Position numbers and translations under genes: made by a program. 64,000 nucleotides of DNA from an uncultured Saprospiraceae bacterium (GTDB lineage: Bacteria; Bacteroidota; Bacteroidia; Chitinophagales; Saprospiraceae). Each line of letters begins with the position of its first letter. Positions within the stretch are counted from its first letter, which is position 1. The stretch is taken from positions 1-64,000 of the forward strand of contig CALLFA010000041.1 of NCBI GenBank assembly GCA_937997635.1, written 5' to 3'. Below are positions 1 through 64,000 of this stretch, in pieces. A model generated the notes under the pieces. It was not told the DNA's origin. It did not search any database and saw only the letters and a list, made by a program, of their open reading frames with translations.

Positions 1-5
1 TAGAA

Positions 6-3000
6 ATGGCTTGGCGATATCATCATGGCGATGGTCCTTACAAAACAGGCGACAGAACCGGGGCCCTGGCGTTTGGAACGCTTGGTGCCGGCGACATTAA
101 ATACCATACCAATTCTAATCGTAGAAACCCAGCTGGAGGCATAGAGGATTTGGGCTACAAAAACCAATGGACCTCCGGTTCTTACCCAGGGGTCACCAGT
201 AGCCCGGATGTCACCTATTCTTTCGTAATTGATGAAGCTAGTGACGTCGTCATATCTACAGACTATGCGGAAACTAATTTTGATACGCGTGTGCATCTGT
301 TCAAAGCTGATCCTACGATGGGTACTAATGGCGAACTGTTGCAAAGCAGTCTTGATATCAGCAATGACAACAATAAATCTGCACTAGTACACCATCTCCA
401 ACCTGGCGAATACTGGATCGTGGTAGAAGGCGATCAAAGTACGACTGTTGGTGATTTCAAATTATCCGTTGCTGTAGCATCAGGATTTTCTGATTATGAG
501 CTTGTCATCTCGAATGCACATGTCAATAGCGTTGGTAAGTTTATTTGTCCATTAACCACATTTACACCTGTATCATCTCCTGAAACAATTGCCTACCAAT
601 GGCAAACTAAACCATCTGCAGAAGGTGAATCAGCATGGACCGATATTTTTGAAGGTACTGATGAATTCATAGATGGTGTTGGTAGTAATCCGACATTTCC
701 CTTAGATGTCAGAAGAATCATGAGCTCCGCAGGCATAACTCTGATTTCTAACATACTTCGCTTCGATGGTGTAGTTGGAACAGGCATCATCAATGGAAGA
801 GTCACTGGTCCCGTAGCAAGCGGATCTCAAGGCATCGAAGGAGTATGGGTGTACGCCATACCATCTGAGCCAATAGTCGGAAGATGTTCGATGGAACCGG
901 ACAGCGCAATCACTAATACAAATGGAGATTACACTTTAAAAAATATAGTGTATCCTGTAGGCGGATTTGTCGATTATGACGTTTATCCCATTTACCTGGA
1001 TCATGAGTTTACGCCAGACACAATCCACGATGTGACAGTAGGAAGTGGAAGCAATCCAACCATTGCAACATTTATCGACAACACAGTAGTATTCATCAGT
1101 GGGAAAGTCGAGCAAGACTCTGGAGAGGACGTATGTGGTTTACCCAACGTGACCGTTTCGCTTGCTGGTTTAACGACAACTACATTAACAGATTCTTTGG
1201 GTAATTATAAATTGCCAGCACAAGTTGGCAGCTTTGATGTTGAGGCATTTTATGTTGATAATACTCATGTATTGACCCCAGCCCTTCATGAGAATGTCGT
1301 GGTCGTAACAGATGTCACTGGACTGAATTTTGAAAGTACAACAAAACACAATATTTCCGGAACAGTCACGACGTGTAATGGAAACTGTCTAGGTAAGGTA
1401 GAAATTCAAATAGAAGATACAGTGAGTGACGATTGTTTTGTCTTTAAGACAGTTACCGATGATTGTGGAAATTTCACTATTGATGTTCCTGGTCGTGATT
1501 ACATCGTTTCGATCACAGAGGATAACCATGACCTTGATCCTGGTTATGACATTGCTGATATTGTCACATTTTTTAGTGATACTATTCTTGCAAATGTAGC
1601 TGTCTCAGATACAGTGTATCATTTTGAATACAGACAAGAGCCACTGGTCAACATACAAACGGCAACGGACAGTACCGGATTTCAAACCATTGGCAATTGC
1701 ACGCAAGATATCGTGCTGGGACAAGGCGAATTGACAAGGATCATCTTTGAGATCACAGAAGATCAAAATTACAATTGTCCTTTAGATACGGGTATTCTAG
1801 TGGTTATCGATGATATTTCAGGCATAGACACTTTGTTATATCCTATTAGTGATGGTATAGTTATCCATGATATTATTCCAGGCCAACCTAATATCGCACC
1901 ACTAGAGCCAGAGCGGGAGTTAGAATACTATGCCTTATCCATTGATAGCACACGGCAGTCTGCTAAACAATCTGTAAATGCTATTGTCACAGGCTACATC
2001 CAGCGAAATTCAACTTTCTCAACTGTGTCGCCGGAAATTCCATTTTTGATCTTAAGAGATCCACCTGGTGACTTAAGTTATGCTTCGGTAATAGATGAGG
2101 AGACGTCGGAGACAGCCTTGCGATTTTCTACATTGAAAGGTGGCGCTGTCACCACTTGGGCTGAAGCCAAAGTAGGCGTAGAATTCGAAGCAGGCTTTCT
2201 TGGAATCTCAACCTCAACGAATACCTGGGGTACTATCCAAGGCGACTTAGAAATAGGTGGTTATACTGCCTCTTCTGAGGAATTGATCGTATCAATGACC
2301 AATAAAACTTCTTATTCGACAGATGGTGATGGTGACCTCAAACCAGAATTGATAGGCGCTCCTGGAGATGTCTTCATCGGAGCTGCCATGAATATTTTAT
2401 ATGCCAATGCTGATGTGATCAATTATGATGAAGAAACATGTAGCCACAATCAGACCATTGATGTGATTATGGGTACAGAAAGCTTTGCCACGCAATATAT
2501 CTATACAGATTTTTTCATTCGAAATTCAGAAATTCCGCGGTTGGAAAGATTGATCGATTTTGCGCCAACTGATTCTATCTGGTGGTATGAAATGCAAATA
2601 GATCTATGGGAACAAATCTTATTGCAAAATGATAGCTTAAAAATGGAAGCAGATACTTCAACTTTTTATAATTCTAACATTAGTTTTGGAGGTGGTTCAC
2701 CTTTTGATAGTGAAATCACCAAATCCACAACGACAACTTCCAGCTATGAATTTCAAATAGAAATTAATTCGCAAATAGCAACTGAAGCAGGATTTGAGGT
2801 TGCGGGATCCGGAGCGTCTGGTGGTGTTATTGTCGACATTCGTTCAGAGTTTGGAGATGCGACCACTAATACCGAATTAAGGAGTCGAACAACCACATAC
2901 CACCTTGAAGACGATGAAAGTACTGATGGATATTCCGTCAGTATAAAAGAATGTCCGACCTATAATACACCAATTTTCGAGGAAATTGCTTCTTTTACCA

Positions 3001-4265
3001 GCTGCCCCTATATACCAGGGACCAGCCTACGAGACAGACCAGTATTAACTGTTGAAAACCCCATTAGGCTAAATGCAGATCCTAGTGAAGATCAGGTTTT
3101 TGAATTTACACTAACAAATTTTAGTACCGAACCCAGAGAATACGAGATTGATATTATCGATGCCAGCAATCCAAATGCAGCAAAGCTTTTTCCTGACATC
3201 ATTGGAAACCCGAGTGATTTAGGCCCATTTCCCCTGGCAGCTCATGATCCAGTAGTAGCAAGTCAACATCCACAAACCATTTTTATCAGTAAGGTACCTG
3301 CTTCGACTAACTATACGTATGAAAATCTCACTTTTATTGCCTATCCTAAATGTGATTCGTCAACTGACTATCAAGAAGAAACATCAAGTACTGCCTCTGT
3401 GTCTATCTTTTTCGATTCTCCTTGTAGCCAAATTTCATTAGTTAATACAGAATCCATTTTCCCAATAACGTCTGCTAATAACAATTTGATTTCCATTGAC
3501 ATTACAGATTATGACTTATCTCTACTGGATTATGTACAGCTCGAATATAGACAAGAAGGTTTTGCCAACTGGGTCACAGCAGTAACCGTTGACAATACAG
3601 AGATGGGAAATACCAATACAACTATTGATTGGAATATCGAGCAATTAAATGACGGTGAATATTCTGTCATAGTCAGGTTGTTTTGTAGTTCTGGTACGAC
3701 ACAATCTGCAAGTGTGACGGGGATCATTGACAGACAAGGCCCAATCGTATTTGGTATACCAAGTCCCATTGATGACGTATACGATATGTCAGAAAACGAT
3801 GTCATCAGCATACAATATGAAGAAGATATTGCCTGCCAAAATGCCACGGTACAATTAGAGGATATGGTAACTGGTGAGCTCTTTGATGCGATACTGTCAT
3901 GTGTAAATAATCAAGCAATCATAACTCCAGTCTTAATCCTACCAATAGCAGCATATCGCGTTACCCTTTCTGGAATAGAAGATGATTATGCGAATACCAC
4001 GAATGAGGATTATCGATGGGCGTTTATTGTCGGCGATTATCAATTTGATCCAAACTGTGATCCAATAGATATTGCTAATAACAATGTGAATCAGGATGCC
4101 ATATCACAAAGTGTGTACTATGCCCAGGAAATTAATTCCACGGGTGAAGTGGCAAATGCAAGCACGATAGGATTTGTGGCTGAAGATCAAATCTCACTAG
4201 AGGCAGGATTTGAAGTAAACGATGGGGCCACGTTTAGTGCAAGTATTGATGATTGTCCACATTAA
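6..4265 (+). CDS. Large secreted/surface protein with carboxypeptidase-regulatory-like repeats and 3-coathanger C-terminus (5' end probably outside window)
   Basis: At least 1419 residues. The frame is open to the window edge and there is no signal peptide at the first visible ATG, so the true start probably lies upstream. Residues about 50-155 resemble a pre-peptidase C-terminal (PPC) beta-sandwich (VTYSFVID, then GEYWIVVEGD). Three carboxypeptidase-regulatory-like folds follow at about 258-355 (INGRVTG), 362-440 (ISGKVEQ) and 448-540 (ISGTVTT). A long central part contains the LRDPPGD motif near 685. The last 50 residues (about 1372-1419), with SLEAGFEV and a final Cys, fit the 3-coathanger stack domain seen in Bacteroidota surface proteins. 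No type IX sorting tail is evident. I infer an exported structural or binding protein; the ligand is unknown. The two TPR/HTH regulators follow on the same strand. Confidence 0.8.
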   Translation: MAWRYHHGDGPYKTGDRTGALAFGTLGAGDIKYHTNSNRRNPAGGIEDLGYKNQWTSGSYPGVTSSPDVTYSFVIDEASDVVISTDYAETNFDTRVHLFKADPTMGTNGELLQSSLDISNDNNKSALVHHLQPGEYWIVVEGDQSTTVGDFKLSVAVASGFSDYELVISNAHVNSVGKFICPLTTFTPVSSPETIAYQWQTKPSAEGESAWTDIFEGTDEFIDGVGSNPTFPLDVRRIMSSAGITLISNILRFDGVVGTGIINGRVTGPVASGSQGIEGVWVYAIPSEPIVGRCSMEPDSAITNTNGDYTLKNIVYPVGGFVDYDVYPIYLDHEFTPDTIHDVTVGSGSNPTIATFIDNTVVFISGKVEQDSGEDVCGLPNVTVSLAGLTTTTLTDSLGNYKLPAQVGSFDVEAFYVDNTHVLTPALHENVVVVTDVTGLNFESTTKHNISGTVTTCNGNCLGKVEIQIEDTVSDDCFVFKTVTDDCGNFTIDVPGRDYIVSITEDNHDLDPGYDIADIVTFFSDTILANVAVSDTVYHFEYRQEPLVNIQTATDSTGFQTIGNCTQDIVLGQGELTRIIFEITEDQNYNCPLDTGILVVIDDISGIDTLLYPISDGIVIHDIIPGQPNIAPLEPERELEYYALSIDSTRQSAKQSVNAIVTGYIQRNSTFSTVSPEIPFLILRDPPGDLSYASVIDEETSETALRFSTLKGGAVTTWAEAKVGVEFEAGFLGISTSTNTWGTIQGDLEIGGYTASSEELIVSMTNKTSYSTDGDGDLKPELIGAPGDVFIGAAMNILYANADVINYDEETCSHNQTIDVIMGTESFATQYIYTDFFIRNSEIPRLERLIDFAPTDSIWWYEMQIDLWEQILLQNDSLKMEADTSTFYNSNISFGGGSPFDSEITKSTTTTSSYEFQIEINSQIATEAGFEVAGSGASGGVIVDIRSEFGDATTNTELRSRTTTYHLEDDESTDGYSVSIKECPTYNTPIFEEIASFTSCPYIPGTSLRDRPVLTVENPIRLNADPSEDQVFEFTLTNFSTEPREYEIDIIDASNPNAAKLFPDIIGNPSDLGPFPLAAHDPVVASQHPQTIFISKVPASTNYTYENLTFIAYPKCDSSTDYQEETSSTASVSIFFDSPCSQISLVNTESIFPITSANNNLISIDITDYDLSLLDYVQLEYRQEGFANWVTAVTVDNTEMGNTNTTIDWNIEQLNDGEYSVIVRLFCSSGTTQSASVTGIIDRQGPIVFGIPSPIDDVYDMSENDVISIQYEEDIACQNATVQLEDMVTGELFDAILSCVNNQAIITPVLILPIAAYRVTLSGIEDDYANTTNEDYRWAFIVGDYQFDPNCDPIDIANNNVNQDAISQSVYYAQEINSTGEVANASTIGFVAEDQISLEAGFEVNDGATFSASIDDCPH

Positions 4266-4277
4266 TAGACATTTGTT

Positions 4278-4457
4278 GTGGACAAATTAAATCAAAAAGA
4301 GAAAGAGGATCGCCTTAGAAAATGGGCGGTCCTTATTTCTAAGAAAAATAAGCGATTGAAGGATATTGAAAATCACATAATGCTTTTGGAAAAAGATTTA
4401 AAATCACAACTGTCAGAATTTCGACTTAAGGTGACTAGACTACTGGAGTCAGGATGA
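4278..4457 (+). CDS. Possible small charged protein (59 aa, GTG start)
   Basis: A GTG codon 13 bases after the stop of the large surface protein opens 59 codons in the same frame, ending at TGA. The product is rich in Lys, Glu and Leu, with a heptad-like pattern (RLKDIENHIMLLEKDLKSQL) that suggests a short helical or coiled-coil peptide. There is no ATG near the start and no recognised family. It could be a coupled small gene, the remnant of a longer C-terminus cut off by the TAA-TAG pair at 4263-4268, or chance. The remaining bases up to 4601 hold nothing else I recognise. Confidence 0.3.
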   Translation: MDKLNQKEKEDRLRKWAVLISKKNKRLKDIENHIMLLEKDLKSQLSEFRLKVTRLLESG

Positions 4458-4601
4458 ATTAAATATGTTAAACGTTTACTCATTCTGGCTCTTTAGTTGT
4501 AAATTGATAGAAGTTGTGAGAATACTTCCAATCCTCAAACTATTATTCTTCAAACTACATGATGACTAACCATTGTTAATCGGTCATTTTAATACACCCT
4601 T

Positions 4602-6572
4602 ATGAAGAAAAAATGGATACTATTTTTTTTAAACTCTATTTTTCTATGCTTTATATATGCACAGCCAGAAGAACAAATAGACATTTTAAAACAAACGACA
4701 AGTAAGATTGACAGCCTAAAAGCCATTTATAACCATCCCGATAGTTCAGCTCTAAGTAAGATAAATGCATTAGGTTTTCTCTTTAATCAATATCTATATA
4801 ATGACCAGGATTCAGCTAAACATTATTTAGCACGACTAAAAGAAATAGCTGACGAGCATTCTTTAAAAAAAGGACAGGCGCGCCATGATTATTTTAAAGG
4901 CATCTTATTTGATTTGTCAGGACAACTTGATTCGTCTTTCATGTACTACAATCAAGCGTACGCTGGCTATAAAGAAATAAACGACACCTTACAAATAACC
5001 CGAACATTAGTCAATCTTGCAAATATAGATTACCAACAAGGCAAGTACCAACAAGCCATTGATACCTTACAAAGATCGATCAACATGTGTTTAAAGGCAT
5101 TTGGTGAAGAACATGCCGAATTGGGTACGATGTATGGATTAATTGGGAACATATACAGCGAACAAGCATACAATCAACTCGCTTTACAGAATTTATTAAC
5201 GAGTCTTGCATACCATGTAAAAAGTGGAGATCAAATTAGAAAAGCGGATGTATTAACCATGTTGGGAAATGTCGAATTAAATTTAGGCAATTATGAGAAT
5301 ATCATTCCATACAACGTAGAGGCGATATCGATTTATAAGGAATATAATGATGTATATTATCAAGCTGAATCCAATGGTGACATAGGAAATGCTTATATAG
5401 AATTGCAACAATATGAAAAAGCGGGACCCTATTTAACTGAAGGTTTGGCTCTTGCCAAACAAATGGACGCCAAGTCTTTAGAAGGCAAAATCTATGCGTA
5501 TCAAAGTAAGATTGCAACTGCACGCAATGAAGATGATCTCGCATTGCAATTATTAAATAAAGGTCTTGCCATCCATCGGGAAATAGGAAATCCATCTGAA
5601 GTAGCAAGGTCCTTGCAGCGAATTGGTTACAATTATTTGCAAAATAATCAATCACAGTTAGCACTCCCTTATTTTAATCAGATCATTAAAATGGCAGACA
5701 CAATTGACATAATAGATGAATTACACGATGCCTTATACAACAGATCAACCGTTTATGAAAATCTAAATCAATTACCTCTCGCCCTGGATGATTTAAAAAA
5801 ATACCACATACTCCATGACACCTTTCTTAATAAAGTATCAATTCAAAAAATAGAGGAATTAAGAATTATGCATGATACTGAAAATAAAGAACGAGAAATC
5901 GTCTTACAAGACAACCAAATATCACTCTTAGAAAAAGAAGTAACTGTCAGTCAATTGCAACGAACATTATTAGGCGGCGGACTAGGGTTGAGTTTTGTGA
6001 TATTTGGCTTAGTCTACTATGGCATACGTCAGCAATTAAAAAGAAAGAGACTTGAACATCAACATGCGATAAAAGAAAAAGAAATAGTCGAAAAAGAAAA
6101 AGAATTAGAAACACAAAAAAGAGAAAGTGCCGAACAACAATTAGAATTTAAAAAGAAAGAACTCACAGCAAAAGTGTTGCAGCTTGCCAAGAAAAATGAA
6201 TTTCTACACGAATTGGAAACCGAAATTGTCGAATTGCAATCATCTGTAGATGTGTCTGTTGGTAAAGCTTCTTCTCGTATCTCCAGAATGATCCAAAGAG
6301 ATGCTGTAGATGATGAAGAATGGGAACAATTTGCGGAAGAATTTAGTAGCGTCCATCAGGAATTTTTAGACAGACTTCGAGAACAGTTTGGTACATTCTC
6401 TAAAGGAGAAATGCGCTTAATCTATTTATTACGCATGAACATGACGTCGAAGGAAATTGCAAACATATTACGGATTTCAGGTGAAGGAATTCGCAAGGCC
6501 AGATATCGTCTTCGGAAGAAAATGAAATTAGATTCATCAGAAGATTTGCAGGGCATAATTTTAGGATTATAA
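4602..6572 (+). CDS. TPR transmembrane regulator with LuxR-like HTH output domain (first of pair)
   Basis: 656 residues. An N-terminal signal or anchor segment (about 1-20, ending FIYAQ) is followed by tetratricopeptide repeats over about 60-410 (for example ARTLVNLANIDYQQGKYQQA-type units), which should face the periplasm. One membrane helix lies near 453-475 (LLGGGLGLSFVIFGLVYYGI). A Lys/Glu-rich coiled coil covers about 480-550, and a C-terminal helix-turn-helix about 598-645 (GEMRLIYLLRMNMTSKEIAN, then IRKARYRLRKKM). This architecture is common in Bacteroidota and is thought to couple an envelope signal directly to DNA binding without a kinase; here that is inference. It ends one base before its paralogue. 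Its target may be the upstream surface protein, but nothing in the sequence proves it. Confidence 0.85.
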   Translation: MKKKWILFFLNSIFLCFIYAQPEEQIDILKQTTSKIDSLKAIYNHPDSSALSKINALGFLFNQYLYNDQDSAKHYLARLKEIADEHSLKKGQARHDYFKGILFDLSGQLDSSFMYYNQAYAGYKEINDTLQITRTLVNLANIDYQQGKYQQAIDTLQRSINMCLKAFGEEHAELGTMYGLIGNIYSEQAYNQLALQNLLTSLAYHVKSGDQIRKADVLTMLGNVELNLGNYENIIPYNVEAISIYKEYNDVYYQAESNGDIGNAYIELQQYEKAGPYLTEGLALAKQMDAKSLEGKIYAYQSKIATARNEDDLALQLLNKGLAIHREIGNPSEVARSLQRIGYNYLQNNQSQLALPYFNQIIKMADTIDIIDELHDALYNRSTVYENLNQLPLALDDLKKYHILHDTFLNKVSIQKIEELRIMHDTENKEREIVLQDNQISLLEKEVTVSQLQRTLLGGGLGLSFVIFGLVYYGIRQQLKRKRLEHQHAIKEKEIVEKEKELETQKRESAEQQLEFKKKELTAKVLQLAKKNEFLHELETEIVELQSSVDVSVGKASSRISRMIQRDAVDDEEWEQFAEEFSSVHQEFLDRLREQFGTFSKGEMRLIYLLRMNMTSKEIANILRISGEGIRKARYRLRKKMKLDSSEDLQGIILGL

Positions 6573-6573
6573 C

Positions 6574-8424
6574 ATGAAAAAAAAAGATAGAGTAAATGGT
6601 GTTTTCATTTTTGCAATTATACTTGTTGCAGCTTTTTTATCCAGAGCAGAATCACAAGACACCACAAAAATTAATGAACTTATTTTTTTAGGAGACAGCT
6701 TACTCTACACAATGCCTGAACAAAGTCTAGCGTATGCCAGAGAAGCAACCAAGCTCTCTAAACAAATTAATAATTATCAAAAAATAAAAATAAGCACACA
6801 ATTGCTTTCTGATGCCTTTTGGTATACGGATCAATTTGACAGTACAGACTACTACAATATCCTCAGAATTAAATATGCAGAAGAAGCCGACGATAAGGCC
6901 ACACTTGGAGATCTATACACAGAATACGCTGTGGAATTAAACAGGATAAGTAAATATGATGAAGCCCTCCGTGATTTGAGAAAGGCTCACCAGTATTATT
7001 TAGAAATAGACAATCAAATTGACAATGCTTTTGTGATCAACAAAATTGGTTTAGTCTATCATAATATGAATCAATTAGATTCTTCAATGGTCTATCTTAA
7101 GTCTGCTCTAGACATGTACCAAGTACTTAATCTTCAGAATAAGCAAGGCATGGTCATAGAATCAATGGCAATTATCCAAAAACAACTCGGCGATTATGAC
7201 AAATCAATTGAATTGCACCAGGAAAGTAGGGCCTTGTTTCAGGAAGCTAGAGACACAATTGGCTTAATGTCTAATGCAAATAACCTTGGAATTGTATTTA
7301 AAACAATAGATAAGCCTGAAAAAGCATTGGCCGAATACCAAAAAGTGTATGACTTCGCCAACATCATGGATCACAAAGGAGGCTTAATGAGCTATTTTAT
7401 TAATTCGGGGATTCTGCTCAATAAATTAAAACGGCATATAGAAGCCGAGTCACTTCTAAGAAATGGAATTAAGATAGCGGAAGAATTGAGATCACAAATT
7501 TCAATAGCAGATTCAAAATCATCTCTCGCCAGAAGTCTGCTGCATCAAAATAAATTCAGTGAAGCAATAATAGAAGTCAATGAGTCAATTCAAATTGCAC
7601 ATGACATTGGAGCACTTGAAAAAGAACAAGATGCTCATGAAGTCGCTAAAGAAATTTATCTGGCCCAAGGAAATGCTGACGAAGCACTTTTACATATGGA
7701 ATCCTATCAATCCTTAAAGGATTCAATTTTTCAACTAGCAAGAACAAAACAAGTCAATGAACTGCAAACTCAATATGAGACAGAAAAAAAAGATGCTGAA
7801 ATCGTATTACTAAATAAAAATATTGAAATTGAAAATGTAAAAAGACAGCGATTATGGGGTGGATTAGGGCTTATTGTATTGTCAGGTTTAGCTCTTATAT
7901 ATGGGATTATCCAAAGAAATAAAAAGATGCAAGCAGTTCTTTCTAAAGACAAAGCCATTGCGATTGAAAGGCAAGAAAGAGCCGAACAACAATTAGAATT
8001 TAAAAAGAAAGAATTAACAGCTAAGGCCCTTCAACTGGCAAAGAAAAATGAATTTCTACTAGAATTAGAAACCGAAATAGTCGAATTGCAATCATCAGTA
8101 GATGCGTCTGTTGGTAAGGCTTCTTCTCGTATTTCCAGAATGATAAAACGAGACACTGTCGACGATGAAGAATGGGATCAATTTGCAACAGAATTTAGCA
8201 GCGTCCATCAGGAATTTTTAGACAGACTTCGAGAACGGTTTGGTACATTCTCTAAAGGAGAAATGCGGTTAATTTATTTATTGCGGATGAACATGACGTC
8301 GAAAGAAATTGCAAATATATTACGCATTTCAGGAGAAGGAATTCGCAAAGCAAGGTATCGATTAAGAAAGAAGATGAGCTTAGATTCATCGGATGATTTA
8401 CAAGGGATTATTTTGGGTATGTAA
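6574..8424 (+). CDS. TPR transmembrane regulator with LuxR-like HTH output domain (second of pair)
   Basis: 616 residues with the same layout as its neighbour: signal segment about 1-27, TPR sensor about 60-390, membrane helix near 425-447 (LWGGLGLIVLSGLALIYGII), coiled coil, then HTH near 560-605. Its ATG lies one base after the TAA of the first gene, so the two are almost certainly co-transcribed. The last 150 residues differ from the paralogue at only about a dozen positions, while the TPR halves are strongly diverged. That points to tandem duplication with either selection or gene conversion holding the output domain constant. The two proteins could read different signals and bind the same DNA site, possibly as heterodimers. 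Confidence 0.85.
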   Translation: MKKKDRVNGVFIFAIILVAAFLSRAESQDTTKINELIFLGDSLLYTMPEQSLAYAREATKLSKQINNYQKIKISTQLLSDAFWYTDQFDSTDYYNILRIKYAEEADDKATLGDLYTEYAVELNRISKYDEALRDLRKAHQYYLEIDNQIDNAFVINKIGLVYHNMNQLDSSMVYLKSALDMYQVLNLQNKQGMVIESMAIIQKQLGDYDKSIELHQESRALFQEARDTIGLMSNANNLGIVFKTIDKPEKALAEYQKVYDFANIMDHKGGLMSYFINSGILLNKLKRHIEAESLLRNGIKIAEELRSQISIADSKSSLARSLLHQNKFSEAIIEVNESIQIAHDIGALEKEQDAHEVAKEIYLAQGNADEALLHMESYQSLKDSIFQLARTKQVNELQTQYETEKKDAEIVLLNKNIEIENVKRQRLWGGLGLIVLSGLALIYGIIQRNKKMQAVLSKDKAIAIERQERAEQQLEFKKKELTAKALQLAKKNEFLLELETEIVELQSSVDASVGKASSRISRMIKRDTVDDEEWDQFATEFSSVHQEFLDRLRERFGTFSKGEMRLIYLLRMNMTSKEIANILRISGEGIRKARYRLRKKMSLDSSDDLQGIILGM

Positions 8425-8470
8425 TTTCACCCCTCTTCAGAAGCCAAGTTCAATTTGATAGACAGGATGC

Positions 8471-9949
8471 TTAGACATCTTTCATCACACTTCTGATGTC
8501 TTCTCTTTCATAAACCAAGGTTATCATCTTCTTAAATTCTTGTACAAATCTGTCTTTTGTTTGTAAGTCGCCAAAGATTTCTGTTAGTGCTAAAAAACCA
8601 ACAGGGTTATTCACGGTCGTTGAAGCAGCTTGATGTAATTCCTCTTTCTTGGCGTCAATAATCTCTAATGGAATATTTTTTTCATTCACTTGCTTGTCAC
8701 TGTAATAACACCAAGCCGCTAAAAGTAAGGTGGCGTACTTGATGCTTCCTCCACTTTGTAAATTATCATGAATTGTTGGGATTAAAAACTTAGGCAGCTT
8801 TGCAGAACTCTCAGAGCAGATTCGGCTAACACTATCTTTGATGTTTGGGTTGGCAAAACGCTCTTCTAGTGTGTCTTTGTAGGTCTCTAGATCAATACCT
8901 TCTAATGCATCCAATACTGGTGTCGCTTCCTTATCCATAAACTGGCGCATAAATGTAGCAAACACAGGATCGTCCATGCAATCATTTATTGTCGCGTGTC
9001 CATGAATGGCTCCTGGAATACCCAAGACTGAATGCCCTGCGTTTAATAATCGGATTTTCATTTTCTCGTATGGGACTACATCAGGTACAAACTGAACACC
9101 CAATTTTTCTAGTGGTGGTCTACCATTGCAAAACTTGTCCTCGACTACCCATTGGATAAAAGGCTCACAAACAACTGGCCAGCCATCTTTTAATTGATGT
9201 GTGTTTTCTATATAGTCAATGTCTGCTTTGCTAGTGACTGGCGTGATCCGATCAACCATTGTGTTTGGGAACGTAACGTTTTGCTCAATCCACTGAGCTA
9301 GTTCAGTATCTTGCTTTTGTACAAAAGTCAGAAGCATTTTTCTTGCTACTGCTCCATTGTGTGGAATGTTGTCACAGGATAAAACGGTAAATGGTTGCAA
9401 TCCGTTTTCTTTTCTTCTTTTTAAAGCTGCAGCTAAATAGCCGAATACTGTTTTGGGATTATCTTGATTATTTAAATCATGTTGAATGTCAACATTGCTA
9501 AAATCAAAAGCGCCCGTTTGCGGATGAAAATTATAGCCCCCTTCTGTGATTGTCAAGGATACAATTTTGGTATCAGCATGAGCCATTGTATTTAAGACTA
9601 ATTCAGGAGTATCTACGGCAAGAAGCATTTTTGTAATTGAACCAATTGCCTCACTGTGAATTTGTCCATCTGGGTGTTGGACACTAAGTGTGTACAAGCC
9701 GTCTTGTTGTGTGAGCACATTATACATGTTGCGATCTCCTTCTCGTATACCCACACCACAAATACCCCAATCAACGATATTGTGCTTTTGTAACAACTGA
9801 TGAATGTAATAAGCTTGATGTGCGCGATGGAATCCGCCAACGCCTATGTGGACGATTCCCGTCTTTATATCCGTTCTATTATACGTCGGACAAGGAATTT
9901 GAGCAGCAATAGTTGGCAGATTGTCTTGATTCAATTGGATGGCCGACAT
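8471..9949 (-). CDS. Mannitol dehydrogenase-family polyol/uronate oxidoreductase
   Basis: 492 residues, the usual length of the long-chain polyol dehydrogenases (mannitol 2-dehydrogenase, fructuronate reductase, arabinitol dehydrogenase). The N-terminus has the nucleotide-binding signature VHIGVGGFHRAHQAYY at about 31-46. TITEGGYNF follows near 130. The catalytic Lys-x4-Asn-x2-His pattern appears as KIRLLNAGH near 295-303. It should interconvert a sugar alcohol and a ketose using NAD(P)H; the exact substrate cannot be fixed from sequence, though mannitol/fructose is the most likely. It lies 39 bases downstream of rnr on the same strand and may be read through from it. Its stop converges on the regulator pair without an obvious terminator. 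Confidence 0.85.
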   Translation of the reverse strand: MSAIQLNQDNLPTIAAQIPCPTYNRTDIKTGIVHIGVGGFHRAHQAYYIHQLLQKHNIVDWGICGVGIREGDRNMYNVLTQQDGLYTLSVQHPDGQIHSEAIGSITKMLLAVDTPELVLNTMAHADTKIVSLTITEGGYNFHPQTGAFDFSNVDIQHDLNNQDNPKTVFGYLAAALKRRKENGLQPFTVLSCDNIPHNGAVARKMLLTFVQKQDTELAQWIEQNVTFPNTMVDRITPVTSKADIDYIENTHQLKDGWPVVCEPFIQWVVEDKFCNGRPPLEKLGVQFVPDVVPYEKMKIRLLNAGHSVLGIPGAIHGHATINDCMDDPVFATFMRQFMDKEATPVLDALEGIDLETYKDTLEERFANPNIKDSVSRICSESSAKLPKFLIPTIHDNLQSGGSIKYATLLLAAWCYYSDKQVNEKNIPLEIIDAKKEELHQAASTTVNNPVGFLALTEIFGDLQTKDRFVQEFKKMITLVYEREDIRSVMKDV

Positions 9950-9988
9950 CGTTTGATTTTGATTTTTGAATTCAAACCCAAAATAATC

Positions 9989-12178
9989 TTACTCTTGCAC
10001 AACAGAAAACTCCAATCGCTTTTTCTCCATATCTGCATCAATTAATTTTACCGTTATGGCATCTCCCATTTTCAACACAGCACCATCTCGTTTTCCTTTC
10101 ATCGACAATGCAGAACCAGTGGAGGAGTAGCTGTCATTAAAATGTTCGAAGCTAATGAGTCCTTCTGCTTTACTTTCATCTAACTCTACAAAGACCCCTC
10201 GCTCTATAAATCCAGAGATGTGACCTGCGAAGGTTTCTCCTACTCTGTCTTTCATATATTCGACTTGCTTGTATTTGATGCTGTCGCGTTCTGCTTCCAT
10301 GGCTTTGCGCTCTTGTGCAGAGATATGTAAACATTTAGATTCTAATTCATCCAAATTCTCCCTGGATACCTTTTCCAAGTTTTTTGCAAGAATTCGGTGT
10401 ACCAACACATCACTATATCGACGTATCGGCGAAGTGAAATGGGTATAGTCTTCAAATGCCAATCCGTAATGACCAATGTTCTCTGTCGTGTACACGGCCT
10501 TAGCCATTGATCGGATCACCATTGGCTGTAACATTTTTAAGCCCTCATCTTGTTGCGCTTTTTCAGCCAATGCATTGAGCGATTTTCTGATTTGCTTTGG
10601 TGTGCTGATGTTTAATTCTATTCCCAGCTCTTTAGCAAATAAAATCAAGTCAGATAATTTTTCAATGTCTGGTTCGTCATGCACTCGATATACTGCTGGC
10701 ACAGGTTTTTTCGAATCCAATTTGCTCATGTATCGCGCAACAGCTTTATTTGCCAATAACATGAAGTCTTCAACAAGCATGTTGGCATCTTTACGCACTT
10801 TCGTGTAAACACCAATTGGTTTAGAATTTTCATCAAGCTTAAACTTAACTTCTTCTGTTTCAAAATTAATGGCGCCTTTTTTGAAACGTTGTGCCTTTAA
10901 TTTTTTCGCAATGGTATTTAGTGCCAATAATTCTTTAGCAAATAAGCCTTCCCCTGTTTCTAATACTTCCTGCGCACCTTCATAGGTGAATCGATGATCA
11001 GAATGAATAACGGTTCTCCCCAACCATGTATCCGTAATCGCAAGGTCTTTATTAAACATAAACATTGCGGAAAAGCAAAGCTTATCTTCTTTCGGTCTTA
11101 GACTACACAATTCATTGGATAATTTTTCTGGCAACATTGGGCAAACGCGATCTACCAGATATACGGATGTGGATCTTGAGAATGCTTCTTCATCAAGCGC
11201 TGTTCCAGGCCTGACATAATGTGTGACATCCGCAATGTGGACACCTACTCTTACTTGCCCATCTTCCAACTCCTCATAGGAAATGGCATCATCAAAATCT
11301 TTAGCATCATGTGGATCAATTGTAATTGTCAACACATCTCTGATGTCCAATCGCTTTTCAATTTCTTCTTCAGGAATTTCGACTTGCATCTTTGCCGTTT
11401 CTTCAAGTACATCCGGTGGGAAAGCAATATTAAACCCTGCGTTGATCAGAATGGAATTCATCTCCAGATCATTGGGCGATAAGTTTCCTAGGTTGCTCTC
11501 TACTTTGCCCCACATGGTTTTACTGTCTCTACCATTCTTGATGAGTTTCACAATTACTCGATCACCATCTTCAGCATCATTGAGTTTATCGTTCTCTACA
11601 TATATATCAAGGTCCCCAGAGTTAGTGGAAGCATGTACAATGCCATGTCCTTTATATGTTCTTAACAAGCCCACAAATTGACTGGAAGCTCTTTTCAATA
11701 CTTTTGTTATTCGACCCTCTGGTCGTCTGCCAGAGCCTTTTCTTGTCAGTGATACTTCTACCGTATCTTTGTCTAAGGCAAAATTCAAATGTCTCGCTGG
11801 TACAAAGACGTCTTGTTCCATACCTTCTACGAGGATAAATGCTGACCCAGCTTTTGTCATATCGACAATACCTTTAACGCCTGGCTTAGCTTTAGTTGAT
11901 GTTGATTTCTTTCCGGTGTTGTTTTTTTGATAAAAGCGGTCTAAGCGAAATTTGCCGCCGTCCAGTTGGAATAGAGCTCCTTCATTTTCTAATTTTGAAA
12001 ATACGTCTTGGACTTGTTCTTTGGATTTTTTGAGCTTTAATTTTTTAATTAGCTGCATGGCGTCAACAGACTTCTTTGGGTGCTTTTTAAAAAAGTTGAA
12101 GATTTCTGTTTTAAGACTACTGCCTGTTCTTTTGCTTTTCTTTCGTCCCTGTTTCTTACTACTCGAATGTTTTGTCAT
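9989..12178 (-). CDS. rnr: Ribonuclease R
   Basis: 729 residues. RNase R is a processive 3'-to-5' exoribonuclease that degrades structured RNA in the cytoplasm. The order of parts matches the family: a Lys/Ser-rich N-terminal tail, a winged-helix region (about 22-80), cold-shock OB folds (about 100-240), the RNB catalytic domain from about 270 with the metal-binding cluster IDPHDAKDFDDA near 283-294, the FTSPIRRYSDVLVHR motif near 580, and a C-terminal S1 domain (about 640-725). It starts at ATG. A 161-bp MITE-like element lies 34 bases upstream of the start, between rnr and the next minus-strand gene. The mannitol dehydrogenase-like gene follows closely. Confidence 0.95.
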   Translation of the reverse strand: MTKHSSSKKQGRKKSKRTGSSLKTEIFNFFKKHPKKSVDAMQLIKKLKLKKSKEQVQDVFSKLENEGALFQLDGGKFRLDRFYQKNNTGKKSTSTKAKPGVKGIVDMTKAGSAFILVEGMEQDVFVPARHLNFALDKDTVEVSLTRKGSGRRPEGRITKVLKRASSQFVGLLRTYKGHGIVHASTNSGDLDIYVENDKLNDAEDGDRVIVKLIKNGRDSKTMWGKVESNLGNLSPNDLEMNSILINAGFNIAFPPDVLEETAKMQVEIPEEEIEKRLDIRDVLTITIDPHDAKDFDDAISYEELEDGQVRVGVHIADVTHYVRPGTALDEEAFSRSTSVYLVDRVCPMLPEKLSNELCSLRPKEDKLCFSAMFMFNKDLAITDTWLGRTVIHSDHRFTYEGAQEVLETGEGLFAKELLALNTIAKKLKAQRFKKGAINFETEEVKFKLDENSKPIGVYTKVRKDANMLVEDFMLLANKAVARYMSKLDSKKPVPAVYRVHDEPDIEKLSDLILFAKELGIELNISTPKQIRKSLNALAEKAQQDEGLKMLQPMVIRSMAKAVYTTENIGHYGLAFEDYTHFTSPIRRYSDVLVHRILAKNLEKVSRENLDELESKCLHISAQERKAMEAERDSIKYKQVEYMKDRVGETFAGHISGFIERGVFVELDESKAEGLISFEHFNDSYSSTGSALSMKGKRDGAVLKMGDAITVKLIDADMEKKRLEFSVVQE

Positions 12179-12212
12179 TATGTAAAATTAGATACTATCC
12201 CTTTGGATAATA

Positions 12213-12373
12213 TATACCAAAAGGAGAAAGGTTTGACTGATGTATTACGTAGAAGTTTTGTCTGTTGACAAGACGAAAAATGCAGTGAATGCAAGTATTC
12301 ACGTGTATTTTCAACGATGGGAACAGATAAACGATTAGGTACAAAGCGGTCAAACTATTTTCATTTTGGTATA
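12213..12373 (+). repeat. MITE-like repeat, copy 1 of 3 (161 bp)
   Basis: Begins TATACCAAAAGGAGAAAGG and ends TTTTCATTTTGGTATA; the ends are imperfect inverted repeats of about 27 bases. The centre has a small inverted repeat (GTGAAT and ATTCAC). It is in the opposite orientation to the copies at 19186 and 29698, and all three are exactly 161 bp. The frame that stays open in the other copies is broken by TGA here. There is no transposase in the window. It fills most of the gap between rnr and the 170-residue gene. Confidence 0.8.
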
Positions 12374-12380
12374 TGATTGA

Positions 12381-12893
12381 TTAATATTCTGAATCTTGTA
12401 AGGAGAAAATGATATCTCCTGTTGACAATATTTCAAAGGTCATGGACTTGCTCATGTCTGCATTATAATTTTGTGCATCTTCTTGTTGCTGTCCAGCCAC
12501 GATTGAAATAATATAATCCTCAGAAATGTTTGCTGCAGATTGGAATAAGCGTTCATTTTCATATCTAGATCCTGCAATACTTTTCCTAGATATCACTTGG
12601 TGTTTCCTGTCAAAGGTAACTAAAATATATTCATATGAATAAATCTTCCCTCTCCAATAGACAACGGCATCGAATTCTTCTGATTCTGCGAAACGGAAAC
12701 AAGGTTCGAATTCTGTAAACTCGTCTATGTCATCTTGTTCCATTGGTACTAGAAAGTTTTCTATCACGTGTTGTGGAAATGGCTTGTTGGCTTTCGCAAA
12801 TTCACCTCGACTATCAGAGGTAATGGTCACCGGTAATTCTACTACTGGAAAACAATCTAAAAAGTCTTGATATGAGGGGTCATTATTACTCAT
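12381..12893 (-). CDS. Hypothetical protein (170 aa)
   Basis: I do not recognise this family. The protein is acidic, has no signal peptide or membrane segment, and seems soluble and cytoplasmic. Visible features are an N-terminal segment with SYQDFLDCFPVVELPVTI, a central WRGKIYSYEYILVTFDR strand-rich stretch, and a C-terminal MTFEILSTGDIIFSLQ. The beginning and end look like a compact alpha/beta domain. It starts at ATG and ends only eight bases from the MITE-like repeat. It sits 64 bases downstream of the membrane protein gene on the same strand, so co-transcription is possible. Confidence 0.65.
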   Translation of the reverse strand: MSNNDPSYQDFLDCFPVVELPVTITSDSRGEFAKANKPFPQHVIENFLVPMEQDDIDEFTEFEPCFRFAESEEFDAVVYWRGKIYSYEYILVTFDRKHQVISRKSIAGSRYENERLFQSAANISEDYIISIVAGQQQEDAQNYNADMSKSMTFEILSTGDIIFSLQDSEY

Positions 12894-12957
12894 AAAGCTG
12901 CAAAGGTACTGAACTAACCGTTATGATGCAGTAAATATTTTAGAAGGAAAATGTTCT

Positions 12958-13803
12958 TTAAACGGTCTTGTTTATGGCGTTAGAACACACAGCTAATGTT
13001 GAATAGTTCCACAGTCGGATAATAATTTTGCCGAGGAGTATGAGTAAGGAAAGAATAAATGTGAGAACCAGCGTATCCAAATTGTCTAACTTAATGTTGA
13101 CCCATATGCCCAAAAAAGCTAGTGAAGAGAACAATAGAAAGTAGGCTGTAAGAGCACGATAATTCTTCTTTGTCTGTAACCCTCCAGCTTTTAGTGACTG
13201 CCACCAAGACACTTGCGATCTTGCACAATGAATTCTGCTGTTGATGGACCAGTTGGTAATAAAAGACAGCAACAAAAAATAAATAAACAGACAAACGTAG
13301 AGCACATAAAAAAATAAGCGATCTGATTCCAACCATTCAACAAAAGGCAGTGAGTTAGCCGCCAATGGTCCAAATAAAATACCTGTGATAATAAGAAATA
13401 AAATCAAAAAGAATAATGCGAAAAACAAAAATGGGAAAAACAGTTTCGCAGCAGATGACATAAAAGATGCCATTGATTGTTTCTGCTTATGAAGCAATGT
13501 TTGAATACAGCCTGCATGTAAAAATATAGCCAGTATAAAATTGATGACAAATACAATGACAAACACTTTACCACTAATCGCAAATGCATCAGGAATTGAT
13601 CGCATCATGTCCATGAATACCGAATAATTAAAATCAGATTCGAATACTTGTCCAGCTATTGTTTGTCCTAAGTGCATTTGTAAATCCTTCTGAATCACAG
13701 AGCCTACAATCCCTGCAAAAATAAGCTGTATTAAAAATAGATAGACGATTATATTTTTATGAATCAACACTTGTTTGAATCCTTTCACTAAAGCACTCAT
13801 CAT
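12958..13803 (-). CDS. Polytopic inner-membrane protein (281 aa)
   Basis: About six hydrophobic helices can be seen, including KNIIVYLFLIQLIFAGIVGS near the N-terminus, VFVIVFVINFILAIFLHAG, FLFFALFFLILFLIITGILF and the C-terminal VLTFILSLLILLGKIIIRL. The layout resembles the uncharacterised integral membrane proteins with glycerophosphoryl-diester-phosphodiesterase-like membrane domains, but I would not name a function. The start chosen is the ATG at 13803, which overlaps the TGA of the upstream M1 peptidase (ATGA), a usual sign of translational coupling. A longer version from 13842 would overlap by 42 bases. It lies in the M1 peptidase operon. Confidence 0.7.
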   Translation of the reverse strand: MMSALVKGFKQVLIHKNIIVYLFLIQLIFAGIVGSVIQKDLQMHLGQTIAGQVFESDFNYSVFMDMMRSIPDAFAISGKVFVIVFVINFILAIFLHAGCIQTLLHKQKQSMASFMSSAAKLFFPFLFFALFFLILFLIITGILFGPLAANSLPFVEWLESDRLFFYVLYVCLFIYFLLLSFITNWSINSRIHCARSQVSWWQSLKAGGLQTKKNYRALTAYFLLFSSLAFLGIWVNIKLDNLDTLVLTFILSLLILLGKIIIRLWNYSTLAVCSNAINKTV

Positions 13804-15704
13804 ATCAAGAATGTTGTTGATTGAAATAAATGCTGGGTCCAAGAAATCCCTTTTAATAAATATCGCTTAAAAAAAGTTGGTTCTTTTTTATAGCTGTTAT
13901 TGTTCATGTTTAAATCAATAAAACAGTGGCTTTCTGGATCTATGTGAATGGATTGTATCTCTTTATTAAAAGACAATTCTTTAGTGGTTGTATTTTTTTC
14001 CCATCTTACTTTACTTGTTGTGTTATCAGCAAACGTGATTGCTATATCAACTGGAAGAAATAATTCTCCGACTTTTTTTAATTGTGCTGTTTTTCCATCG
14101 ACACGAGTTACTTGGTAATCTATTGTTTTAGAACTGTCTAGACAATCTGTTAAGAAAGTAATCAAGGATGATGATAGTGGGGCATTTACATGTTGATTAA
14201 TATAATCTACAGCCAAAGATTCAAAGTCCGCTCTGCGAGGATGTGTGAATTTATGATTGGTAAAATAACGTTTCATCATCTCGTCCATTTTTTCTTGACC
14301 AAGATAATGTTCCATCGTCTTCAGCATTGTGGCTGTTTTACTGTACACAATGCCTTTGAAATCTCCTCTGATTTCCCAACCTGGTCGAGCAATAGCCGTA
14401 TTTATTTGTTCATGATTCATACGGGCATACTCGTTTCGAGACAAGGCAGTATTCCCATATTTAAAGCCTAGAAATGACACTTGCGATTCATCAGGTGGAA
14501 ATAAAGATTCCATAATGCGATCTTCGTAATAGGTTACAAAACCTTCATCTAGCCATGGTTCTGCTTTTTCATTTGACGCCAAGACACCCATAAAGAACTG
14601 ATGTGCAAATTCATGAATCGCCAATGATTCTGAACCGCGAAACCATGTTGGCATTCGATAGACTGTACCTGCCGTAGCAAAAGTGGGATACTCCATAAAT
14701 CCATTGCGCAAGGAGTGAAATGGTGGATCCATCAAGGTAATACCCGGATATGGATATTTACCCAAATGATCGTTGAAGTATTGTAGTGAATGCTTGATGG
14801 CTCTCATATATCGATCTGCCATGTGGCAATGATCTGGCCCGACCAATAACCTAATGTCTACATCTTCCCATTGATCTAAATATTCTTCCAATTCTGGTGA
14901 CACACACCAAGCAAAGTCAATGACATCTTCGGCCAGATACCTAGTCATTTTGAACGTCTCTCCTTCTCGGTCAATTGTTCCTTCCTCGATCATACACCCT
15001 GAAGCACCTACTGTAAATGATTGATCACAACGGATCGTCATATCATAATTGCCAAAGTCCCCATAAAATTCCGTTCGCTGTTGAAACTGGATACAATTCC
15101 AATCCCAGTTGCCTTCCAAGTCTTGCTCATAGACACCAAGCTTCGGATACCAATGCACAAAGAGGTGAAAGTTATTGCCCCCATAGCCTGAACGAGCAAT
15201 CGTCTTTGGCAACTTTGACGTGAACGTAAGATTGAGCACCAAAGAATCACCTGGCTGCACAGCTTGATCTAGTGGAATATACAAGACTGTCTCATCATCA
15301 ATATTGCCATCATCTTGAACATAATACATCTTGGTCGTCAGCTCTTCGCCATTGGCTATACCGATAGAATCAATGGTGATGTGTCCCCATTCATCATCTC
15401 CCCGTCTGGCAATTGGGTTGTCAAATACCACTCCACCAGTCGGCTTCAACCACGTGGATTTCATGTTTTTGAAAGCATTCAGATACATATAAAATTTGAG
15501 GTCTGAGACGGGATTCGGCGAAGGATTGTGCCACACGATTTGTGACATACCGAAAGCGGTTTTGTGTTCGTGGTCTAGGTCGACAGTCATTGTGTAGTTG
15601 GCTACTCTATCGCTTTGGACGTTACCGGTGGGCTTGCAATAAGCAAACACAGAAAGTGAACTTAGGAACAATAACACACAGCAATAAAATTTCTGAAAGG
15701 CCAT
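13800..15704 (-). CDS. M1-family zinc metallopeptidase, exported
   Basis: 634 residues. The gluzincin motif HEFAH lies near 362-366, with the downstream zinc-ligand Glu in EPWLDEGF near 386. The region NGFMEYP near 338 corresponds to the GxMEN substrate motif of M1 aminopeptidases. The N-terminal start at 15704 gives a clear signal peptide (MAFQKFYCCVLLFLSSLSVF), so cleavage takes place in the periplasm or at the outer membrane. The open frame continues about 78 codons further upstream, but that part is Arg/Lys-rich, lies over the low-complexity tail of the helicase gene, and would bury the signal peptide. The substrate is unknown; likely peptide scavenging. The next gene overlaps its stop. 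Confidence 0.88.
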   Translation of the reverse strand: MAFQKFYCCVLLFLSSLSVFAYCKPTGNVQSDRVANYTMTVDLDHEHKTAFGMSQIVWHNPSPNPVSDLKFYMYLNAFKNMKSTWLKPTGGVVFDNPIARRGDDEWGHITIDSIGIANGEELTTKMYYVQDDGNIDDETVLYIPLDQAVQPGDSLVLNLTFTSKLPKTIARSGYGGNNFHLFVHWYPKLGVYEQDLEGNWDWNCIQFQQRTEFYGDFGNYDMTIRCDQSFTVGASGCMIEEGTIDREGETFKMTRYLAEDVIDFAWCVSPELEEYLDQWEDVDIRLLVGPDHCHMADRYMRAIKHSLQYFNDHLGKYPYPGITLMDPPFHSLRNGFMEYPTFATAGTVYRMPTWFRGSESLAIHEFAHQFFMGVLASNEKAEPWLDEGFVTYYEDRIMESLFPPDESQVSFLGFKYGNTALSRNEYARMNHEQINTAIARPGWEIRGDFKGIVYSKTATMLKTMEHYLGQEKMDEMMKRYFTNHKFTHPRRADFESLAVDYINQHVNAPLSSSLITFLTDCLDSSKTIDYQVTRVDGKTAQLKKVGELFLPVDIAITFADNTTSKVRWEKNTTTKELSFNKEIQSIHIDPESHCFIDLNMNNNSYKKEPTFFKRYLLKGISWTQHLFQSTTFLI

Positions 15705-15798
15705 TGGTACAAAAATAGCACGGATGGGGGAAAGGCTTTCATCAATTGGGAGATATTTTAGCAAAATGGATAGAAGTAGTCCTTTTGGTTTAACGACT

Positions 15799-17289
15799 TT
15801 AATACTTCTTTTTATTCTTCTTTTTGTTTTTCTTTTTAAAATCGGGTTTGCCTTTGTCCTTCTTTTTCTTTTTGTTAAAAAATTTCTTTCCTGATTTTTT
15901 GCCGTATTTCTTTTTGCTCTTTCTGTACGAAGGAGCATCCATTCGTTTGTCTTTTTTACCCTTTTTGTCTCTACTTGATTCCTTACTTATTTCGGTAAGG
16001 TTTAATTTATCCAATTCAATTGCGAGCAACTTAGCGATCAAGTCTTTTTTAGACAAATCGTCGAAAAGATCAAAAGCACGTTCCAACAGATCGTAGTCAA
16101 GCTTAGTCCCATATTCTTTAGCCAAAATTGTTTCAGCCCAATTGTCGATTCTGATTTTTCCAATATCGGCGATAGAAGGAATGTCTATTTGTGTAAAATC
16201 TATTTTAAGTTGGTTGGCAATTCGATTGATCTTGCTTTTTTCTCTAGAATTGATTAGAGATATAGATATACCTTTTTTACCTGCTCTGCCTGTACGGCCA
16301 CTTCTGTGGGTATAGTAAGAGACATCATCTGGCAATTGGTAGTGAAACACATGTGTCAAATCATTCACATCTATACCCCGAGCAGCAACATCTGTGGCAC
16401 ACAACAATTGTAGATCGTGTGCCTTGAATCGTTTCATTACCCGTTCACGTTGAGCTTGACTTAAATCTCCATGGATGCCATCCACTTTATAACCCATGCT
16501 CAACAACTCTTCAGCTAATCCTTGAGTACCAAGACGAGTTCTGCAAAAAACGACACCTCTGATTTCGGGGTTTGTATCTAATATTCGACAAAGCGCTTCT
16601 CTTTTTTGAGAACTCTTTGATACGAGAAACTGATGACTGATGTCTTGATTGACTTCATTGGTAAGATTGGTCCTCACTTCCATGGGCTGATCCATGTACT
16701 TATTGACAATCTTCCGAATGGCCTTTGGCATCGTTGCGGAGAACAACCAAGTAAACTTATCTTCTGGTGAATATTCTAGAATCTGATCGATCTCCTCTTT
16801 GAAGCCCATATTGAGCATCTCATCAGCCTCATCCAAGATCACATATTCGATATCGGAAAGATCGACAGCTTTACGTTTTAATAAATCAATCAACCGACCA
16901 GGTGTAGCAATAATTATATGCTGTGGCTTTTTAAGCGATCTTATCTGGTTGACTATAGCAGCACCACCGTAAACAGGTAATGATTTTACCCCTTTCAAGT
17001 ATTTACTGTACAGCCCTATTTGTTCACTTATCTGTTTACACAATTCTCTAGTTGGCGCAAGTATGAGTGCTTGCGTGTGTGTTGCCTTTGTATCAATGTG
17101 GTGTAAAAGAGGTAAACCGAAAGCTGCTGTTTTTCCAGTACCTGTTTGTGCCAAACCGATAAAGTCGCTATCTCCTTCTAGTAGAAAGGGGATGGCTTTT
17201 TTTTGTATGTCACTTGGGGTTTCAAAACCAAACTCCGTAATCGCACGAAGTATCTCGTCAGAAATTCCTAAATCAATAAATGAGGACAA
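15799..17289 (-). CDS. DEAD-box ATP-dependent RNA helicase
   Basis: 496 residues. All classical motifs are present: the Q motif (GFETPSDIQKKAIP), motif I AQTGTGKT near 47-54, PTRELCKQ, DEAD near 152-155, SAT near 183, and motif VI HRSGRTGRAGKKG near 328. A helper region follows, then a very basic tail of about 70 residues built of Lys, Gly and Phe that probably binds RNA. The likely role is unwinding RNA in ribosome assembly or mRNA decay, as in CshA/DeaD/RhlE proteins. The start is a TTG, since no in-frame ATG is available before motif I and the N-terminus already matches the family. The tail encodes poly-Lys runs that create spurious open frames on the other strand. Confidence 0.93.
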   Translation of the reverse strand: MSSFIDLGISDEILRAITEFGFETPSDIQKKAIPFLLEGDSDFIGLAQTGTGKTAAFGLPLLHHIDTKATHTQALILAPTRELCKQISEQIGLYSKYLKGVKSLPVYGGAAIVNQIRSLKKPQHIIIATPGRLIDLLKRKAVDLSDIEYVILDEADEMLNMGFKEEIDQILEYSPEDKFTWLFSATMPKAIRKIVNKYMDQPMEVRTNLTNEVNQDISHQFLVSKSSQKREALCRILDTNPEIRGVVFCRTRLGTQGLAEELLSMGYKVDGIHGDLSQAQRERVMKRFKAHDLQLLCATDVAARGIDVNDLTHVFHYQLPDDVSYYTHRSGRTGRAGKKGISISLINSREKSKINRIANQLKIDFTQIDIPSIADIGKIRIDNWAETILAKEYGTKLDYDLLERAFDLFDDLSKKDLIAKLLAIELDKLNLTEISKESSRDKKGKKDKRMDAPSYRKSKKKYGKKSGKKFFNKKKKKDKGKPDFKKKNKKKNKKKY

Positions 17290-17379
17290 AGAACATTGGT
17301 TTTAATGAGCTGCAAAGGTGCACATTTAAATCATAATAGTATTGAAAAAATTATAGCTCAAAAATATGGTGGCTGTAGC

Positions 17380-17783
17380 ATCCCTCCTGCGTGGCTGAAG
17401 GCGTCTCGCCTCGGTGGCTGAAGGCGTCTCGCCTCAGCATATGATCAAGACTTAATTGTCCTCCTGCATGCCCTTTAATGATCTCTTCGTTGTCAAAGAC
17501 GTTCCTAACCTTATTTCCTTAATGTTTCCCCTTTTACAATCGCTGATGCGAGACGCCAGCAGCAACAGCTTGTCCTTCTGAATGCCCTTTAATGATCTCT
17601 TCCTTATCAGAGACGCCTTTCCTTATTTCCTTAATGTTTTCCCTTTTCAATCGCTGAGGCGAGACGCCTACAGCCACGGCTTCTAATGTTCTCTGTTTGC
17701 AAACGCTGAGGCGAGACGCATACAGCCACGGCTCCTTATTACCTTAATGTTTCCCCCTCTGTTGATACGCCTTCAGCCACCGT
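17380..17783. repeat. Array of short palindromic repeats (AGGCGAGACGCCT family)
   Basis: The hairpin core AGGCG-TCT-CGCCT occurs twice in tandem at 17399 and 17422. Further related units at about 17515, 17626, 17684 and 17735 combine TTAATGTTTCCCC, GCTGAGGCGAGACGCC and CAGCCACGGC segments. The last unit runs into the 3' end of the next minus-strand gene. Relatives of the core are found at 33184, 33735, 33850 and, as AGGCGTCCCGCCT, at 43545 and 43594. There is no coding capacity and no regular spacer structure. The remaining bases from 17290 are A/T-rich without features. Confidence 0.8.
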
Positions 17784-18758
17784 TTTAACACCAAAGATCA
17801 ACAACAACAAACCCAAACAGATCATCCCCCATTCTCCCATCGTCGGTATAAATGGTAAAACAGAACACAATTCCAATTGCATAGAGACCAGATTAACATC
17901 GCAAAAACCAGATGTGTCACCTGAACCTCTTGCATCAAATACGATGGTACCGTCAACCAGATAATTTGCGAGATCTGTTTCTGATAAATTAATGATCGTA
18001 CAGGTAGGTGTATCAGCACAATCGTTACCATTAGCTTGAGTTTCACCTATACAATTGCCTGATTCATCTACAACTTGATAACCTTCAGTGGTGGAACTTA
18101 TATCTCCTTGTGCACAGACCGTTAATACACCAGACACGTAATTACCGCCATCTGGAGCTTCATTGCCAGTTGAAAAAGTGAATAGATTGCTACTAGTAGA
18201 ACCCATTTCGATACCTGAATTATCATCAATTATAATGGTTTCATTGAAGCTTACTTCTCCAATGCAAGTTGTAGGAATAGGAGGGCAGACAATATTTACA
18301 CTAAACTCGGGAGATGTAGAAGTGTCATCTGTACAGAAAAAAGAATCAACTTGATAGCATACAATTTGTCCAGCTGTAGCCTCAAAAAATAGTTGAGCTT
18401 GCAAATTGCAAAAATCATCGTTTGAATCGAGAACATTCCCTTGGGCATCAAAAATAGTGATCATCGTGTCATCGTCAGACAATTCACATGTCGAGAATAT
18501 GTATGTTCCTTTAGCAGGTAGTGATATACAAATTTGGTTGCCTGCCAAGCCAGTTAGTCGTGTACCAAACCCAGTGTTCTCAATATCTAAATCTAAACAA
18601 AGGGAAAAGTCATCAAACGTTACTGCCGAATCGCAAGTCAATTCTAAAGGGTTTGTTGGGGCATTTAAAAAAGGACCTGGCGCGCATTGGCCATGAAGGC
18701 CGACTCTGGGTACAAGAAAAAATGTAACAAGAGCGGTAACTGTGAATAGCTGTTTCAT
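17739..18758 (-). CDS. Secreted protein with IPTM-GEWG C-terminal sorting-like tail
   Basis: 339 residues from the ATG at 18758, one base after the stop of the small secreted protein before it. An open frame upstream of this would overlap that gene and lacks a signal; the ATG at 18758 gives a signal peptide (MKQLFTVTALVTFFLVPRVG). The body is Cys- and Asp-rich, beta-structured, with segments such as TCDSAVTFDDFSLCLDLD and DDDTMITIFDAQGNVL that recall PPC-like domains. The C-terminus, near 304-327, reads IPTMGEWGMICLGLLLLIFG. That matches IPTL-CTERM-type tails: a motif, then a membrane helix. The final 13 residues are encoded inside a copy of the palindromic intergenic repeat. I infer a surface-anchored protein of unknown function. 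Confidence 0.75.
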   Translation of the reverse strand: MKQLFTVTALVTFFLVPRVGLHGQCAPGPFLNAPTNPLELTCDSAVTFDDFSLCLDLDIENTGFGTRLTGLAGNQICISLPAKGTYIFSTCELSDDDTMITIFDAQGNVLDSNDDFCNLQAQLFFEATAGQIVCYQVDSFFCTDDTSTSPEFSVNIVCPPIPTTCIGEVSFNETIIIDDNSGIEMGSTSSNLFTFSTGNEAPDGGNYVSGVLTVCAQGDISSTTEGYQVVDESGNCIGETQANGNDCADTPTCTIINLSETDLANYLVDGTIVFDARGSGDTSGFCDVNLVSMQLELCSVLPFIPTMGEWGMICLGLLLLIFGVKTVAEGVSTEGETLR

Positions 18759-18759
18759 G

Positions 18760-19101
18760 CTAGTTCTTTTCAGATTTGAGATTAGAATTGTTTGAAATGT
18801 AAGCGGATACCATGTCATCATTACCATCAATGACAATTACCTGAGCTTTTTGCAGAATCCTTTGTTTTGAATTGTCATCCAATTTCTTACTGTCCAACAG
18901 TCTGTCAAACATTCGGATGACCTCTATTCGGTTTTCGCTAATGTTCTCAAAATCTGATCTGATTAATGATATAATAGGACCATCATCGGGGAAATTTTTC
19001 AATGTGCGTAGCATGTTTTCTTTGTTAGGAATATTGGCTACCTGAGCGTGCATGCTGATTGTAAACAGAAGCAATAGTGCAATGACTAAATGTTTTATCA
19101 T
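18760..19101 (-). CDS. Small secreted protein (113 aa), unknown
   Basis: A good signal peptide (MIKHLVIALLLLFTISMHAQ) is followed by about 93 residues that look helical, with LRTLKNFPDDGPIISLIRSD and RIEVIRMFDRLLDSKKLDD. I recognise no family. It is the first gene of a probable two-gene unit: its TAG ends one base before the ATG of the IPTM-tailed protein. A helper or partner role for that protein is only a guess from position. Upstream lies a gap of about 250 bases, most of it the second MITE-like repeat. Confidence 0.65.
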   Translation of the reverse strand: MIKHLVIALLLLFTISMHAQVANIPNKENMLRTLKNFPDDGPIISLIRSDFENISENRIEVIRMFDRLLDSKKLDDNSKQRILQKAQVIVIDGNDDMVSAYISNNSNLKSEKN

Positions 19102-19185
19102 GAGATTTGACTTTTTCCTACAGTAAAACTAAAAACGATAAGATGATATACAACTTAATTTGTGAAAAAACTGAAACGATGCGTG

Positions 19186-19346
19186 TATGCCAAAATGAAC
19201 ATAGTTTGACCGTTCTTTACTTGCTCTTTTATCTGTTCTCATCGTTGAAAATACTCGTGAATACCTGCATTTACTGCATTTTTCGTCTTGACAACAGACA
19301 AAAGGTCTCCGTAATAAATCAGTCAAATCATTCTGCTTTTGGTATA
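19186..19346 (-). repeat. MITE-like repeat, copy 2 of 3 (161 bp)
   Basis: Begins TATGCCAAAATGAACATAG and ends CTGCTTTTGGTATA. It is the same element as at 12213 but in the opposite orientation, and the same way round as the copy at 29698. It ends seven bases from the stop codon of the TonB-dependent receptor. The core CTCATCGTTGAAAATACTCG is shared with the copy at 29698. The minus strand keeps an open frame here, but similarity of that frame across copies is no better than that of the DNA. Confidence 0.8.
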
Positions 19347-19352
19347 AGATGT

Positions 19353-21389
19353 CTACAATCGAATGTTCACCCCAACATATACATTACGCTCCTGACTAGG
19401 TTCAAAAAATCGTGAACCAAAGGCATTGATTCGAATATTGTCATTGTAAAGTGTATTGAAAATATTATTCACACCAAAAAATGGCTTCAATTCTACAGAT
19501 CCCAATGGAAATTGAAAACCAGCATTTACATTAAATAATGAGTAAGCATTGTCTTCTACACTATTGGCATCATTTGTAAATAAACTACCAATATAACGAT
19601 GTTGCACACTCACCTGAATTTGGTCCGTCTGATATGCCAATTTCCAAGAACCTTGATGAATAGGGATCGCTGGCAACCGATTGCCACTAAATTGATTTCC
19701 ATTTATAAAAAAGTCATCATAAGTGAAATCAGAATAGCTGTACATACCTGAAGCTGTCCAGTTGTTCGCAAAGACGTATTGCCCAGATAATTCAATACCC
19801 AATCGGTTAGTAGATCCTGCATTTCTAAAAAACTCGCGATCGGGAAATTCTTCTAATTCAAAGGGCACTAAATCATTTTGTGACCGAACATAAAACAAGG
19901 CAAGATTTCCATTTAGTTTAGAACCATTCGCTGATAATCCTAATTCAAAATTATTTGCAGTCTGAGGATCCAGTGATGAGTTGAATCCACCTTCTCCACT
20001 AGGATTTGAAGATAACTCTGTTAATGCAGGTGTTTCAAAACTTTGTCTGAAATTGATGTAAGTAGAAAGCCCGTCAATCAAGCTATAATTAAAACCAAGG
20101 CTTTGTGAGAAATTGGACAAATTTATGGTACCTGAATCATCACCATTCGACAAAAAGGCGTCTGCAGCTTCTAAGCGATTGATGTCATATCGCAAGCCTA
20201 GAAACACACCGAGTTTGCCAAAGTTGGCAGAACCCAAATAATAAAAAGCAATATTTCTAAATGTTTCTAATTGGTCTAGAGTCTGGTCTCCTTGTACACC
20301 TTCATTGTTGAAAAAGCGTTGTCGGTCATCCGCTTGATTGGCAAAATCAAAGCCTATTTTACTCGAAATCACTCCATTTGTTTGTATGTGCTTTTGTGTC
20401 AAACTTGCACCAGCACCCCAATAGTCTCTGCCAAGATCAATCCACCCACCAAAACCAAAAGGCAGTAGACCAGTAAAGTTTCTTGCGGAATAAAAAGCAT
20501 ATGATTCCAGACTTGTGTTCTTTACTTTTAGTGGTGTCTCATAATGTACACTCAACTTAGTGTGGTTGATGCTTTCGCCAGTTTGGAACAACACATTTCT
20601 ATCGCGCGCCTGTCTTCTATTTTCTGCTACTAATTCGGCATTTATACCACCTGGGTCATCGGCAATAGGGCTGTTTGTATAATTAAAGCCTAACCGCAAT
20701 TGTCCACCAGAGTCAAAATCTTGAATCAATTTGATGTTTGCTGCATGTTGTTCTAAACTGCTTTGGTCCCTGTAGCCATCCAAACCAGTAAAGAGATAAT
20801 TAGCAATGACTGTCGTATTGTCAGAAACCCAACCACCATTCAATGAATATTTTTGAAGACCATAAGAACCCAATGTAGTCCCTGCTTCTAAGTAATTCTT
20901 ATCAACATTATCTAAAGTGCCAATGTAAATGACTCCTCCAGAAGCATTCCCATATAAGGATGATGAAGGGCCATTAATCACTTCAAGCGATGAGACTGTC
21001 GACAACATCAAATTGTCTAATTGGCCCTGACCATCTGGTGTGGTTTCAGGAATGCCATCGATAATCAATTTTACACCTCTGATGCCAAAGGCCGATCGAG
21101 CACCGAAGCCACGGATAGATATACGTAAATCTTGCGCATAATTAGAAGCATTCAAACTAAAAAGGCCTGGTGCTTCTGTGACGTATTCTTGTAAGGATAG
21201 CTGTGCTTTTAAAAAATTATTCTTGGTAAAATCTCTTTTGAAAACGGCTAGTGGTGTATTATTTGACTCATCAAAAATACGCAAAGACTTAATGGTCACC
21301 ACTTCAATACTGTCTTTAACGGTATCCTGCCCACTAAGACTTAACAACACACTCCAAAAACAAAACACCAGTAATAAACCTTTGCGCAT
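19353..21389 (-). CDS. TonB-dependent outer-membrane receptor
   Basis: 678 residues. A signal peptide (about 1-20, ending LSLSGQ) leads into a plug domain at about 45-160 with the usual landmarks SIRGFGARSAFGIRGVKLIIDGIP and EVINGPSSSLYGNASGGV in fragments. The rest is a 22-strand-type barrel, ending with the aromatic/hydrophobic C-terminus NVYVGVNIRL. There is no N-terminal carboxypeptidase-like extension and no SusD partner beside it, so it looks like a siderophore, metal or cobalamin transporter of the FecA/FhuA kind rather than a SusC. The substrate cannot be read. It stands alone, with the MITE-like repeat immediately downstream. Confidence 0.9.
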   Translation of the reverse strand: MRKGLLLVFCFWSVLLSLSGQDTVKDSIEVVTIKSLRIFDESNNTPLAVFKRDFTKNNFLKAQLSLQEYVTEAPGLFSLNASNYAQDLRISIRGFGARSAFGIRGVKLIIDGIPETTPDGQGQLDNLMLSTVSSLEVINGPSSSLYGNASGGVIYIGTLDNVDKNYLEAGTTLGSYGLQKYSLNGGWVSDNTTVIANYLFTGLDGYRDQSSLEQHAANIKLIQDFDSGGQLRLGFNYTNSPIADDPGGINAELVAENRRQARDRNVLFQTGESINHTKLSVHYETPLKVKNTSLESYAFYSARNFTGLLPFGFGGWIDLGRDYWGAGASLTQKHIQTNGVISSKIGFDFANQADDRQRFFNNEGVQGDQTLDQLETFRNIAFYYLGSANFGKLGVFLGLRYDINRLEAADAFLSNGDDSGTINLSNFSQSLGFNYSLIDGLSTYINFRQSFETPALTELSSNPSGEGGFNSSLDPQTANNFELGLSANGSKLNGNLALFYVRSQNDLVPFELEEFPDREFFRNAGSTNRLGIELSGQYVFANNWTASGMYSYSDFTYDDFFINGNQFSGNRLPAIPIHQGSWKLAYQTDQIQVSVQHRYIGSLFTNDANSVEDNAYSLFNVNAGFQFPLGSVELKPFFGVNNIFNTLYNDNIRINAFGSRFFEPSQERNVYVGVNIRL

Positions 21390-21581
21390 AGCACCAAATT
21401 AAGTTTCGAATCCAAATATGTCCATAATCAACAAACTAGCAAGGTCTTTGGCTACTTTTTCTATTATTTGTGACCATTTGCAACCAATTTTCACATACAA
21501 ATGCAAGTAACCGCTTCTAATTAAGATTTATTCTAAATAAACTCCAATTTCTGAGAATCTGTATTTTTTCTAATCAAACCT

Positions 21582-21589
21582 TACATTTG
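21582..21589 (+). promoter_or_regulatory. Bacteroidota-type -7 box for sdhCAB
   Basis: TACATTTG matches the TAnnTTTG consensus read by the primary sigma factor of Bacteroidota. It lies 25 bases before the sdhC ATG. The matching -33 TTG element is weak. It is the only good candidate in the gap between the divergent TonB receptor and sdhC. Confidence 0.5.
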
Positions 21590-21613
21590 TAAAACAGAAA
21601 AATTGACTATGCC

Positions 21614-22294
21614 ATGAAATGGATTCTACAATTTTTTACTTCTAGCATTGGGCAGAAGATTATCATGAGCCTGACTGGGTTGTTTTTAATTTTATTCTTA
21701 ACGGTGCATTTGATAGGTAATATATCTCTTTTGTTCCAAGATGGAGGAGCCTCGTTTAATGCATATACTGAATTTATGGGACATAACCCCGTCATTCAGA
21801 CAGTATCGAAAGGCAACTTCCTCTTCATATTCCTACACGCCATACAGGGCATTCTCCTTTATTTTAAGAATAAATCTGCGAAAGGGTCTAAGTACGCAGT
21901 CTCTCCCAAAAACAATGTGAGTTGGGCTTCTAAGAATATGGCTTTGCTCGGGACTTTAATTCTTGCTTTTATTTTAATGCACCTTGGCCATTTTTGGTTG
22001 CGCTTCAAGTTCTTTAGCGATATGCCTTCAATAGCTTACGATGGTGTGGAGATATTGAATGCTTATGAAAGCGTATCTATCATATTTTCAAATCCAATTT
22101 GGGTCATTTGTTATCTTATTGGGTTGGTAGCTCTCAGTTTTCATTTGTGGCACGGCTTTGCAAGTGCATTCCAAACACTAGGAATCAATCATAAAAAATA
22201 TACGCCAATCTTAAAAGGTCTAGGGTACGGATACGCTACCCTTATTCCTCTTGGATTTGCGATAATTCCATTATACATGTATTTCACTAATTAA
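21614..22294 (+). CDS. sdhC: Succinate dehydrogenase cytochrome b558 membrane subunit
   Basis: 226 residues with five hydrophobic helices, as in the single-subunit, di-heme cytochrome b of type B succinate:quinone oxidoreductases. It begins with the family signature SSIGQKIIMSLTGLFLILFLTVHLIGN. Histidines suited to heme ligation are at HLIGN, HAIQG, HLGHFW and HLWHGF. It anchors the SdhA/SdhB catalytic pair on the inner membrane and passes electrons to menaquinone. It starts the operon sdhC-sdhA-sdhB, 12 bases before sdhA. Confidence 0.93.
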   Translation: MKWILQFFTSSIGQKIIMSLTGLFLILFLTVHLIGNISLLFQDGGASFNAYTEFMGHNPVIQTVSKGNFLFIFLHAIQGILLYFKNKSAKGSKYAVSPKNNVSWASKNMALLGTLILAFILMHLGHFWLRFKFFSDMPSIAYDGVEILNAYESVSIIFSNPIWVICYLIGLVALSFHLWHGFASAFQTLGINHKKYTPILKGLGYGYATLIPLGFAIIPLYMYFTN

Positions 22295-22306
22295 GATCTG
22301 AACCAC

Positions 22307-24298
22307 ATGAAATTAGACAATAAAGTACCACCAGGCGAGTTAGCCGAAAAATGGGTGAAATATAAATCGACGATGAATCTTGTTGCACCAAACAACAAGA
22401 GACGGATAGAGATTATTGTTGTTGGTACCGGATTGGCTGGAGCTTCTGCAGCTGCTACTTTGGGTGAGCTTGGATATAAAGTCAAGTGTTTTACCTTCCA
22501 CGATAGTCCTAGACGTGCACACAGTATTGCCGCTCAAGGCGGAATTAACGCTGCTAAAAATTACCAAAATGATGGTGATAGTGTCTATCGTTTGTTTTAC
22601 GACACAATCAAAGGTGGCGATTATAGAAGTAGAGAAGCTAATGTCCACAGACTTGCAGAAGCTAGCACAGACATTATTGATCAATGTGTTGCTCAAGGTG
22701 TTCCTTTCGCAAGAGAATACGGTGGCTTACTTGCCAACAGATCTTTCGGGGGAGTACAAGTGAGTCGAACCTTCTACGCAAGGGGTCAAACTGGTCAACA
22801 GTTATTGATCGGCGCTTATCAAAGTTTGGCAAGACAAATCGCCAAAGGAACGGTGACCATGTACAATCGTCATGAGATGCTTGATCTGGTAAAAGTTGAC
22901 GGCAAAGCCAGAGGCATTATTGCTAGAAATTTATTGACAGGTGAGTTAGAAAGACATGCTGCGCACTGCGTGGTATTGGCAACAGGAGGATATGGCAATG
23001 TATATTATCTGTCTACAAACGCTATGGGCTCAAATGTATCTGCTGCTTGGCGAGCAGTGCGGAGAGGCGCCTTAATGGCAAATCCATGTATGTGTCAGAT
23101 CCACCCAACATGCATTCCAGTTTCAGGAGACTATCAATCTAAGTTGACATTGATGTCTGAGTCACTTCGGAATGACGGTAGAGTATGGGTGCCGAAATCT
23201 GTAGAAGACGCAAAAGCGATTCAAGAAGGAAGAAAAACGGGATTGGATATTGCCGAAGATGATAGAGATTACTACTTGGAAAGAAGATATCCAGCATTTG
23301 GAAACTTGGTCCCGCGTGATGTCGCATCAAGAGCAGCCAAAGTCGCTTGCGATGAGGGCAAAGGTGTGAGTCCGACAGGCTTGGCAGTGTTCTTAGATTT
23401 TACTTCTGCTATACAGCGTTACGGTCAACAAGAAGCCAACTCTCAAGGCATTTCTGCAAATGCAGCAAAGATTACAGAACTAGGAACTGCTGTCATCGAG
23501 AAAAAATATGGTAACCTTTTCCAGATGTATGAAAAGATTACTGGCGAGAATCCATATGTGATGCCTATGAAAATTTATCCAGCCATTCACTATGTAATGG
23601 GAGGTCTATGGGTAGATTATAATTTGGAAACAAATGTACCAGGTTTATTTGCTTTAGGCGAAGCTAATTTCTCTGATCATGGAGCCAATCGGTTGGGTGC
23701 TTCTGCACTGATGCAAGGACTGGCTGATGGCTATTTTGTCATTCCATACACAATCGGTCAATTCTTATCAGGAGAAATCCGCACCCCTGAAATCAGTAAT
23801 GAAACTGCTGAGTTTATGGAAGCAGAAGAAGCAACTAGAAACCGATTACAATCGCTTTTAGATATAAAAGGAAATCAATCAGTAGAGAGTTTCCACAAAC
23901 GACTAGGCAAAATAATCTGGGAGTATTGTGGTATGAGTAGAAATGCAGAAGGCTTGAAAAAAGCAAGAGGCTTAGTCAGAGATCTGAAAAAAGAATTCTA
24001 CAGCGATTTGTTCATTCCTGGCACGATGAATGAATTTAATCCAGAATTAGAGAAAGCGGCACGTGTTGCAGATTTTATGGAGTTAGGCGAATTGATGACA
24101 CTCGATGCTTTAGAACGCAATGAATCTTGTGGCGGTCACTTCCGTGAAGAATTTACGACTCCAGAGGGAGAAGCAAAACGTGATGACGACAGATATGCAT
24201 TTGTATCCGCATGGGAATGGGATGATGACAATCCTGTGCTGCACAAAGAAGAACTCATTTTCGAAAATGTTGAATTGAAAACCAGAAGTTATAAATAA
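22307..24298 (+). CDS. sdhA: Succinate dehydrogenase/fumarate reductase flavoprotein subunit
   Basis: 663 residues, typical of the long type B flavoproteins of Bacteroidota. FAD binding is seen as [12 protein letters not shown] near 35-46. The covalent FAD-linking His is in [15 protein letters not shown] near 66-80. The GG-rich [16 protein letters not shown] motif and the [21 protein letters not shown] region near 445 complete the fold. The enzyme oxidises succinate to fumarate on the cytoplasmic face, linking the TCA cycle to respiration; fumarate reduction is also possible in this family. Its stop overlaps the start of sdhB by one base. Confidence 0.95.
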
Positions 24299-25041
24299 TG
24301 AAGCTAACATTAAAAATCTGGAGAGAAGGAGGCGTATATGCGAATGGCAAATTAGAAACCTATCAGGTAGAAGCCAGCGAGCACATGTCTTTCTTAGAAA
24401 TGCTGGACGTACTCAACCAGCAATTAATCGAAGAGAAAAAGGACCCAGTTGCCTTTGATCACGATTGCCGTGAAGGCATTTGTGGTTCGTGCAGTATGGT
24501 CATCGATGGCAGACCTCATGGTCCTCAAACGGGAACCACGACTTGTCAACTTCACATGAGACATTACAAAAACGGCGACACCATTGTAGTCGAACCATAT
24601 AGAGCAAAAGCGTTTCCTGTCATCAAAGATTTGGTCGTAGACAGATCAGCCTTTGACAGAGTCATTCAATCAGGCGGATACATTTCTGTCAATACAGGTC
24701 AAGCTCCTGATGGTAACGCTATTCCAATCGAAGGAGATACGGCAGCCAAGTCATTTGATGCTGCTACCTGCATCGGTTGTGGTGCATGCGTCGCAGCTTG
24801 TCCAAATGGATCTGCCATGTTATTTACTTCAGCTAAAGTCTCTCACTTAGGCTTACTGCCTCAAGGTAAAGTTGAACACGAAAGACGTTCACAGAAAATG
24901 GTTGCTCAGATGGATAAAGAAGGATTCGGCATGTGCTCCAATGTCGGCGCCTGTGAAGCTGAATGTCCCAAGGAGATTTCATTGGAGAATATTGCGCGGA
25001 TGAATAGGTCTTATATTGGGTCAGTCTTTTCTAGCGAGTAA
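24298..25041 (+). CDS. sdhB: Succinate dehydrogenase iron-sulfur subunit
   Basis: 247 residues. Cysteines for the [2Fe-2S] cluster are in [11 protein letters not shown] near 56-66, followed by a fourth Cys in TTCQLH. The second domain has [17 protein letters not shown] near 157-173 and [15 protein letters not shown] near 213, for the [4Fe-4S] and [3Fe-4S] clusters. It passes electrons from the flavin of SdhA to the cytochrome b heme. The ATG overlaps the end of sdhA (TAATG), indicating translational coupling. No hairpin terminator follows; the next 230 bases are AT-rich repeats. Confidence 0.95.
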
Positions 25042-25282
25042 TACTTTATGAATGTTTAATGTTAAATTTTTAATGTTGAATGAAGGTGAAGAGAGAGTAA
25101 TTATCCATTACACATTAAACACCTGACAGCTTAAAGGCGATTTTGAATGTTTACTCGGAGTTTTGTTCTTATGTTTACGATCAATTAAACATTAATCATT
25201 TAAAATTAAGCATTAACATAACTCGGAGTTTTCTTCCTGTCATACGGACAATTCAACATTAAAAATTTAAAATTAAGCATGA
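25042..25282. repeat. AT-rich imperfect tandem repeats
   Basis: ACTCGGAGTTTT occurs at 25153 and 25221 (68 bases apart), each followed by a CAATTAAACATTAA / CAATTCAACATTAA and an AAATTTAAAATTAAGCAT-like segment. Earlier bases hold looser copies of AATGTTTAATGTT. The last ATTAAGCAT supplies the stop codon and final Ala codon of the AarF gene. Nothing else is seen between sdhB and that gene. Confidence 0.65.
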
Positions 25283-26574
25283 CCATAGCGTACATCAATC
25301 TCCGCCCCAATCAAATGCATCAATTGATACAAGCCAAAAAATGTTCTGTTGATGTAAATAAAATGCTGGCTTCCACGATTCAGACTGTAGGAAGAAAATA
25401 ACGTTTCTTTAGCCACTTTTTCACCTGCTTCTGTTATTTCATCAAAAAAGGCTTGATCACTAAAGTCCCAAGACTCTTGTTTGAAAGGACGTAAGATCAA
25501 AGACAACATATCGTGGAAAATGTTGATGTAATATTCGCGTTCTTCTTCACTGTCGTCCTTGTGTAGAATCTCTAGTTTGTACAATAAGTCTATGAATCGT
25601 TTGTCATCATCCAATACAGCAGGATCCATCAACTCAAAGAACGGAGCAATAAATTCATCTGGGATTTTTTTGGTACAGCCAAAATCAAGGACACAGATTT
25701 TGCCTTCTTCTGTTATCAAAATATTACCGGGGTGAGGATCTGCATGCACTTTCTGTAATGTGCCAACTTGATACATATACAGATCCCAAATCTTTTGACC
25801 AATTCGATTTCTTTCTTCTTGTGAGGCATCGGACTTTGCAAAATCTGGTAAATGTAGGCCGTCGATCCAATCCATCGTAAGCACGCGATTACTAGACAAC
25901 TCTGGATAATACGTCGGAAAGACATAGCCATCCAACTTCGAGCATGCGTTTGTAATCTCCTGACTATTTTTTAATTCTAGGTCGTAATCTGTTTCTTCTA
26001 TCAGTGTTCGTTTGACTTCTAGAAAATACTTGTCTGCTTCTTCGCCGCTCATCCGCATAATCTTATACGCTATCGGCCGAATAACTGCTAGGTCAGAATC
26101 GATAGAATCAGCCACGCCTGGATATTGAATTTTGACGGCTAATTTTTTACCATCTAACGTGGCTTCGTGTACCTGCCCGATGCTAGCTGCGAAACTTGCT
26201 TCGTAGTTGAAGGTATCAAAAATGACATCAGGGTTTTTGCCCCAATACTTGCGAAAGGTCTTTTTGACAAGTGGGATGGAAAGAGGTGGAACGGAGAACT
26301 GTGCTAGTGAAAATTGATCTGCGTATTCTTTAGGCAACAGACTTTTCTCCATACTCAACATTTGAGCAATTTTGAGTCCGCCGCCTCTTAATTCCATCAA
26401 GCTTTCCATGATGGCAGTTGCATTCTTTTCATTCAATTTGGATTCATCGCCATCGCCGCCGAGCAGTTTAGAACCAAGATGAGAAGCATAGTTTTTACCA
26501 ACGGTTAAGCCTGTCCCTATTAATTTGCCTGCACGTTTGATTTTCCCTGTTGGAATGTGCTTGCTTGTTTTCAT
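25273..26574 (-). CDS. AarF/UbiB (ABC1) family atypical kinase
   Basis: 433 residues with the hallmarks of the ABC1/UbiB protein-kinase-like family. The KxGQ-like motif near the N-terminus appears as LKIAQMLSM. The Ala-rich loop replacement is ASFAASIGQVHEA. The invariant Lys is in AVKIQYPGV, and the catalytic and metal-binding motifs are HADPHPGNI and LDFGCTKK. Relatives support quinone synthesis (UbiB) or lipid homeostasis; a link to menaquinone or lipid metabolism here is inference. It lies three bases downstream of a TetR-like gene on the same strand, a pairing that suggests regulation by, or joint work with, that protein. Confidence 0.88.
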   Translation of the reverse strand: MKTSKHIPTGKIKRAGKLIGTGLTVGKNYASHLGSKLLGGDGDESKLNEKNATAIMESLMELRGGGLKIAQMLSMEKSLLPKEYADQFSLAQFSVPPLSIPLVKKTFRKYWGKNPDVIFDTFNYEASFAASIGQVHEATLDGKKLAVKIQYPGVADSIDSDLAVIRPIAYKIMRMSGEEADKYFLEVKRTLIEETDYDLELKNSQEITNACSKLDGYVFPTYYPELSSNRVLTMDWIDGLHLPDFAKSDASQEERNRIGQKIWDLYMYQVGTLQKVHADPHPGNILITEEGKICVLDFGCTKKIPDEFIAPFFELMDPAVLDDDKRFIDLLYKLEILHKDDSEEEREYYINIFHDMLSLILRPFKQESWDFSDQAFFDEITEAGEKVAKETLFSSYSLNRGSQHFIYINRTFFGLYQLMHLIGAEIDVRYGHA

Positions 26575-26577
26575 AGC

Positions 26578-27240
26578 TTATTTCTGTATTCTCTCTTGCC
26601 AAATAAATTTACCAAAGTCAAAGATACTCTTTACAGGAGTGAGGTCCATCAGATCACAAGCTGCCTTGACACTTTTTTCGATAGCCAAATCTGTTTTCTC
26701 ATAATCTGGAGACGTATCGTTGTGCCAGAAATCCAATAGAAACAACAACTGACTGTAAAAGCCTTCACCATACACTTTATCTCCGACCTTATTGATGACC
26801 TGCCCTATCTGCGAAGACTGAAATAATGAATCTGATTGATAGGCCTGATTAATGAAATGAGTAAACACCTCCTTCATTTTTGATAAGACAGATACCATTT
26901 TCAGTTTGCCATGATGATCGATGCTAGACGTACAAAATGCCGCATTCAAGCCACAATTCTCAAAAAACAAATAATACACAGACAACAACCGCTGTCTAAA
27001 GTCAAATTGCCGAAACTGCGGATCTTCCATTGCGGTCTCTACAGCCGCCTCCACAAGCGCTTCCCAAACGAGTTTGTCACCATCTTCAAAATCACCCATA
27101 TGTTCGCGAAATTGGTCCACAGGAATCTTGGTTTTCTTACAAAATTCTTCTGTCGAGCCGTCATAGCCGTGTATGGTGACATGTGTCATATAGCTCTCTA
27201 AGATGTCTTCTTTCGTGTGTATTTTCTTCTTTCGTGGCAA
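26578..27240 (-). CDS. TetR-like protein (regulator-like, paired with AarF kinase)
   Basis: 220 residues, all helical, with the length and N-terminal layout of TetR regulators: KEDILESYMTHVTIHGYDGSTEEFCKKTKIP resembles the first three helices, in pieces. The DNA-recognition helix is less basic than usual, so DNA binding is not certain. The C-terminal part (about 70-215) looks like a ligand-binding or dimerisation domain with several aromatic residues. The start is TTG at 27240; the first ATG (codon 18) would remove helix 1. It is followed three bases later by the AarF kinase gene. I infer co-expression and perhaps autoregulation. Confidence 0.65.
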   Translation of the reverse strand: MPRKKKIHTKEDILESYMTHVTIHGYDGSTEEFCKKTKIPVDQFREHMGDFEDGDKLVWEALVEAAVETAMEDPQFRQFDFRQRLLSVYYLFFENCGLNAAFCTSSIDHHGKLKMVSVLSKMKEVFTHFINQAYQSDSLFQSSQIGQVINKVGDKVYGEGFYSQLLFLLDFWHNDTSPDYEKTDLAIEKSVKAACDLMDLTPVKSIFDFGKFIWQERIQK

Positions 27241-27383
27241 TGGGAATCGTTTGTCTGGTAGTATAACGTCTGAAGTGGAGATAGGTTGTTTTTAGATTGA
27301 TTTTCTAAAGCATTTAACCTGATAGGTAATCTAATTGATGAGAGTAAAGCATGTAAACGTAGAACATATCGTATAATTGTCCA

Positions 27384-27413
27384 TAAAAAAAGGCCGTAGT
27401 TCACTACGACCTT
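27384..27413 (-). terminator. Intrinsic terminator beside tRNA-Asn fragment
   Basis: Read on the minus strand: AAGGTCGTAG, a TGAA loop, then CTACGGCCTT followed by a run of seven T. The stem has one mismatch. It sits four bases past the tRNA-Asn 3' fragment and would terminate a tRNA transcript if the tRNA had once been whole at this place. Confidence 0.7.
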
Positions 27414-27416
27414 CAT

Positions 27417-27455
27417 TGCGCTTCCTCAAGGACTTAAACCTTGGACCCTCTGATT
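27417..27455 (-). repeat. Duplicated 3' half of tRNA-Asn (att-like fragment)
   Basis: 39 bases identical but for one change to 28365-28403, which is the 3' half of tRNA-Asn from the anticodon stem through the T arm and acceptor to just past the discriminator base. No 5' half follows: the acceptor partner and D arm are missing. This is the pattern left by integration of an element into a tRNA 3' end, which restores a complete gene at one end and leaves a fragment at the other. The two copies are 948 bases apart. Confidence 0.75.
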
Positions 27456-28316
27456 CCATTTGGATCACTTGAGTAATTATGAAAAAATTAGTTTAGTGAG
27501 TCTTTTTGTATTATTATCCATCTTCTATTTTGTTTTATGTGGAGCAACTTACTTTGTCCATATTTACTCATAGCAAATGAAGAATTCTTCCAATTAAAGA
27601 TAAAGGAACAAAAAAACTATTTTTAAATCGGCTAGATTCCTTGAATAACCTTAAAGGTTTGAGAACAAATATAAAGATTATTGGACTTGATTTATCCAAA
27701 TAGGATGCTCTAAAAAATTATCTAAAATGTTTGAGTAAGCATACACTACTAAAAATAATCATTAATTTATTCAAAATTAAGCAAAAAGAAGTGAATTCGA
27801 AGTTAATGGTGACTCATTGTACAATTTGCGAAGAAAACAAATAAGAATCAATCAAATCAATCTCATTTATCGTCTATAACGGATCAACTAACCTAAAGCA
27901 AGTCAAATACTGTCAAATTGAACTAGATCAAAACAAGCAATACAATCACCTTTATTCATTAAACTTAGATTTCTTGTTTACTCTGCTCGGATATAAGACT
28001 CACTCGTTCCAACTCCCTACCTAAATTTTGAATTTTTTACATGCCCCGTCTAATTCGTTAGAAACCAATTTTGATTTGAAAATTTGAAATTTTACTTTTT
28101 AAACCCTTTGATTGACAAATTGCAGGCTGAAAACATTAGTATATTATTGATGTATAACATTGTAAGCTCTCGCAAACTCATTCTTAAAAATCATGAATAT
28201 TCTTCCAAATAGCATGGTTGTTATGATACAGGTTAGCTTTCCAGAACATACTGCTATTGATCTTCATCTATCAATATTCACTATTATACCTTAACTTTGT
28301 TATGAAAATGTTCATA
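27456..28316. other. Gene-free AT-rich segment between tRNA-Asn copies
   Basis: About 0.86 kb, strongly AT-rich, with no open frame of useful length on either strand and no integrase or other recognisable gene. If the flanking tRNA copies are att sites, this is a decayed or very small integrated element. I see no internal repeats. Confidence 0.5.
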
Positions 28317-28355
28317 ATAAAAAAGGAGCTATAATCGTATTTGATCATAACTCCT
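28317..28355 (-). terminator. Intrinsic terminator downstream of tRNA-Asn
   Basis: On the minus strand AGGAGTTAT and ATAGCTCCT pair (one G-T) around a 14-base loop and are followed by six T. It lies about 12 bases past the tRNA 3' end. Confidence 0.75.
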
Positions 28356-28366
28356 TGATAATGATG

Positions 28367-28440
28367 CGCTTCCTCAAGGACTTGAACCTTGGACCCTCTG
28401 ATTAACAGTCAGATGCTCTAACCAGCTGAGCTAAGGAAGC
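28367..28440 (-). tRNA. tRNA-Asn (anticodon GTT)
   Basis: A 74-base cloverleaf on the minus strand. The acceptor GCTTCCT pairs with AGGAAGC and the discriminator base is G, as expected for Asn. The D arm contains AGCTCAGCTGGTTAGAGC. The anticodon stem TCTGA/TCAGA encloses CTGTTAA with anticodon GTT, and the T arm contains GGTTCAAGTCC. CCA is not encoded. A terminator follows. The 3' half is repeated at 27417. Confidence 0.93.
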
Positions 28441-28532
28441 ATTCAGCGGCTGCAAATTTAAGATTCCTTCCAATATTCTGCAATAGACAGGCATAAATAT
28501 TTAAAATTAGTATATCTCTTGTTGATTCACTA

Positions 28533-29042
28533 TCAAAAGTGTGATCTATACTTGTTTTTAGCCATGGAGGCTCCATTAGAGACACCGGCTACATATACTC
28601 TTTTGGTGTCGTGTTCGTAGTTTAGCGCGATTTTTTCTATTAAACTATTAATGAACAAGACATCATCAGTAGATGGGTTTCCAGATGCATCTGCTCTGCA
28701 GTCATTCCATCCGCGTTTTCCTTCAGGACCTTTTTCTCCATTTGGGACAACCACAATAAATTCTTGCTCATGTGCTAAATCAAGCCAAACTTTCTGAGGA
28801 GCATTTCCTATTCCCTTTCCAATACTTTGATTAGCACTTCCACCATGTCCATGAAGTAAAATAACGAGAGGCTTGCTTTTTGAATCCTTGGGATATTGGA
28901 TATGATATTCTCGAGTAATATCATGTATTGATATTGTTTGATCTCTTTTTAAAATGGTGTTCCTGGTCGTTTGAGTTTTATTGACAGCGCAAGAACCAAA
29001 AAACAGAACAGTTGATATAATAAGTACAGCATAAATTCTCAT
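28533..29042 (-). pseudogene. Truncated lipoprotein esterase (PHB depolymerase/feruloyl esterase-like)
   Basis: 169 residues from the ATG at 29042. A lipoprotein signal (MRIYAVLIISTVLFFGSC) precedes an alpha/beta-hydrolase of the LpqC/feruloyl-esterase kind: LVILLHGHGGSANQS for the oxyanion region, VVVPNGEKG, GWNDCRAD, and the nucleophile elbow GVSNGAS near 160. Relatives continue for about 120 residues with the catalytic Asp and His. Here similarity stops right after the nucleophile, and the frame ends 12 residues later without a continuation in another frame. The break lies about 100 bases from tRNA-Asn, so loss of the 3' part probably accompanied rearrangement at that tRNA. It may still be transcribed but should be inactive. 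Confidence 0.7.
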
Positions 29043-29346
29043 ATTCAAAATTAATAAATGTTTTATATAGATATAGTTGAATGACAAGTATAACAGAAAT
29101 CAAACAAGAAATAAATGACATGAACAATTTGACGAAACATTAACTTGACTTAGGATAAGCATTGTTGGCTATGACGCACCAATATTTGTTTGGGGTTTAG
29201 CAAAATATGAAATAAGTTGAGGTGTAGGATAAAGCGTACCAAAAATAAATAGGACTTTAAATTTCATTTTATTTCTACAAGATTATTGGATTAAGAAGCC
29301 AATAGAATAAACATAAGGTATTTTACAACATCTATAGATAGAGGTC
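29043..29346. other. Intergenic region without recognised features
   Basis: About 300 AT-rich bases between the truncated esterase and a small membrane protein. No open frame, strong hairpin or repeat from the other families was found. Confidence 0.5.
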
Positions 29347-29643
29347 TTATGAGATAAATATGAGTAATACCGCTAATAGAATTATCACCAAATTTACCAA
29401 AGGAACAAACAATAAAAATTTTGTTCCTATACTCATGCTACTAAGTTTTTGTTTTTTGATTACTGTATATTTATATACATTAAATGATCCAATCAAAACA
29501 AACAGAATCAGGACCAGTAAAATTATCAAAGTAAATACACTACTTGCAAATGCAATAATGGTGGTTAGAAAAACACTTAACGATAGAATGGCTAAGAGAA
29601 TAAACAAATTGACAATTGAAATAAGCGTATCTGTTGTCGTCAT
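29347..29643 (-). CDS. Small membrane protein (98 aa)
   Basis: From the ATG at 29643 the product has three hydrophobic helices at about 7-30, 33-57 and 73-97, separated by a basic loop (YKYTVIKKQKL). I recognise no family. The open frame runs further upstream into the MITE-like repeat, but that part is repeat-derived and should not be included. An overlapping plus-strand frame of similar length is less hydrophobic, more biased to Asn, Ile and Thr, and is judged a shadow. Function unknown. Confidence 0.5.
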   Translation of the reverse strand: MTTTDTLISIVNLFILLAILSLSVFLTTIIAFASSVFTLIILLVLILFVLIGSFNVYKYTVIKKQKLSSMSIGTKFLLFVPLVNLVIILLAVLLIFIS

Positions 29644-29697
29644 ATGGTAGTCTTTTCTTAAACGCGTAAATGTTACTTTGTTTAGCAAAATACAACT

Positions 29698-29858
29698 TTT
29701 ACCAAAATGAAAATAATTTGACCGGTTCTTACTTAATCTTTTATCTGTTCTCATCGTTGAAAATACTCGTGAATACCTGCATTCACTGCGTTTTTCGTCT
29801 TGACAACAAACAACACTTCTACGTAATAAAACAGTCAAACCATTCTCCTTTTGGTATA
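29698..29858 (-). repeat. MITE-like repeat, copy 3 of 3 (161 bp)
   Basis: Begins TTTACCAAAATGAAAATAA and ends CTCCTTTTGGTATA, with the same inner GTGAAT/ATTCAC inverted repeat as the other copies. It lies 55 bases upstream of the small membrane protein gene and so could carry its promoter, and 60 bases after the stop of the 307-residue gene. Confidence 0.8.
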
Positions 29859-29918
29859 AGTTCCAGTATTTTAAAAATACATGTTTATTAGGGTGATGCT
29901 GACTATATCACTCTTGTC

Positions 29919-30842
29919 TCACTTCTCAAGGTCAGCGTAATCATGTATCATTTTGTAGAGTATAGCCGCGTGCTTTTTTTCCTTAATATTTGTTGGAGCA
30001 CATCTATCAATGAACAAACCTAGATTATTTTTATCGCACAATTCTTGATTGAGGTAAACATGTATATTACCAAACTTAAATCTATAATTACTCGTATTAA
30101 ATCCAAATTCCCAGTATTCTTTTTGATTAGGTTCCCTGTCCTCTATGTTGGCCTGCTCGTACATTAATTTGATTTGTTCAAAAGAATAGTATTCAGACAT
30201 ACTTTGCAATAATAGCTTATAAATGTGGTGCCAATCCTCTATGGCATCTTTGTCATCTTCATTGATTACGATTACATTTTCTTGAAGATATTTCAAGCAA
30301 TAAGATTTACCATATTGATGAAATAAAACATCAGCTGTCTTTCGTATTTCTGCAACTAAATATGAATATGGAAACCAACCGCATGTAACCACAACATGGT
30401 TATCAGGATTTCTCAACCGTTCATAATAATTTTTCTCCTTAGTTGATTGATGTATCGTATATAAGGCGTAAATATTAGAAGTATTGATTTTTTGAGAGAG
30501 GTCCTTCCAATTTTTAATTTTATTTAGTCTCTCTAAAGCTATTTTTTCTGCAGCTTTTTTGTTACCAAGATTAAGTTCTAATTGTATAATCAGATTTACA
30601 AATTGTGAATATTCGTTACAGTCATTATTTTCTATTGTTTTATAGGCTAGTTCTAAAGCCTGTTTTGCCAATTTTTTAGATTGCCTTATTCGTTTACCTA
30701 TTGAAATGCTTTCCAAGGTTGACACATAAGAAGAAACGCGAAAAATTTCTTCACATTGATTCAGCTCAGATCTGCAAGATTGGCTAAGTCCGAAACTAAG
30801 CGTTACAGTGTTTACTATGATGACAATTAGAATTACTCTCAT
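29919..30842 (-). CDS. Secreted hypothetical protein (307 aa)
   Basis: An N-terminal signal peptide (about 1-21, ending LSFGLSQ) is followed by a mainly helical protein. Residues about 50-130 look TPR-like (KLAKQALELAYKTIENND, NLGNKKAAEKIALERLNKI), and the rest holds several Trp and Tyr residues, including WEFGFNTSNYRFKFGNIHVYL. I do not recognise a family and see no catalytic motif. The codon usage is A/T-rich compared with neighbours. It is divergent from the M19 dipeptidase with 129 bases between starts. Possibly an envelope protein made only in this lineage. Confidence 0.6.
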   Translation of the reverse strand: MRVILIVIIVNTVTLSFGLSQSCRSELNQCEEIFRVSSYVSTLESISIGKRIRQSKKLAKQALELAYKTIENNDCNEYSQFVNLIIQLELNLGNKKAAEKIALERLNKIKNWKDLSQKINTSNIYALYTIHQSTKEKNYYERLRNPDNHVVVTCGWFPYSYLVAEIRKTADVLFHQYGKSYCLKYLQENVIVINEDDKDAIEDWHHIYKLLLQSMSEYYSFEQIKLMYEQANIEDREPNQKEYWEFGFNTSNYRFKFGNIHVYLNQELCDKNNLGLFIDRCAPTNIKEKKHAAILYKMIHDYADLEK

Positions 30843-30971
30843 CTTTGTTTATATACAGGATGAAAGAAATCAATATATTACACAAACGATGAAGAGTTTT
30901 TTTGATAATAGAGCTGCGCATTAAAGATAAGCTCTCTCATTTTTATTTACTTTACAACAGACAAAATTATT

Positions 30972-32135
30972 ATGAAAGGAATCCTATACACCATCCTTGC
31001 ACTCTTCGTCTTATACTGGCTATTTACCTTGATCGCACCTTCTTTTGTAGAGAAAGGCATGAACAAAACAACATTAACTAAGCCTTATAATATTAGCCAA
31101 CAAGCCAAGGAATTATTAGAAAGTTTAGACTTCGTATCTGACTTGCACAGTGACGCATTACTCTGGGATAGAGACTTGACTAAAGGCTCGGATCAAGGCC
31201 ATGTAGATTTCAAGCGGATGCAAGAAGGCAATTCAGCGTTACAAGCATTTACGATCGTTACAAAATCCCCCAAAGGACAAAATTTCCAAGAAAATAGCGC
31301 GGACGCTCCTGACAACATTACCTTATTGTCGATCGGACAAGGACAGCCAGTCAGCACATGGTTCAGTCTGATGAATCGTGCACTGTACCAATGCAAGAAG
31401 CTGCATAAAGCTGCTAGACGATTTAATGATGAGTTTGTTGTTGTAAAATCGAAATCTGATTTCCAAGAATTATTAACGCGTAGAAAGACCAATCGAAATG
31501 TCATCGGCGGATTCCTAGGTATCGAAGGAGGCCATTGTCTAGAAGGAGATATACATAATCTAGAGCGACTATATGATGCAGGTGTACGCATGCTTGGGCC
31601 AGCGCACTTTTTTGACAACGAAATGGGTGGATCTGCACATGGGATAAAACAAGGGGGATTGACACCTTTTGGCAAAGATGTATTAAAGGAAATGGAACAG
31701 CGCTCTATGTTTTTGGATGTCGCGCATTCTTCTGAAGCGGTCATGGATGATGCTTTGGCCATGTTCTCTGGTCCTATCCTGACCTCACATACAGGAGTCA
31801 AAGGGACTTATGATTCGCCAAGAAACTTGTCAGACAAACATTTGCGTGCTATAGCTGAAAGAGACGGCATTATCGGGATAGCATTTTTTCCAGGAGCAAC
31901 TGGTACGAATACTATCGCTGGAATTGTCAAAGCTATGCGCTATACTGTAGATCTCATCGGCATTGATCATGTGGCCTTAGGTTCGGACTTTGATGGGAGT
32001 GTGACAACACCTTTTGACATTTCTGGTCTTGGTTTACTGATTGACGAAATGCTTAAACAAGGGTTTACAAACAAAGAAATTAGTGCTATTCTGGGCGAAA
32101 ACGTAAAACGCTTTTTAATGGAATACCTACCTTGA
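30972..32135 (+). CDS. Membrane dipeptidase (peptidase M19)
   Basis: 387 residues. An N-terminal hydrophobic helix (LYTILALFVLYWLFTLIAP) anchors or exports it. The amidohydrolase fold has the zinc ligands DLHSDALLWD near 58, EGGH near 184, and later histidines in DVAHSS and TSHTGVKG. The C-terminal IDHVALGSDFDG is typical of renal dipeptidase relatives. It should cleave dipeptides, including D-residue or modified ones, in the periplasm. It is monocistronic; a likely intrinsic terminator is 320 bases downstream. Confidence 0.9.
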   Translation: MKGILYTILALFVLYWLFTLIAPSFVEKGMNKTTLTKPYNISQQAKELLESLDFVSDLHSDALLWDRDLTKGSDQGHVDFKRMQEGNSALQAFTIVTKSPKGQNFQENSADAPDNITLLSIGQGQPVSTWFSLMNRALYQCKKLHKAARRFNDEFVVVKSKSDFQELLTRRKTNRNVIGGFLGIEGGHCLEGDIHNLERLYDAGVRMLGPAHFFDNEMGGSAHGIKQGGLTPFGKDVLKEMEQRSMFLDVAHSSEAVMDDALAMFSGPILTSHTGVKGTYDSPRNLSDKHLRAIAERDGIIGIAFFPGATGTNTIAGIVKAMRYTVDLIGIDHVALGSDFDGSVTTPFDISGLGLLIDEMLKQGFTNKEISAILGENVKRFLMEYLP

Positions 32136-32334
32136 TAAACACAATTAAAATCTTGAATCGTCAAACATATAGGTTTATAAGTTGGAAAATTTATTATTAT
32201 GCAAAACAATGCATCAAATAGTTGGTATTATGACAAATATAATTTATATTAAAGGATAGTTAAGGATATAGCACGTTTAAACGGCTTCTTCCAGATAGTT
32301 CTTTAATCTTAATAAATACATCATGGAACCACCA

Positions 32335-32452
32335 TACCAGTTCTGGCAAAGGTTCCAAAACCTTTGCCAATCCGACGTTTAACCCTTTGTATACTCATAC
32401 AGGTGCATGTCGCACAACAACGGATTGAATATCATAAGCAAAGGAAGAACAT
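32335..32452 (+). ncRNA. Candidate structured RNA with alternative pairings
   Basis: A perfect 10-base stem GGCAAAGGTT/AACCTTTGCC at 32345-32368 with a CCAA tetraloop. Its second strand can instead pair downstream: CCTTTGC (32361) with GCAAAGG (32438), and the adjoining CAATCCG (32368) with CGGATTG (32421). The two structures exclude each other, and a strong terminator follows at once. There is no open frame. It could be a small RNA, the 3' UTR of the dipeptidase mRNA, or a leader for the gene at 32684. It matches no RNA family I know. No clear TAnnTTTG box is seen upstream. Confidence 0.35.
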
Positions 32453-32485
32453 AAAACCGAGTGCATCCAACACTCGGTTTTTTTT
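32453..32485 (+). terminator. Strong intrinsic terminator
   Basis: AAAACCGAGTG and CACTCGGTTTT form an 11-base stem with a seven-base loop, followed by T8 including stem bases; the opposite strand also has a T run, so it may act both ways. The 200 bases after it, up to 32683, hold nothing recognised. Confidence 0.85.
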
Positions 32486-32683
32486 GTGCATCAAATTGGG
32501 CTTGCTACAATTTATTAGATCAAAAAGATCCACATTATAATTGACAGATTTTTGGTAAGAATTGAGACCAATAGAAAAAAACCTTACCAAACAATAACGA
32601 ATACTTAATCAATCCCCACAGATACTCATTCACCATGTATTCAACTAGCATGATACGATACCTTGCTTTTAAAATCAAAAGTT

Positions 32684-33073
32684 ATGTATCGAAAATATAT
32701 GTATGTACTCATCTTAGTTATTTGCACTATTCATCTCATCTCAGCTAAAGATATAGCCGGATCCTATAATGAAAAAGCAACACAGAGAATAGTATTTGTC
32801 CATGTGCAATCGGCACTCCCAGATGAGGCAAATCAAGAAATAAGAGAACTGGTAAAAAAAATATGCCAACATACTGTCGACGAGGTAATTGAAATATTAG
32901 ATGGTAATGTATTGTCAATCAACCTCAATCCAATTGATGACACCATAGAAATAACCGATCGTTTCCAAATACTGACAGACAATCAGTTGAGAATTTTGGA
33001 AATGAATATGATGGAATTGTTGACAGTGGTAGATGCTACAACAACACTGCACATTACAATTGCATGGTTGTGA
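32684..33073 (+). CDS. Small secreted hypothetical protein (129 aa)
   Basis: Starting at the ATG at 32684 the product has a signal peptide (YMYVLILVICTIHLISA) and about 105 further residues that look like a small alpha/beta domain: RIVFVHVQSALPDEANQEIR, VDEVIEILDGNVLSINLNP, RFQILTDNQLRILEMNMMEL. I recognise no family. A TTG start seven codons upstream is possible but not needed. Palindromic repeats follow immediately after its stop. Confidence 0.55.
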   Translation: MYRKYMYVLILVICTIHLISAKDIAGSYNEKATQRIVFVHVQSALPDEANQEIRELVKKICQHTVDEVIEILDGNVLSINLNPIDDTIEITDRFQILTDNQLRILEMNMMELLTVVDATTTLHITIAWL

Positions 33074-33914
33074 GTCCCATAAAGATTAAATATAGGTAGG
33101 CATGACACATATGTAAATCATTATGCCGTAGATACAAAACGTGATTTTACCATATCATCCTTTAATGATAGTTTTTATGATATGCTGAGGCGAGACGCCT
33201 ACAGCGACGCACCAAATATTGCTAGTCATTGCACACATATAAATCATTGTGCCGTAGGTACTAAACGTGATCTTACAATTAAGAGCATAGTCGTGTCTCC
33301 ACATTCCGTACCTAACGGCACGGGGAATACATTCAATTTAATATACTACCCACATGTCGTCCCTACGGGACAATGATTAACCTATATTGCGCACTGAGTT
33401 GATCAGCTCATAGTCCCATAGGGACTAAATATTGGTAGGCATTGCACATATAAATCATTGTGCCGTAGGTACAAAATGTGATCCTACATTAAGAGCATAG
33501 TCGTGTATCCACATTTCGTACCTAACGGCACGGGGAATACATTCAATTTAATATACTACCCACATGTCGTCCCTACGGGACAATGTTTAACATATATTGC
33601 GCACTGAGGTAATCAGCTCATAGTCCCATCGGGACTAAATATTGGTAGGCATTGCACACAAATAAATCATTGTGCCGTAGGTACAAAATGTGATTTTACA
33701 ATATCATCCTTTAAATGATGGTTTTTATGATATGCTGAGGCGAGACGCCTACAGCGACACACTAAATATTGGTAGACACATATAAATCATTGTTCCGTAG
33801 GTACAAAACGTGATTTTACAATATCATCCTTTAATGTCTTTATGATTATGCTGAGGCGAGACGCCTGCAGCGACGCATACCGCCTATAGTGACACACACT
33901 TACAACGATGCACC
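33074..33914. repeat. Palindromic intergenic repeat array (GTCCC-GGGAC family, 210-bp unit)
   Basis: Units start with TAGTCCCATAGGGACTAAAT at 33411 and 33621 (210 bases apart), with partial units at about 33073, 33200 and 33770. Each unit also has the conserved pieces GTGCCGTAGGTAC, CGTACCTAACGGCACGG and GTCGTCCCTACGGGACAAT, all small palindromes or inverted pairs. The AGGCGAGACGCCT core is inserted at 33184, 33735 and 33850. A short open frame within it is repeat-derived. The array fills the gap between convergent genes. Related units are at 51950. Confidence 0.85.
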
Positions 33915-35306
33915 TCAAAACGACACACTATTACTAAAAAACAACGCCGATTGTCCCAGATGATTAAAGCTGTATTCAAATGAAAATAAATGGGTATTAA
34001 ATAGGATGATGTCTATCCCTGGCCCATAACCAAAAAGCAAGCGGTTATTTAAAAAGTTTGTTTCTCTATAGGTTGGTTCGTTCACATAGCCAGTATCCAT
34101 GTTAAAACTGAGATATGCTTTGATGTTCATTTTTTTGAATTGGCGCAAGGGCATCAATCCATCTAAGTGCAATAACTCATCAACCATTTTCCATCGCACA
34201 GAAGATTTGGTTAATGTGAAGTCAGTACCATCGACAACAAACAATTCGTAGCCACTGACAAGATTACCATTATAGCCCAGACCAGTATTATTTGCAAATC
34301 CAATTTGGTCTCTGATTAGATTTGTTTTTAATTTGACAAGGTTTGCTATGATTATTTTGTCTTTAATGTTGGTGTAGTGTTCTCCTCTTACTTCCACTAA
34401 TAAATTACTGTATTCATTGAAAATTCCAAGTCCTTCTTTTTGTACGGAAACGCCATATGAATATCCGCCTTCTGGATAAAAAGTAAACCGTCGCTTATCA
34501 AAACTAAAATCATATTCCAATTTGAAGAACCTAAGTGTGGACACACTATTTAAAAAATAATCTGGATTTAATTCTTGTGCGACAATATCGTCAATGGTAT
34601 TTCGATGGAATTCTAATTTGACAAAATGATTGCCATATAATTTTGGGCGATAGTTGACCCAGCTGGCAACACGAAACCGCCGCAGTACAATACGATCATC
34701 CTCACCACTATAGAATACAGTTTTATTACCAATGGTTTCGTAACCTATTTCATCATTTTCAGTATACACAACAGCTGCAGAAATTCCCAATGTCTTGGCC
34801 TTGTTTACATAAGGAAATCCATATTCCAAATCTATTCTTCTGGTATAACCAACTTGTGCAGTCAGTTTGAGTCTGTCTCGGTGACCTGATACGTTTAGCC
34901 AATTGATGCGACCGCCAATATTAACGCGATCAAGCGCCTTGCCTTGTTCATTCCACCAAACATTAAAATTGCGGTCAGCCAACTCGAAGATGAAGTTGGG
35001 ATAGATAAACCAATTTTCTTGTATCTGAATAGTAACAATTTGACTGCCCTGCTCACGAGAAATGTCAACATGAGTAAACAGACTCGTACTGAGCAGTCTG
35101 TTTTCATTTTCTACCCAGAGCTCCTCTTCTTCCGAGTAAGAAATATGATCTCCTTCCTGAAATTCTAATTCTCGGAGGATAACATAGTCCTTTGTCCGCT
35201 TATTGCCTTCGATGCGTATGTCAGCGATGATGAAGTCTGCAGGCTCCTCTTGCGAAAAGAGCATCGTGTGTATAACTAGGAAGAAAAATAGAATTCTTAG
35301 TATCAA
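33915..35306 (-). CDS. Omp85/BamA-like outer-membrane protein
   Basis: 463 residues. A signal peptide (MILRILFFFLVIHTMLFSQ) precedes one POTRA-like domain at about 25-105 (IADIRIEGNKRTKDYVILRE, HVDISREQGSQIVTIQIQEN). A beta-barrel follows, rich in alternating Tyr, Phe and charged residues. It is much shorter than BamA and has a single POTRA, so it is a minor member of the Omp85 superfamily (TamA- or patatin-barrel-like), with a possible role in protein or lipid transport through the outer membrane. The start is TTG; no in-frame ATG lies before an upstream stop, and the TTG gives the signal peptide. Confidence 0.8.
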   Translation of the reverse strand: MILRILFFFLVIHTMLFSQEEPADFIIADIRIEGNKRTKDYVILRELEFQEGDHISYSEEEELWVENENRLLSTSLFTHVDISREQGSQIVTIQIQENWFIYPNFIFELADRNFNVWWNEQGKALDRVNIGGRINWLNVSGHRDRLKLTAQVGYTRRIDLEYGFPYVNKAKTLGISAAVVYTENDEIGYETIGNKTVFYSGEDDRIVLRRFRVASWVNYRPKLYGNHFVKLEFHRNTIDDIVAQELNPDYFLNSVSTLRFFKLEYDFSFDKRRFTFYPEGGYSYGVSVQKEGLGIFNEYSNLLVEVRGEHYTNIKDKIIIANLVKLKTNLIRDQIGFANNTGLGYNGNLVSGYELFVVDGTDFTLTKSSVRWKMVDELLHLDGLMPLRQFKKMNIKAYLSFNMDTGYVNEPTYRETNFLNNRLLFGYGPGIDIILFNTHLFSFEYSFNHLGQSALFFSNSVSF

Positions 35307-35471
35307 GGTTTCGGATTAAGACAATTGCCTAACACGAATGCACATGTATTTGATTCACAAAAACTGTCATAATTTTGACTTCTTGGGTTGAAGCTTCCTT
35401 ATTAATGTTAGTAGCTTAGTTAGCGACGAATTCATTCGTTGTTTTTCGTCAATGCCATAAAACGTCAGTGT

Positions 35472-36101
35472 TTAAATAAACGTCTTCCCATTCTCCAGAT
35501 CATACATCAAGTGTGCAAAACGTTCGACACGTTCCATTAGGCGATTGGATGGTATGAGATCTTTTTGTTTGTAGTAGATAAGTGCAGCGTCTTTCCCTTC
35601 AACAGTCCATCCGTTTTCATCCCCATATTTGTCCAAGAAATCTTCTGTCAAATACTCTTTTAACTTGAAAGCATCTTCCGTTTTAACAGTATAGTTTTCT
35701 TGAAATTCTGGAGTAGCTGTTTGGATGATAGGATCTTCATCCTCGAAGAAGGATTTGATGAACGAAGAGGATTTTGGTTTGATACTAAAGCGCGAAAATT
35801 GAAACGACTCATTGTAAAATTCAAAAACTGTTGTCGTACTTGTCCCTAAATCTCCAAAATAATGAAAATCATATACGCGGACAGTTCCTTTAAGTCCTTT
35901 AATGGGTACAAATAGGATTCCTCTTAAGCGTTTGCCTGAACGTCCTTCGAATAAGTCAAAATCAAATTGAGAAATGGGATCCTTGTCCAAATTTCTTTGT
36001 GATTTTAGCTTCAAGCCATTTTCTTTAGCTATCACGGCCAATTGCTTTAACCTTGCATCAGGACGAAGTAAATTCTGGATGTCTTTTAGAAGTGATCGCA
36101 T
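35472..36101 (-). CDS. Hypothetical protein downstream of nadD (209 aa)
   Basis: A soluble alpha/beta protein without a signal. It contains a run of beta strands (LRGILFVPIKGLKGTVRVYD, TTTVFEFYNESFQFSRFSIKP) and ends with NGWTVEGKDAALIYYK and a final helix. The pattern of an F-x-R/K-P segment followed by GW-x-VEG resembles uncharacterised proteins of the DUF3137-associated kind, but that is a weak impression. It starts two bases after the nadD stop, so it belongs to the dnaN-nadD transcription unit. Role unknown. Confidence 0.7.
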   Translation of the reverse strand: MRSLLKDIQNLLRPDARLKQLAVIAKENGLKLKSQRNLDKDPISQFDFDLFEGRSGKRLRGILFVPIKGLKGTVRVYDFHYFGDLGTSTTTVFEFYNESFQFSRFSIKPKSSSFIKSFFEDEDPIIQTATPEFQENYTVKTEDAFKLKEYLTEDFLDKYGDENGWTVEGKDAALIYYKQKDLIPSNRLMERVERFAHLMYDLENGKTFI

Positions 36102-36103
36102 GA

Positions 36104-36706
36104 TTAAATATCCTTGTAAATAGGAACTTCATTCAAATAGTCAAAGACTTTATCAGGCACAAGATATTGAATAGAATGTCCTTCTTTCACTTGTTTGCGA
36201 ATGTAACTTGCAGATATATCCAATAAGGGAGACTCCATATATGTCACTTTTGGGTGGTCTGATAATTCGCTCTTTTCATAGCCTGGGCGGTTATAGACAT
36301 ATATTTCATAATATTTTAAAATAGTCTCATAATTTTTCCACTTGTGCAGAGTTGCCAGATTATCGCCACCCATAATCAAGACAAATGTTTTATCAGGATA
36401 TTTTTCTTTCGCGTACGTAAGGGTGTCTATTGTATAAGACGGTTTAGGCAAGGTAAATTCTATATCACTTGCTTTAAGCCGAGTGTTAGTACCTATAGCC
36501 AGATTTAATAAATGGAGTCTGTCATAATCTTTGGCCAATGATTTCTTTGCTTTATGGGGATTGTGTGGGGAGACGACCATCCACACTTCTTTTAGGTCAG
36601 AATTAGCAAGTAAGTAATTAGCAATGATCATGTGCCCGACATGCACAGGGTTGAATGAGCCAAAAAACAATCCGGTCTTAAATGGCTTGGACATGTGTGT
36701 ACGCAT
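36104..36706 (-). CDS. nadD: Nicotinate-nucleotide adenylyltransferase
   Basis: 200 residues. It joins ATP and nicotinate mononucleotide in NAD synthesis. The nucleotidyltransferase signature GLFFGSFNPVHVGHMIIAN lies near 12-30, with the HxGH-type His pair, and the C-terminal ISASYIRKQVKEG near 167 gives the SxxxR motif. MGGDNLATLHKWK is also typical of NadD. The ATG overlaps the TAA of dnaN by one base (TAATG), so the two are translationally coupled; an internal ATG four codons later is an alternative start. Confidence 0.93.
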   Translation of the reverse strand: MRTHMSKPFKTGLFFGSFNPVHVGHMIIANYLLANSDLKEVWMVVSPHNPHKAKKSLAKDYDRLHLLNLAIGTNTRLKASDIEFTLPKPSYTIDTLTYAKEKYPDKTFVLIMGGDNLATLHKWKNYETILKYYEIYVYNRPGYEKSELSDHPKVTYMESPLLDISASYIRKQVKEGHSIQYLVPDKVFDYLNEVPIYKDI

Positions 36707-37821
36707 TAATTGCTCATCATCACAGGCATGACAAGCATCAATAATGTTTCATTATCATTTTGTTCGGCAGGGAGAAGAACTCCAGCCCTGTTAGGCGTAG
36801 ACAACTCTAGCAATACATCATTCGTATCCATAATCCCCAACATCTCAATTAGAAATTTTGCATTAAAGCCTATGGTCATTGGTTCTCCTTCATATGTGCA
36901 CGTCAACTGCTCTGTCGCTTCATTAGAAAAGTCAAGATCTTGAGCTGATATCGTTAAACTGCCTTGGTCCAAACTGAGCACGACTTGATTGGTGGTCTTA
37001 TTCGCATAGATTGCAATTCTCTTCAATGAGTTTTGGAGGTCTTTTCTACCCATTGTCAACAAGTGAGGATTGTTAACCGGAATGACAGCATTATAATCTG
37101 GATATTTAGCATCAATCAATCTGATTATCACCTTAGTGTCATCAAAGGAGAAAAAGGCATTCGTTTGATTAAAGGCAATGTCCACATTCACATCACTAGA
37201 AATGGCATTTCTGAGCAATGTCAATCCCTTTTTAGGAATAATAAAGGTTTGAGTCACATTGCTGCTGACATCTCCAAAACTGTATTTGACAAGTTTATGC
37301 GCATCTGTAGCAACAAAAATCACATTATTATAATCTACCTGCACATAGACACCCATCATTGCTTGCCTCAGTTCATCATTGCTTGTGGCAAAGATTGTTT
37401 TTGTGATAGCCTCTTGTAAGCTAATAGCTGACATAGAGATACTATCGACACCATCTTCAGAAGGTATTTCTGGAAAATCAGCAGCATTGTCACCACTGAG
37501 TTTGTATTTTCCAAAAGCAGAGGTAATCTCTATTGCTCTGGACTCATCATCAATGATGAAATTGATGGGTTGGTCTGGCAACGCTTTCAAGGTATCCAAA
37601 AGGATTTTTGCTGGAATGGCGATTTGACCTCCCTCTTCGACATTGACTGGCAAAGACGTAATAATTGTTGTTTCCAAGTTGGTCGCAGCAATGGTCAAAG
37701 TATCACCTTCGGCCTTAAATAAGAAATCCTCCAAAATTGGTAAAACTGGATTAGAACTTATAGCTCCAATTTCCAAAGACAATTTTGATAATAAATCAGA
37801 CGATGAAACACTAAATTTCAT
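36706..37821 (-). CDS. dnaN: DNA polymerase III sliding clamp (beta subunit)
   Basis: 371 residues, the normal length for the ring-forming clamp. It starts with MKFSVSSSDLLSKLS and includes PVLPILEDFLF in the first domain, with a C-terminal tail ending ETLLMLVMPVMM close to the family pattern MPMR/MPMM. The clamp tethers the replicase and binds many repair partners. It is the first gene of a dnaN-nadD-hypothetical unit and is divergent from the M16-like gene, with 103 bases between starts. No dnaA or origin-like sequence is seen nearby. Confidence 0.95.
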   Translation of the reverse strand: MKFSVSSSDLLSKLSLEIGAISSNPVLPILEDFLFKAEGDTLTIAATNLETTIITSLPVNVEEGGQIAIPAKILLDTLKALPDQPINFIIDDESRAIEITSAFGKYKLSGDNAADFPEIPSEDGVDSISMSAISLQEAITKTIFATSNDELRQAMMGVYVQVDYNNVIFVATDAHKLVKYSFGDVSSNVTQTFIIPKKGLTLLRNAISSDVNVDIAFNQTNAFFSFDDTKVIIRLIDAKYPDYNAVIPVNNPHLLTMGRKDLQNSLKRIAIYANKTTNQVVLSLDQGSLTISAQDLDFSNEATEQLTCTYEGEPMTIGFNAKFLIEMLGIMDTNDVLLELSTPNRAGVLLPAEQNDNETLLMLVMPVMMSN

Positions 37822-37924
37822 TTGAATCTTTATAGGTTTAGGTCCTGTTATTAGGACAGTAGGTTCAAAAATCGAAAATAATTGAATTTGCTGTATTCTT
37901 TAGCAAATAAGACAAAAACTCTCA

Positions 37925-39208
37925 ATGAATCAGCCTAATCGAAAAAGAGGCCCCAATATTACCACAATTACTGATGTGCCACTTCCATCAGTAAATAACT
38001 ACCAATTGTCAAATGGCATCGAGGTTTATGATGTGGGAGGAGCACTTCAAGATGTGATTAAATTGGAGATTGTGTTTAATAGTGGGAGACCAAATGAACC
38101 CAAAAAAATGATCTCTAAAGCGGTCTCTTACTTGATGAAAGAAGGCACTATCGACAAGACTTCCCTTGAAATAGCTGAACAAATCGATCATTATGGAGCT
38201 ACACTCAAAACAACAACCAATCTGGATGACTCTAGGATCATTTTGTACAGTTTGTCAAAATTCTTCCCAAAAGTACTCCCGCTTGTGGTCGAAATCATCA
38301 CAAAAGCACAGTTTCCCCAAGCAGAACTAACCAACTATGTGGAGAACAGCATTCAAAATTTACAACTAGATTTGGCAAAGGATGAATTTATCGCGTATCG
38401 AATTCTGACAGAGAAAATATTCGGAGAAGATCACCCATATGGCTATAACAGTTCGGAGAAATTGTTTCGCACATTAAATCAAAAAGACATTCGAGAGTAT
38501 CATGCTAATAGTTATGGAGCTGCGAATTGTACCATCTATATCAGCGGTAAAACAGATCTACAAACCAGAAAAATTCTAGAAGACCAATTTGGTTTTCTCG
38601 AACAAAAGCAAAAAGCTGTCGTCAATATTCCGTTTGTACATGACCAACAAGGTGTTTTTTTCATTGAATCTACCAATGTTCACCAAACAGCGATTCGCAT
38701 AGGAAAGCGACTTTTTAACCGAAAACATGATGATTATGCCTCTATGTTTTTCTTGTCAACCTTGTTGGGAGGCTACTTTGGATCAAGATTGATGTCCAAT
38801 CTGAGAGAAGAGAAAGGCTACACATATTCGATTTATTCAGGTTTAGATGACTTTGTACATGATGGCTACTTTTACATTAGTGCTGATGTCGGCAATGAGT
38901 TTGTGGATGACTCAATAAAAGAAATCCATAAGGAGTTACATTTACTAATGACTGAACAGATTTCTGATAAAGAAGTGTCTTTAGTCAAAAACTATCTGAT
39001 GGGAAATTTTTTAAACTCTTTGGATGGACCTTTCAATCAATCGCAGGTTGTCAGAAGTTTTCAGTCCAAAACTGATGATTGGAAGCATTTTAGTGGCTTT
39101 ATTGGGTCAATTAAGGCAATGAATGCCAGTAAATTATCAACAGTAGCGACAAAATATCTCAATCCTGAGTCTATGATTTCAGTATTAGTTGGAAGTAAGG
39201 TTAAATAA
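37925..39208 (+). CDS. M16 (insulinase)-family protein lacking the zinc motif
   Basis: 427 residues with the two-lobed M16B layout. The place where active members have HxxEH reads ISKAVSYLMKEGT (near 60-72), without the His pair or Glu, so this copy should not bind zinc. The C-lobe keeps the R/Y region GSRLMSNLREEKGYTYSIYS near 283-302. In other Bacteroidota such inactive subunits pair with an active one from an adjacent gene; no active partner is here. I infer a non-catalytic or orphan subunit in processing of peptides, location uncertain because no signal peptide is seen. Confidence 0.82.
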   Translation: MNQPNRKRGPNITTITDVPLPSVNNYQLSNGIEVYDVGGALQDVIKLEIVFNSGRPNEPKKMISKAVSYLMKEGTIDKTSLEIAEQIDHYGATLKTTTNLDDSRIILYSLSKFFPKVLPLVVEIITKAQFPQAELTNYVENSIQNLQLDLAKDEFIAYRILTEKIFGEDHPYGYNSSEKLFRTLNQKDIREYHANSYGAANCTIYISGKTDLQTRKILEDQFGFLEQKQKAVVNIPFVHDQQGVFFIESTNVHQTAIRIGKRLFNRKHDDYASMFFLSTLLGGYFGSRLMSNLREEKGYTYSIYSGLDDFVHDGYFYISADVGNEFVDDSIKEIHKELHLLMTEQISDKEVSLVKNYLMGNFLNSLDGPFNQSQVVRSFQSKTDDWKHFSGFIGSIKAMNASKLSTVATKYLNPESMISVLVGSKVK

Positions 39209-39222
39209 TGCCTTATTGGCAT

Positions 39223-39230
39223 TATATTTG
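39223..39230 (+). promoter_or_regulatory. Possible -7 box for mreBCD-mrdA
   Basis: TATATTTG fits TAnnTTTG and lies 67 bases before the mreB ATG, within the gap after the M16-like gene. The -33 element is not clear. Confidence 0.45.
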
Positions 39231-39296
39231 AACTTTTCCTATCGTATTTCACATTATTGGTGCAAATAGGGTACTAGGGTTTTTATAAGAAAATGA

Positions 39297-40328
39297 ATGA
39301 AATTATTTAGTTTTTTTACGCAAGAGCTAGCGATTGACCTAGGAACGGCAAATACCTTGATCATAGAAAATGACAAGGTGGTTGTTGACCAACCTTCTAT
39401 TGTGGCCATTAATCGTGTCACAAAAGAACTCATCGCAGTCGGAGAGAAGGCGATGCAGATGCACGAAAAAACCCACGAAGACATCAAGACAATCAGACCC
39501 TTAAAAGATGGCGTTATTGCAGATTTCCAAGCCGCTGAGAGCTTGATTCAGGGCCTTATTCAAATGACAACGACCAAACGAAAATTTTTCACGCACTTAA
39601 AAATGGTGATTTGTATACCTTCAGGAATAACTGAAGTAGAAAAAAGAGCTGTCTTCGATTCTGCTGATCACGTAGATTCTAAAGAAACGTATTTAATATA
39701 TGAACCTATGGCTGCTGCTTTAGGAATTGGACTTGATGTCGAAGAACCAGAAGGCAACATGGTGATTGACATAGGTGGAGGCACAACAGAAATTGCTGTA
39801 ATCGCTCTGTCTGGAATTGTTACTGATCAATCTATTCGTACTGCGGGAGATGAATTTACAAATGATATTATTGATGCCATGAAACGCAAGCATAATATCT
39901 TAATAGGTGAAAGAACGGCAGAACAGATCAAAATACATGTTGGATCAGCACTTAGAGAATTAGATAATCCGCCAGATCCGTTTCCGGTGAATGGGAGAGA
40001 TTTATTGACAGGAATACCCAAACAAATCATAACCAATCATTCTGAAGTCGCTGAAGCCATTGATAAATCTATCGCTAAAATCGAAGAAGCTGTCTTAAAA
40101 GCCTTGGAAGATACTCCACCAGAATTAGCATCGGATATCTACAAAAAAGGATTATACTTGACTGGAGGAGGTGCACTGCTCCGAGGTCTAGACCTTCGCA
40201 TTGCTGAAAAGACAAAACTAAACGTCCAAGTCGCGCCAGATCCACTACAAGCGGTTGTTCGTGGTACTGGGCTTGCATTGAAGAATTCATCAAAGTATAC
40301 CTTTCTTATCGACAGAAAGAGTATTTGA
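39297..40328 (+). CDS. mreB: Rod shape-determining actin homologue MreB
   Basis: 343 residues. Actin-fold nucleotide-binding motifs are visible: ELAIDLGTANTLI near 10-22, the VIDIGGGTTEIAVI phosphate-2 region near 158, and LTGGGALLRGLD near 288. MreB forms membrane-bound filaments that guide the elongasome. The ATG at 39297 begins MKLFSFFTQ; an ATG four bases upstream is in another frame and stops quickly. It heads the operon mreB-mreC-mreD-mrdA and indicates a rod-shaped or filamentous cell. Confidence 0.96.
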   Translation: MKLFSFFTQELAIDLGTANTLIIENDKVVVDQPSIVAINRVTKELIAVGEKAMQMHEKTHEDIKTIRPLKDGVIADFQAAESLIQGLIQMTTTKRKFFTHLKMVICIPSGITEVEKRAVFDSADHVDSKETYLIYEPMAAALGIGLDVEEPEGNMVIDIGGGTTEIAVIALSGIVTDQSIRTAGDEFTNDIIDAMKRKHNILIGERTAEQIKIHVGSALRELDNPPDPFPVNGRDLLTGIPKQIITNHSEVAEAIDKSIAKIEEAVLKALEDTPPELASDIYKKGLYLTGGGALLRGLDLRIAEKTKLNVQVAPDPLQAVVRGTGLALKNSSKYTFLIDRKSI

Positions 40329-40347
40329 TTGTTAAATAGATCTTAGC

Positions 40348-41160
40348 ATGCGGAACATTATTCTATTCTTCGCAAAACACGGATCATCCTTACTCTTCTT
40401 ATTCTTAGAAGTGATTTGCTTTTATTTAATCATCAATTACAATTCAAATCAACAGTCTATTTTCTTACACTCGTCTAATATGGCAACAGGAAAAGTATTG
40501 GAAGAACAGAGAAAATTCAAAGACTTCTTTAGTTTGAATGAGCGTGTCGATAGTTTACAAAAAGAAAATGCCAGATTGATGAGAAGGGTCTTGTATCATG
40601 AAGGCTATGGGAAAGCTCCTTCCATTGACAGCTCTACATTTGCCTATAATTTAATCCCTGCGCAAATCATCAATCAGACAATTCTGTTTAGGAACAATTA
40701 TTTGACTATTGACAAAGGAACAGAAGATGGTGTCTTTCCCGATATGGGTGTCATGGATCAAAATGGGTTGATCGGAATCATTCAGAAGAGCAATAAAAGA
40801 CATTCACGCATATTGTCCATGCTTAATTCTAAAACGCGCATAAGTGCTCGGGTAAAGGGTAAGGGATATTATGGAAATCTCATATGGCCAAACATTGACC
40901 ATCGACGTATGTTTTTAGAGGCCATTCCGAATCATGCTACTATTGCTGTAGGTGATAGTATTGTGACAAGTGGATTTTCTACAATGTTTCCGCCCAATAT
41001 ATTAATTGGCACAATCGAAACATTTGAAACAAGAAAGGGTGATTCAAATTATGACATCACGGTGCAATTAAATAACAATTTTAGTGACGCCGAATATGTC
41101 TACATAATTGCAAATTATAACCAAGAATCTCAATTAGAAATTGAAGCTGAATCGGAATGA
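40348..41160 (+). CDS. mreC: Rod shape-determining protein MreC
   Basis: 270 residues. One N-terminal membrane helix (LLFLFLEVICFYLII) is followed by a coiled coil near 55-85 and the beta-rich periplasmic domain (VMDQNGLIGIIQ, SILSMLNSK-type and GDSIVTSGFSTMFPPNILIG segments). MreC links MreB filaments to PBP2 and RodA outside the membrane. It lies 19 bases after mreB, and its TGA overlaps the ATG of mreD (ATGA). Confidence 0.94.
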   Translation: MRNIILFFAKHGSSLLFLFLEVICFYLIINYNSNQQSIFLHSSNMATGKVLEEQRKFKDFFSLNERVDSLQKENARLMRRVLYHEGYGKAPSIDSSTFAYNLIPAQIINQTILFRNNYLTIDKGTEDGVFPDMGVMDQNGLIGIIQKSNKRHSRILSMLNSKTRISARVKGKGYYGNLIWPNIDHRRMFLEAIPNHATIAVGDSIVTSGFSTMFPPNILIGTIETFETRKGDSNYDITVQLNNNFSDAEYVYIIANYNQESQLEIEAESE

Positions 41161-41675
41161 ATTCGAGTATTATTCGTCATATTATTCGATTTATTGTACT
41201 GATACTGGTGCAAGTATTTATATTAAAAAATATTTCATTTCCAGATAGTTTTCTTAGACATCTTGTTTTATTCATCTACCCCATTTATATTTTTCTGCTA
41301 CCGACTAATATTCCTAGACCCTTATTGTTATTAGTGGCATTTTTTTTAGGACTAAGCGTTGATCTTTTTTATGATTCAGTCGGTATTCATGCTGCGACAT
41401 CTGTTTTTATAGCCTTTATCAGAATGTACGTGTTGAGAATTTTAGAACCAATACAAGGATATAAGACAGACGGAAGTTTATCTGCACACAATTATGGAAT
41501 GGTGTGGTTTAGTTCTTATGCTGCAATTTTACTTTTTGTCCATTTATTGGTTTATTTTTCAATATCTGCATTTAGCTTTGTGTTTATAATAGACATAATG
41601 CTTAAAACATTGCTTAGTTTTGTTTTTTCGTTTATGCTCATTCTATTACATCAGGTTATTTTGAAGGTGCAATAA
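41157..41675 (+). CDS. mreD: Rod shape-determining membrane protein MreD
   Basis: 172 residues, almost wholly hydrophobic, with five or six helices. It starts within the last codon of mreC and ends three bases before mrdA, which with its size and position identifies it as MreD. The family is a membrane member of the elongasome. Sequence alone gives little more, as the family is poorly conserved. Confidence 0.88.
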   Translation: MNSSIIRHIIRFIVLILVQVFILKNISFPDSFLRHLVLFIYPIYIFLLPTNIPRPLLLLVAFFLGLSVDLFYDSVGIHAATSVFIAFIRMYVLRILEPIQGYKTDGSLSAHNYGMVWFSSYAAILLFVHLLVYFSISAFSFVFIIDIMLKTLLSFVFSFMLILLHQVILKVQ

Positions 41676-41678
41676 TCA

Positions 41679-43535
41679 ATGGATAAATATCAAATAAGGA
41701 AATACATCATCCAAAGTCTTTTTTTAGTTACAGCATTGGTCATTCTGTTAAATGCAGCGTGGTTACAGCTGTTTAGCTCTGATTTTAGAGAACGTGCAGA
41801 AAAAACAACCTTACACAAGCGAACACTTTTTCCGTCAAGAGGGATTATCTACGACCGCAATGATAAATTGCTGGTCTTTAATGAGCCGGCATACAATCTA
41901 GATGTTATTTATAATGAGATTGAAGAAGACATGGACACAATCTTGTTTTGTCAGTTGTTGAATATAGATAAAAAGACCTTCAAAAATAATATTGAGAAAA
42001 ACTGGAGGAGTCCATTATACAATAAGTCAATTCCTTTTTCTTTTATAAAAAGAATTAATCCAGAGGATTTTGCAAAATTTCAAGAACACTTACACAAATT
42101 TCCAGGGTTTTATCCGACGATACGAAATGTGCGGTCATATCCTCATCAGAATGCTGCAAATGTATTGGGTTATCTTGGTGAAGTAGATGAGCAAAAAATA
42201 AAAGATTCTGAAGGCACCTATGCTTTAGGAGATTACATAGGTATTACAGGACTGGAGAAAATGTATGAAGCAGAACTCAAAGGGCTGAAGGGAGTTGAAT
42301 ATTTATTAAAAGACAATATGGGACGTGAAGTCAGTTCACTAGCAGAAGGCAGGATGGATTCATTTGCAATCGAAGGTCTAGACATCACAAGCAGTATTGA
42401 TTTGGAATTGCAACGTTATGCTGAAGAACTGATGACAAAGAAAAGAGGGAGCATTGTTGCTATAGAACCAGCGACGGGAGAGATTTTAACGATGGTAAGT
42501 GCACCAAGTTACGATCCTAATCTATTGAGGGTTGATAGAGATAGAGGTAAAGCTTACGCGGAATTAAATAACGACACCATCAATCGGCCTTTCTTAGATA
42601 GAAGTGTGCAAGCGAATTATCCACCTGGATCAATATTCAAACCTATTTTTGCTTTGATAGCAATGCAAGAAGGATACTTGTGGCCGTATCGAAGCATCAC
42701 TTGTACAGGGGATTATGAAGTGACGACGAAAGGATTTTCTCAAGGCTGTCATGATCATCCGCATCCGAGTAATGTGAAAATAGCACTGACTCATTCTTGC
42801 AACACCTATTTCTATCAATTAATGAGAGAGTTTATCAATGGTAAAGATCATACGCAACCAGAGATAGGGATGAATACATTAAACCAATATTTGGAGGCCT
42901 TTAAAGTAGGGGTAAAAACAGGTGTTGACAATCAGTTTGAAAGCACAGGCTTTTTCCCTGACGGAAAATATTATTCCGACCTATATCTGTCTAAAGGCGA
43001 ACGACGATGGTTCTCTACGATGGTCCTTAGTCTTGGTATTGGTCAAGGAGAAATAAATGTGACAACAATTCAAATGGCCAATCTTGCTTCAATACTTGCC
43101 AACAGAGGATCTTATTATACACCACATTTGTTAAAATCATTCCGAGGATCGCAACAACTAGTACCAGAAGATTTTACTGTCAAACACGAAGTGCCTATTG
43201 ACTCTACACACTTCCCATTTATTGTTGATGGTTTAGAACGAGTGGTTAAAGAAGGAACTGCTCAAATTGCCTATGTGCCTGGATTGCGAATTGCAGGTAA
43301 AACGGGGACTTCCCAAAACAGTGGCAAAGACCACTCGGTGTTTTTTGGCTTTGCTCCAGTCGATAATCCCCAAATTGCCATCGCTGTATATGTAGAAAAT
43401 GCAGGCTGGGGCGCACAGTATGCCGCGCCAATAGCAAGCCTGATGATGGAGAAATATTTAAGGAAGGAAATAAGACCACAACGTAAATATTTAGAAACGA
43501 GAATGGTGGAGGCGGATTTAATTTCTATCCCTTAA
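41679..43535 (+). CDS. mrdA: Penicillin-binding protein 2 (peptidoglycan transpeptidase)
   Basis: 618 residues. After a membrane helix (about 10-28) comes the dimerisation region (RGIIYDRNDKLLVFNEPAYN near 52) and the transpeptidase domain with the catalytic SIFK near 318-321 (PPGSIFKP), the SxN motif SCN near 372, and KTGT near 537. It cross-links peptidoglycan during elongation in the periplasm. In many relatives rodA follows directly; here there is none, and the operon ends in a repeat-containing gap. Confidence 0.95.
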   Translation: MDKYQIRKYIIQSLFLVTALVILLNAAWLQLFSSDFRERAEKTTLHKRTLFPSRGIIYDRNDKLLVFNEPAYNLDVIYNEIEEDMDTILFCQLLNIDKKTFKNNIEKNWRSPLYNKSIPFSFIKRINPEDFAKFQEHLHKFPGFYPTIRNVRSYPHQNAANVLGYLGEVDEQKIKDSEGTYALGDYIGITGLEKMYEAELKGLKGVEYLLKDNMGREVSSLAEGRMDSFAIEGLDITSSIDLELQRYAEELMTKKRGSIVAIEPATGEILTMVSAPSYDPNLLRVDRDRGKAYAELNNDTINRPFLDRSVQANYPPGSIFKPIFALIAMQEGYLWPYRSITCTGDYEVTTKGFSQGCHDHPHPSNVKIALTHSCNTYFYQLMREFINGKDHTQPEIGMNTLNQYLEAFKVGVKTGVDNQFESTGFFPDGKYYSDLYLSKGERRWFSTMVLSLGIGQGEINVTTIQMANLASILANRGSYYTPHLLKSFRGSQQLVPEDFTVKHEVPIDSTHFPFIVDGLERVVKEGTAQIAYVPGLRIAGKTGTSQNSGKDHSVFFGFAPVDNPQIAIAVYVENAGWGAQYAAPIASLMMEKYLRKEIRPQRKYLETRMVEADLISIP

Positions 43536-43856
43536 GCCCTTGCAGGCGTCCCGCCTCAAGAACCAAAAACATCCTATCTCAAAGTCCGTCCTTGCAAGCG
43601 TCCCGCCTCAAGAACTACAAAAACATCTGACCTCAAGAATCCTAGAAAATTATTTAAATTCGCTCCCGAAAAAATTTCTAACAGTTATAGTGGAGATAAG
43701 ACCATATTAAGAAAATACCTAAATTGAGCTACGAAAAATATTAGGAATATAAAAACCAAGTTCAAACGAGTCCTTGAGCCAAGCAGCCAGCTGGCAGGCT
43801 ACTTGACACTTGTCACTTGTCACTTGAACCTTCCTGTCGGTAGGCAGGCTTAAACC
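43536..43856. repeat. Short direct and inverted repeats between mrdA and folA
   Basis: CTTGCAGGCGTCCCGCCTCA and CTTGCAAGCGTCCCGCCTCA occur about 49 bases apart (around 43541 and 43590). Both contain the AGGCG-CGCCT type hairpin seen at 17.4 kb. Further on are the triple ACTTGTC/ACTTG units near 43803 and inverted GCCAGCTGGC near 43790. There is no gene; rodA is absent. Confidence 0.6.
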
Positions 43857-44348
43857 ATGATAATAAGCACCATAGTCGCAAAAGCAAAAAACAATGTCAT
43901 CGGTAAAGACAACGATATCCCTTGGTACTTGCCAGCCGATTTAAAGTATTTTAAAAAAATAACAACGGGGCATCACATTCTCATGGGACGTAAATGTTTT
44001 CAATCTATCGGCAAACCATTACCCAAAAGAACGAATGTCATCATTACACAAAATCCATTTTTTCTTGTCAGTAATTGTTACATCGCTAATAGTGTGGAAG
44101 AAGCATTGCAACTTGCACATGACAATGGTGAAGAAGAAGCGATGATCATCGGTGGGGGTCAGATATATGAATTGACAAAACATCTGTGGGATCGGATGTA
44201 CATCACGGAAGTAGATGCAGAGATCGAAGGAGATATTTATTTTCCAACAATGGACATGGACAACTGGAAACTTACTTCAAGAAAGGACAAGACCAAGGAC
44301 GAGAAGAATGAATTTGATTATTCCTTTTTGGTTTACGATAAAAAATAA
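43857..44348 (+). CDS. folA: Dihydrofolate reductase
   Basis: 163 residues, standard length. It reduces dihydrofolate to tetrahydrofolate with NADPH. Characteristic parts are the N-terminal AKNNVIGKDNDIPWYLPADLKYF with the Pro-Trp and catalytic acidic region (near 12-30), HHILMGRKCFQSIGKPLP near 38-56, and IIGGGQIYEL near 98. The C-terminus has the Tyr/Phe-rich DEKNEFDYSFLVYDKK. It starts at ATG after the repeat region and ends 72 bases before the DUF2851 gene. Confidence 0.95.
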   Translation: MIISTIVAKAKNNVIGKDNDIPWYLPADLKYFKKITTGHHILMGRKCFQSIGKPLPKRTNVIITQNPFFLVSNCYIANSVEEALQLAHDNGEEEAMIIGGGQIYELTKHLWDRMYITEVDAEIEGDIYFPTMDMDNWKLTSRKDKTKDEKNEFDYSFLVYDKK

Positions 44349-44420
44349 ATTTTAAAAAGATGCGCTAAGTTTTTTTTACTTTCCACACATTCCTTATTTT
44401 TAGTCAACAACATACTTTAC

Positions 44421-45695
44421 ATGAACGAGGACTTTTTACACTTCATATGGAAATACGGTTATTTCTCCATACATGATCTTCGAACAACAGAAGACAAAAA
44501 ACTAGTCATTAAATCTAGAGGCGTTCATAATCATTCTAACGGCCCAGACTTTTCTAACGGCAGCATTTTAATTGATGACATTGAATGGTTAGGTCATATT
44601 GAAATTCACAAACAATCGTCAGACTGGTTAGCTCATAAACACCAATACGACAAAAATTTTGACAACGTTGTATTACACGTCGTGTGGAATGAAGACAAAC
44701 CAATACTCAACGCTAAAGGAGTGCGCATCCCTTGTCTTGAACTTAGAGGCAGGGTCAAAAAATCTGTATTAGATACATATGAACATCTGTTGTTGCAAAA
44801 ATCATGGATTGCATGTGGCAGTCAACTCCCTGCATTGGATACAGATAAAGTAAAACTCTGGTTGCAGGCACTAGCAATAGAAAAATTGGAGCAACGAGCA
44901 AAAGATATTTTTCAGTTGGCAGACCAATTACAGTATCATTGGGAACAAATATTCATCATATATTTATTCAGAGCCTTTGGCTTAAAGCAAAACAAGGAAG
45001 CATTCGATGCACTAGCTAGAAAAGTACCAGTTGAGTTGATTAAAAAATATCAGCATTCGCCGATTAAAATGGAGGCGCTATTATTTGGAATAGGAGGCTT
45101 TTTGGACAATAGAAAATCAGTAGAAGCTTATCACAAACAACTAACCCAGGAATATCATTTCCTGAAACACAAACATCAATTGTCTGACATTCCTATTACG
45201 TATTGGAAATTGGGACGGGTACGACCAGCCAATTTTCCAACATTGCGGATAGCTCAATTGTCTAATTTGCTTTGCGCCAATAAAAGTGGATTTCAATTTA
45301 TGATCGAGGCGTCCAAAGAGTCAATCCTCCATCAATTAGCAGAAGTGACCACAAGTGAATTTTGGAAAACGCATTACCAATTTGAAAAAGCATCTAAAGA
45401 AAAGAACAAACAACTTGGTAAAGCACGGATACAATTGTTGTTGATTCATGCTATAGTACCTATGCTGTTCAGCTATGGTAAGTACCGTAAAGACGATAGC
45501 TTAGTCGAGAAGGCCGTCGATATATTTGAATCTATTCCAGCAGAATCTAATGCGATTATCGCTAAATGGAAATCAACAGGTATTAATGCCAAACACGCCT
45601 TAGAAAGTCAGGCCTTATTACACTTAAAAAAAGAATTCTGCGATCGATACAGATGCACCTCTTGTCAAATAGGTCATCAAATACTGTCAAGTTAG
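44421..45695 (+). CDS. DUF2851 family protein
   Basis: 424 residues that match the DUF2851 family, known mainly from Bacteroidota. Family landmarks are the N-terminal EDFLHFIWKYGYF, the strand GPDFSNGSILIDDIEWLGHI, and EIHKQSSDWLAHKH with two conserved His. The fold of the first part has been suggested to be nuclease-like because of E-x-H patterns, but no activity is proven and I would leave the function open. The C-terminus carries four Cys and a His (CDRYRCTSCQIGHQIL), possibly a metal site. It lies between folA and an intergenic repeat array. Confidence 0.85.
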   Translation: MNEDFLHFIWKYGYFSIHDLRTTEDKKLVIKSRGVHNHSNGPDFSNGSILIDDIEWLGHIEIHKQSSDWLAHKHQYDKNFDNVVLHVVWNEDKPILNAKGVRIPCLELRGRVKKSVLDTYEHLLLQKSWIACGSQLPALDTDKVKLWLQALAIEKLEQRAKDIFQLADQLQYHWEQIFIIYLFRAFGLKQNKEAFDALARKVPVELIKKYQHSPIKMEALLFGIGGFLDNRKSVEAYHKQLTQEYHFLKHKHQLSDIPITYWKLGRVRPANFPTLRIAQLSNLLCANKSGFQFMIEASKESILHQLAEVTTSEFWKTHYQFEKASKEKNKQLGKARIQLLLIHAIVPMLFSYGKYRKDDSLVEKAVDIFESIPAESNAIIAKWKSTGINAKHALESQALLHLKKEFCDRYRCTSCQIGHQILSS

Positions 45696-46080
45696 GTAGA
45701 GCAAGTACCGTCGAATTTATTCGATGAATTGGTATCTCTCATTGTACTGTGAAGTAACGTCGAATTCATTCGATGAAATTGGCATCTCTCATTTTCATGA
45801 TCAGTAAATTCTTTGGTAGTCATGTACCGTCGAATTTATTCGATGAATTGATATCTCTCATTGTACTGTGAATAACGTCTAATTCATTCGATGAATTGGT
45901 GTCGCTCATTTTTAAGATCAATGAATTCTTAGGTAGAGCATGTAACATCAAATTCATTCGATGAATTGATATTTCTCATTGTACTGTCAAGTTCCGTCGA
46001 ATTCATTCAATGAATTGATATCTCTTTGATAGATCCCAAGTAACGTCATATAAATTCGACGGTACAACAAAGAATACACA
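45696..46080. repeat. Array of TCGAATTCATTCGA palindromic repeats
   Basis: About seven imperfect copies of a unit with GTACCGTCGAATTCATTCGA followed by TGAATTGATATCTCTCATT, alternating with short stretches such as GTACTGTGAA. Spacing alternates around 50 and 70 bases. The ends are in inverted orientation (TTCGACGGTAC at 46060). Related single copies lie at about 56980 and 59950. The array fills the gap before lpxK. Confidence 0.8.
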
Positions 46081-46123
46081 GGATAGACTTTGAAAAGCAA
46101 CTAGGTTTTTGTATCTAACTTCC

Positions 46124-47191
46124 ATGATACAGCATTGGCTTGCCAAGATACTTTTGAGCCCGTTTTCACTATTGTATGGAATAATCATTACGATCAGAAA
46201 CTCTTTCTATGATGCTAAATTACTGAAGTCGACAACATTTAATTTACCTGTTATAGGCGTTGGGAATCTCTCTATTGGTGGTGCTGGTAAAACACCGCAT
46301 GTGGAATACCTTATTTCTATACTACGGCCGTATATGGATGTTGCTGTGCTAAGTCGAGGGTATAAACGGAAATCAAAAGGCTTCCGATTTGTGGAGATTC
46401 AAGACAAGGTATTTACTTCGGGAGATGAACCCATCCAATATAAGCGTAAATTTAGAGACGTGGTTGTGGCAGTAGCCGAAAGTAGAGTGACTGCTATACC
46501 TGAAATAGTCAAATCGTACCCACACATGCAATGCATCTTGTTGGATGACTCTTTTCAGCATCGGTCTGTTGCACCAGGGATAAATGTGTTATTAACGGAG
46601 TACGATAAGCTGTACACAGATGATTATCTATTGCCAATGGGTCGCCTCCGAGAGTGGCCTTCAGACGCTGAAAGGGCAGACTGTATTATTGTGACCAAAT
46701 GTCCGAACGAATTGACCGAAGAGCATAGAACTGATGTGATAAAGAGATTAGCCGTCCAAGATCATCAACAATTGTACTTTTCGAGATACGCATATTACAA
46801 ACCATATCTGTTGGTAGATGGTCGACAACGCCTCGAATTTAATTTAGATCAATCGGTTATTTTGTTATCTGCAATTGCATCTAGCAGATATTTGGAAGAA
46901 TATTTGGAAGATAAAGTTGGGGAGTACGCATCCTATAAATTTGAAGACCATCATTACTTTACAGAAAGAGACCTTGAAACCATTTCTCAAGCATACAAAA
47001 ATTTAGAGAGCAAACAGAAATACATATTAACGACAGAAAAAGACGCGGTACGATTGTTTGAACATCGAGAGTTTTTAATCAAAGAACAACTACCTGTTTT
47101 TATTTTACCAATCGTGGTCCAGTTTCATGGGAACGATGGGCATCAATTTAATGACTATGTGAAATCCTACTTGCTCAATGTCAAAGTATAG
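46124..47191 (+). CDS. lpxK: Tetraacyldisaccharide 4'-kinase (lipid A synthesis)
   Basis: 355 residues from the ATG at 46124; a TTG five codons upstream is possible but less likely. An N-terminal hydrophobic segment (about 4-25) gives membrane association. The P-loop is VGNLSIGGAGKTPH near 46-59. The DDSFQHR motif near 145 and the LLPMGRLREWPS region near 170 are LpxK signatures. It phosphorylates the 4' position of the lipid A precursor at the inner face of the inner membrane, so the organism makes lipopolysaccharide. It is followed 44 bases later by the helicase gene. Confidence 0.93.
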   Translation: MIQHWLAKILLSPFSLLYGIIITIRNSFYDAKLLKSTTFNLPVIGVGNLSIGGAGKTPHVEYLISILRPYMDVAVLSRGYKRKSKGFRFVEIQDKVFTSGDEPIQYKRKFRDVVVAVAESRVTAIPEIVKSYPHMQCILLDDSFQHRSVAPGINVLLTEYDKLYTDDYLLPMGRLREWPSDAERADCIIVTKCPNELTEEHRTDVIKRLAVQDHQQLYFSRYAYYKPYLLVDGRQRLEFNLDQSVILLSAIASSRYLEEYLEDKVGEYASYKFEDHHYFTERDLETISQAYKNLESKQKYILTTEKDAVRLFEHREFLIKEQLPVFILPIVVQFHGNDGHQFNDYVKSYLLNVKV

Positions 47192-47235
47192 ATCCGTGCA
47201 GATACAGTACACGAAACTTGATAATTTGCGCACTT

Positions 47236-50200
47236 ATGAGTATTGAAAAGTACACAAATCAATTCAAGCAGGCGCTAGAAACGCTAAATCTAAAGCAGAA
47301 AGAAGCTGTAGAGCAAGTTGACGGTCCAGTCATGGTAGTTGCTGGTCCAGGAACGGGTAAGACTCAATTACTTGCAGCTCGTGTGGGACATATTTTGGAT
47401 AAACTGGCAGACATCAATCCACGAAATATATTGTGTTTGACCTTTACTGAAGCAGGAGCAGTTGCCATGCGCAAACGCCTATTGCAATTTATTGGTCCGG
47501 AAGCCTATAATGTCAACATCTTCACATTTCATTCTTTTTGCAATAAAGTCATTAGAGAAAATATAGCTGACTTCGGCGGGTATAGAAATTTGCAGTCCTT
47601 ATCCGATTTGGAGATGGTAGAAGTGTTGCATGAAATCATAGATGAGTTTCCAAATCATCATCCGTTGAAAAGATTTAAAGGAAACATTTATTATGATAGG
47701 TATAACCTTAATCAGTTGTTCCGAACAATGAAGCAGGAAAATTGGACAGTAGAACAAATAAAAGAGGCATATACAGTGTACGCAGAAAATATTGAAGACA
47801 ATGAAGATTTTCAATACAAACGAAATTACACTGACAGAAAAACAGGGATTAAATATCAAAAAGGTGATCCCAATCCCAAAAAAATAGCAAGGGAATTGAA
47901 TCGGTATCAACCAATGTTAGCTGGTATTGACGAGTTTGCCAAATACAATAAAAAGCTAGAAGAACGAGAGCGATTTGATTACGCAGATATGATATTATGG
48001 GTCATTGAAGCATGGAAAAAGAATCCAGATTTATTAATGGATTACCAAGAACAATATCAGTACATTTTAGTAGACGAATACCAAGATACCAACGGAGCAC
48101 AAAATCAAATCGTCGATATGCTTGCTAGTTATTGGGGTGAAAGTGCAAATGTATTTGTCGTAGGCGATGATGATCAGTCCATTTTCAGATTCCAAGGCGC
48201 ATCGATGGACAACATTGTTGAGTTTAAAGAAAAGTATAATCCTGAAGTTGTCATATTAGAAAATAATTATCGATCATCACAAGAAATATTAGATAGGTCA
48301 AAACAACTCATCGAGCACAATACCAAACGATTGGTTCAGCTCTATCCTGTCTATCAAAAAGAATTAAAAGAATCCAAGACAAAAGGACTAATCAAAGCCA
48401 AGCCAGTTGTTGTAGAATATCCAAATGCCCAGCAGGAGGCAAAAGACATTGCTGATCAAATAATCGCACTCAACGAAAGTGGTACGCCACTTAAAGACAT
48501 TGCTGTTATTTATAAAAAACATAAAAATGCAGATTTTCTTATTCAATATTTGACAAAAAAGAGCATTCCTCTCGCGTTAAAAAAGAAGGTAAATGTATTG
48601 GAAGAGCCTTTGATCAATCAATTAATTACCATCCTGGAATATGTACAAGCAGAAAATGAACAAGTCGATTCTGGTGAAAGGATGTTGTTTGAATTGTTAC
48701 ACTATTCTTGGTTTAACATCAAGGCATATGATCTGGCGAAACTGTCTATTTACTGTTCAAGAAGAACGGAAGATAAAAGTGACGATCTTAAGTGGAGAGC
48801 TGTCATTCAATCTGAAGAACATTTAAAAAAGGCGGGGGTAGTAAATCCAGCACAATTCATAAAAGTATCTGATATCATAGAGCAATGGATGATTGACATT
48901 CATAACCTCACGCTACAGATAATGTTTGAAAAAATATTGACAGACGCAGGTGTGTTTGCAACGGTGATGAATTCAGGAAAACCAAGTTGGAGCTTTCAAT
49001 TAATCAACACATTTTTTGAATTGATAAAAAGTGAATCAACTAAACGGCCACTCATTACATTGGATGAATTTTTGTCAGTGTTGGTAAACATGCAGGAGGC
49101 CGAACTCACGCTTCCGCTGATGAAGATTCTCCACTCTGAAGTAGGCGTCCAATTTTTGTCTGCTCACTCTTCCAAAGGCTTAGAATTCAAACATGTGTTT
49201 ATTATTGCAGGTGATGATAAAAACTGGGTGACCGCAGACTATAAAAACAGACAATATCGATTTCCTCCAGCTTTAGTCCCAGCCACCGATAAAAGTGATG
49301 TGGATGATGATCGTCGACTTTTCTATGTCGCAATGACGCGATGTGAAGCCTATTTACAAATATCATATGCATATCAAAATGAAGATGAAAAAGAACTAGA
49401 ACCTTGCCGCTTTATTGCAGAATTGATGAAGGAGTCAGATATAGAGATTCAAAAGAAATCTTTGGAGGAGGATAAAATGATTGAGTTTACGCATACCTTA
49501 CTTGGCTTCCAAAATCAGACGCCAACATTGATCGAGTACGACCTCATTGATCAACTGCTTGATAACTATAGTATGAGTGTGACCCACTTAAATAAATACT
49601 TGAGATGTCCACTCAGCTTTTATTTTGAAAACATACTGAAAGTCCCTAAAGCAAGAAATAAAAGCATGGGTTTTGGAAATGCCATTCACCGAACATTAGA
49701 GCATTTTTTTGGTAAAATAAATGAAGATCCAAATAGAAATATTCCCGGTGTTGATGTTATGATTGATTTATATGAAAAGTCATTGTATAAATATCGAGCA
49801 CATTTCACAAAAAGACAATACGATGATTTGAAAGTATATGGTTCAGAAATATTAACGGGATATTATGATGAATACCATATGCGATGGAGTTTGCCGAGAG
49901 AATTCAAATTGGAAAAGACGATAAGATCATCCTATAAGGGTATCCCAATCAATGGTAAAATTGACAGCATCCATATGTATGATGACAAAATAGATGTCTT
50001 TGATTTCAAGACAGGCAACGCTGCATACGCAACAAATAAATTGAAAGCTCCACAAATAAATCAAGACCCTGATGAAGAGAAAGATCTTGGAGGTGATTAC
50101 TGGAGACAGATTGTATTTTATAAAATGCTGTTGTCTAATGATCCAGAAATCACAAAACCAATGCGTTCAGGAACGATGGATTTTATCGAACCAGATAGAA

Positions 50201-50475
50201 AAACTAAAGAATTTACGCAAAAGACCATTGGCGTAGCTGATGAAGATGTCGCTATAGTAGAAGAACAATTGAAAGAAGCTTATGCAGGCATACAAATACA
50301 TAAATTTGATGGCTGTGGCGAAGAGGATTGCCATTGGTGTTCATTTGTGAAAAATCAATATGAAATCGATCCTGATACGACATCATACGCCGATGAGGCT
50401 GATGAAGCGGTGCATTATGAAGAAGTAAAAGAAGAAGTCATGGAAATGGGAGTCCAGTTATCAATGTTTAGTTAA
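47236..50475 (+). CDS. UvrD/Rep-type helicase with C-terminal PD-(D/E)XK nuclease
   Basis: 1079 residues from the ATG at 47236; a TTG six codons earlier is less likely. Helicase motifs: Walker A AGPGTGKTQLL near 36-46, LVDEYQDTN near 278, VGDDDQSIFRFQGA near 309, and the C-terminal SAHSSKGLEFKHV and YVAMTRC. From about 780 comes a RecB/AddB-like nuclease: HLNKYLRCPLSFYF, FGNAIHRTLEHFFG, then VFDFKTGNAAY near 920 (the DFKTG motif) and YWRQIVFYKML. A Cys in LRCP and the group CGEEDCHWC near 1026 are placed like the four-Cys iron-sulfur staple of AddB, though the spacing is slightly different. I infer a DNA-repair or recombination helicase-nuclease. Confidence 0.9.
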   Translation: MSIEKYTNQFKQALETLNLKQKEAVEQVDGPVMVVAGPGTGKTQLLAARVGHILDKLADINPRNILCLTFTEAGAVAMRKRLLQFIGPEAYNVNIFTFHSFCNKVIRENIADFGGYRNLQSLSDLEMVEVLHEIIDEFPNHHPLKRFKGNIYYDRYNLNQLFRTMKQENWTVEQIKEAYTVYAENIEDNEDFQYKRNYTDRKTGIKYQKGDPNPKKIARELNRYQPMLAGIDEFAKYNKKLEERERFDYADMILWVIEAWKKNPDLLMDYQEQYQYILVDEYQDTNGAQNQIVDMLASYWGESANVFVVGDDDQSIFRFQGASMDNIVEFKEKYNPEVVILENNYRSSQEILDRSKQLIEHNTKRLVQLYPVYQKELKESKTKGLIKAKPVVVEYPNAQQEAKDIADQIIALNESGTPLKDIAVIYKKHKNADFLIQYLTKKSIPLALKKKVNVLEEPLINQLITILEYVQAENEQVDSGERMLFELLHYSWFNIKAYDLAKLSIYCSRRTEDKSDDLKWRAVIQSEEHLKKAGVVNPAQFIKVSDIIEQWMIDIHNLTLQIMFEKILTDAGVFATVMNSGKPSWSFQLINTFFELIKSESTKRPLITLDEFLSVLVNMQEAELTLPLMKILHSEVGVQFLSAHSSKGLEFKHVFIIAGDDKNWVTADYKNRQYRFPPALVPATDKSDVDDDRRLFYVAMTRCEAYLQISYAYQNEDEKELEPCRFIAELMKESDIEIQKKSLEEDKMIEFTHTLLGFQNQTPTLIEYDLIDQLLDNYSMSVTHLNKYLRCPLSFYFENILKVPKARNKSMGFGNAIHRTLEHFFGKINEDPNRNIPGVDVMIDLYEKSLYKYRAHFTKRQYDDLKVYGSEILTGYYDEYHMRWSLPREFKLEKTIRSSYKGIPINGKIDSIHMYDDKIDVFDFKTGNAAYATNKLKAPQINQDPDEEKDLGGDYWRQIVFYKMLLSNDPEITKPMRSGTMDFIEPDRKTKEFTQKTIGVADEDVAIVEEQLKEAYAGIQIHKFDGCGEEDCHWCSFVKNQYEIDPDTTSYADEADEAVHYEEVKEEVMEMGVQLSMFS

Positions 50476-50595
50476 CTAAAGATTTACCTACAAGTGTATG
50501 TTTCTGTCCGATAAACCATAAGAGAGTAAAGAAAAGCGAAATTCAACACCAACCATTTGCTAGAATTCGTTAGTCTATCAGACAAAAGCTCCAAT

Positions 50596-51840
50596 ATGAA
50601 AAAGATGTTGCTTTTCATTGTCACTGTTGCATTCTTTGCGTGCGGCGATGAAGATCCAATAAACCCTATAAATCAGACTCCTCCCATAATTGACGAACCA
50701 GCATTGGAAGATCAAGGAACAGTTGGTGACTTGACACGAGCCATGATAGATTTTGGGTTTAAGTCTTTTTTGGAAATCAATAATAACACACCAGATGACG
50801 AGAACATTATCATTTCGCCATTGAGTATTGAAACTGCATTATTTATGACGAGTAATGGGGCAACAGATGAAACTTTGGATGAACTACGACAGACGCTGGA
50901 ATTAGGGAATTTTTATCCTTCAGGTACGAATCAACGATACAAAGAGATAATAGAACAAATCAATAATGATGCGAATGACGATACATTTTTAAGAAGTGCA
51001 CAGGCAGTGTTCTGGAATGAAAATCTTATCAGTGTCTTTGAGAATTTCCAAGACAACATGCAAGGTTTTTATGAAGCAGATTTAGTTCCTGATGATTTTA
51101 ATGTGGAAGCCATTAATGCCTGGGCTGATGACAATACAGAAGGTCGCATTCCAGAAATACTGCAAGAACTTCGCCCCGATGAAGTGCTGTTTTTGTTGAA
51201 TGCATTGTATTTTATAGGCGACTGGGACTTACCTTTTGAAGAAAACGCGACACGAGATAGGCCATTTAATCTTGTGGATGGGAGCACCATTGAATTGCCG
51301 ACAATGAACAATGACTTTTCATTTTTTAATTATGAAGATGAGACAGTCCAAGCGGTTGATTTATTCTTTGAAGGGGCTAATTTTTCAATGACATTCATCC
51401 AGCCAACCACTTCCATCAATGAATATTTGACTGATTTTTCATTTAGTGAATTAGCGGCTTTTTATAATGGACTAGTCAATGATGACATGCAACAAGGCAG
51501 AATTGATCTCAGCTTACCAAAATTTGAAATAGGATACAAACGAAACATATCAGAGGACCTACAATCGCTTGGCATGGAAAGAGCTTTCCAAGAAGCGAAT
51601 GCACAGTTGTTTAATCTTGGTCAAGCTGGCGGCAACCTTTTTGTATCACGAGTAATCCACGATACCTTTTTAAAGATAGATGAAAAAGGTGCAGAAGGTG
51701 CAGCGGTGACTGCTGTTGGCGTTGGTGTAGAATCTGCGCCGCCACCATTTGTATTTGATCAACCATTTATGATTGTCCTGAGACATGTGGATACAGGCCT
51801 TCCTATATTTATTGGGAAGATTATGGATCCGGCTGGATAA
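50596..51840 (+). CDS. Serpin, lipoprotein form
   Basis: 414 residues from the ATG at 50596 (a TTG 13 codons upstream would bury the signal). The signal MKKMLLFIVTVAFFAC has a lipobox, so it should be a lipoprotein. The serpin fold is clear: FGFKSFLEINN, NIIISPLSIETALFMTSNGA, NALYFIGDW, and the reactive-loop hinge EKGAEGAAVTAVGV near 362-375. Ungapped comparison with alpha-1-antitrypsin places P1 at Glu379 and P1' at Ser380. Small residues in the hinge suggest an inhibitory serpin. It would protect the cell surface from proteases, perhaps a Glu-specific one. Repeats follow 110 bases after the stop. Confidence 0.93.
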   Translation: MKKMLLFIVTVAFFACGDEDPINPINQTPPIIDEPALEDQGTVGDLTRAMIDFGFKSFLEINNNTPDDENIIISPLSIETALFMTSNGATDETLDELRQTLELGNFYPSGTNQRYKEIIEQINNDANDDTFLRSAQAVFWNENLISVFENFQDNMQGFYEADLVPDDFNVEAINAWADDNTEGRIPEILQELRPDEVLFLLNALYFIGDWDLPFEENATRDRPFNLVDGSTIELPTMNNDFSFFNYEDETVQAVDLFFEGANFSMTFIQPTTSINEYLTDFSFSELAAFYNGLVNDDMQQGRIDLSLPKFEIGYKRNISEDLQSLGMERAFQEANAQLFNLGQAGGNLFVSRVIHDTFLKIDEKGAEGAAVTAVGVGVESAPPPFVFDQPFMIVLRHVDTGLPIFIGKIMDPAG

Positions 51841-52843
51841 TGGTTAACTGTTGAAATAAATCGTGAGGTACAGAGACCTTCGATTCAGTTATCATCAATA
51901 ATGACCTTTTTACGAATTTTATATTTTGTGAATCTTCAATTATTTAAATAGTCCCGTGGGGACTAAATATTGGTAGTCATTATGTACATACAAAATCGTT
52001 GTGCCGTAGGTACAAAACGTGATCTTCCAGCATAGTCGAGTACACAGATTCCGTACCTAACGGCACGGCAATTATATTACATTAATTATACTACCCACAT
52101 ATTGTCCCTACGGGACAATTATCATCCCACATTGTTTGTATCATAGTAAAAGGTAAGAGGTACAGACCTTTGCCTCAGTATTCATCTTAAAAAAGCGAGT
52201 AAGACTTCTATGCACATATAATGCTTATTAAATAGTCCCATAGGGACTAAATATTGGTAGTCATTAACACATACAAAATCGTTGCGCTGTAGGTACAAAA
52301 AGTGTTCTTACAGCAAAGTCGTGTACACACATTCCGTACCTAACGGCACGGCAATTATATTACATTAATTATACTACCCACATATTGTCCCTAAGGGACA
52401 ATTATCATCTCACATTGTTTGTATCATAGTAAAAGGCAAGAGGTACAGACCTTTGCCTCAGTATTCATCTTAAAAAAGCAAGTAAGACTTCTATGCACAT
52501 ATAATTCTTATTAAATAGTCGCGTAGGGACTTAATATTGGTAGTCATTATGTACATACAAATAGTTGTGCCGTAGGTACAAAACGTTTTCTTACAGCATA
52601 GTCGTGTACACACATTCCGTACCTAACGGCACAGCAATTATATTACCCACATATTGTTACTACGGGACAATATCATCTCACATTGACTGCGCTGATTAGA
52701 CAGGTCATTAATACTGGTTTTATGAGTGTGAAATTGTGCGCTATAAATTTTACATTTTGTGAATCCTCACAAGAACCAATGCTACTCTATGATTTAATTA
52801 AATAGTCCTATAAGAACTACATATTGGTAGTTGTCCCATTGTA
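51841..52843. repeat. Tandem array of 283-bp palindrome-rich repeats
   Basis: Units begin TAGTCCCGTGGGGAC at 51950, TAGTCCCATAGGGAC at 52233 and TAGTCGCGTAGGGAC at 52516: exactly 283 bases apart each time. A shortened fourth unit starts at about 52803. Each contains the small palindromes GTGCCGTAGGTAC, TACCTAACGGCAC and TTGTCCCTACGGGACAA, plus a non-palindromic spacer with GTAAAAGG and AGGTACAGACCTTTGCCTC. Units are close to identical, so the amplification is recent. There is no open frame of note. The first 110 bases after the serpin gene hold only a partial spacer. Confidence 0.88.
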
Positions 52844-53236
52844 TTATAAAAAGGACTGTATACTCTTGACCACTTCCAAAAATTCGTCTCTCGACAACTG
52901 CAATTTCGGTGAGCGAAAATCCATATCAGCCATTCTATTAATTGGAATTAAATGGACGTGAGCATGAGGTACTTCAAGTCCTATCACGGCAACACCTACA
53001 CGATCACAGGGATATGCTTGTTTAATGGCTTTTGCTATCTGTTGTGAAAAGAGAGTTAATTCGGAAAGTATGGCAGGTTCTAAATCATAATATCTATCTA
53101 CCTCGACCTTAGGAACAACGAGTGTATGTCCTTTCTGCAATGGATTGATGTCTAGGAACGCAAAGCAGTGTTCGTTTTCGGCGATCTTATAGCTTGGGAT
53201 TTCTCCATTGATGATTTTAGTAAAAATACTTGCCAT
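52844..53236 (-). CDS. HIT-family nucleotide hydrolase
   Basis: 130 residues, the usual size for HinT-like proteins. The signature HAHVHLIPIN near 94-103 is the histidine triad, with the catalytic His in the middle. The N-terminus SIFTKIINGEIPSYKI is typical. It hydrolyses purine nucleoside phosphoramidates or related adenylates in the cytoplasm. It starts at ATG one base after the stop of greA on the same strand, and so belongs to a greA-HIT unit; this pair is common in Bacteroidota. Confidence 0.92.
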   Translation of the reverse strand: MASIFTKIINGEIPSYKIAENEHCFAFLDINPLQKGHTLVVPKVEVDRYYDLEPAILSELTLFSQQIAKAIKQAYPCDRVGVAVIGLEVPHAHVHLIPINRMADMDFRSPKLQLSRDEFLEVVKSIQSFL

Positions 53237-53237
53237 G

Positions 53238-53708
53238 CTAAATAGAAATTTCTAAAACCTCCAACTCCATGATGCCACCAGGAGTCTCAATCATAGCAGT
53301 TTCTCCTACTTTCTTACCCAACAATCCTTCTCCAATCGGTGAAGACACAGATATCTTTTTCTCTTTGATATTGGCTTCAGACTCTGAAACAATTTTGAAT
53401 GTAAATTCTTTGTTTACTTTTTTATTCATTAGTCTCACTTTGGTAAGGATACCAACTTGGCTCAAATCGACGTCTTCTTCTTTGAGAAATTTCACGTTCG
53501 CCAATTGCTTTTCTAACTCATTTATTTTTAGTTCGTGCATGCCTTGAGCATCTTTGGCAGCATCGTATTCTGCATTTTCTGACAGGTCTCCTTTATCTCT
53601 GGCAGTGGCAATTGCCTGAGCAATCTCTTCTCTTCCTTTTGTCTTCATTTCATCGAGCTCTGCCATCAACTTCTCGTATACTTCCTTAGTCATGTAGGAT
53701 ACTTTCAT
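53238..53708 (-). CDS. greA: Transcription elongation factor GreA
   Basis: 156 residues. The N-terminal coiled coil holds the family signature with AIATARDKGDLSENAEYDAAKDAQ near 33-56, in which the acidic DxxENAEY tip reaches the RNA polymerase active site. The C-terminal FKBP-like domain ends GGIMELEVLEI. GreA stimulates transcript cleavage to rescue stalled polymerase. The first ATG gives MKVSYMTKEVYEK; the second, five codons later, is also possible. Upstream lie the divergent promoter and riboswitch of the metZ-like gene. Confidence 0.94.
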   Translation of the reverse strand: MKVSYMTKEVYEKLMAELDEMKTKGREEIAQAIATARDKGDLSENAEYDAAKDAQGMHELKINELEKQLANVKFLKEEDVDLSQVGILTKVRLMNKKVNKEFTFKIVSESEANIKEKKISVSSPIGEGLLGKKVGETAMIETPGGIMELEVLEISI

Positions 53709-53947
53709 AATCTTCTGTTTAGGTCTTCAATACAGTTTCCGGTTTACTGCAAAAACGGGGTTGTCAATAATTTATGTCCGGTTAATAATTCCATTCGCTT
53801 TGAGTAAACGATTCATTAGTATAAAAATAGTGAATGTTCTGTAAATGTAAAATAGTATTTAAAGTTCAAAGATGATATTTTATTGTAGTTCCATAGAGAA
53901 ACCCTAAAATAAAAGCCTAATTTCTTTTCACAAATCAGAAAGTCTTA

Positions 53948-53955
53948 TACCTTTG
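53948..53955 (+). promoter_or_regulatory. -7 box for the SAM riboswitch transcript
   Basis: TACCTTTG matches TAnnTTTG and lies 17 bases before the riboswitch. Transcription should start just upstream of the P1 stem. The rest of the gap from 53709 is AT-rich and carries no other feature except a possible greA promoter that I cannot place. Confidence 0.6.
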
Positions 53956-53971
53956 CGCCAGTTCTTTGTCA

Positions 53972-54070
53972 TGCTTATCAAGAAAGGTGGAGGGAAAGGC
54001 CCTATGAAACCTTAGCAACCTGTCGCTAGACAAGGTGCTAATTCCTAACTGCATTGCAGTATAGATAATC
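53972..54070 (+). promoter_or_regulatory. SAM-I (S-box) riboswitch
   Basis: Contains the S-box conserved parts in order: CTTATCAAGAAAGGTGGAGG, then GGCCCTATGAAACCTTAGCA, a stem with CCTGTCGCTAGACAAGG, then GGTGCTAATTCC and a closing GATAAT that pairs with TTATC to make P1. It is expected to turn down expression of the following gene when S-adenosylmethionine is plentiful. No clear terminator lies between it and the ATG, so control may act on translation or by a structure I cannot recognise. Confidence 0.93.
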
Positions 54071-54132
54071 TAAAACATAACTTAATTCCAATTCTTCTTT
54101 TCTTGATTTGTATGCCATGTAAAACAATGCAT

Positions 54133-55293
54133 ATGAAATTCGAGACTAAAGCGATAAGACTTCAGACAGAACGTTCTCAACACAGAGAACACAGCACAGC
54201 AATTTACCCGACAAGCTCTTTTGTGTTTGACAATGTCGCACAAATGCAAGCAACATTTGCAGGGGATGAGCAAGGCAATATTTACAGCAGATTCACCAAT
54301 CCGTCTGTCAATGAATTCGAACAAAAGATGGCACAGCTAGAAGGAGTTGATAAAGCTGTCGCTACAGCAAGCGGGATGGCAGCGATTGTCGCAAGCTTTT
54401 TGAGCCTTCTACAGTCAGGTGATCATGTGATTGCCTCCCGAGCTGTATTTGGTTCTTCCTTTCAATTTATACAACACTCATTACCTTTGTACGGCATAAC
54501 AGTAACTTTTGTTGATGCGTCAAATTTAAAGGAATGTGCAAAAGCAATTCAGGCGAACACTAAATTATTCTATCTGGAAACACCTTCGAACCCTGGGTTG
54601 GTTGTCTACGACATCAGAGCTATAGCGGACTTATGCAAAGCGCATCATATAATATTGAATGTCGATAACTGTTTTTGTACACCATACCTCCAAAATCCAG
54701 CAGAATTAGGTGCCGATCTTGTGACACATTCTGCCACAAAATTTATTGATGGACAAGGTAGAGTACTGGGAGGTGCAGTTGCAGGAAGAGAAGAATTATT
54801 AGTAAACGTGTATCAATTCATCCGTAGAACTGGTGGTTCTTTATCACCATTCAACGCATGGATTCTATCTAAAAGTTTGGAAACATTAGCGGTGAGAATG
54901 GACAGACACTGTGATAATGCAAAGGCTCTGGCTCAGTGGTTGCAAAGTCATCCATCAGTATTGCACGTAAACTATCCATTTTTGGACACACACAAACAAG
55001 TTGAATTGGCCAAAGCCCAAATGAAACAAGGCGGCGGGATAGTGACATTTGAATTAAGTGGAGGATTAGAAGCAGGAAAGAAATTTTTAGATGCACTCAA
55101 GATGTTTTCTTTAACGGCAAATCTTGGAGACACGAGAAGTATAGCATCGCATCCTTCTTCGACGACTCATCTGAAGGTACCAAAAGAAGATCGCGAATTG
55201 ATAGGCATTACAGATGGCCTCATTCGCATTTCTACAGGTTTAGAACACATTGATGATATCATTAAGGATGTGGAGCAAGCATTGGAGGTTTAG
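54133..55293 (+). CDS. metZ: O-succinylhomoserine sulfhydrylase-like PLP enzyme
   Basis: 386 residues from the ATG at 54133; earlier ATG codons at 54112 and 54127 are possible, but MKFETKAIR matches the family start. It belongs to the Cys/Met metabolism PLP enzymes. The PLP-binding Lys is in VTHSATKFIDGQGRVLGGAV, near 200-219 in pieces; the GQGRVLGG tail is typical of MetZ rather than MetB or MetC. It should convert O-succinyl- or O-acetylhomoserine and sulfide to homocysteine in the cytoplasm. Control by the SAM-I riboswitch directly upstream supports a methionine role. Confidence 0.88.
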   Translation: MKFETKAIRLQTERSQHREHSTAIYPTSSFVFDNVAQMQATFAGDEQGNIYSRFTNPSVNEFEQKMAQLEGVDKAVATASGMAAIVASFLSLLQSGDHVIASRAVFGSSFQFIQHSLPLYGITVTFVDASNLKECAKAIQANTKLFYLETPSNPGLVVYDIRAIADLCKAHHIILNVDNCFCTPYLQNPAELGADLVTHSATKFIDGQGRVLGGAVAGREELLVNVYQFIRRTGGSLSPFNAWILSKSLETLAVRMDRHCDNAKALAQWLQSHPSVLHVNYPFLDTHKQVELAKAQMKQGGGIVTFELSGGLEAGKKFLDALKMFSLTANLGDTRSIASHPSSTTHLKVPKEDRELIGITDGLIRISTGLEHIDDIIKDVEQALEV

Positions 55294-55933
55294 CCTAGAT
55301 TTTAAACAATTTGCAATATAAACAAGGTCGTCCCTTTGGGACTCCTCGCCGAAACATGACAACAGCAGGGGACGATGTCCCCTGCTATTGATGATACCCC
55401 TTTGGGGTATTGCTGCGACCTTTCAGAGCTAACACATTTTACAAACAATTTATATCATTGATATACTAAGAATATAATTGATTGATAAAACCAAATACCC
55501 CAACGGGGTTACATCATTAGGATGGGGCAACGCCCCATCCTAATTGATGCTGTGTTTAGGAGTCCCAAGGGGACGACCTAGATTTTAGACAATTTGCAAG
55601 TAAAGAGGTCGTCCCGTTGGGACTCCTCGTTAAAATATAACAACAGCAGTGGACGATGTCCCCTGCTATTGATGATACCCCTTTGGGGTATTGCAGCTCC
55701 TTTCAGGGCTAACACATGTTTCCTTTTAATTCGACATACTTTACTAAAACAAATTGTATGAAAGCCCTGAAATGGGCGCTAGACTATAGCCAAGGGTACA
55801 ACCCTTGGAATAATAACTATTGTATAACACAAGCCCTGAAGGGGCGTAAGTAAAAACACCACATGTCAATAAGAAATACTTATCTTATGATAGATGATAA
55901 ATAACTCAATGTTGGAGAATTCAAACAGATGTA
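55294..55933. repeat. Palindromic repeats of the GGTCGTCCC / GCAGGGGAC type
   Basis: Two copies, beginning at about 55326 and 55606, of a unit with GTCGTCCCTTTGGGACTCCT, the perfect nine-base stem GCAGGGGAC/GTCCCCTGC at 55365-55385 (first copy), TACCCCTTTGGGGTA and TTTCAGGGCTAACACAT. Between them lies CCCCAACGGGGTTACATC and GGATGGGGCAACGCCCCATC. Further on are GCCCTGAAATGGGC and GCCCTGAAGGGGC. Every core is a hairpin. No coding capacity is seen. Confidence 0.85.
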
Positions 55934-56863
55934 TCAGCCAGTAGACAACTGCTCATTCATCCACCCGAGCATAGCAGCAATCACCTCATCTCGATTTGTT
56001 TCATTCAACATTTCATGTCTTGCATCTGGATAAAGCGTACACTCTATATTTGATACCCCTACATTCTTATACTTATTAAAGACCTCATTGACGCCTTTCC
56101 CAAAATCACCGACCGGATCTCTCTGTCCTGAAAACATATAGATAGGTAAATCTTTGGGCGTTTGTTCAAATGCTGTTTGAGCATTAATTTTTAAAACGCC
56201 TTCTAGCATATTGTCCCAGAATCCGTTTGTAAACGTTTTACTGCACATCTCATCGCCAACATACCTATCGACCACATCCACATCTCTGGAAATCCAATCA
56301 GCTTTAGTGCGCATAGGTGCAAATTCCTTATTGAATTTTCCAAAAGAAATACTTCTGAGAAATTCACTTCTTGTTGCTCTGCCATTAACAGCACCTAGTA
56401 GTTTAGCCATCAATCTTCCAACCTTACCCAATATACCAGGATGCCCGCCTGTGCCAGACAAAATGGCCGCTACAAAAGGCACCTCTTTAGAAGCTATATA
56501 ATCTCTTAATAAAAATGAACCCATACTGTGACCCAAAGCAATAATTGGTAGATTTGGATATTCGCTTTTGGCAATCGCAGTGAGCTGCTTTATATCTGAT
56601 TGCGTATCCTCCCAAAAATGTCTGTTTTCGAAGTAGCCTATTTTATCAACTGATTCAGCTGTGTAGCCATGGCCTCTGTGATCATTGGCATATAAAACAA
56701 AGCCTTCTTTGGTTAAGACCTCGGCTAAGCGGCTATATCTACCTGCATGTTCGCCCATACCATGAATGACTTGGAGGACTGCTTTAGGATTATCTACAGA
56801 CCATTTATAATAATGTATGTCTTTATTGCCAGCTCCTTTGAAGTTATTGGTTTCAGAAATCAT
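55934..56863 (-). CDS. Alpha/beta hydrolase, lysophospholipase/monoacylglycerol lipase-like
   Basis: 309 residues. The catalytic triad is visible: Ser in GHSMGS near 112, Asp in GQRDPVGDFG near 255, and His in DARHEMLNE near 282. The oxyanion region HGMGEHAGRYSRLAE near 34 is typical of the Hydrolase_4 (PldB/monoglyceride lipase) group. No signal peptide is present, so it should act in the cytoplasm or on the inner face of the membrane, on lysophospholipids or monoacylglycerols. It stands alone with repeats downstream. Confidence 0.87.
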   Translation of the reverse strand: MISETNNFKGAGNKDIHYYKWSVDNPKAVLQVIHGMGEHAGRYSRLAEVLTKEGFVLYANDHRGHGYTAESVDKIGYFENRHFWEDTQSDIKQLTAIAKSEYPNLPIIALGHSMGSFLLRDYIASKEVPFVAAILSGTGGHPGILGKVGRLMAKLLGAVNGRATRSEFLRSISFGKFNKEFAPMRTKADWISRDVDVVDRYVGDEMCSKTFTNGFWDNMLEGVLKINAQTAFEQTPKDLPIYMFSGQRDPVGDFGKGVNEVFNKYKNVGVSNIECTLYPDARHEMLNETNRDEVIAAMLGWMNEQLSTG

Positions 56864-57018
56864 GTTGCAAAATAGAAAGCCCTAGGGACTAACACAAATT
56901 GTGAGAGGTGTATGATCTACGCTATGGAGCTTTTGTATTCGCCGAATTGATTTGGTGCACGGTGATTTATCAATGGATACATTCTTCAGTCCATCGAATA
57001 GATTCGACGGTACAGGGT

Positions 57019-57387
57019 CTATCTTGTATAATAAAATGCCCAAGCAAGCAACACCAATTGCAGAGGAAGCCGAATCAATAAGAAATTCTGGTTAATCTTC
57101 ATGCCTGCACCTTTAGATGTATACATATAGATGTTTGAAGGAAATACTGCAATAAGCAAAGCAAATATACCCCAAGCAGCCATGACTCTTGTTTGTGGAA
57201 TCAATAAGCCGATACCGCCAATAATCTCAGCCACACCAGAAATAATGTTTATAGGCTTCTTCCATTTCTTTAAATATGGCGGCACAATTTTTTCAAAAAA
57301 CCAAGCTTTTCTAAAGTGCGAAACTCCCGCATAAATGAAAAAGGCAGCAAAGAGAACAAGCAATGTATAATAGATTATTTGATTCAT
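57019..57387 (-). CDS. DoxX family membrane protein
   Basis: 122 residues with four helices. The first, YYTLLVLFAAFFIYAGVSHF, and the second pair around ISGVAEIIGGIGLLIP match the DoxX fold. Relatives are linked with redox or thiol stress, but the role here is open. It starts immediately after the stop of the 167-residue membrane protein (stop and ATG adjoining), so the two are coupled. A copy of the TCGAATAGATTCGA-type palindrome is at about 56985, just after its stop. Confidence 0.8.
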   Translation of the reverse strand: MNQIIYYTLLVLFAAFFIYAGVSHFRKAWFFEKIVPPYLKKWKKPINIISGVAEIIGGIGLLIPQTRVMAAWGIFALLIAVFPSNIYMYTSKGAGMKINQNFLLIRLPLQLVLLAWAFYYTR

Positions 57388-57891
57388 CTAGCTGAATAAT
57401 TTCTTGGTGCCTAAACGGATAATTATCAGCATGACAACCATGATAATCAAAACATAGTAGAAAGGCATGTAGCTAAATATCACGATTCGTGTCTTTTCCA
57501 AGAACCACATGAAACAGAGAATAGCTCCTATGACCATGAATAAGCCACCTATTTTTTGAAAGCCTGGAATATCTTCAAAGCGAGTGTTTTTTCTAATGAT
57601 AAATAAAGTTGCTATCATGGAAATAATCGGCAATATTTGAGAATAAATGTCTGCTTCAAAAATGGATTTCTTTTCAAAAAGAAATAAATAGACATTGAGT
57701 GTGATGGCAAAAATTCCTGGGATGCAAGCCAAAAACATCAAGGTGGAATACATGTATTTCCATGGGCTTTCTTTCGCTTCTCCTTTACCCAACCACCATG
57801 CTAACGATGCAGCAATAGGTAAGGTGAAAAAAAACATAATGATAAACGAAGGGTTCGCCGCACATTGCTCAAGAAATTCCTGTAGTGTCAT
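57388..57891 (-). CDS. Polytopic membrane protein (167 aa), unknown
   Basis: About five hydrophobic segments are seen: SFIIMFFFTLPIAASLAWWL, STLMFLACIPGIFAITLNVY, ILPIISMIATLFII, GLFMVIGAILCFMWFL and YVLIIMVVMLIII. I recognise no family. It starts 10 bases after the odhB stop and ends directly at the DoxX start, forming an odhB-membrane protein-DoxX unit. The function is unknown. Confidence 0.72.
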   Translation of the reverse strand: MTLQEFLEQCAANPSFIIMFFFTLPIAASLAWWLGKGEAKESPWKYMYSTLMFLACIPGIFAITLNVYLFLFEKKSIFEADIYSQILPIISMIATLFIIRKNTRFEDIPGFQKIGGLFMVIGAILCFMWFLEKTRIVIFSYMPFYYVLIIMVVMLIIIRLGTKKLFS

Positions 57892-57901
57892 GGAAATTGA
57901 A

Positions 57902-59125
57902 TTATAAATCCAGCAATAAGGTAGTGGGATCTTCCAACAACTGTATCACTTTGACAAGAAAAGTTACAGAAGAACTGCCATCAATGATTCTGTGGTCATA
58001 GGATAAGGCCAGATACATCATCGGTCGTATTTGTACTTCTCCATCAACAGCAATTGGTCTTTTCTTTATGGTGTGCATGCCAAGTATTGCAGATTGAGGC
58101 CTATTTAAGATTGGCGTACTCATCATTGATCCAAAAATCCCACCGTTTGTAATCGTAAACGTACCTCCTTTCATTTCATCCAACGTCAACGTACCTTCTC
58201 TCGCTTTCGTAGCCAGATGTTTGATCTGTTTTTCGATGTCTGAAAAATGAAGGGATTCTACATTGTGAACTGGAGGCACCACCAATCCAGTATCCGTTGA
58301 TATGGCGATAGAGATGTCTACATAGTCATGATAGATAACTTCTTTCTCGTCTATCTGCGCATTGACTTGTGGCATTTCCATAAGCACTTTTGCACAAGCT
58401 TTCGCAAACAAGGACATAAAGCCAAGCTTAATGCCATACTTTTCTACAAAGCGTTCTTGGTATTTTTTTCTCAAAGCCATGAAGTTTGTTAGGTCAACCT
58501 CATTGAAGGTTGTCAACATGGCAGTATTGTTTTTCGCTTCTACCAATCGTGAGGCGATGGTTCTCCTCATTCTGGACATTTTTTCTCTGCGACTATTTCG
58601 GCTAAATGCTTGAATAGGTGCAACAACATTCATTGGCTCAGCTGGCTTTACTGGCGCAGAACTAGGTTTCGTTTGACTGGCAGCAACAGCATCTTGTTTG
58701 GTGATGCGACCATCCTTGCCTGTGCCCGTTATTTGTGCACTGGTTAGGTCGTTTTCTCTCATCACTTTTGCTGCAGCAGGAGATGGATGTCCGGTTGCAT
58801 GTGTTGCTGTTGGAGCTTCAGGCGCAGGGTTAGGAGCAGCTTCCGTTTTTTCGGCTGCTGGTGCTGCGGTTTCAGCAGGTGCAGCAGCACTTGTATCTAT
58901 TGTTGCCACCAAGCCACCAATTTCTATATCGTCTCCCTCTGCTGCAACATGTGTAATGATTCCTGCAGCTTCAGCTGGAAATTCAAGTGTTGCTTTATCA
59001 GATTCAAATTCGCAAATAGGTTCATCGATTTTAATATACGTTCCGCTTTCTACCAGCCATTGAGATAATGTCACTTCAGTTACGGACTCTCCAATGGTAG
59101 GAACCTTCATTTCAACTATAGCCAT
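57902..59125 (-). CDS. odhB: 2-oxoglutarate dehydrogenase E2 (dihydrolipoyl succinyltransferase)
   Basis: 407 residues. The lipoyl domain at 1-77 starts [20 protein letters not shown] and has the lipoyl Lys in [13 protein letters not shown] near 43. An Ala/Pro-rich linker of about 40 residues follows, then the E1/E3-binding domain ([15 protein letters not shown] near 115) and the acyltransferase domain ending with [15 protein letters not shown] near 375, which holds the catalytic His and Asp. It transfers succinyl groups to CoA in the TCA cycle. The E1 gene is not adjacent. It may be co-transcribed with the two membrane protein genes downstream. Confidence 0.93.
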
Positions 59126-59300
59126 ATTTCAAGTATGTTTTAAATTAATTTTTAGACTAGCCTAATAATTTGGTGCTAAGTTCGATCAAATATATGATTA
59201 TTCAGCTAATCTTATTCATCAAATCAGTCAAATCTCGTACCGTTGGCAATTTAGCGTTCGGCTGCATGCTGACCTAACAGCTTGTTACTGTAGTCATTCA

Positions 59301-59606
59301 TTATGCAACTTGTTCTCTTGGTTCAATTCTAAAGCTAATCTCAGCATTTAGTGCGTTCAAAACTTTTAGAAGAGTTCCAATAGTGATATTTGTAGCATTG
59401 TTTTCAAGTTTCGAAATATGAGCTCTTTGAACACCTATTAGTCTTCCGAGTTCTTCCTGAGTTAGTTTGTTTTCTTTTCTTAAACGTTTGATTTCTTCTC
59501 GTAGTAGTTCCATTTTGAGTTCTTGTTCTAGTGCATCTCTTTTAGCACTTCCATGTTTGCCGTAATTCTTTTCGACTAATTTTTCTAAAGATGTTGTTTT
59601 CATCAT
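59301..59606 (-). CDS. XRE-family HTH protein, HigA-like antitoxin
   Basis: 101 residues. A typical XRE helix-turn-helix is at about 38-90 (LRKENKLTQEELGRLIGVQ, AHISKLENNATNITIGTLLK), preceded by a helical N-terminus. Its place directly after a HigB-like frame, and its length, fit a HigA antitoxin that binds the toxin and represses the operon. Its start overlaps the end of the toxin frame by 65 bases. Since the toxin looks damaged, this may be an orphan regulator. Confidence 0.8.
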   Translation of the reverse strand: MMKTTSLEKLVEKNYGKHGSAKRDALEQELKMELLREEIKRLRKENKLTQEELGRLIGVQRAHISKLENNATNITIGTLLKVLNALNAEISFRIEPREQVA

Positions 59607-59772
59607 TTTTTCTTTTGTTGAAAGTATCTTTGTTTATTGATTCTGCTTTTCTAATCTCTTTTCGTGGTGTCTTGGTGAATGAGTAAACGAATTTATCTTT
59701 CATCTTTTGAGGAAGTTTGTGGAAGTATACTTCTGCTTCCTTAAGAAAGGTAATTTCAATTTCCTTTTTCAT
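59542..59772 (-). pseudogene. HigB-like toxin with internal deletion
   Basis: 76 residues. The N-terminus EIEITFLKEAEVYFHKLPQK matches the start of HigB/RelE-type (phage Gp49-like) mRNA interferases, and FTKTPRKEIRKAESINKD matches their C-terminal end. The middle of about 55 residues, which holds the strands with the RNA-contacting basic residues, is missing, so the two ends are joined directly. The frame then runs on into the antitoxin gene instead of stopping at the usual ATGA overlap. I infer an inactive remnant. Confidence 0.6.
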
Positions 59773-60061
59773 TCAATTGTATAACGAATACAATATACAA
59801 ATTGTTTCCTTATAATGATCGTTTTTCTCGTAGTGATTAAGCTTGATTCACAGTAATAAGCTGATAAAATTCCCCTCCATTCGGAGAGGTGCCTGCGATG
59901 CGGGTTGGGTGGTTATATTTTAATTACAATTTTGGAAATGGCAGTACCAATTCGCCGAATATTCAGCGGTACAAGACAGAATTTGTATTCAAAGAAATGT
60001 CTCCCAAAGCACTTCTTTATTTTATATATTAAATATTTTTATAATATGTAAATAATTGTTT
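59773..60061. other. Intergenic region with one weak palindrome copy
   Basis: AT-rich. Near 59950 is AATTCGCCGAATATTCAGCGGTAC, in two parts a relative of the palindromes at 45.7 kb. The short GTTGGGTGG region at 59890 has no match in the window. No gene seen. Confidence 0.45.
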
Positions 60062-60069
60062 TATATTTG
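60062..60069 (+). promoter_or_regulatory. -7 box for the giant secreted protein
   Basis: TATATTTG matches TAnnTTTG and lies 141 bases before the ATG at 60210. It gives a long leader RNA that begins with a hairpin (next entry). Confidence 0.55.
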
Positions 60070-60074
60070 CAATA

Positions 60075-60188
60075 CACTTAGGCGTATGTCCCAACGACTC
60101 CTAAGTGCGATTTAAAACTCCCATAATCGATTTTAACCAACCATTCAGAATGCAATAGTTCCTCACGGTCTTTTGGCAAAGACTTTTT
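60075..60188 (+). promoter_or_regulatory. Structured leader: 5' hairpin and terminator-like stem
   Basis: An eight-base perfect stem CACTTAGG/CCTAAGTG (60075-60107) sits at the predicted start of the mRNA. A second, small stem GTCTTT-TGGC-AAAGAC at 60168-60183 is followed by TTTTT and looks like a weak terminator 21 bases before the ATG. Together these could stabilise the mRNA and attenuate expression. No known riboswitch fits. Confidence 0.4.
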
Positions 60189-60209
60189 GTGCAATCATAA
60201 TTCTTAATT

Positions 60210-63200
60210 ATGGGAACTATTCTCAAACGGTCCTGTTGGCGATATGCTGATGGACCAAATAAGTGTATATTTTATCACGACCCTTACAGGTTCACGGAAA
60301 GGTGGCTCATGGCTTTTGCTATGTACATGTTCTTTCTGGGGACTGTTATGTCGCAAGCATGCATGATCAATGCTGGCAATCTCTCACAAGGAGATAGCTC
60401 TGATTGCTTAAATGGTAATACCGTATCAATAAGTGCTGTTGCTAGTGGCAACGAACTTATACCAGCAGGTTACTCGGTCATGTATGTGTTGACTGAAGGT
60501 CCAGATCTTATCATACAGCAAACCAATACCACGCCTCGTTTCATTGTAAACGATTCTGGCTCTTATACCATACATACACTTGTATATCATCCTGCAACAT
60601 TGGATTTAAGTGGTGTTGTCCCTGGTGTGACCACTGGTGTTGACATAGAAACCACCATTGTATCCAGAGGCATATGTGCAGATTTGGATGTTGTTGGTGC
60701 CTCAATAATCGTTTCTAATTGTGTCAACTGTGGCGTATATGCTGGGACAATGAGTAATGGAGTTTCTGACACTTGTTTAGGAGAAAGTGCAACAGGAAAT
60801 ATTTATGCAACTGCTAACCCTGATGCAACAATTCCTGTAGGTTATGCAAGAAGTTATGTGCTCACACTTGGACTTAACCGCACGTTTATACAAATAAATA
60901 GTGAACCTGTTTTCAACATTACTAGCCCAGGACAATATAATATCCATAGCCTTGTCTATGATCCTACAACATTAAATCTAAATACCACAATAACTTATGG
61001 CATCACAACTACAGCAGACTTATTTAATAAGATAAATGAAAACAACATTTGTGCAAATCTAGATCAAACAGGCACACCCGTAAATGCAGCTGAATGTGCA
61101 GTAACTGTTAGTGGTGTTATTTTACAAGATACCACTGGAGACGGTATGGGCAATTTACCTCTTGGAGGAGCAACAATTACAATTACTGATGTCAACGGTC
61201 TTGAACAAATAGCAATCACGCAGGCTGATGGGATATTTAGTTTTTCTATTCCTCCTGGTGAATTTACATTGGTCGAAACTGATCCTGCGGGATTTATTTC
61301 TATAAATGATGTGGATGGTACTAATGATAACACCATTGAAGGAGTCGCAGTTTTAGGTGAGGACAACATTGGAAATAATTTTATAAACGAGCAGAACTGT
61401 GGAGCAGATGCAGGCACATTAATTAATGGTCAGGCATCAACATGTATGGAAGATGATGCGACTGTCGTGACACTCTTTGCAGCTCCTGCCGGTGACGCAA
61501 ATATTCCACAAGGATTTACACAAGTGTATGTATTAACTCAAGGAGATGACCTTATCATCCAATCCACAAATGCAACACCGAACTTCATGGTGTCTGGTTT
61601 CGGATTATATACCATTCATTCTTTGGTCTTCGATCCGAATACCTTAGATCTGTCGGTTGTCATCCCAGGAATAACCACAGGCGTAGATGTCTTAAACCTC
61701 ATTAACCAAAATGACATATGTGCAGATTTAGATGCAGCAGGAGCACAGATCAGAGTGACTTCATGCAACTGTTCAAGTTTAAATTGTTTTGGTTCGATTA
61801 ATGTATCACTAGGTACAAATTGTCAAGCAACCATTAGCCCATCATTGGGTAGTCCGAATATTACGCAAGAAAATGAATCACAGTATGAGATTAGTATTAA
61901 CATTCACGAAGAGGCCATCCCAGGTAACATTTTAACAAGCGCACACATTGGAGAGGAAGTCACTTTTCAAATTAATTTTTCAAATCCTGAGTGTCCTAAT
62001 TCGTGTTGGGGAACCCTTCTAGTCGAAGATAAATTTCCACCCGAATTACTTTGTTCAGCAGAACCGCTGACATTGGATTGTATACAAACAATTCAAGATC
62101 CTGGGCCAACTATTTTGAATAGTTGTGGCAATGATGAATTAAAAATTATTGATGAAGTAATCGAAACTCTCCAATGTGATCCTGATTATATTGAACGAAT
62201 AACCAGAACATATATCGCGACTGATGATATGGGAAATACATCAGAGCCATGCTCACAAACCATATTAGTCGAACGCCTCCCAAGTGCAGCGGAAGATCCT
62301 GATTCTTGGCAAGAGGCACCAAATTTCACAATCCCTCTAGGGAATGCCCTTAAATGCGGGACACCTGCTGATACTTCCTATACGGGGGTACCAACATTTA
62401 GAGGAATTCATATTGATGAGTTGGATAAACTTGCATGTAATGTCATCGTCAGAATGACAGAAAATACAATTAATAATATTGAATGTAAACAAGTCATTAT
62501 CAGAACGTGGACAGTCATTGATTGGACATGTAATGATTCAAATACACTTTTCGAGCAAAGACAAGTGATTGAATTTTTTGATGATCAGTCTCCTAATGTG
62601 TTAAATCCAATAGCAGATTTTACAACAAGCACACAAACAAAAAATTGCAGTGGTTTGATCCAATTGCCTGTGGTCAATTACTATGATAATTGCGCATCAG
62701 TGACGCCATCAGTTTCGTATCCACATGGTTTTCTGAATAATTATAAGACGCCACAATTTGTTGAATTGGATACAGGAGATAATCAAGTTGTGTATACAGG
62801 CACGGATGCATGTGGCAACTCAGTGAGAGATACAGTTATCATTACTGTAGAAGATAACACACCTCCAATTGCCGTTTGCGAAGGGGCTCTTGGTGTTGCA
62901 TTGACTTCAGATGGTAAAGCTCTTGTCCCAGCTGAATCATTTGATGAAGGGAGTCACGACGAGTGTAAGATTGATAAAATTTTAGTTAAAAAAGTAAATA
63001 TAGACGTTTGTGGACTCGGACAGGATACCTTATTCCAAGAGTCACTCATCTTTTGTTGTGATGATATAAATAGCGATATAGCAACGGACTTGATCGTCAT
63101 GTTGAGAGTGACAGATAAAAATGGTCAGTTTAACGATTGTACAGTGCTTGTTGATTTACAAGGATCAGGAACGTTAAGTATACAAGGCTTACCAGACATT

Positions 63201-64000
63201 ACCGTAAGTTGTGACTATCCATTCCCTACTTCAAATTTTGACGTTTTTGGATCCATAGCTCCAGACAAAAGTTTGATCGAACCAATTATCCTTTCGGACT
63301 CTTTGGCAAAATACGACGGTCCGGCATTTGATGGTTTTGTTTCAGGTGCATGTAATCCGAAAATTTCTGAAGAACCTATCGAGGATAACCGAGACCAATG
63401 TGGCGTAGGTGAGATCATAAGAAGAATTAGGATTAAATCAGGTACCGCAATTAGAGAAGTCAAGCAAGTGATAATGGTTGTCAACAACGACCCATTTTTT
63501 GTCAACACATCAGATCCATTAGACCCATATGATGATATAATTTGGCCAATGGATTTAGATACCTTGACGTCAATTGGCATGTGTGATACAGATGGATTTT
63601 CTGCAGACCAACTGCCTGAAGGATTTCGGGAACCAATCATTCTCAATCAAAATGATTGTGGACTTGTAGCTGCCTCTGTCACCAATGAACAAGTATTAAA
63701 TGTAGCTGGAGATCAAAGCACAAATGCGTGTTTCAAAATTTTACGCGAGTGGACAGTCATTGACTGGTGTTCGACAGAAACGAATGGTTCAAATGGACCT
63801 ATTCGATTTACGTTTACACAAGTCATCAAAGTGACGAATGAAACAAAACCTGTCGTGGTATGTGAAGACATTAACTTAGAAAGTACGGACTCTGATTGTG
63901 GTCCAGCAACAGTCATATTGTCTGCCACAGCAACAGATGATTGTAGCGATGATCTTACATTCCATTACATCGTGGACTTATTTGGTGATGGTAAATTTGA
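60210..64000 (+). CDS. Giant secreted repeat protein with SdrD-like and HYR-type domains (3' end outside window)
   Basis: Open without a stop from the ATG at 60210 to the window edge: 1263 complete codons. A hydrophobic segment (WLMAFAMYMFFLGTVMSQA, about 32-50) serves as an unusually late signal peptide; an internal ATG at 60309 would make it standard. Three related Cys-containing repeats follow at about 51-175, 177-293 and 397-524 (LTQGDDLIIQ, YTIHSLVFDPNTLDL, GITTGVD). An SdrD-like B domain (VSGVILQDTTGDGMGNLPLG, about 297-395) lies between the second and third. From about 590 on are HYR-like segments with DKFPPELLC, TWTVIDWTC, TPPIAVCEGAL and TKPVVVCEDIN. Such proteins are cell-surface adhesins exported by the type IX system. 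The C-terminal sorting domain is expected beyond the edge. Confidence 0.85.
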   Translation, partial: MGTILKRSCWRYADGPNKCIFYHDPYRFTERWLMAFAMYMFFLGTVMSQACMINAGNLSQGDSSDCLNGNTVSISAVASGNELIPAGYSVMYVLTEGPDLIIQQTNTTPRFIVNDSGSYTIHTLVYHPATLDLSGVVPGVTTGVDIETTIVSRGICADLDVVGASIIVSNCVNCGVYAGTMSNGVSDTCLGESATGNIYATANPDATIPVGYARSYVLTLGLNRTFIQINSEPVFNITSPGQYNIHSLVYDPTTLNLNTTITYGITTTADLFNKINENNICANLDQTGTPVNAAECAVTVSGVILQDTTGDGMGNLPLGGATITITDVNGLEQIAITQADGIFSFSIPPGEFTLVETDPAGFISINDVDGTNDNTIEGVAVLGEDNIGNNFINEQNCGADAGTLINGQASTCMEDDATVVTLFAAPAGDANIPQGFTQVYVLTQGDDLIIQSTNATPNFMVSGFGLYTIHSLVFDPNTLDLSVVIPGITTGVDVLNLINQNDICADLDAAGAQIRVTSCNCSSLNCFGSINVSLGTNCQATISPSLGSPNITQENESQYEISINIHEEAIPGNILTSAHIGEEVTFQINFSNPECPNSCWGTLLVEDKFPPELLCSAEPLTLDCIQTIQDPGPTILNSCGNDELKIIDEVIETLQCDPDYIERITRTYIATDDMGNTSEPCSQTILVERLPSAAEDPDSWQEAPNFTIPLGNALKCGTPADTSYTGVPTFRGIHIDELDKLACNVIVRMTENTINNIECKQVIIRTWTVIDWTCNDSNTLFEQRQVIEFFDDQSPNVLNPIADFTTSTQTKNCSGLIQLPVVNYYDNCASVTPSVSYPHGFLNNYKTPQFVELDTGDNQVVYTGTDACGNSVRDTVIITVEDNTPPIAVCEGALGVALTSDGKALVPAESFDEGSHDECKIDKILVKKVNIDVCGLGQDTLFQESLIFCCDDINSDIATDLIVMLRVTDKNGQFNDCTVLVDLQGSGTLSIQGLPDITVSCDYPFPTSNFDVFGSIAPDKSLIEPIILSDSLAKYDGPAFDGFVSGACNPKISEEPIEDNRDQCGVGEIIRRIRIKSGTAIREVKQVIMVVNNDPFFVNTSDPLDPYDDIIWPMDLDTLTSIGMCDTDGFSADQLPEGFREPIILNQNDCGLVAASVTNEQVLNVAGDQSTNACFKILREWTVIDWCSTETNGSNGPIRFTFTQVIKVTNETKPVVVCEDINLESTDSDCGPATVILSATATDDCSDDLTFHYIVDLFGDGKF

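Follow-up and report, generated by a model that had tools for sequence, protein, structure and literature searches.

The stretch of DNA that was analysed (hereafter the window) comprises 64,000 nt of a draft assembly of 5.36 Mb in 252 contigs, estimated to be 88.8% complete. ARAGORN detected a single tRNA gene in the window, an intact tRNA-Asn(GTT) at 28366-28440 on the minus strand that was also recognised by Rfam (RF00005). This gene shares a direct repeat of 39 nt (97% identity, i.e. one mismatch) with a second site at a spacing of 948 nt. The proximal, attL-like copy occupies 28365-28403 and the distal, attR-like copy 27417-27455, both on the minus strand. The repeat consists of the last 38 bases of the tRNA (positions 38-75) and the base that follows, and the lone mismatch is a C-to-T change that affects the T loop in the distal copy. 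The best match to the 39-mer elsewhere in the window, on either strand, extended to 22 of 39 bases and therefore a chance origin of the repeat is excluded. Each copy is followed by a terminator-like hairpin on the minus strand, located at 28323-28356 behind the intact tRNA and at 27389-27414 behind the distal fragment, as compared to a mean of 0.7 such hairpins in 50 shuffles of the region. These comparisons agree with a preliminary description of the locus, which had reported one repetition of the tRNA-Asn 3′ half over 39 bases with one change at a distance of 948 bases, and a separate terminator for each copy. Upstream of the intact tRNA lie a conserved promoter region (28441-28486, minus strand) and a fragment of a PHB-depolymerase-type esterase gene (PF10503; 28533-29042, minus strand; 169 aa).

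Gene content of the segment between the repeat copies

The segment between the copies (27456-28364; 909 bases, 28% GC) had been described as lacking a gene, and the longest start-to-stop reading frame located wholly between the copies encodes 43 aa. Searches with the DNA of this insert yielded zero matches to phages and plasmids. Among 398 genomes of the family, matches outside of the source genome were limited to stretches of 23-53 nt in 15 genomes; these were scattered along the query with a best E value of 7e-5 and were taken as chance similarities. Comparison with the loci from L077 onward returned a locus of the same contig as the sole match, and no second copy of the insert was found in the source genome, of which 88.8% is represented in the assembly. 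Reading frames of the insert with stops written as X matched no Pfam family (three of six frames), no PHROGs family (two of six) and nothing in phages and plasmids by tblastn (one of six). No RNA family except tRNA reached its gathering score in Rfam, predicted folding of the insert did not exceed that of shuffled sequences (z -0.42) and internal repeats, as candidate arm sites, were likewise not above shuffles. A search of viral contigs for an attP site, using the 38-nt tRNA pattern, gave no exact match.

Two potential signatures of origin were considered and rejected. The most open frame of the insert contains 13 stops (21-34 in the other frames) and could have been read as a decayed gene; however, a frame as open occurred in 5.6% of shuffles. 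Base composition was considered as a sign of foreign origin, but a region outside of the insert (29100-29900) is equally AT-rich (29.5% versus 28.2%).

tRNA-Asn loci of congeneric genomes

Two congeneric genomes, G001 and G002, served for comparison. In both, the same 75 bases of tRNA-Asn run directly and uninterrupted into a terminator. The preliminary description had proposed looking for such an uninterrupted junction in strains without an island, and it is present in both of these island-free congeners. The sequence flanking the distal copy matched the G001 terminator at 27 of 29 bases (score 48, with none of 1000 shuffles scoring as well) and also resembled the G002 terminator (score 22, p 0.009). 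The flank of the proximal copy, including the hairpin behind the intact tRNA, was unrelated to the terminators of G001 and G002 (scores of 16 and 14, p 0.245 and 0.461, respectively). Over 71 nt, positions 27385-27455 exhibited 91.5% and 84.5% identity to the contiguous tRNA and terminator of G001 and G002, respectively. At the other end, 28365-28486 was 91% identical to G002 over 123 nt and therefore the 46 bases preceding the tRNA are conserved; similarity upstream of the tRNA was also detected with G001 (p 0.001).

When the insert was omitted and the flanks were joined, a single alignment ran from promoter through tRNA to terminator with both congeners. This comparison was performed for six relatives (i.e. 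G001, G002, G021, G018, G019 and G012). The joined version scored higher in three of these (G001, G002 and G012) and the version as found slightly higher in the other three (G021, G018 and G019). Downstream of the tRNA, the sequences of G021, G018, G019 and G012 resembled neither flank (p 0.087-0.837 for the distal and 0.062-0.611 for the proximal flank), such that only two of the six relatives, the congeners, told the flanks apart. As the ancestral terminator lies behind the distal copy, the distal fragment is the original 3′ end of the tRNA gene in a displaced position. The congener comparisons thus assign the promoter, the 5′ half of the tRNA, the distal 3′ half and the terminator of this half to the host, and indicate that the intervening DNA is external and supplied the tRNA with a substitute 3′ end and another terminator. 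The replaced terminator reveals which half of the tRNA belongs to the host and which is foreign, and provides an internal proof.

tRNA-Asn elements in other genomes

A complete element at tRNA-Asn was found on contig C13 of G056, a genome from another family of the same order. The intact tRNA-Asn (461637-461711, minus strand) is accompanied, 45.4 kb downstream and in the same orientation, by a displaced 3′ half (416260-416307, minus strand) that is identical to tRNA positions 28-75 at 48 of 48 bases; by eye, a different hairpin-like sequence follows each copy. Between the copies, 141 nt from the fragment, lies a gene for an integrase of 405 aa with Arm-DNA-bind_5, Phage_int_SAM_5 and Phage_integrase domains. 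The interval between the copies holds 33 open reading frames of ≥150 aa. Besides the integrase, the ten frames that were scanned include a TrwC relaxase and a coupling protein of the TraG/TraD type. Genes for a DNA polymerase III alpha subunit and an IMS-type polymerase were also observed in this interval (C13:416260-461711; L242-L244). The preliminary description had suggested seeking, in close relatives, a full island in which a tyrosine integrase lies between the copies. G056 has such an island, though this genome is not a close relative.

When GTDB genomes were searched with the tRNA 3′ end, at least 80 loci were recovered. According to ARAGORN, 69 of the 80 loci listed lay in a full tRNA. 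Another six were clear orphan halves (L102, L118, L119, L131, L140 and L165), one orphan-looking half (L122) started 21 bases from a contig end and four loci (L106, L116, L129 and L173) were cut by a contig end. Within the 398 genomes of the family, the tRNA 3′ end was detected with up to three mismatches at 58 places in 54 genomes. The 56 places outside of the genome that contains the window comprised 48 full tRNA-Asn genes, one tRNA-Met, four sites cut by contig ends and three orphan halves (i.e. the Saprospiraceae loci L102, L118 and L131). Among the 58 places, two copies on one contig occurred in the genome of the window only.

One of these orphan halves, in the Saprospiraceae genome MAG-107 (L118; longer version L175), lies 134 nt from a gene for an Arm-type integrase of 420 aa that has the same domain make-up as the G056 enzyme. 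Beyond this gene are two further tyrosine recombinases, RadC and a pair of SIR2-like and HerA-like proteins, a pair that recalls what we take to be a known anti-phage system. The MAG-107 element spans 9393-16956 of L175, and the intact tRNA-Asn of this genome is on a different contig (L176) from the displaced half. The insert of the window exhibited no similarity to this element.

The window, G056 and MAG-107 have in common the target, tRNA-Asn, and a displaced 3′ half with a separate terminator behind it. The G056 and MAG-107 elements differ from the window in having an Arm-type integrase close to the fragment, cargo and, for G056, conjugation genes. Their repeats also extend further into the anticodon stem-loop. 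The six clear orphan halves and the G056 fragment all retain TGTT, part of the anticodon loop, ahead of AATCAG, whereas the distal fragment of the window starts at AATCAG and lacks TGTT. The element in the window may have used the T region for crossover, or the edge of the fragment may have decayed. tRNA-Asn is an integration target in Saprospiraceae and in other Bacteroidota, and tRNA-Asn elements elsewhere bear conjugation genes or the SIR2-like/HerA-like pair. A literature search found no account of tRNA-Asn integration sites in Bacteroidetes; we do not claim this target as unreported.

Two other types of arrangement were observed during these comparisons. At 42-629 of L140, a frame resembling a serine recombinase (by eye) lies near the orphan tRNA-Asn half at 787. 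Matches to Arm-type integrases were found directly downstream of tRNA-Met at L085 65-1472 (G011:C207) and L238 3020-3094 (G037:C264), indicating that tRNA-Met is likely a second integration target in the order.

Probable origin of the insert and a likely neighbouring breakpoint

The congener junctions, the ancestral terminator behind the distal copy and the complete element in G056 argue strongly that the locus is, as first proposed, the scar of an element inserted at the 3′ end of the tRNA. Very probably, this was a mobile element that integrated site-specifically at tRNA-Asn and subsequently lost its genes, including the integrase gene, leaving a remnant that resembles a CIME. Such an element would have carried, in its attachment site, the tRNA 3′ end (positions 38-75) with its own terminator. 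Integration would have rebuilt the tRNA gene at one junction, so that the 3′ half of the intact tRNA would be supplied by the element, and would have displaced the original 3′ half and terminator of the host to the far junction. Later internal deletion would have removed the genes of the element and left 948 bases from repeat to repeat. The responsible enzyme was presumably a tyrosine integrase. We infer that this insert formerly bore genes because such elements normally contain them; of the original proposal, the insertion is borne out whilst the later loss of genes stays an inference, with no recognisable remnant in the insert. Counting against this explanation are the absence of an integrase or other remnant from the insert, the absence of a homologue, a fragment edge that is unlike those of other displaced halves, and the comparison with six relatives, of which only the congeners told the flanks apart and three favoured the version as found by a slight margin; the AT-richness of the insert is not diagnostic either.

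Such events are common in bacteria and the general phenomenon is well known. In the part of the Islander report drawn on here (PMC4383910), a 3′ fragment accompanies 3760 of 3919 islands, island sizes peak at 13.6 and 39.9 kbp, crossover subsites in the anticodon loop and T region are distinguished and the authors state that they know only tyrosine integrases at tRNA genes. As in the islands described there, the window has a regenerated tRNA gene at one end and a displaced fragment of its 3′ end in the same orientation at the other. The window differs from those islands in that its scar measures 0.95 kb and is devoid of cargo and of a gene for a tyrosine integrase. Screens that depend on an integrase being present, as Islander does, would overlook this scar. 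In the consulted sections of PMC9897764, incomplete tRNA genes that remain after integration are said to be common and widespread in prokaryotes; the window resembles those cases in having a partial tRNA gene as attR, but the archaeal examples given there enclose ~9-23 kb as compared to 0.95 kb. The locus also resembles a CIME (cis-mobilizable element) in that attL and attR ends are kept whilst genes for integration and transfer are gone; relative to CIMEs as portrayed in the portion of PMC5704250 used here, the insert retains no recognisable gene. For descent from an ICE or IME, the comparisons gave no homologue of the insert and an ICE-like element, that of G056, at the same tRNA. The locus would be a compact, clear-cut example of an integrated element of which only the ends persist.

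Among alternative origins, the foremost is that the 948-base unit is a complete, gene-free miniature element, a tRNA-targeted counterpart of a MITE mobilised by an integrase in trans. The lack of any gene remnant or of a frame above 43 aa would fit this origin, and the single mismatch in 39 bases suggests no great age. A source of integrase is also conceivable, as the matches listed for the source genome include nine to Phage_integrase (none of those listed for PF00589 being on the contig of the window) and five places in this genome are similar to the MAG-107 integrase, the best being on contig C58. A family of miniature elements would however be expected to provide several copies with the same ends, and the insert is present once in its own genome, has no homologue beyond short stretches in the 397 other genomes of the family and has no internal repeats above shuffles that could act as arm sites. 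We therefore consider this origin unlikely relative to that of an element that lost its genes.

A tandem duplication of tRNA-Asn, one copy of which then lost its 5′ half through decay, would likewise explain, with no mobile element involved, why part of the gene recurs in the same orientation at a spacing of 948 bases. Such a duplication predicts the ancestral terminator behind both copies, and this was found behind the distal copy only. The repeat has a sharp edge, with one change in 39 bases and then nothing of the 5′ half; the 97 bases upstream of this fragment were unlike the tRNA 5′ half (p 0.88) and unlike the promoter plus 5′ half (p 1.0), and an end-anchored alignment gave no similarity either (p 0.58). 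Duplication and decay is thus very improbable. A misjoin of two sequences at the 39-base repeat might be suspected in an incomplete draft of 252 contigs, particularly as contigs of other genomes end within tRNA-Asn. A chance join would not, however, have placed the ancestral terminator behind the distal copy. Also against a misjoin, a homologue (56% identity) of the TonB receptor located behind tRNA-Asn in G002 lies at 19353-21389 on the contig of the window, ~7 kb downstream and in the matching orientation. An assembly error is accordingly hardly credible. Acquisition of a foreign tRNA-Asn 3′ end and adjacent DNA through illegitimate or homologous recombination would account for the absent integrase and the unusual repeat edge, but a rebuilt gene with a displaced 3′ half in the same orientation is the exact product of a tRNA-targeted integrase, seen complete in G056, and this origin is highly doubtful.

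Site-specific integration and gene loss do not extend to the truncated esterase. The fragment stops after the GVSNGASMA nucleophile elbow, and alignments with 60 relatives break off at residue 158-163 of the fragment, corroborating the earlier statement that the gene is cut right after the elbow; three full homologues have lengths of 293, 294 and 328 aa. A search of the source genome (88.8% complete) for the missing half, with the 328-aa homologue as query, recovered the fragment only. The cut is located 5′ of the tRNA, on its promoter side, and at neither end of the repeated segment. As this position is beyond the tRNA promoter, integration at the tRNA 3′ end cannot explain the truncation. 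A second, independent rearrangement is likely to have had its breakpoint 5′ of tRNA-Asn, in the putative interval 28487-28555 between promoter and cut esterase, in line with the second rearrangement that had been raised as a possibility. The neighbourhood of the tRNA has been altered on this side. In G002, a gene for 640 aa lies directly upstream of tRNA-Asn, and in G001 its homologue of 649 aa is two open reading frames further up. The genome of the window has a homologue of this gene on contig C228, with another gene as its neighbour, and a search of 20,000 of the 20,210 bases of this contig revealed no tRNA.

Other features of the window were also recorded. A MITE-like repeat of ~160 bases with imperfect terminal inverted repeats is present at 29697-29860 (plus strand), 12213-12382 (minus) and 19190-19348 (plus), and at 13973-14132 of L045 on the same contig, with copies ~90% identical. 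None was detected in a further 83.7 kb of loci from the source genome or in the loci of relatives that were compared. The esterase fragment is 650 bases away from one of the copies, and as single-stranded DNA the repeat is predicted to fold better than shuffles (z -3.19). A SAM riboswitch was detected at 53972-54071 (plus strand; 86 bits). The intergenic regions 33067-33894 and 51944-52848 have in common families of related direct repeats, with up to eight copies.
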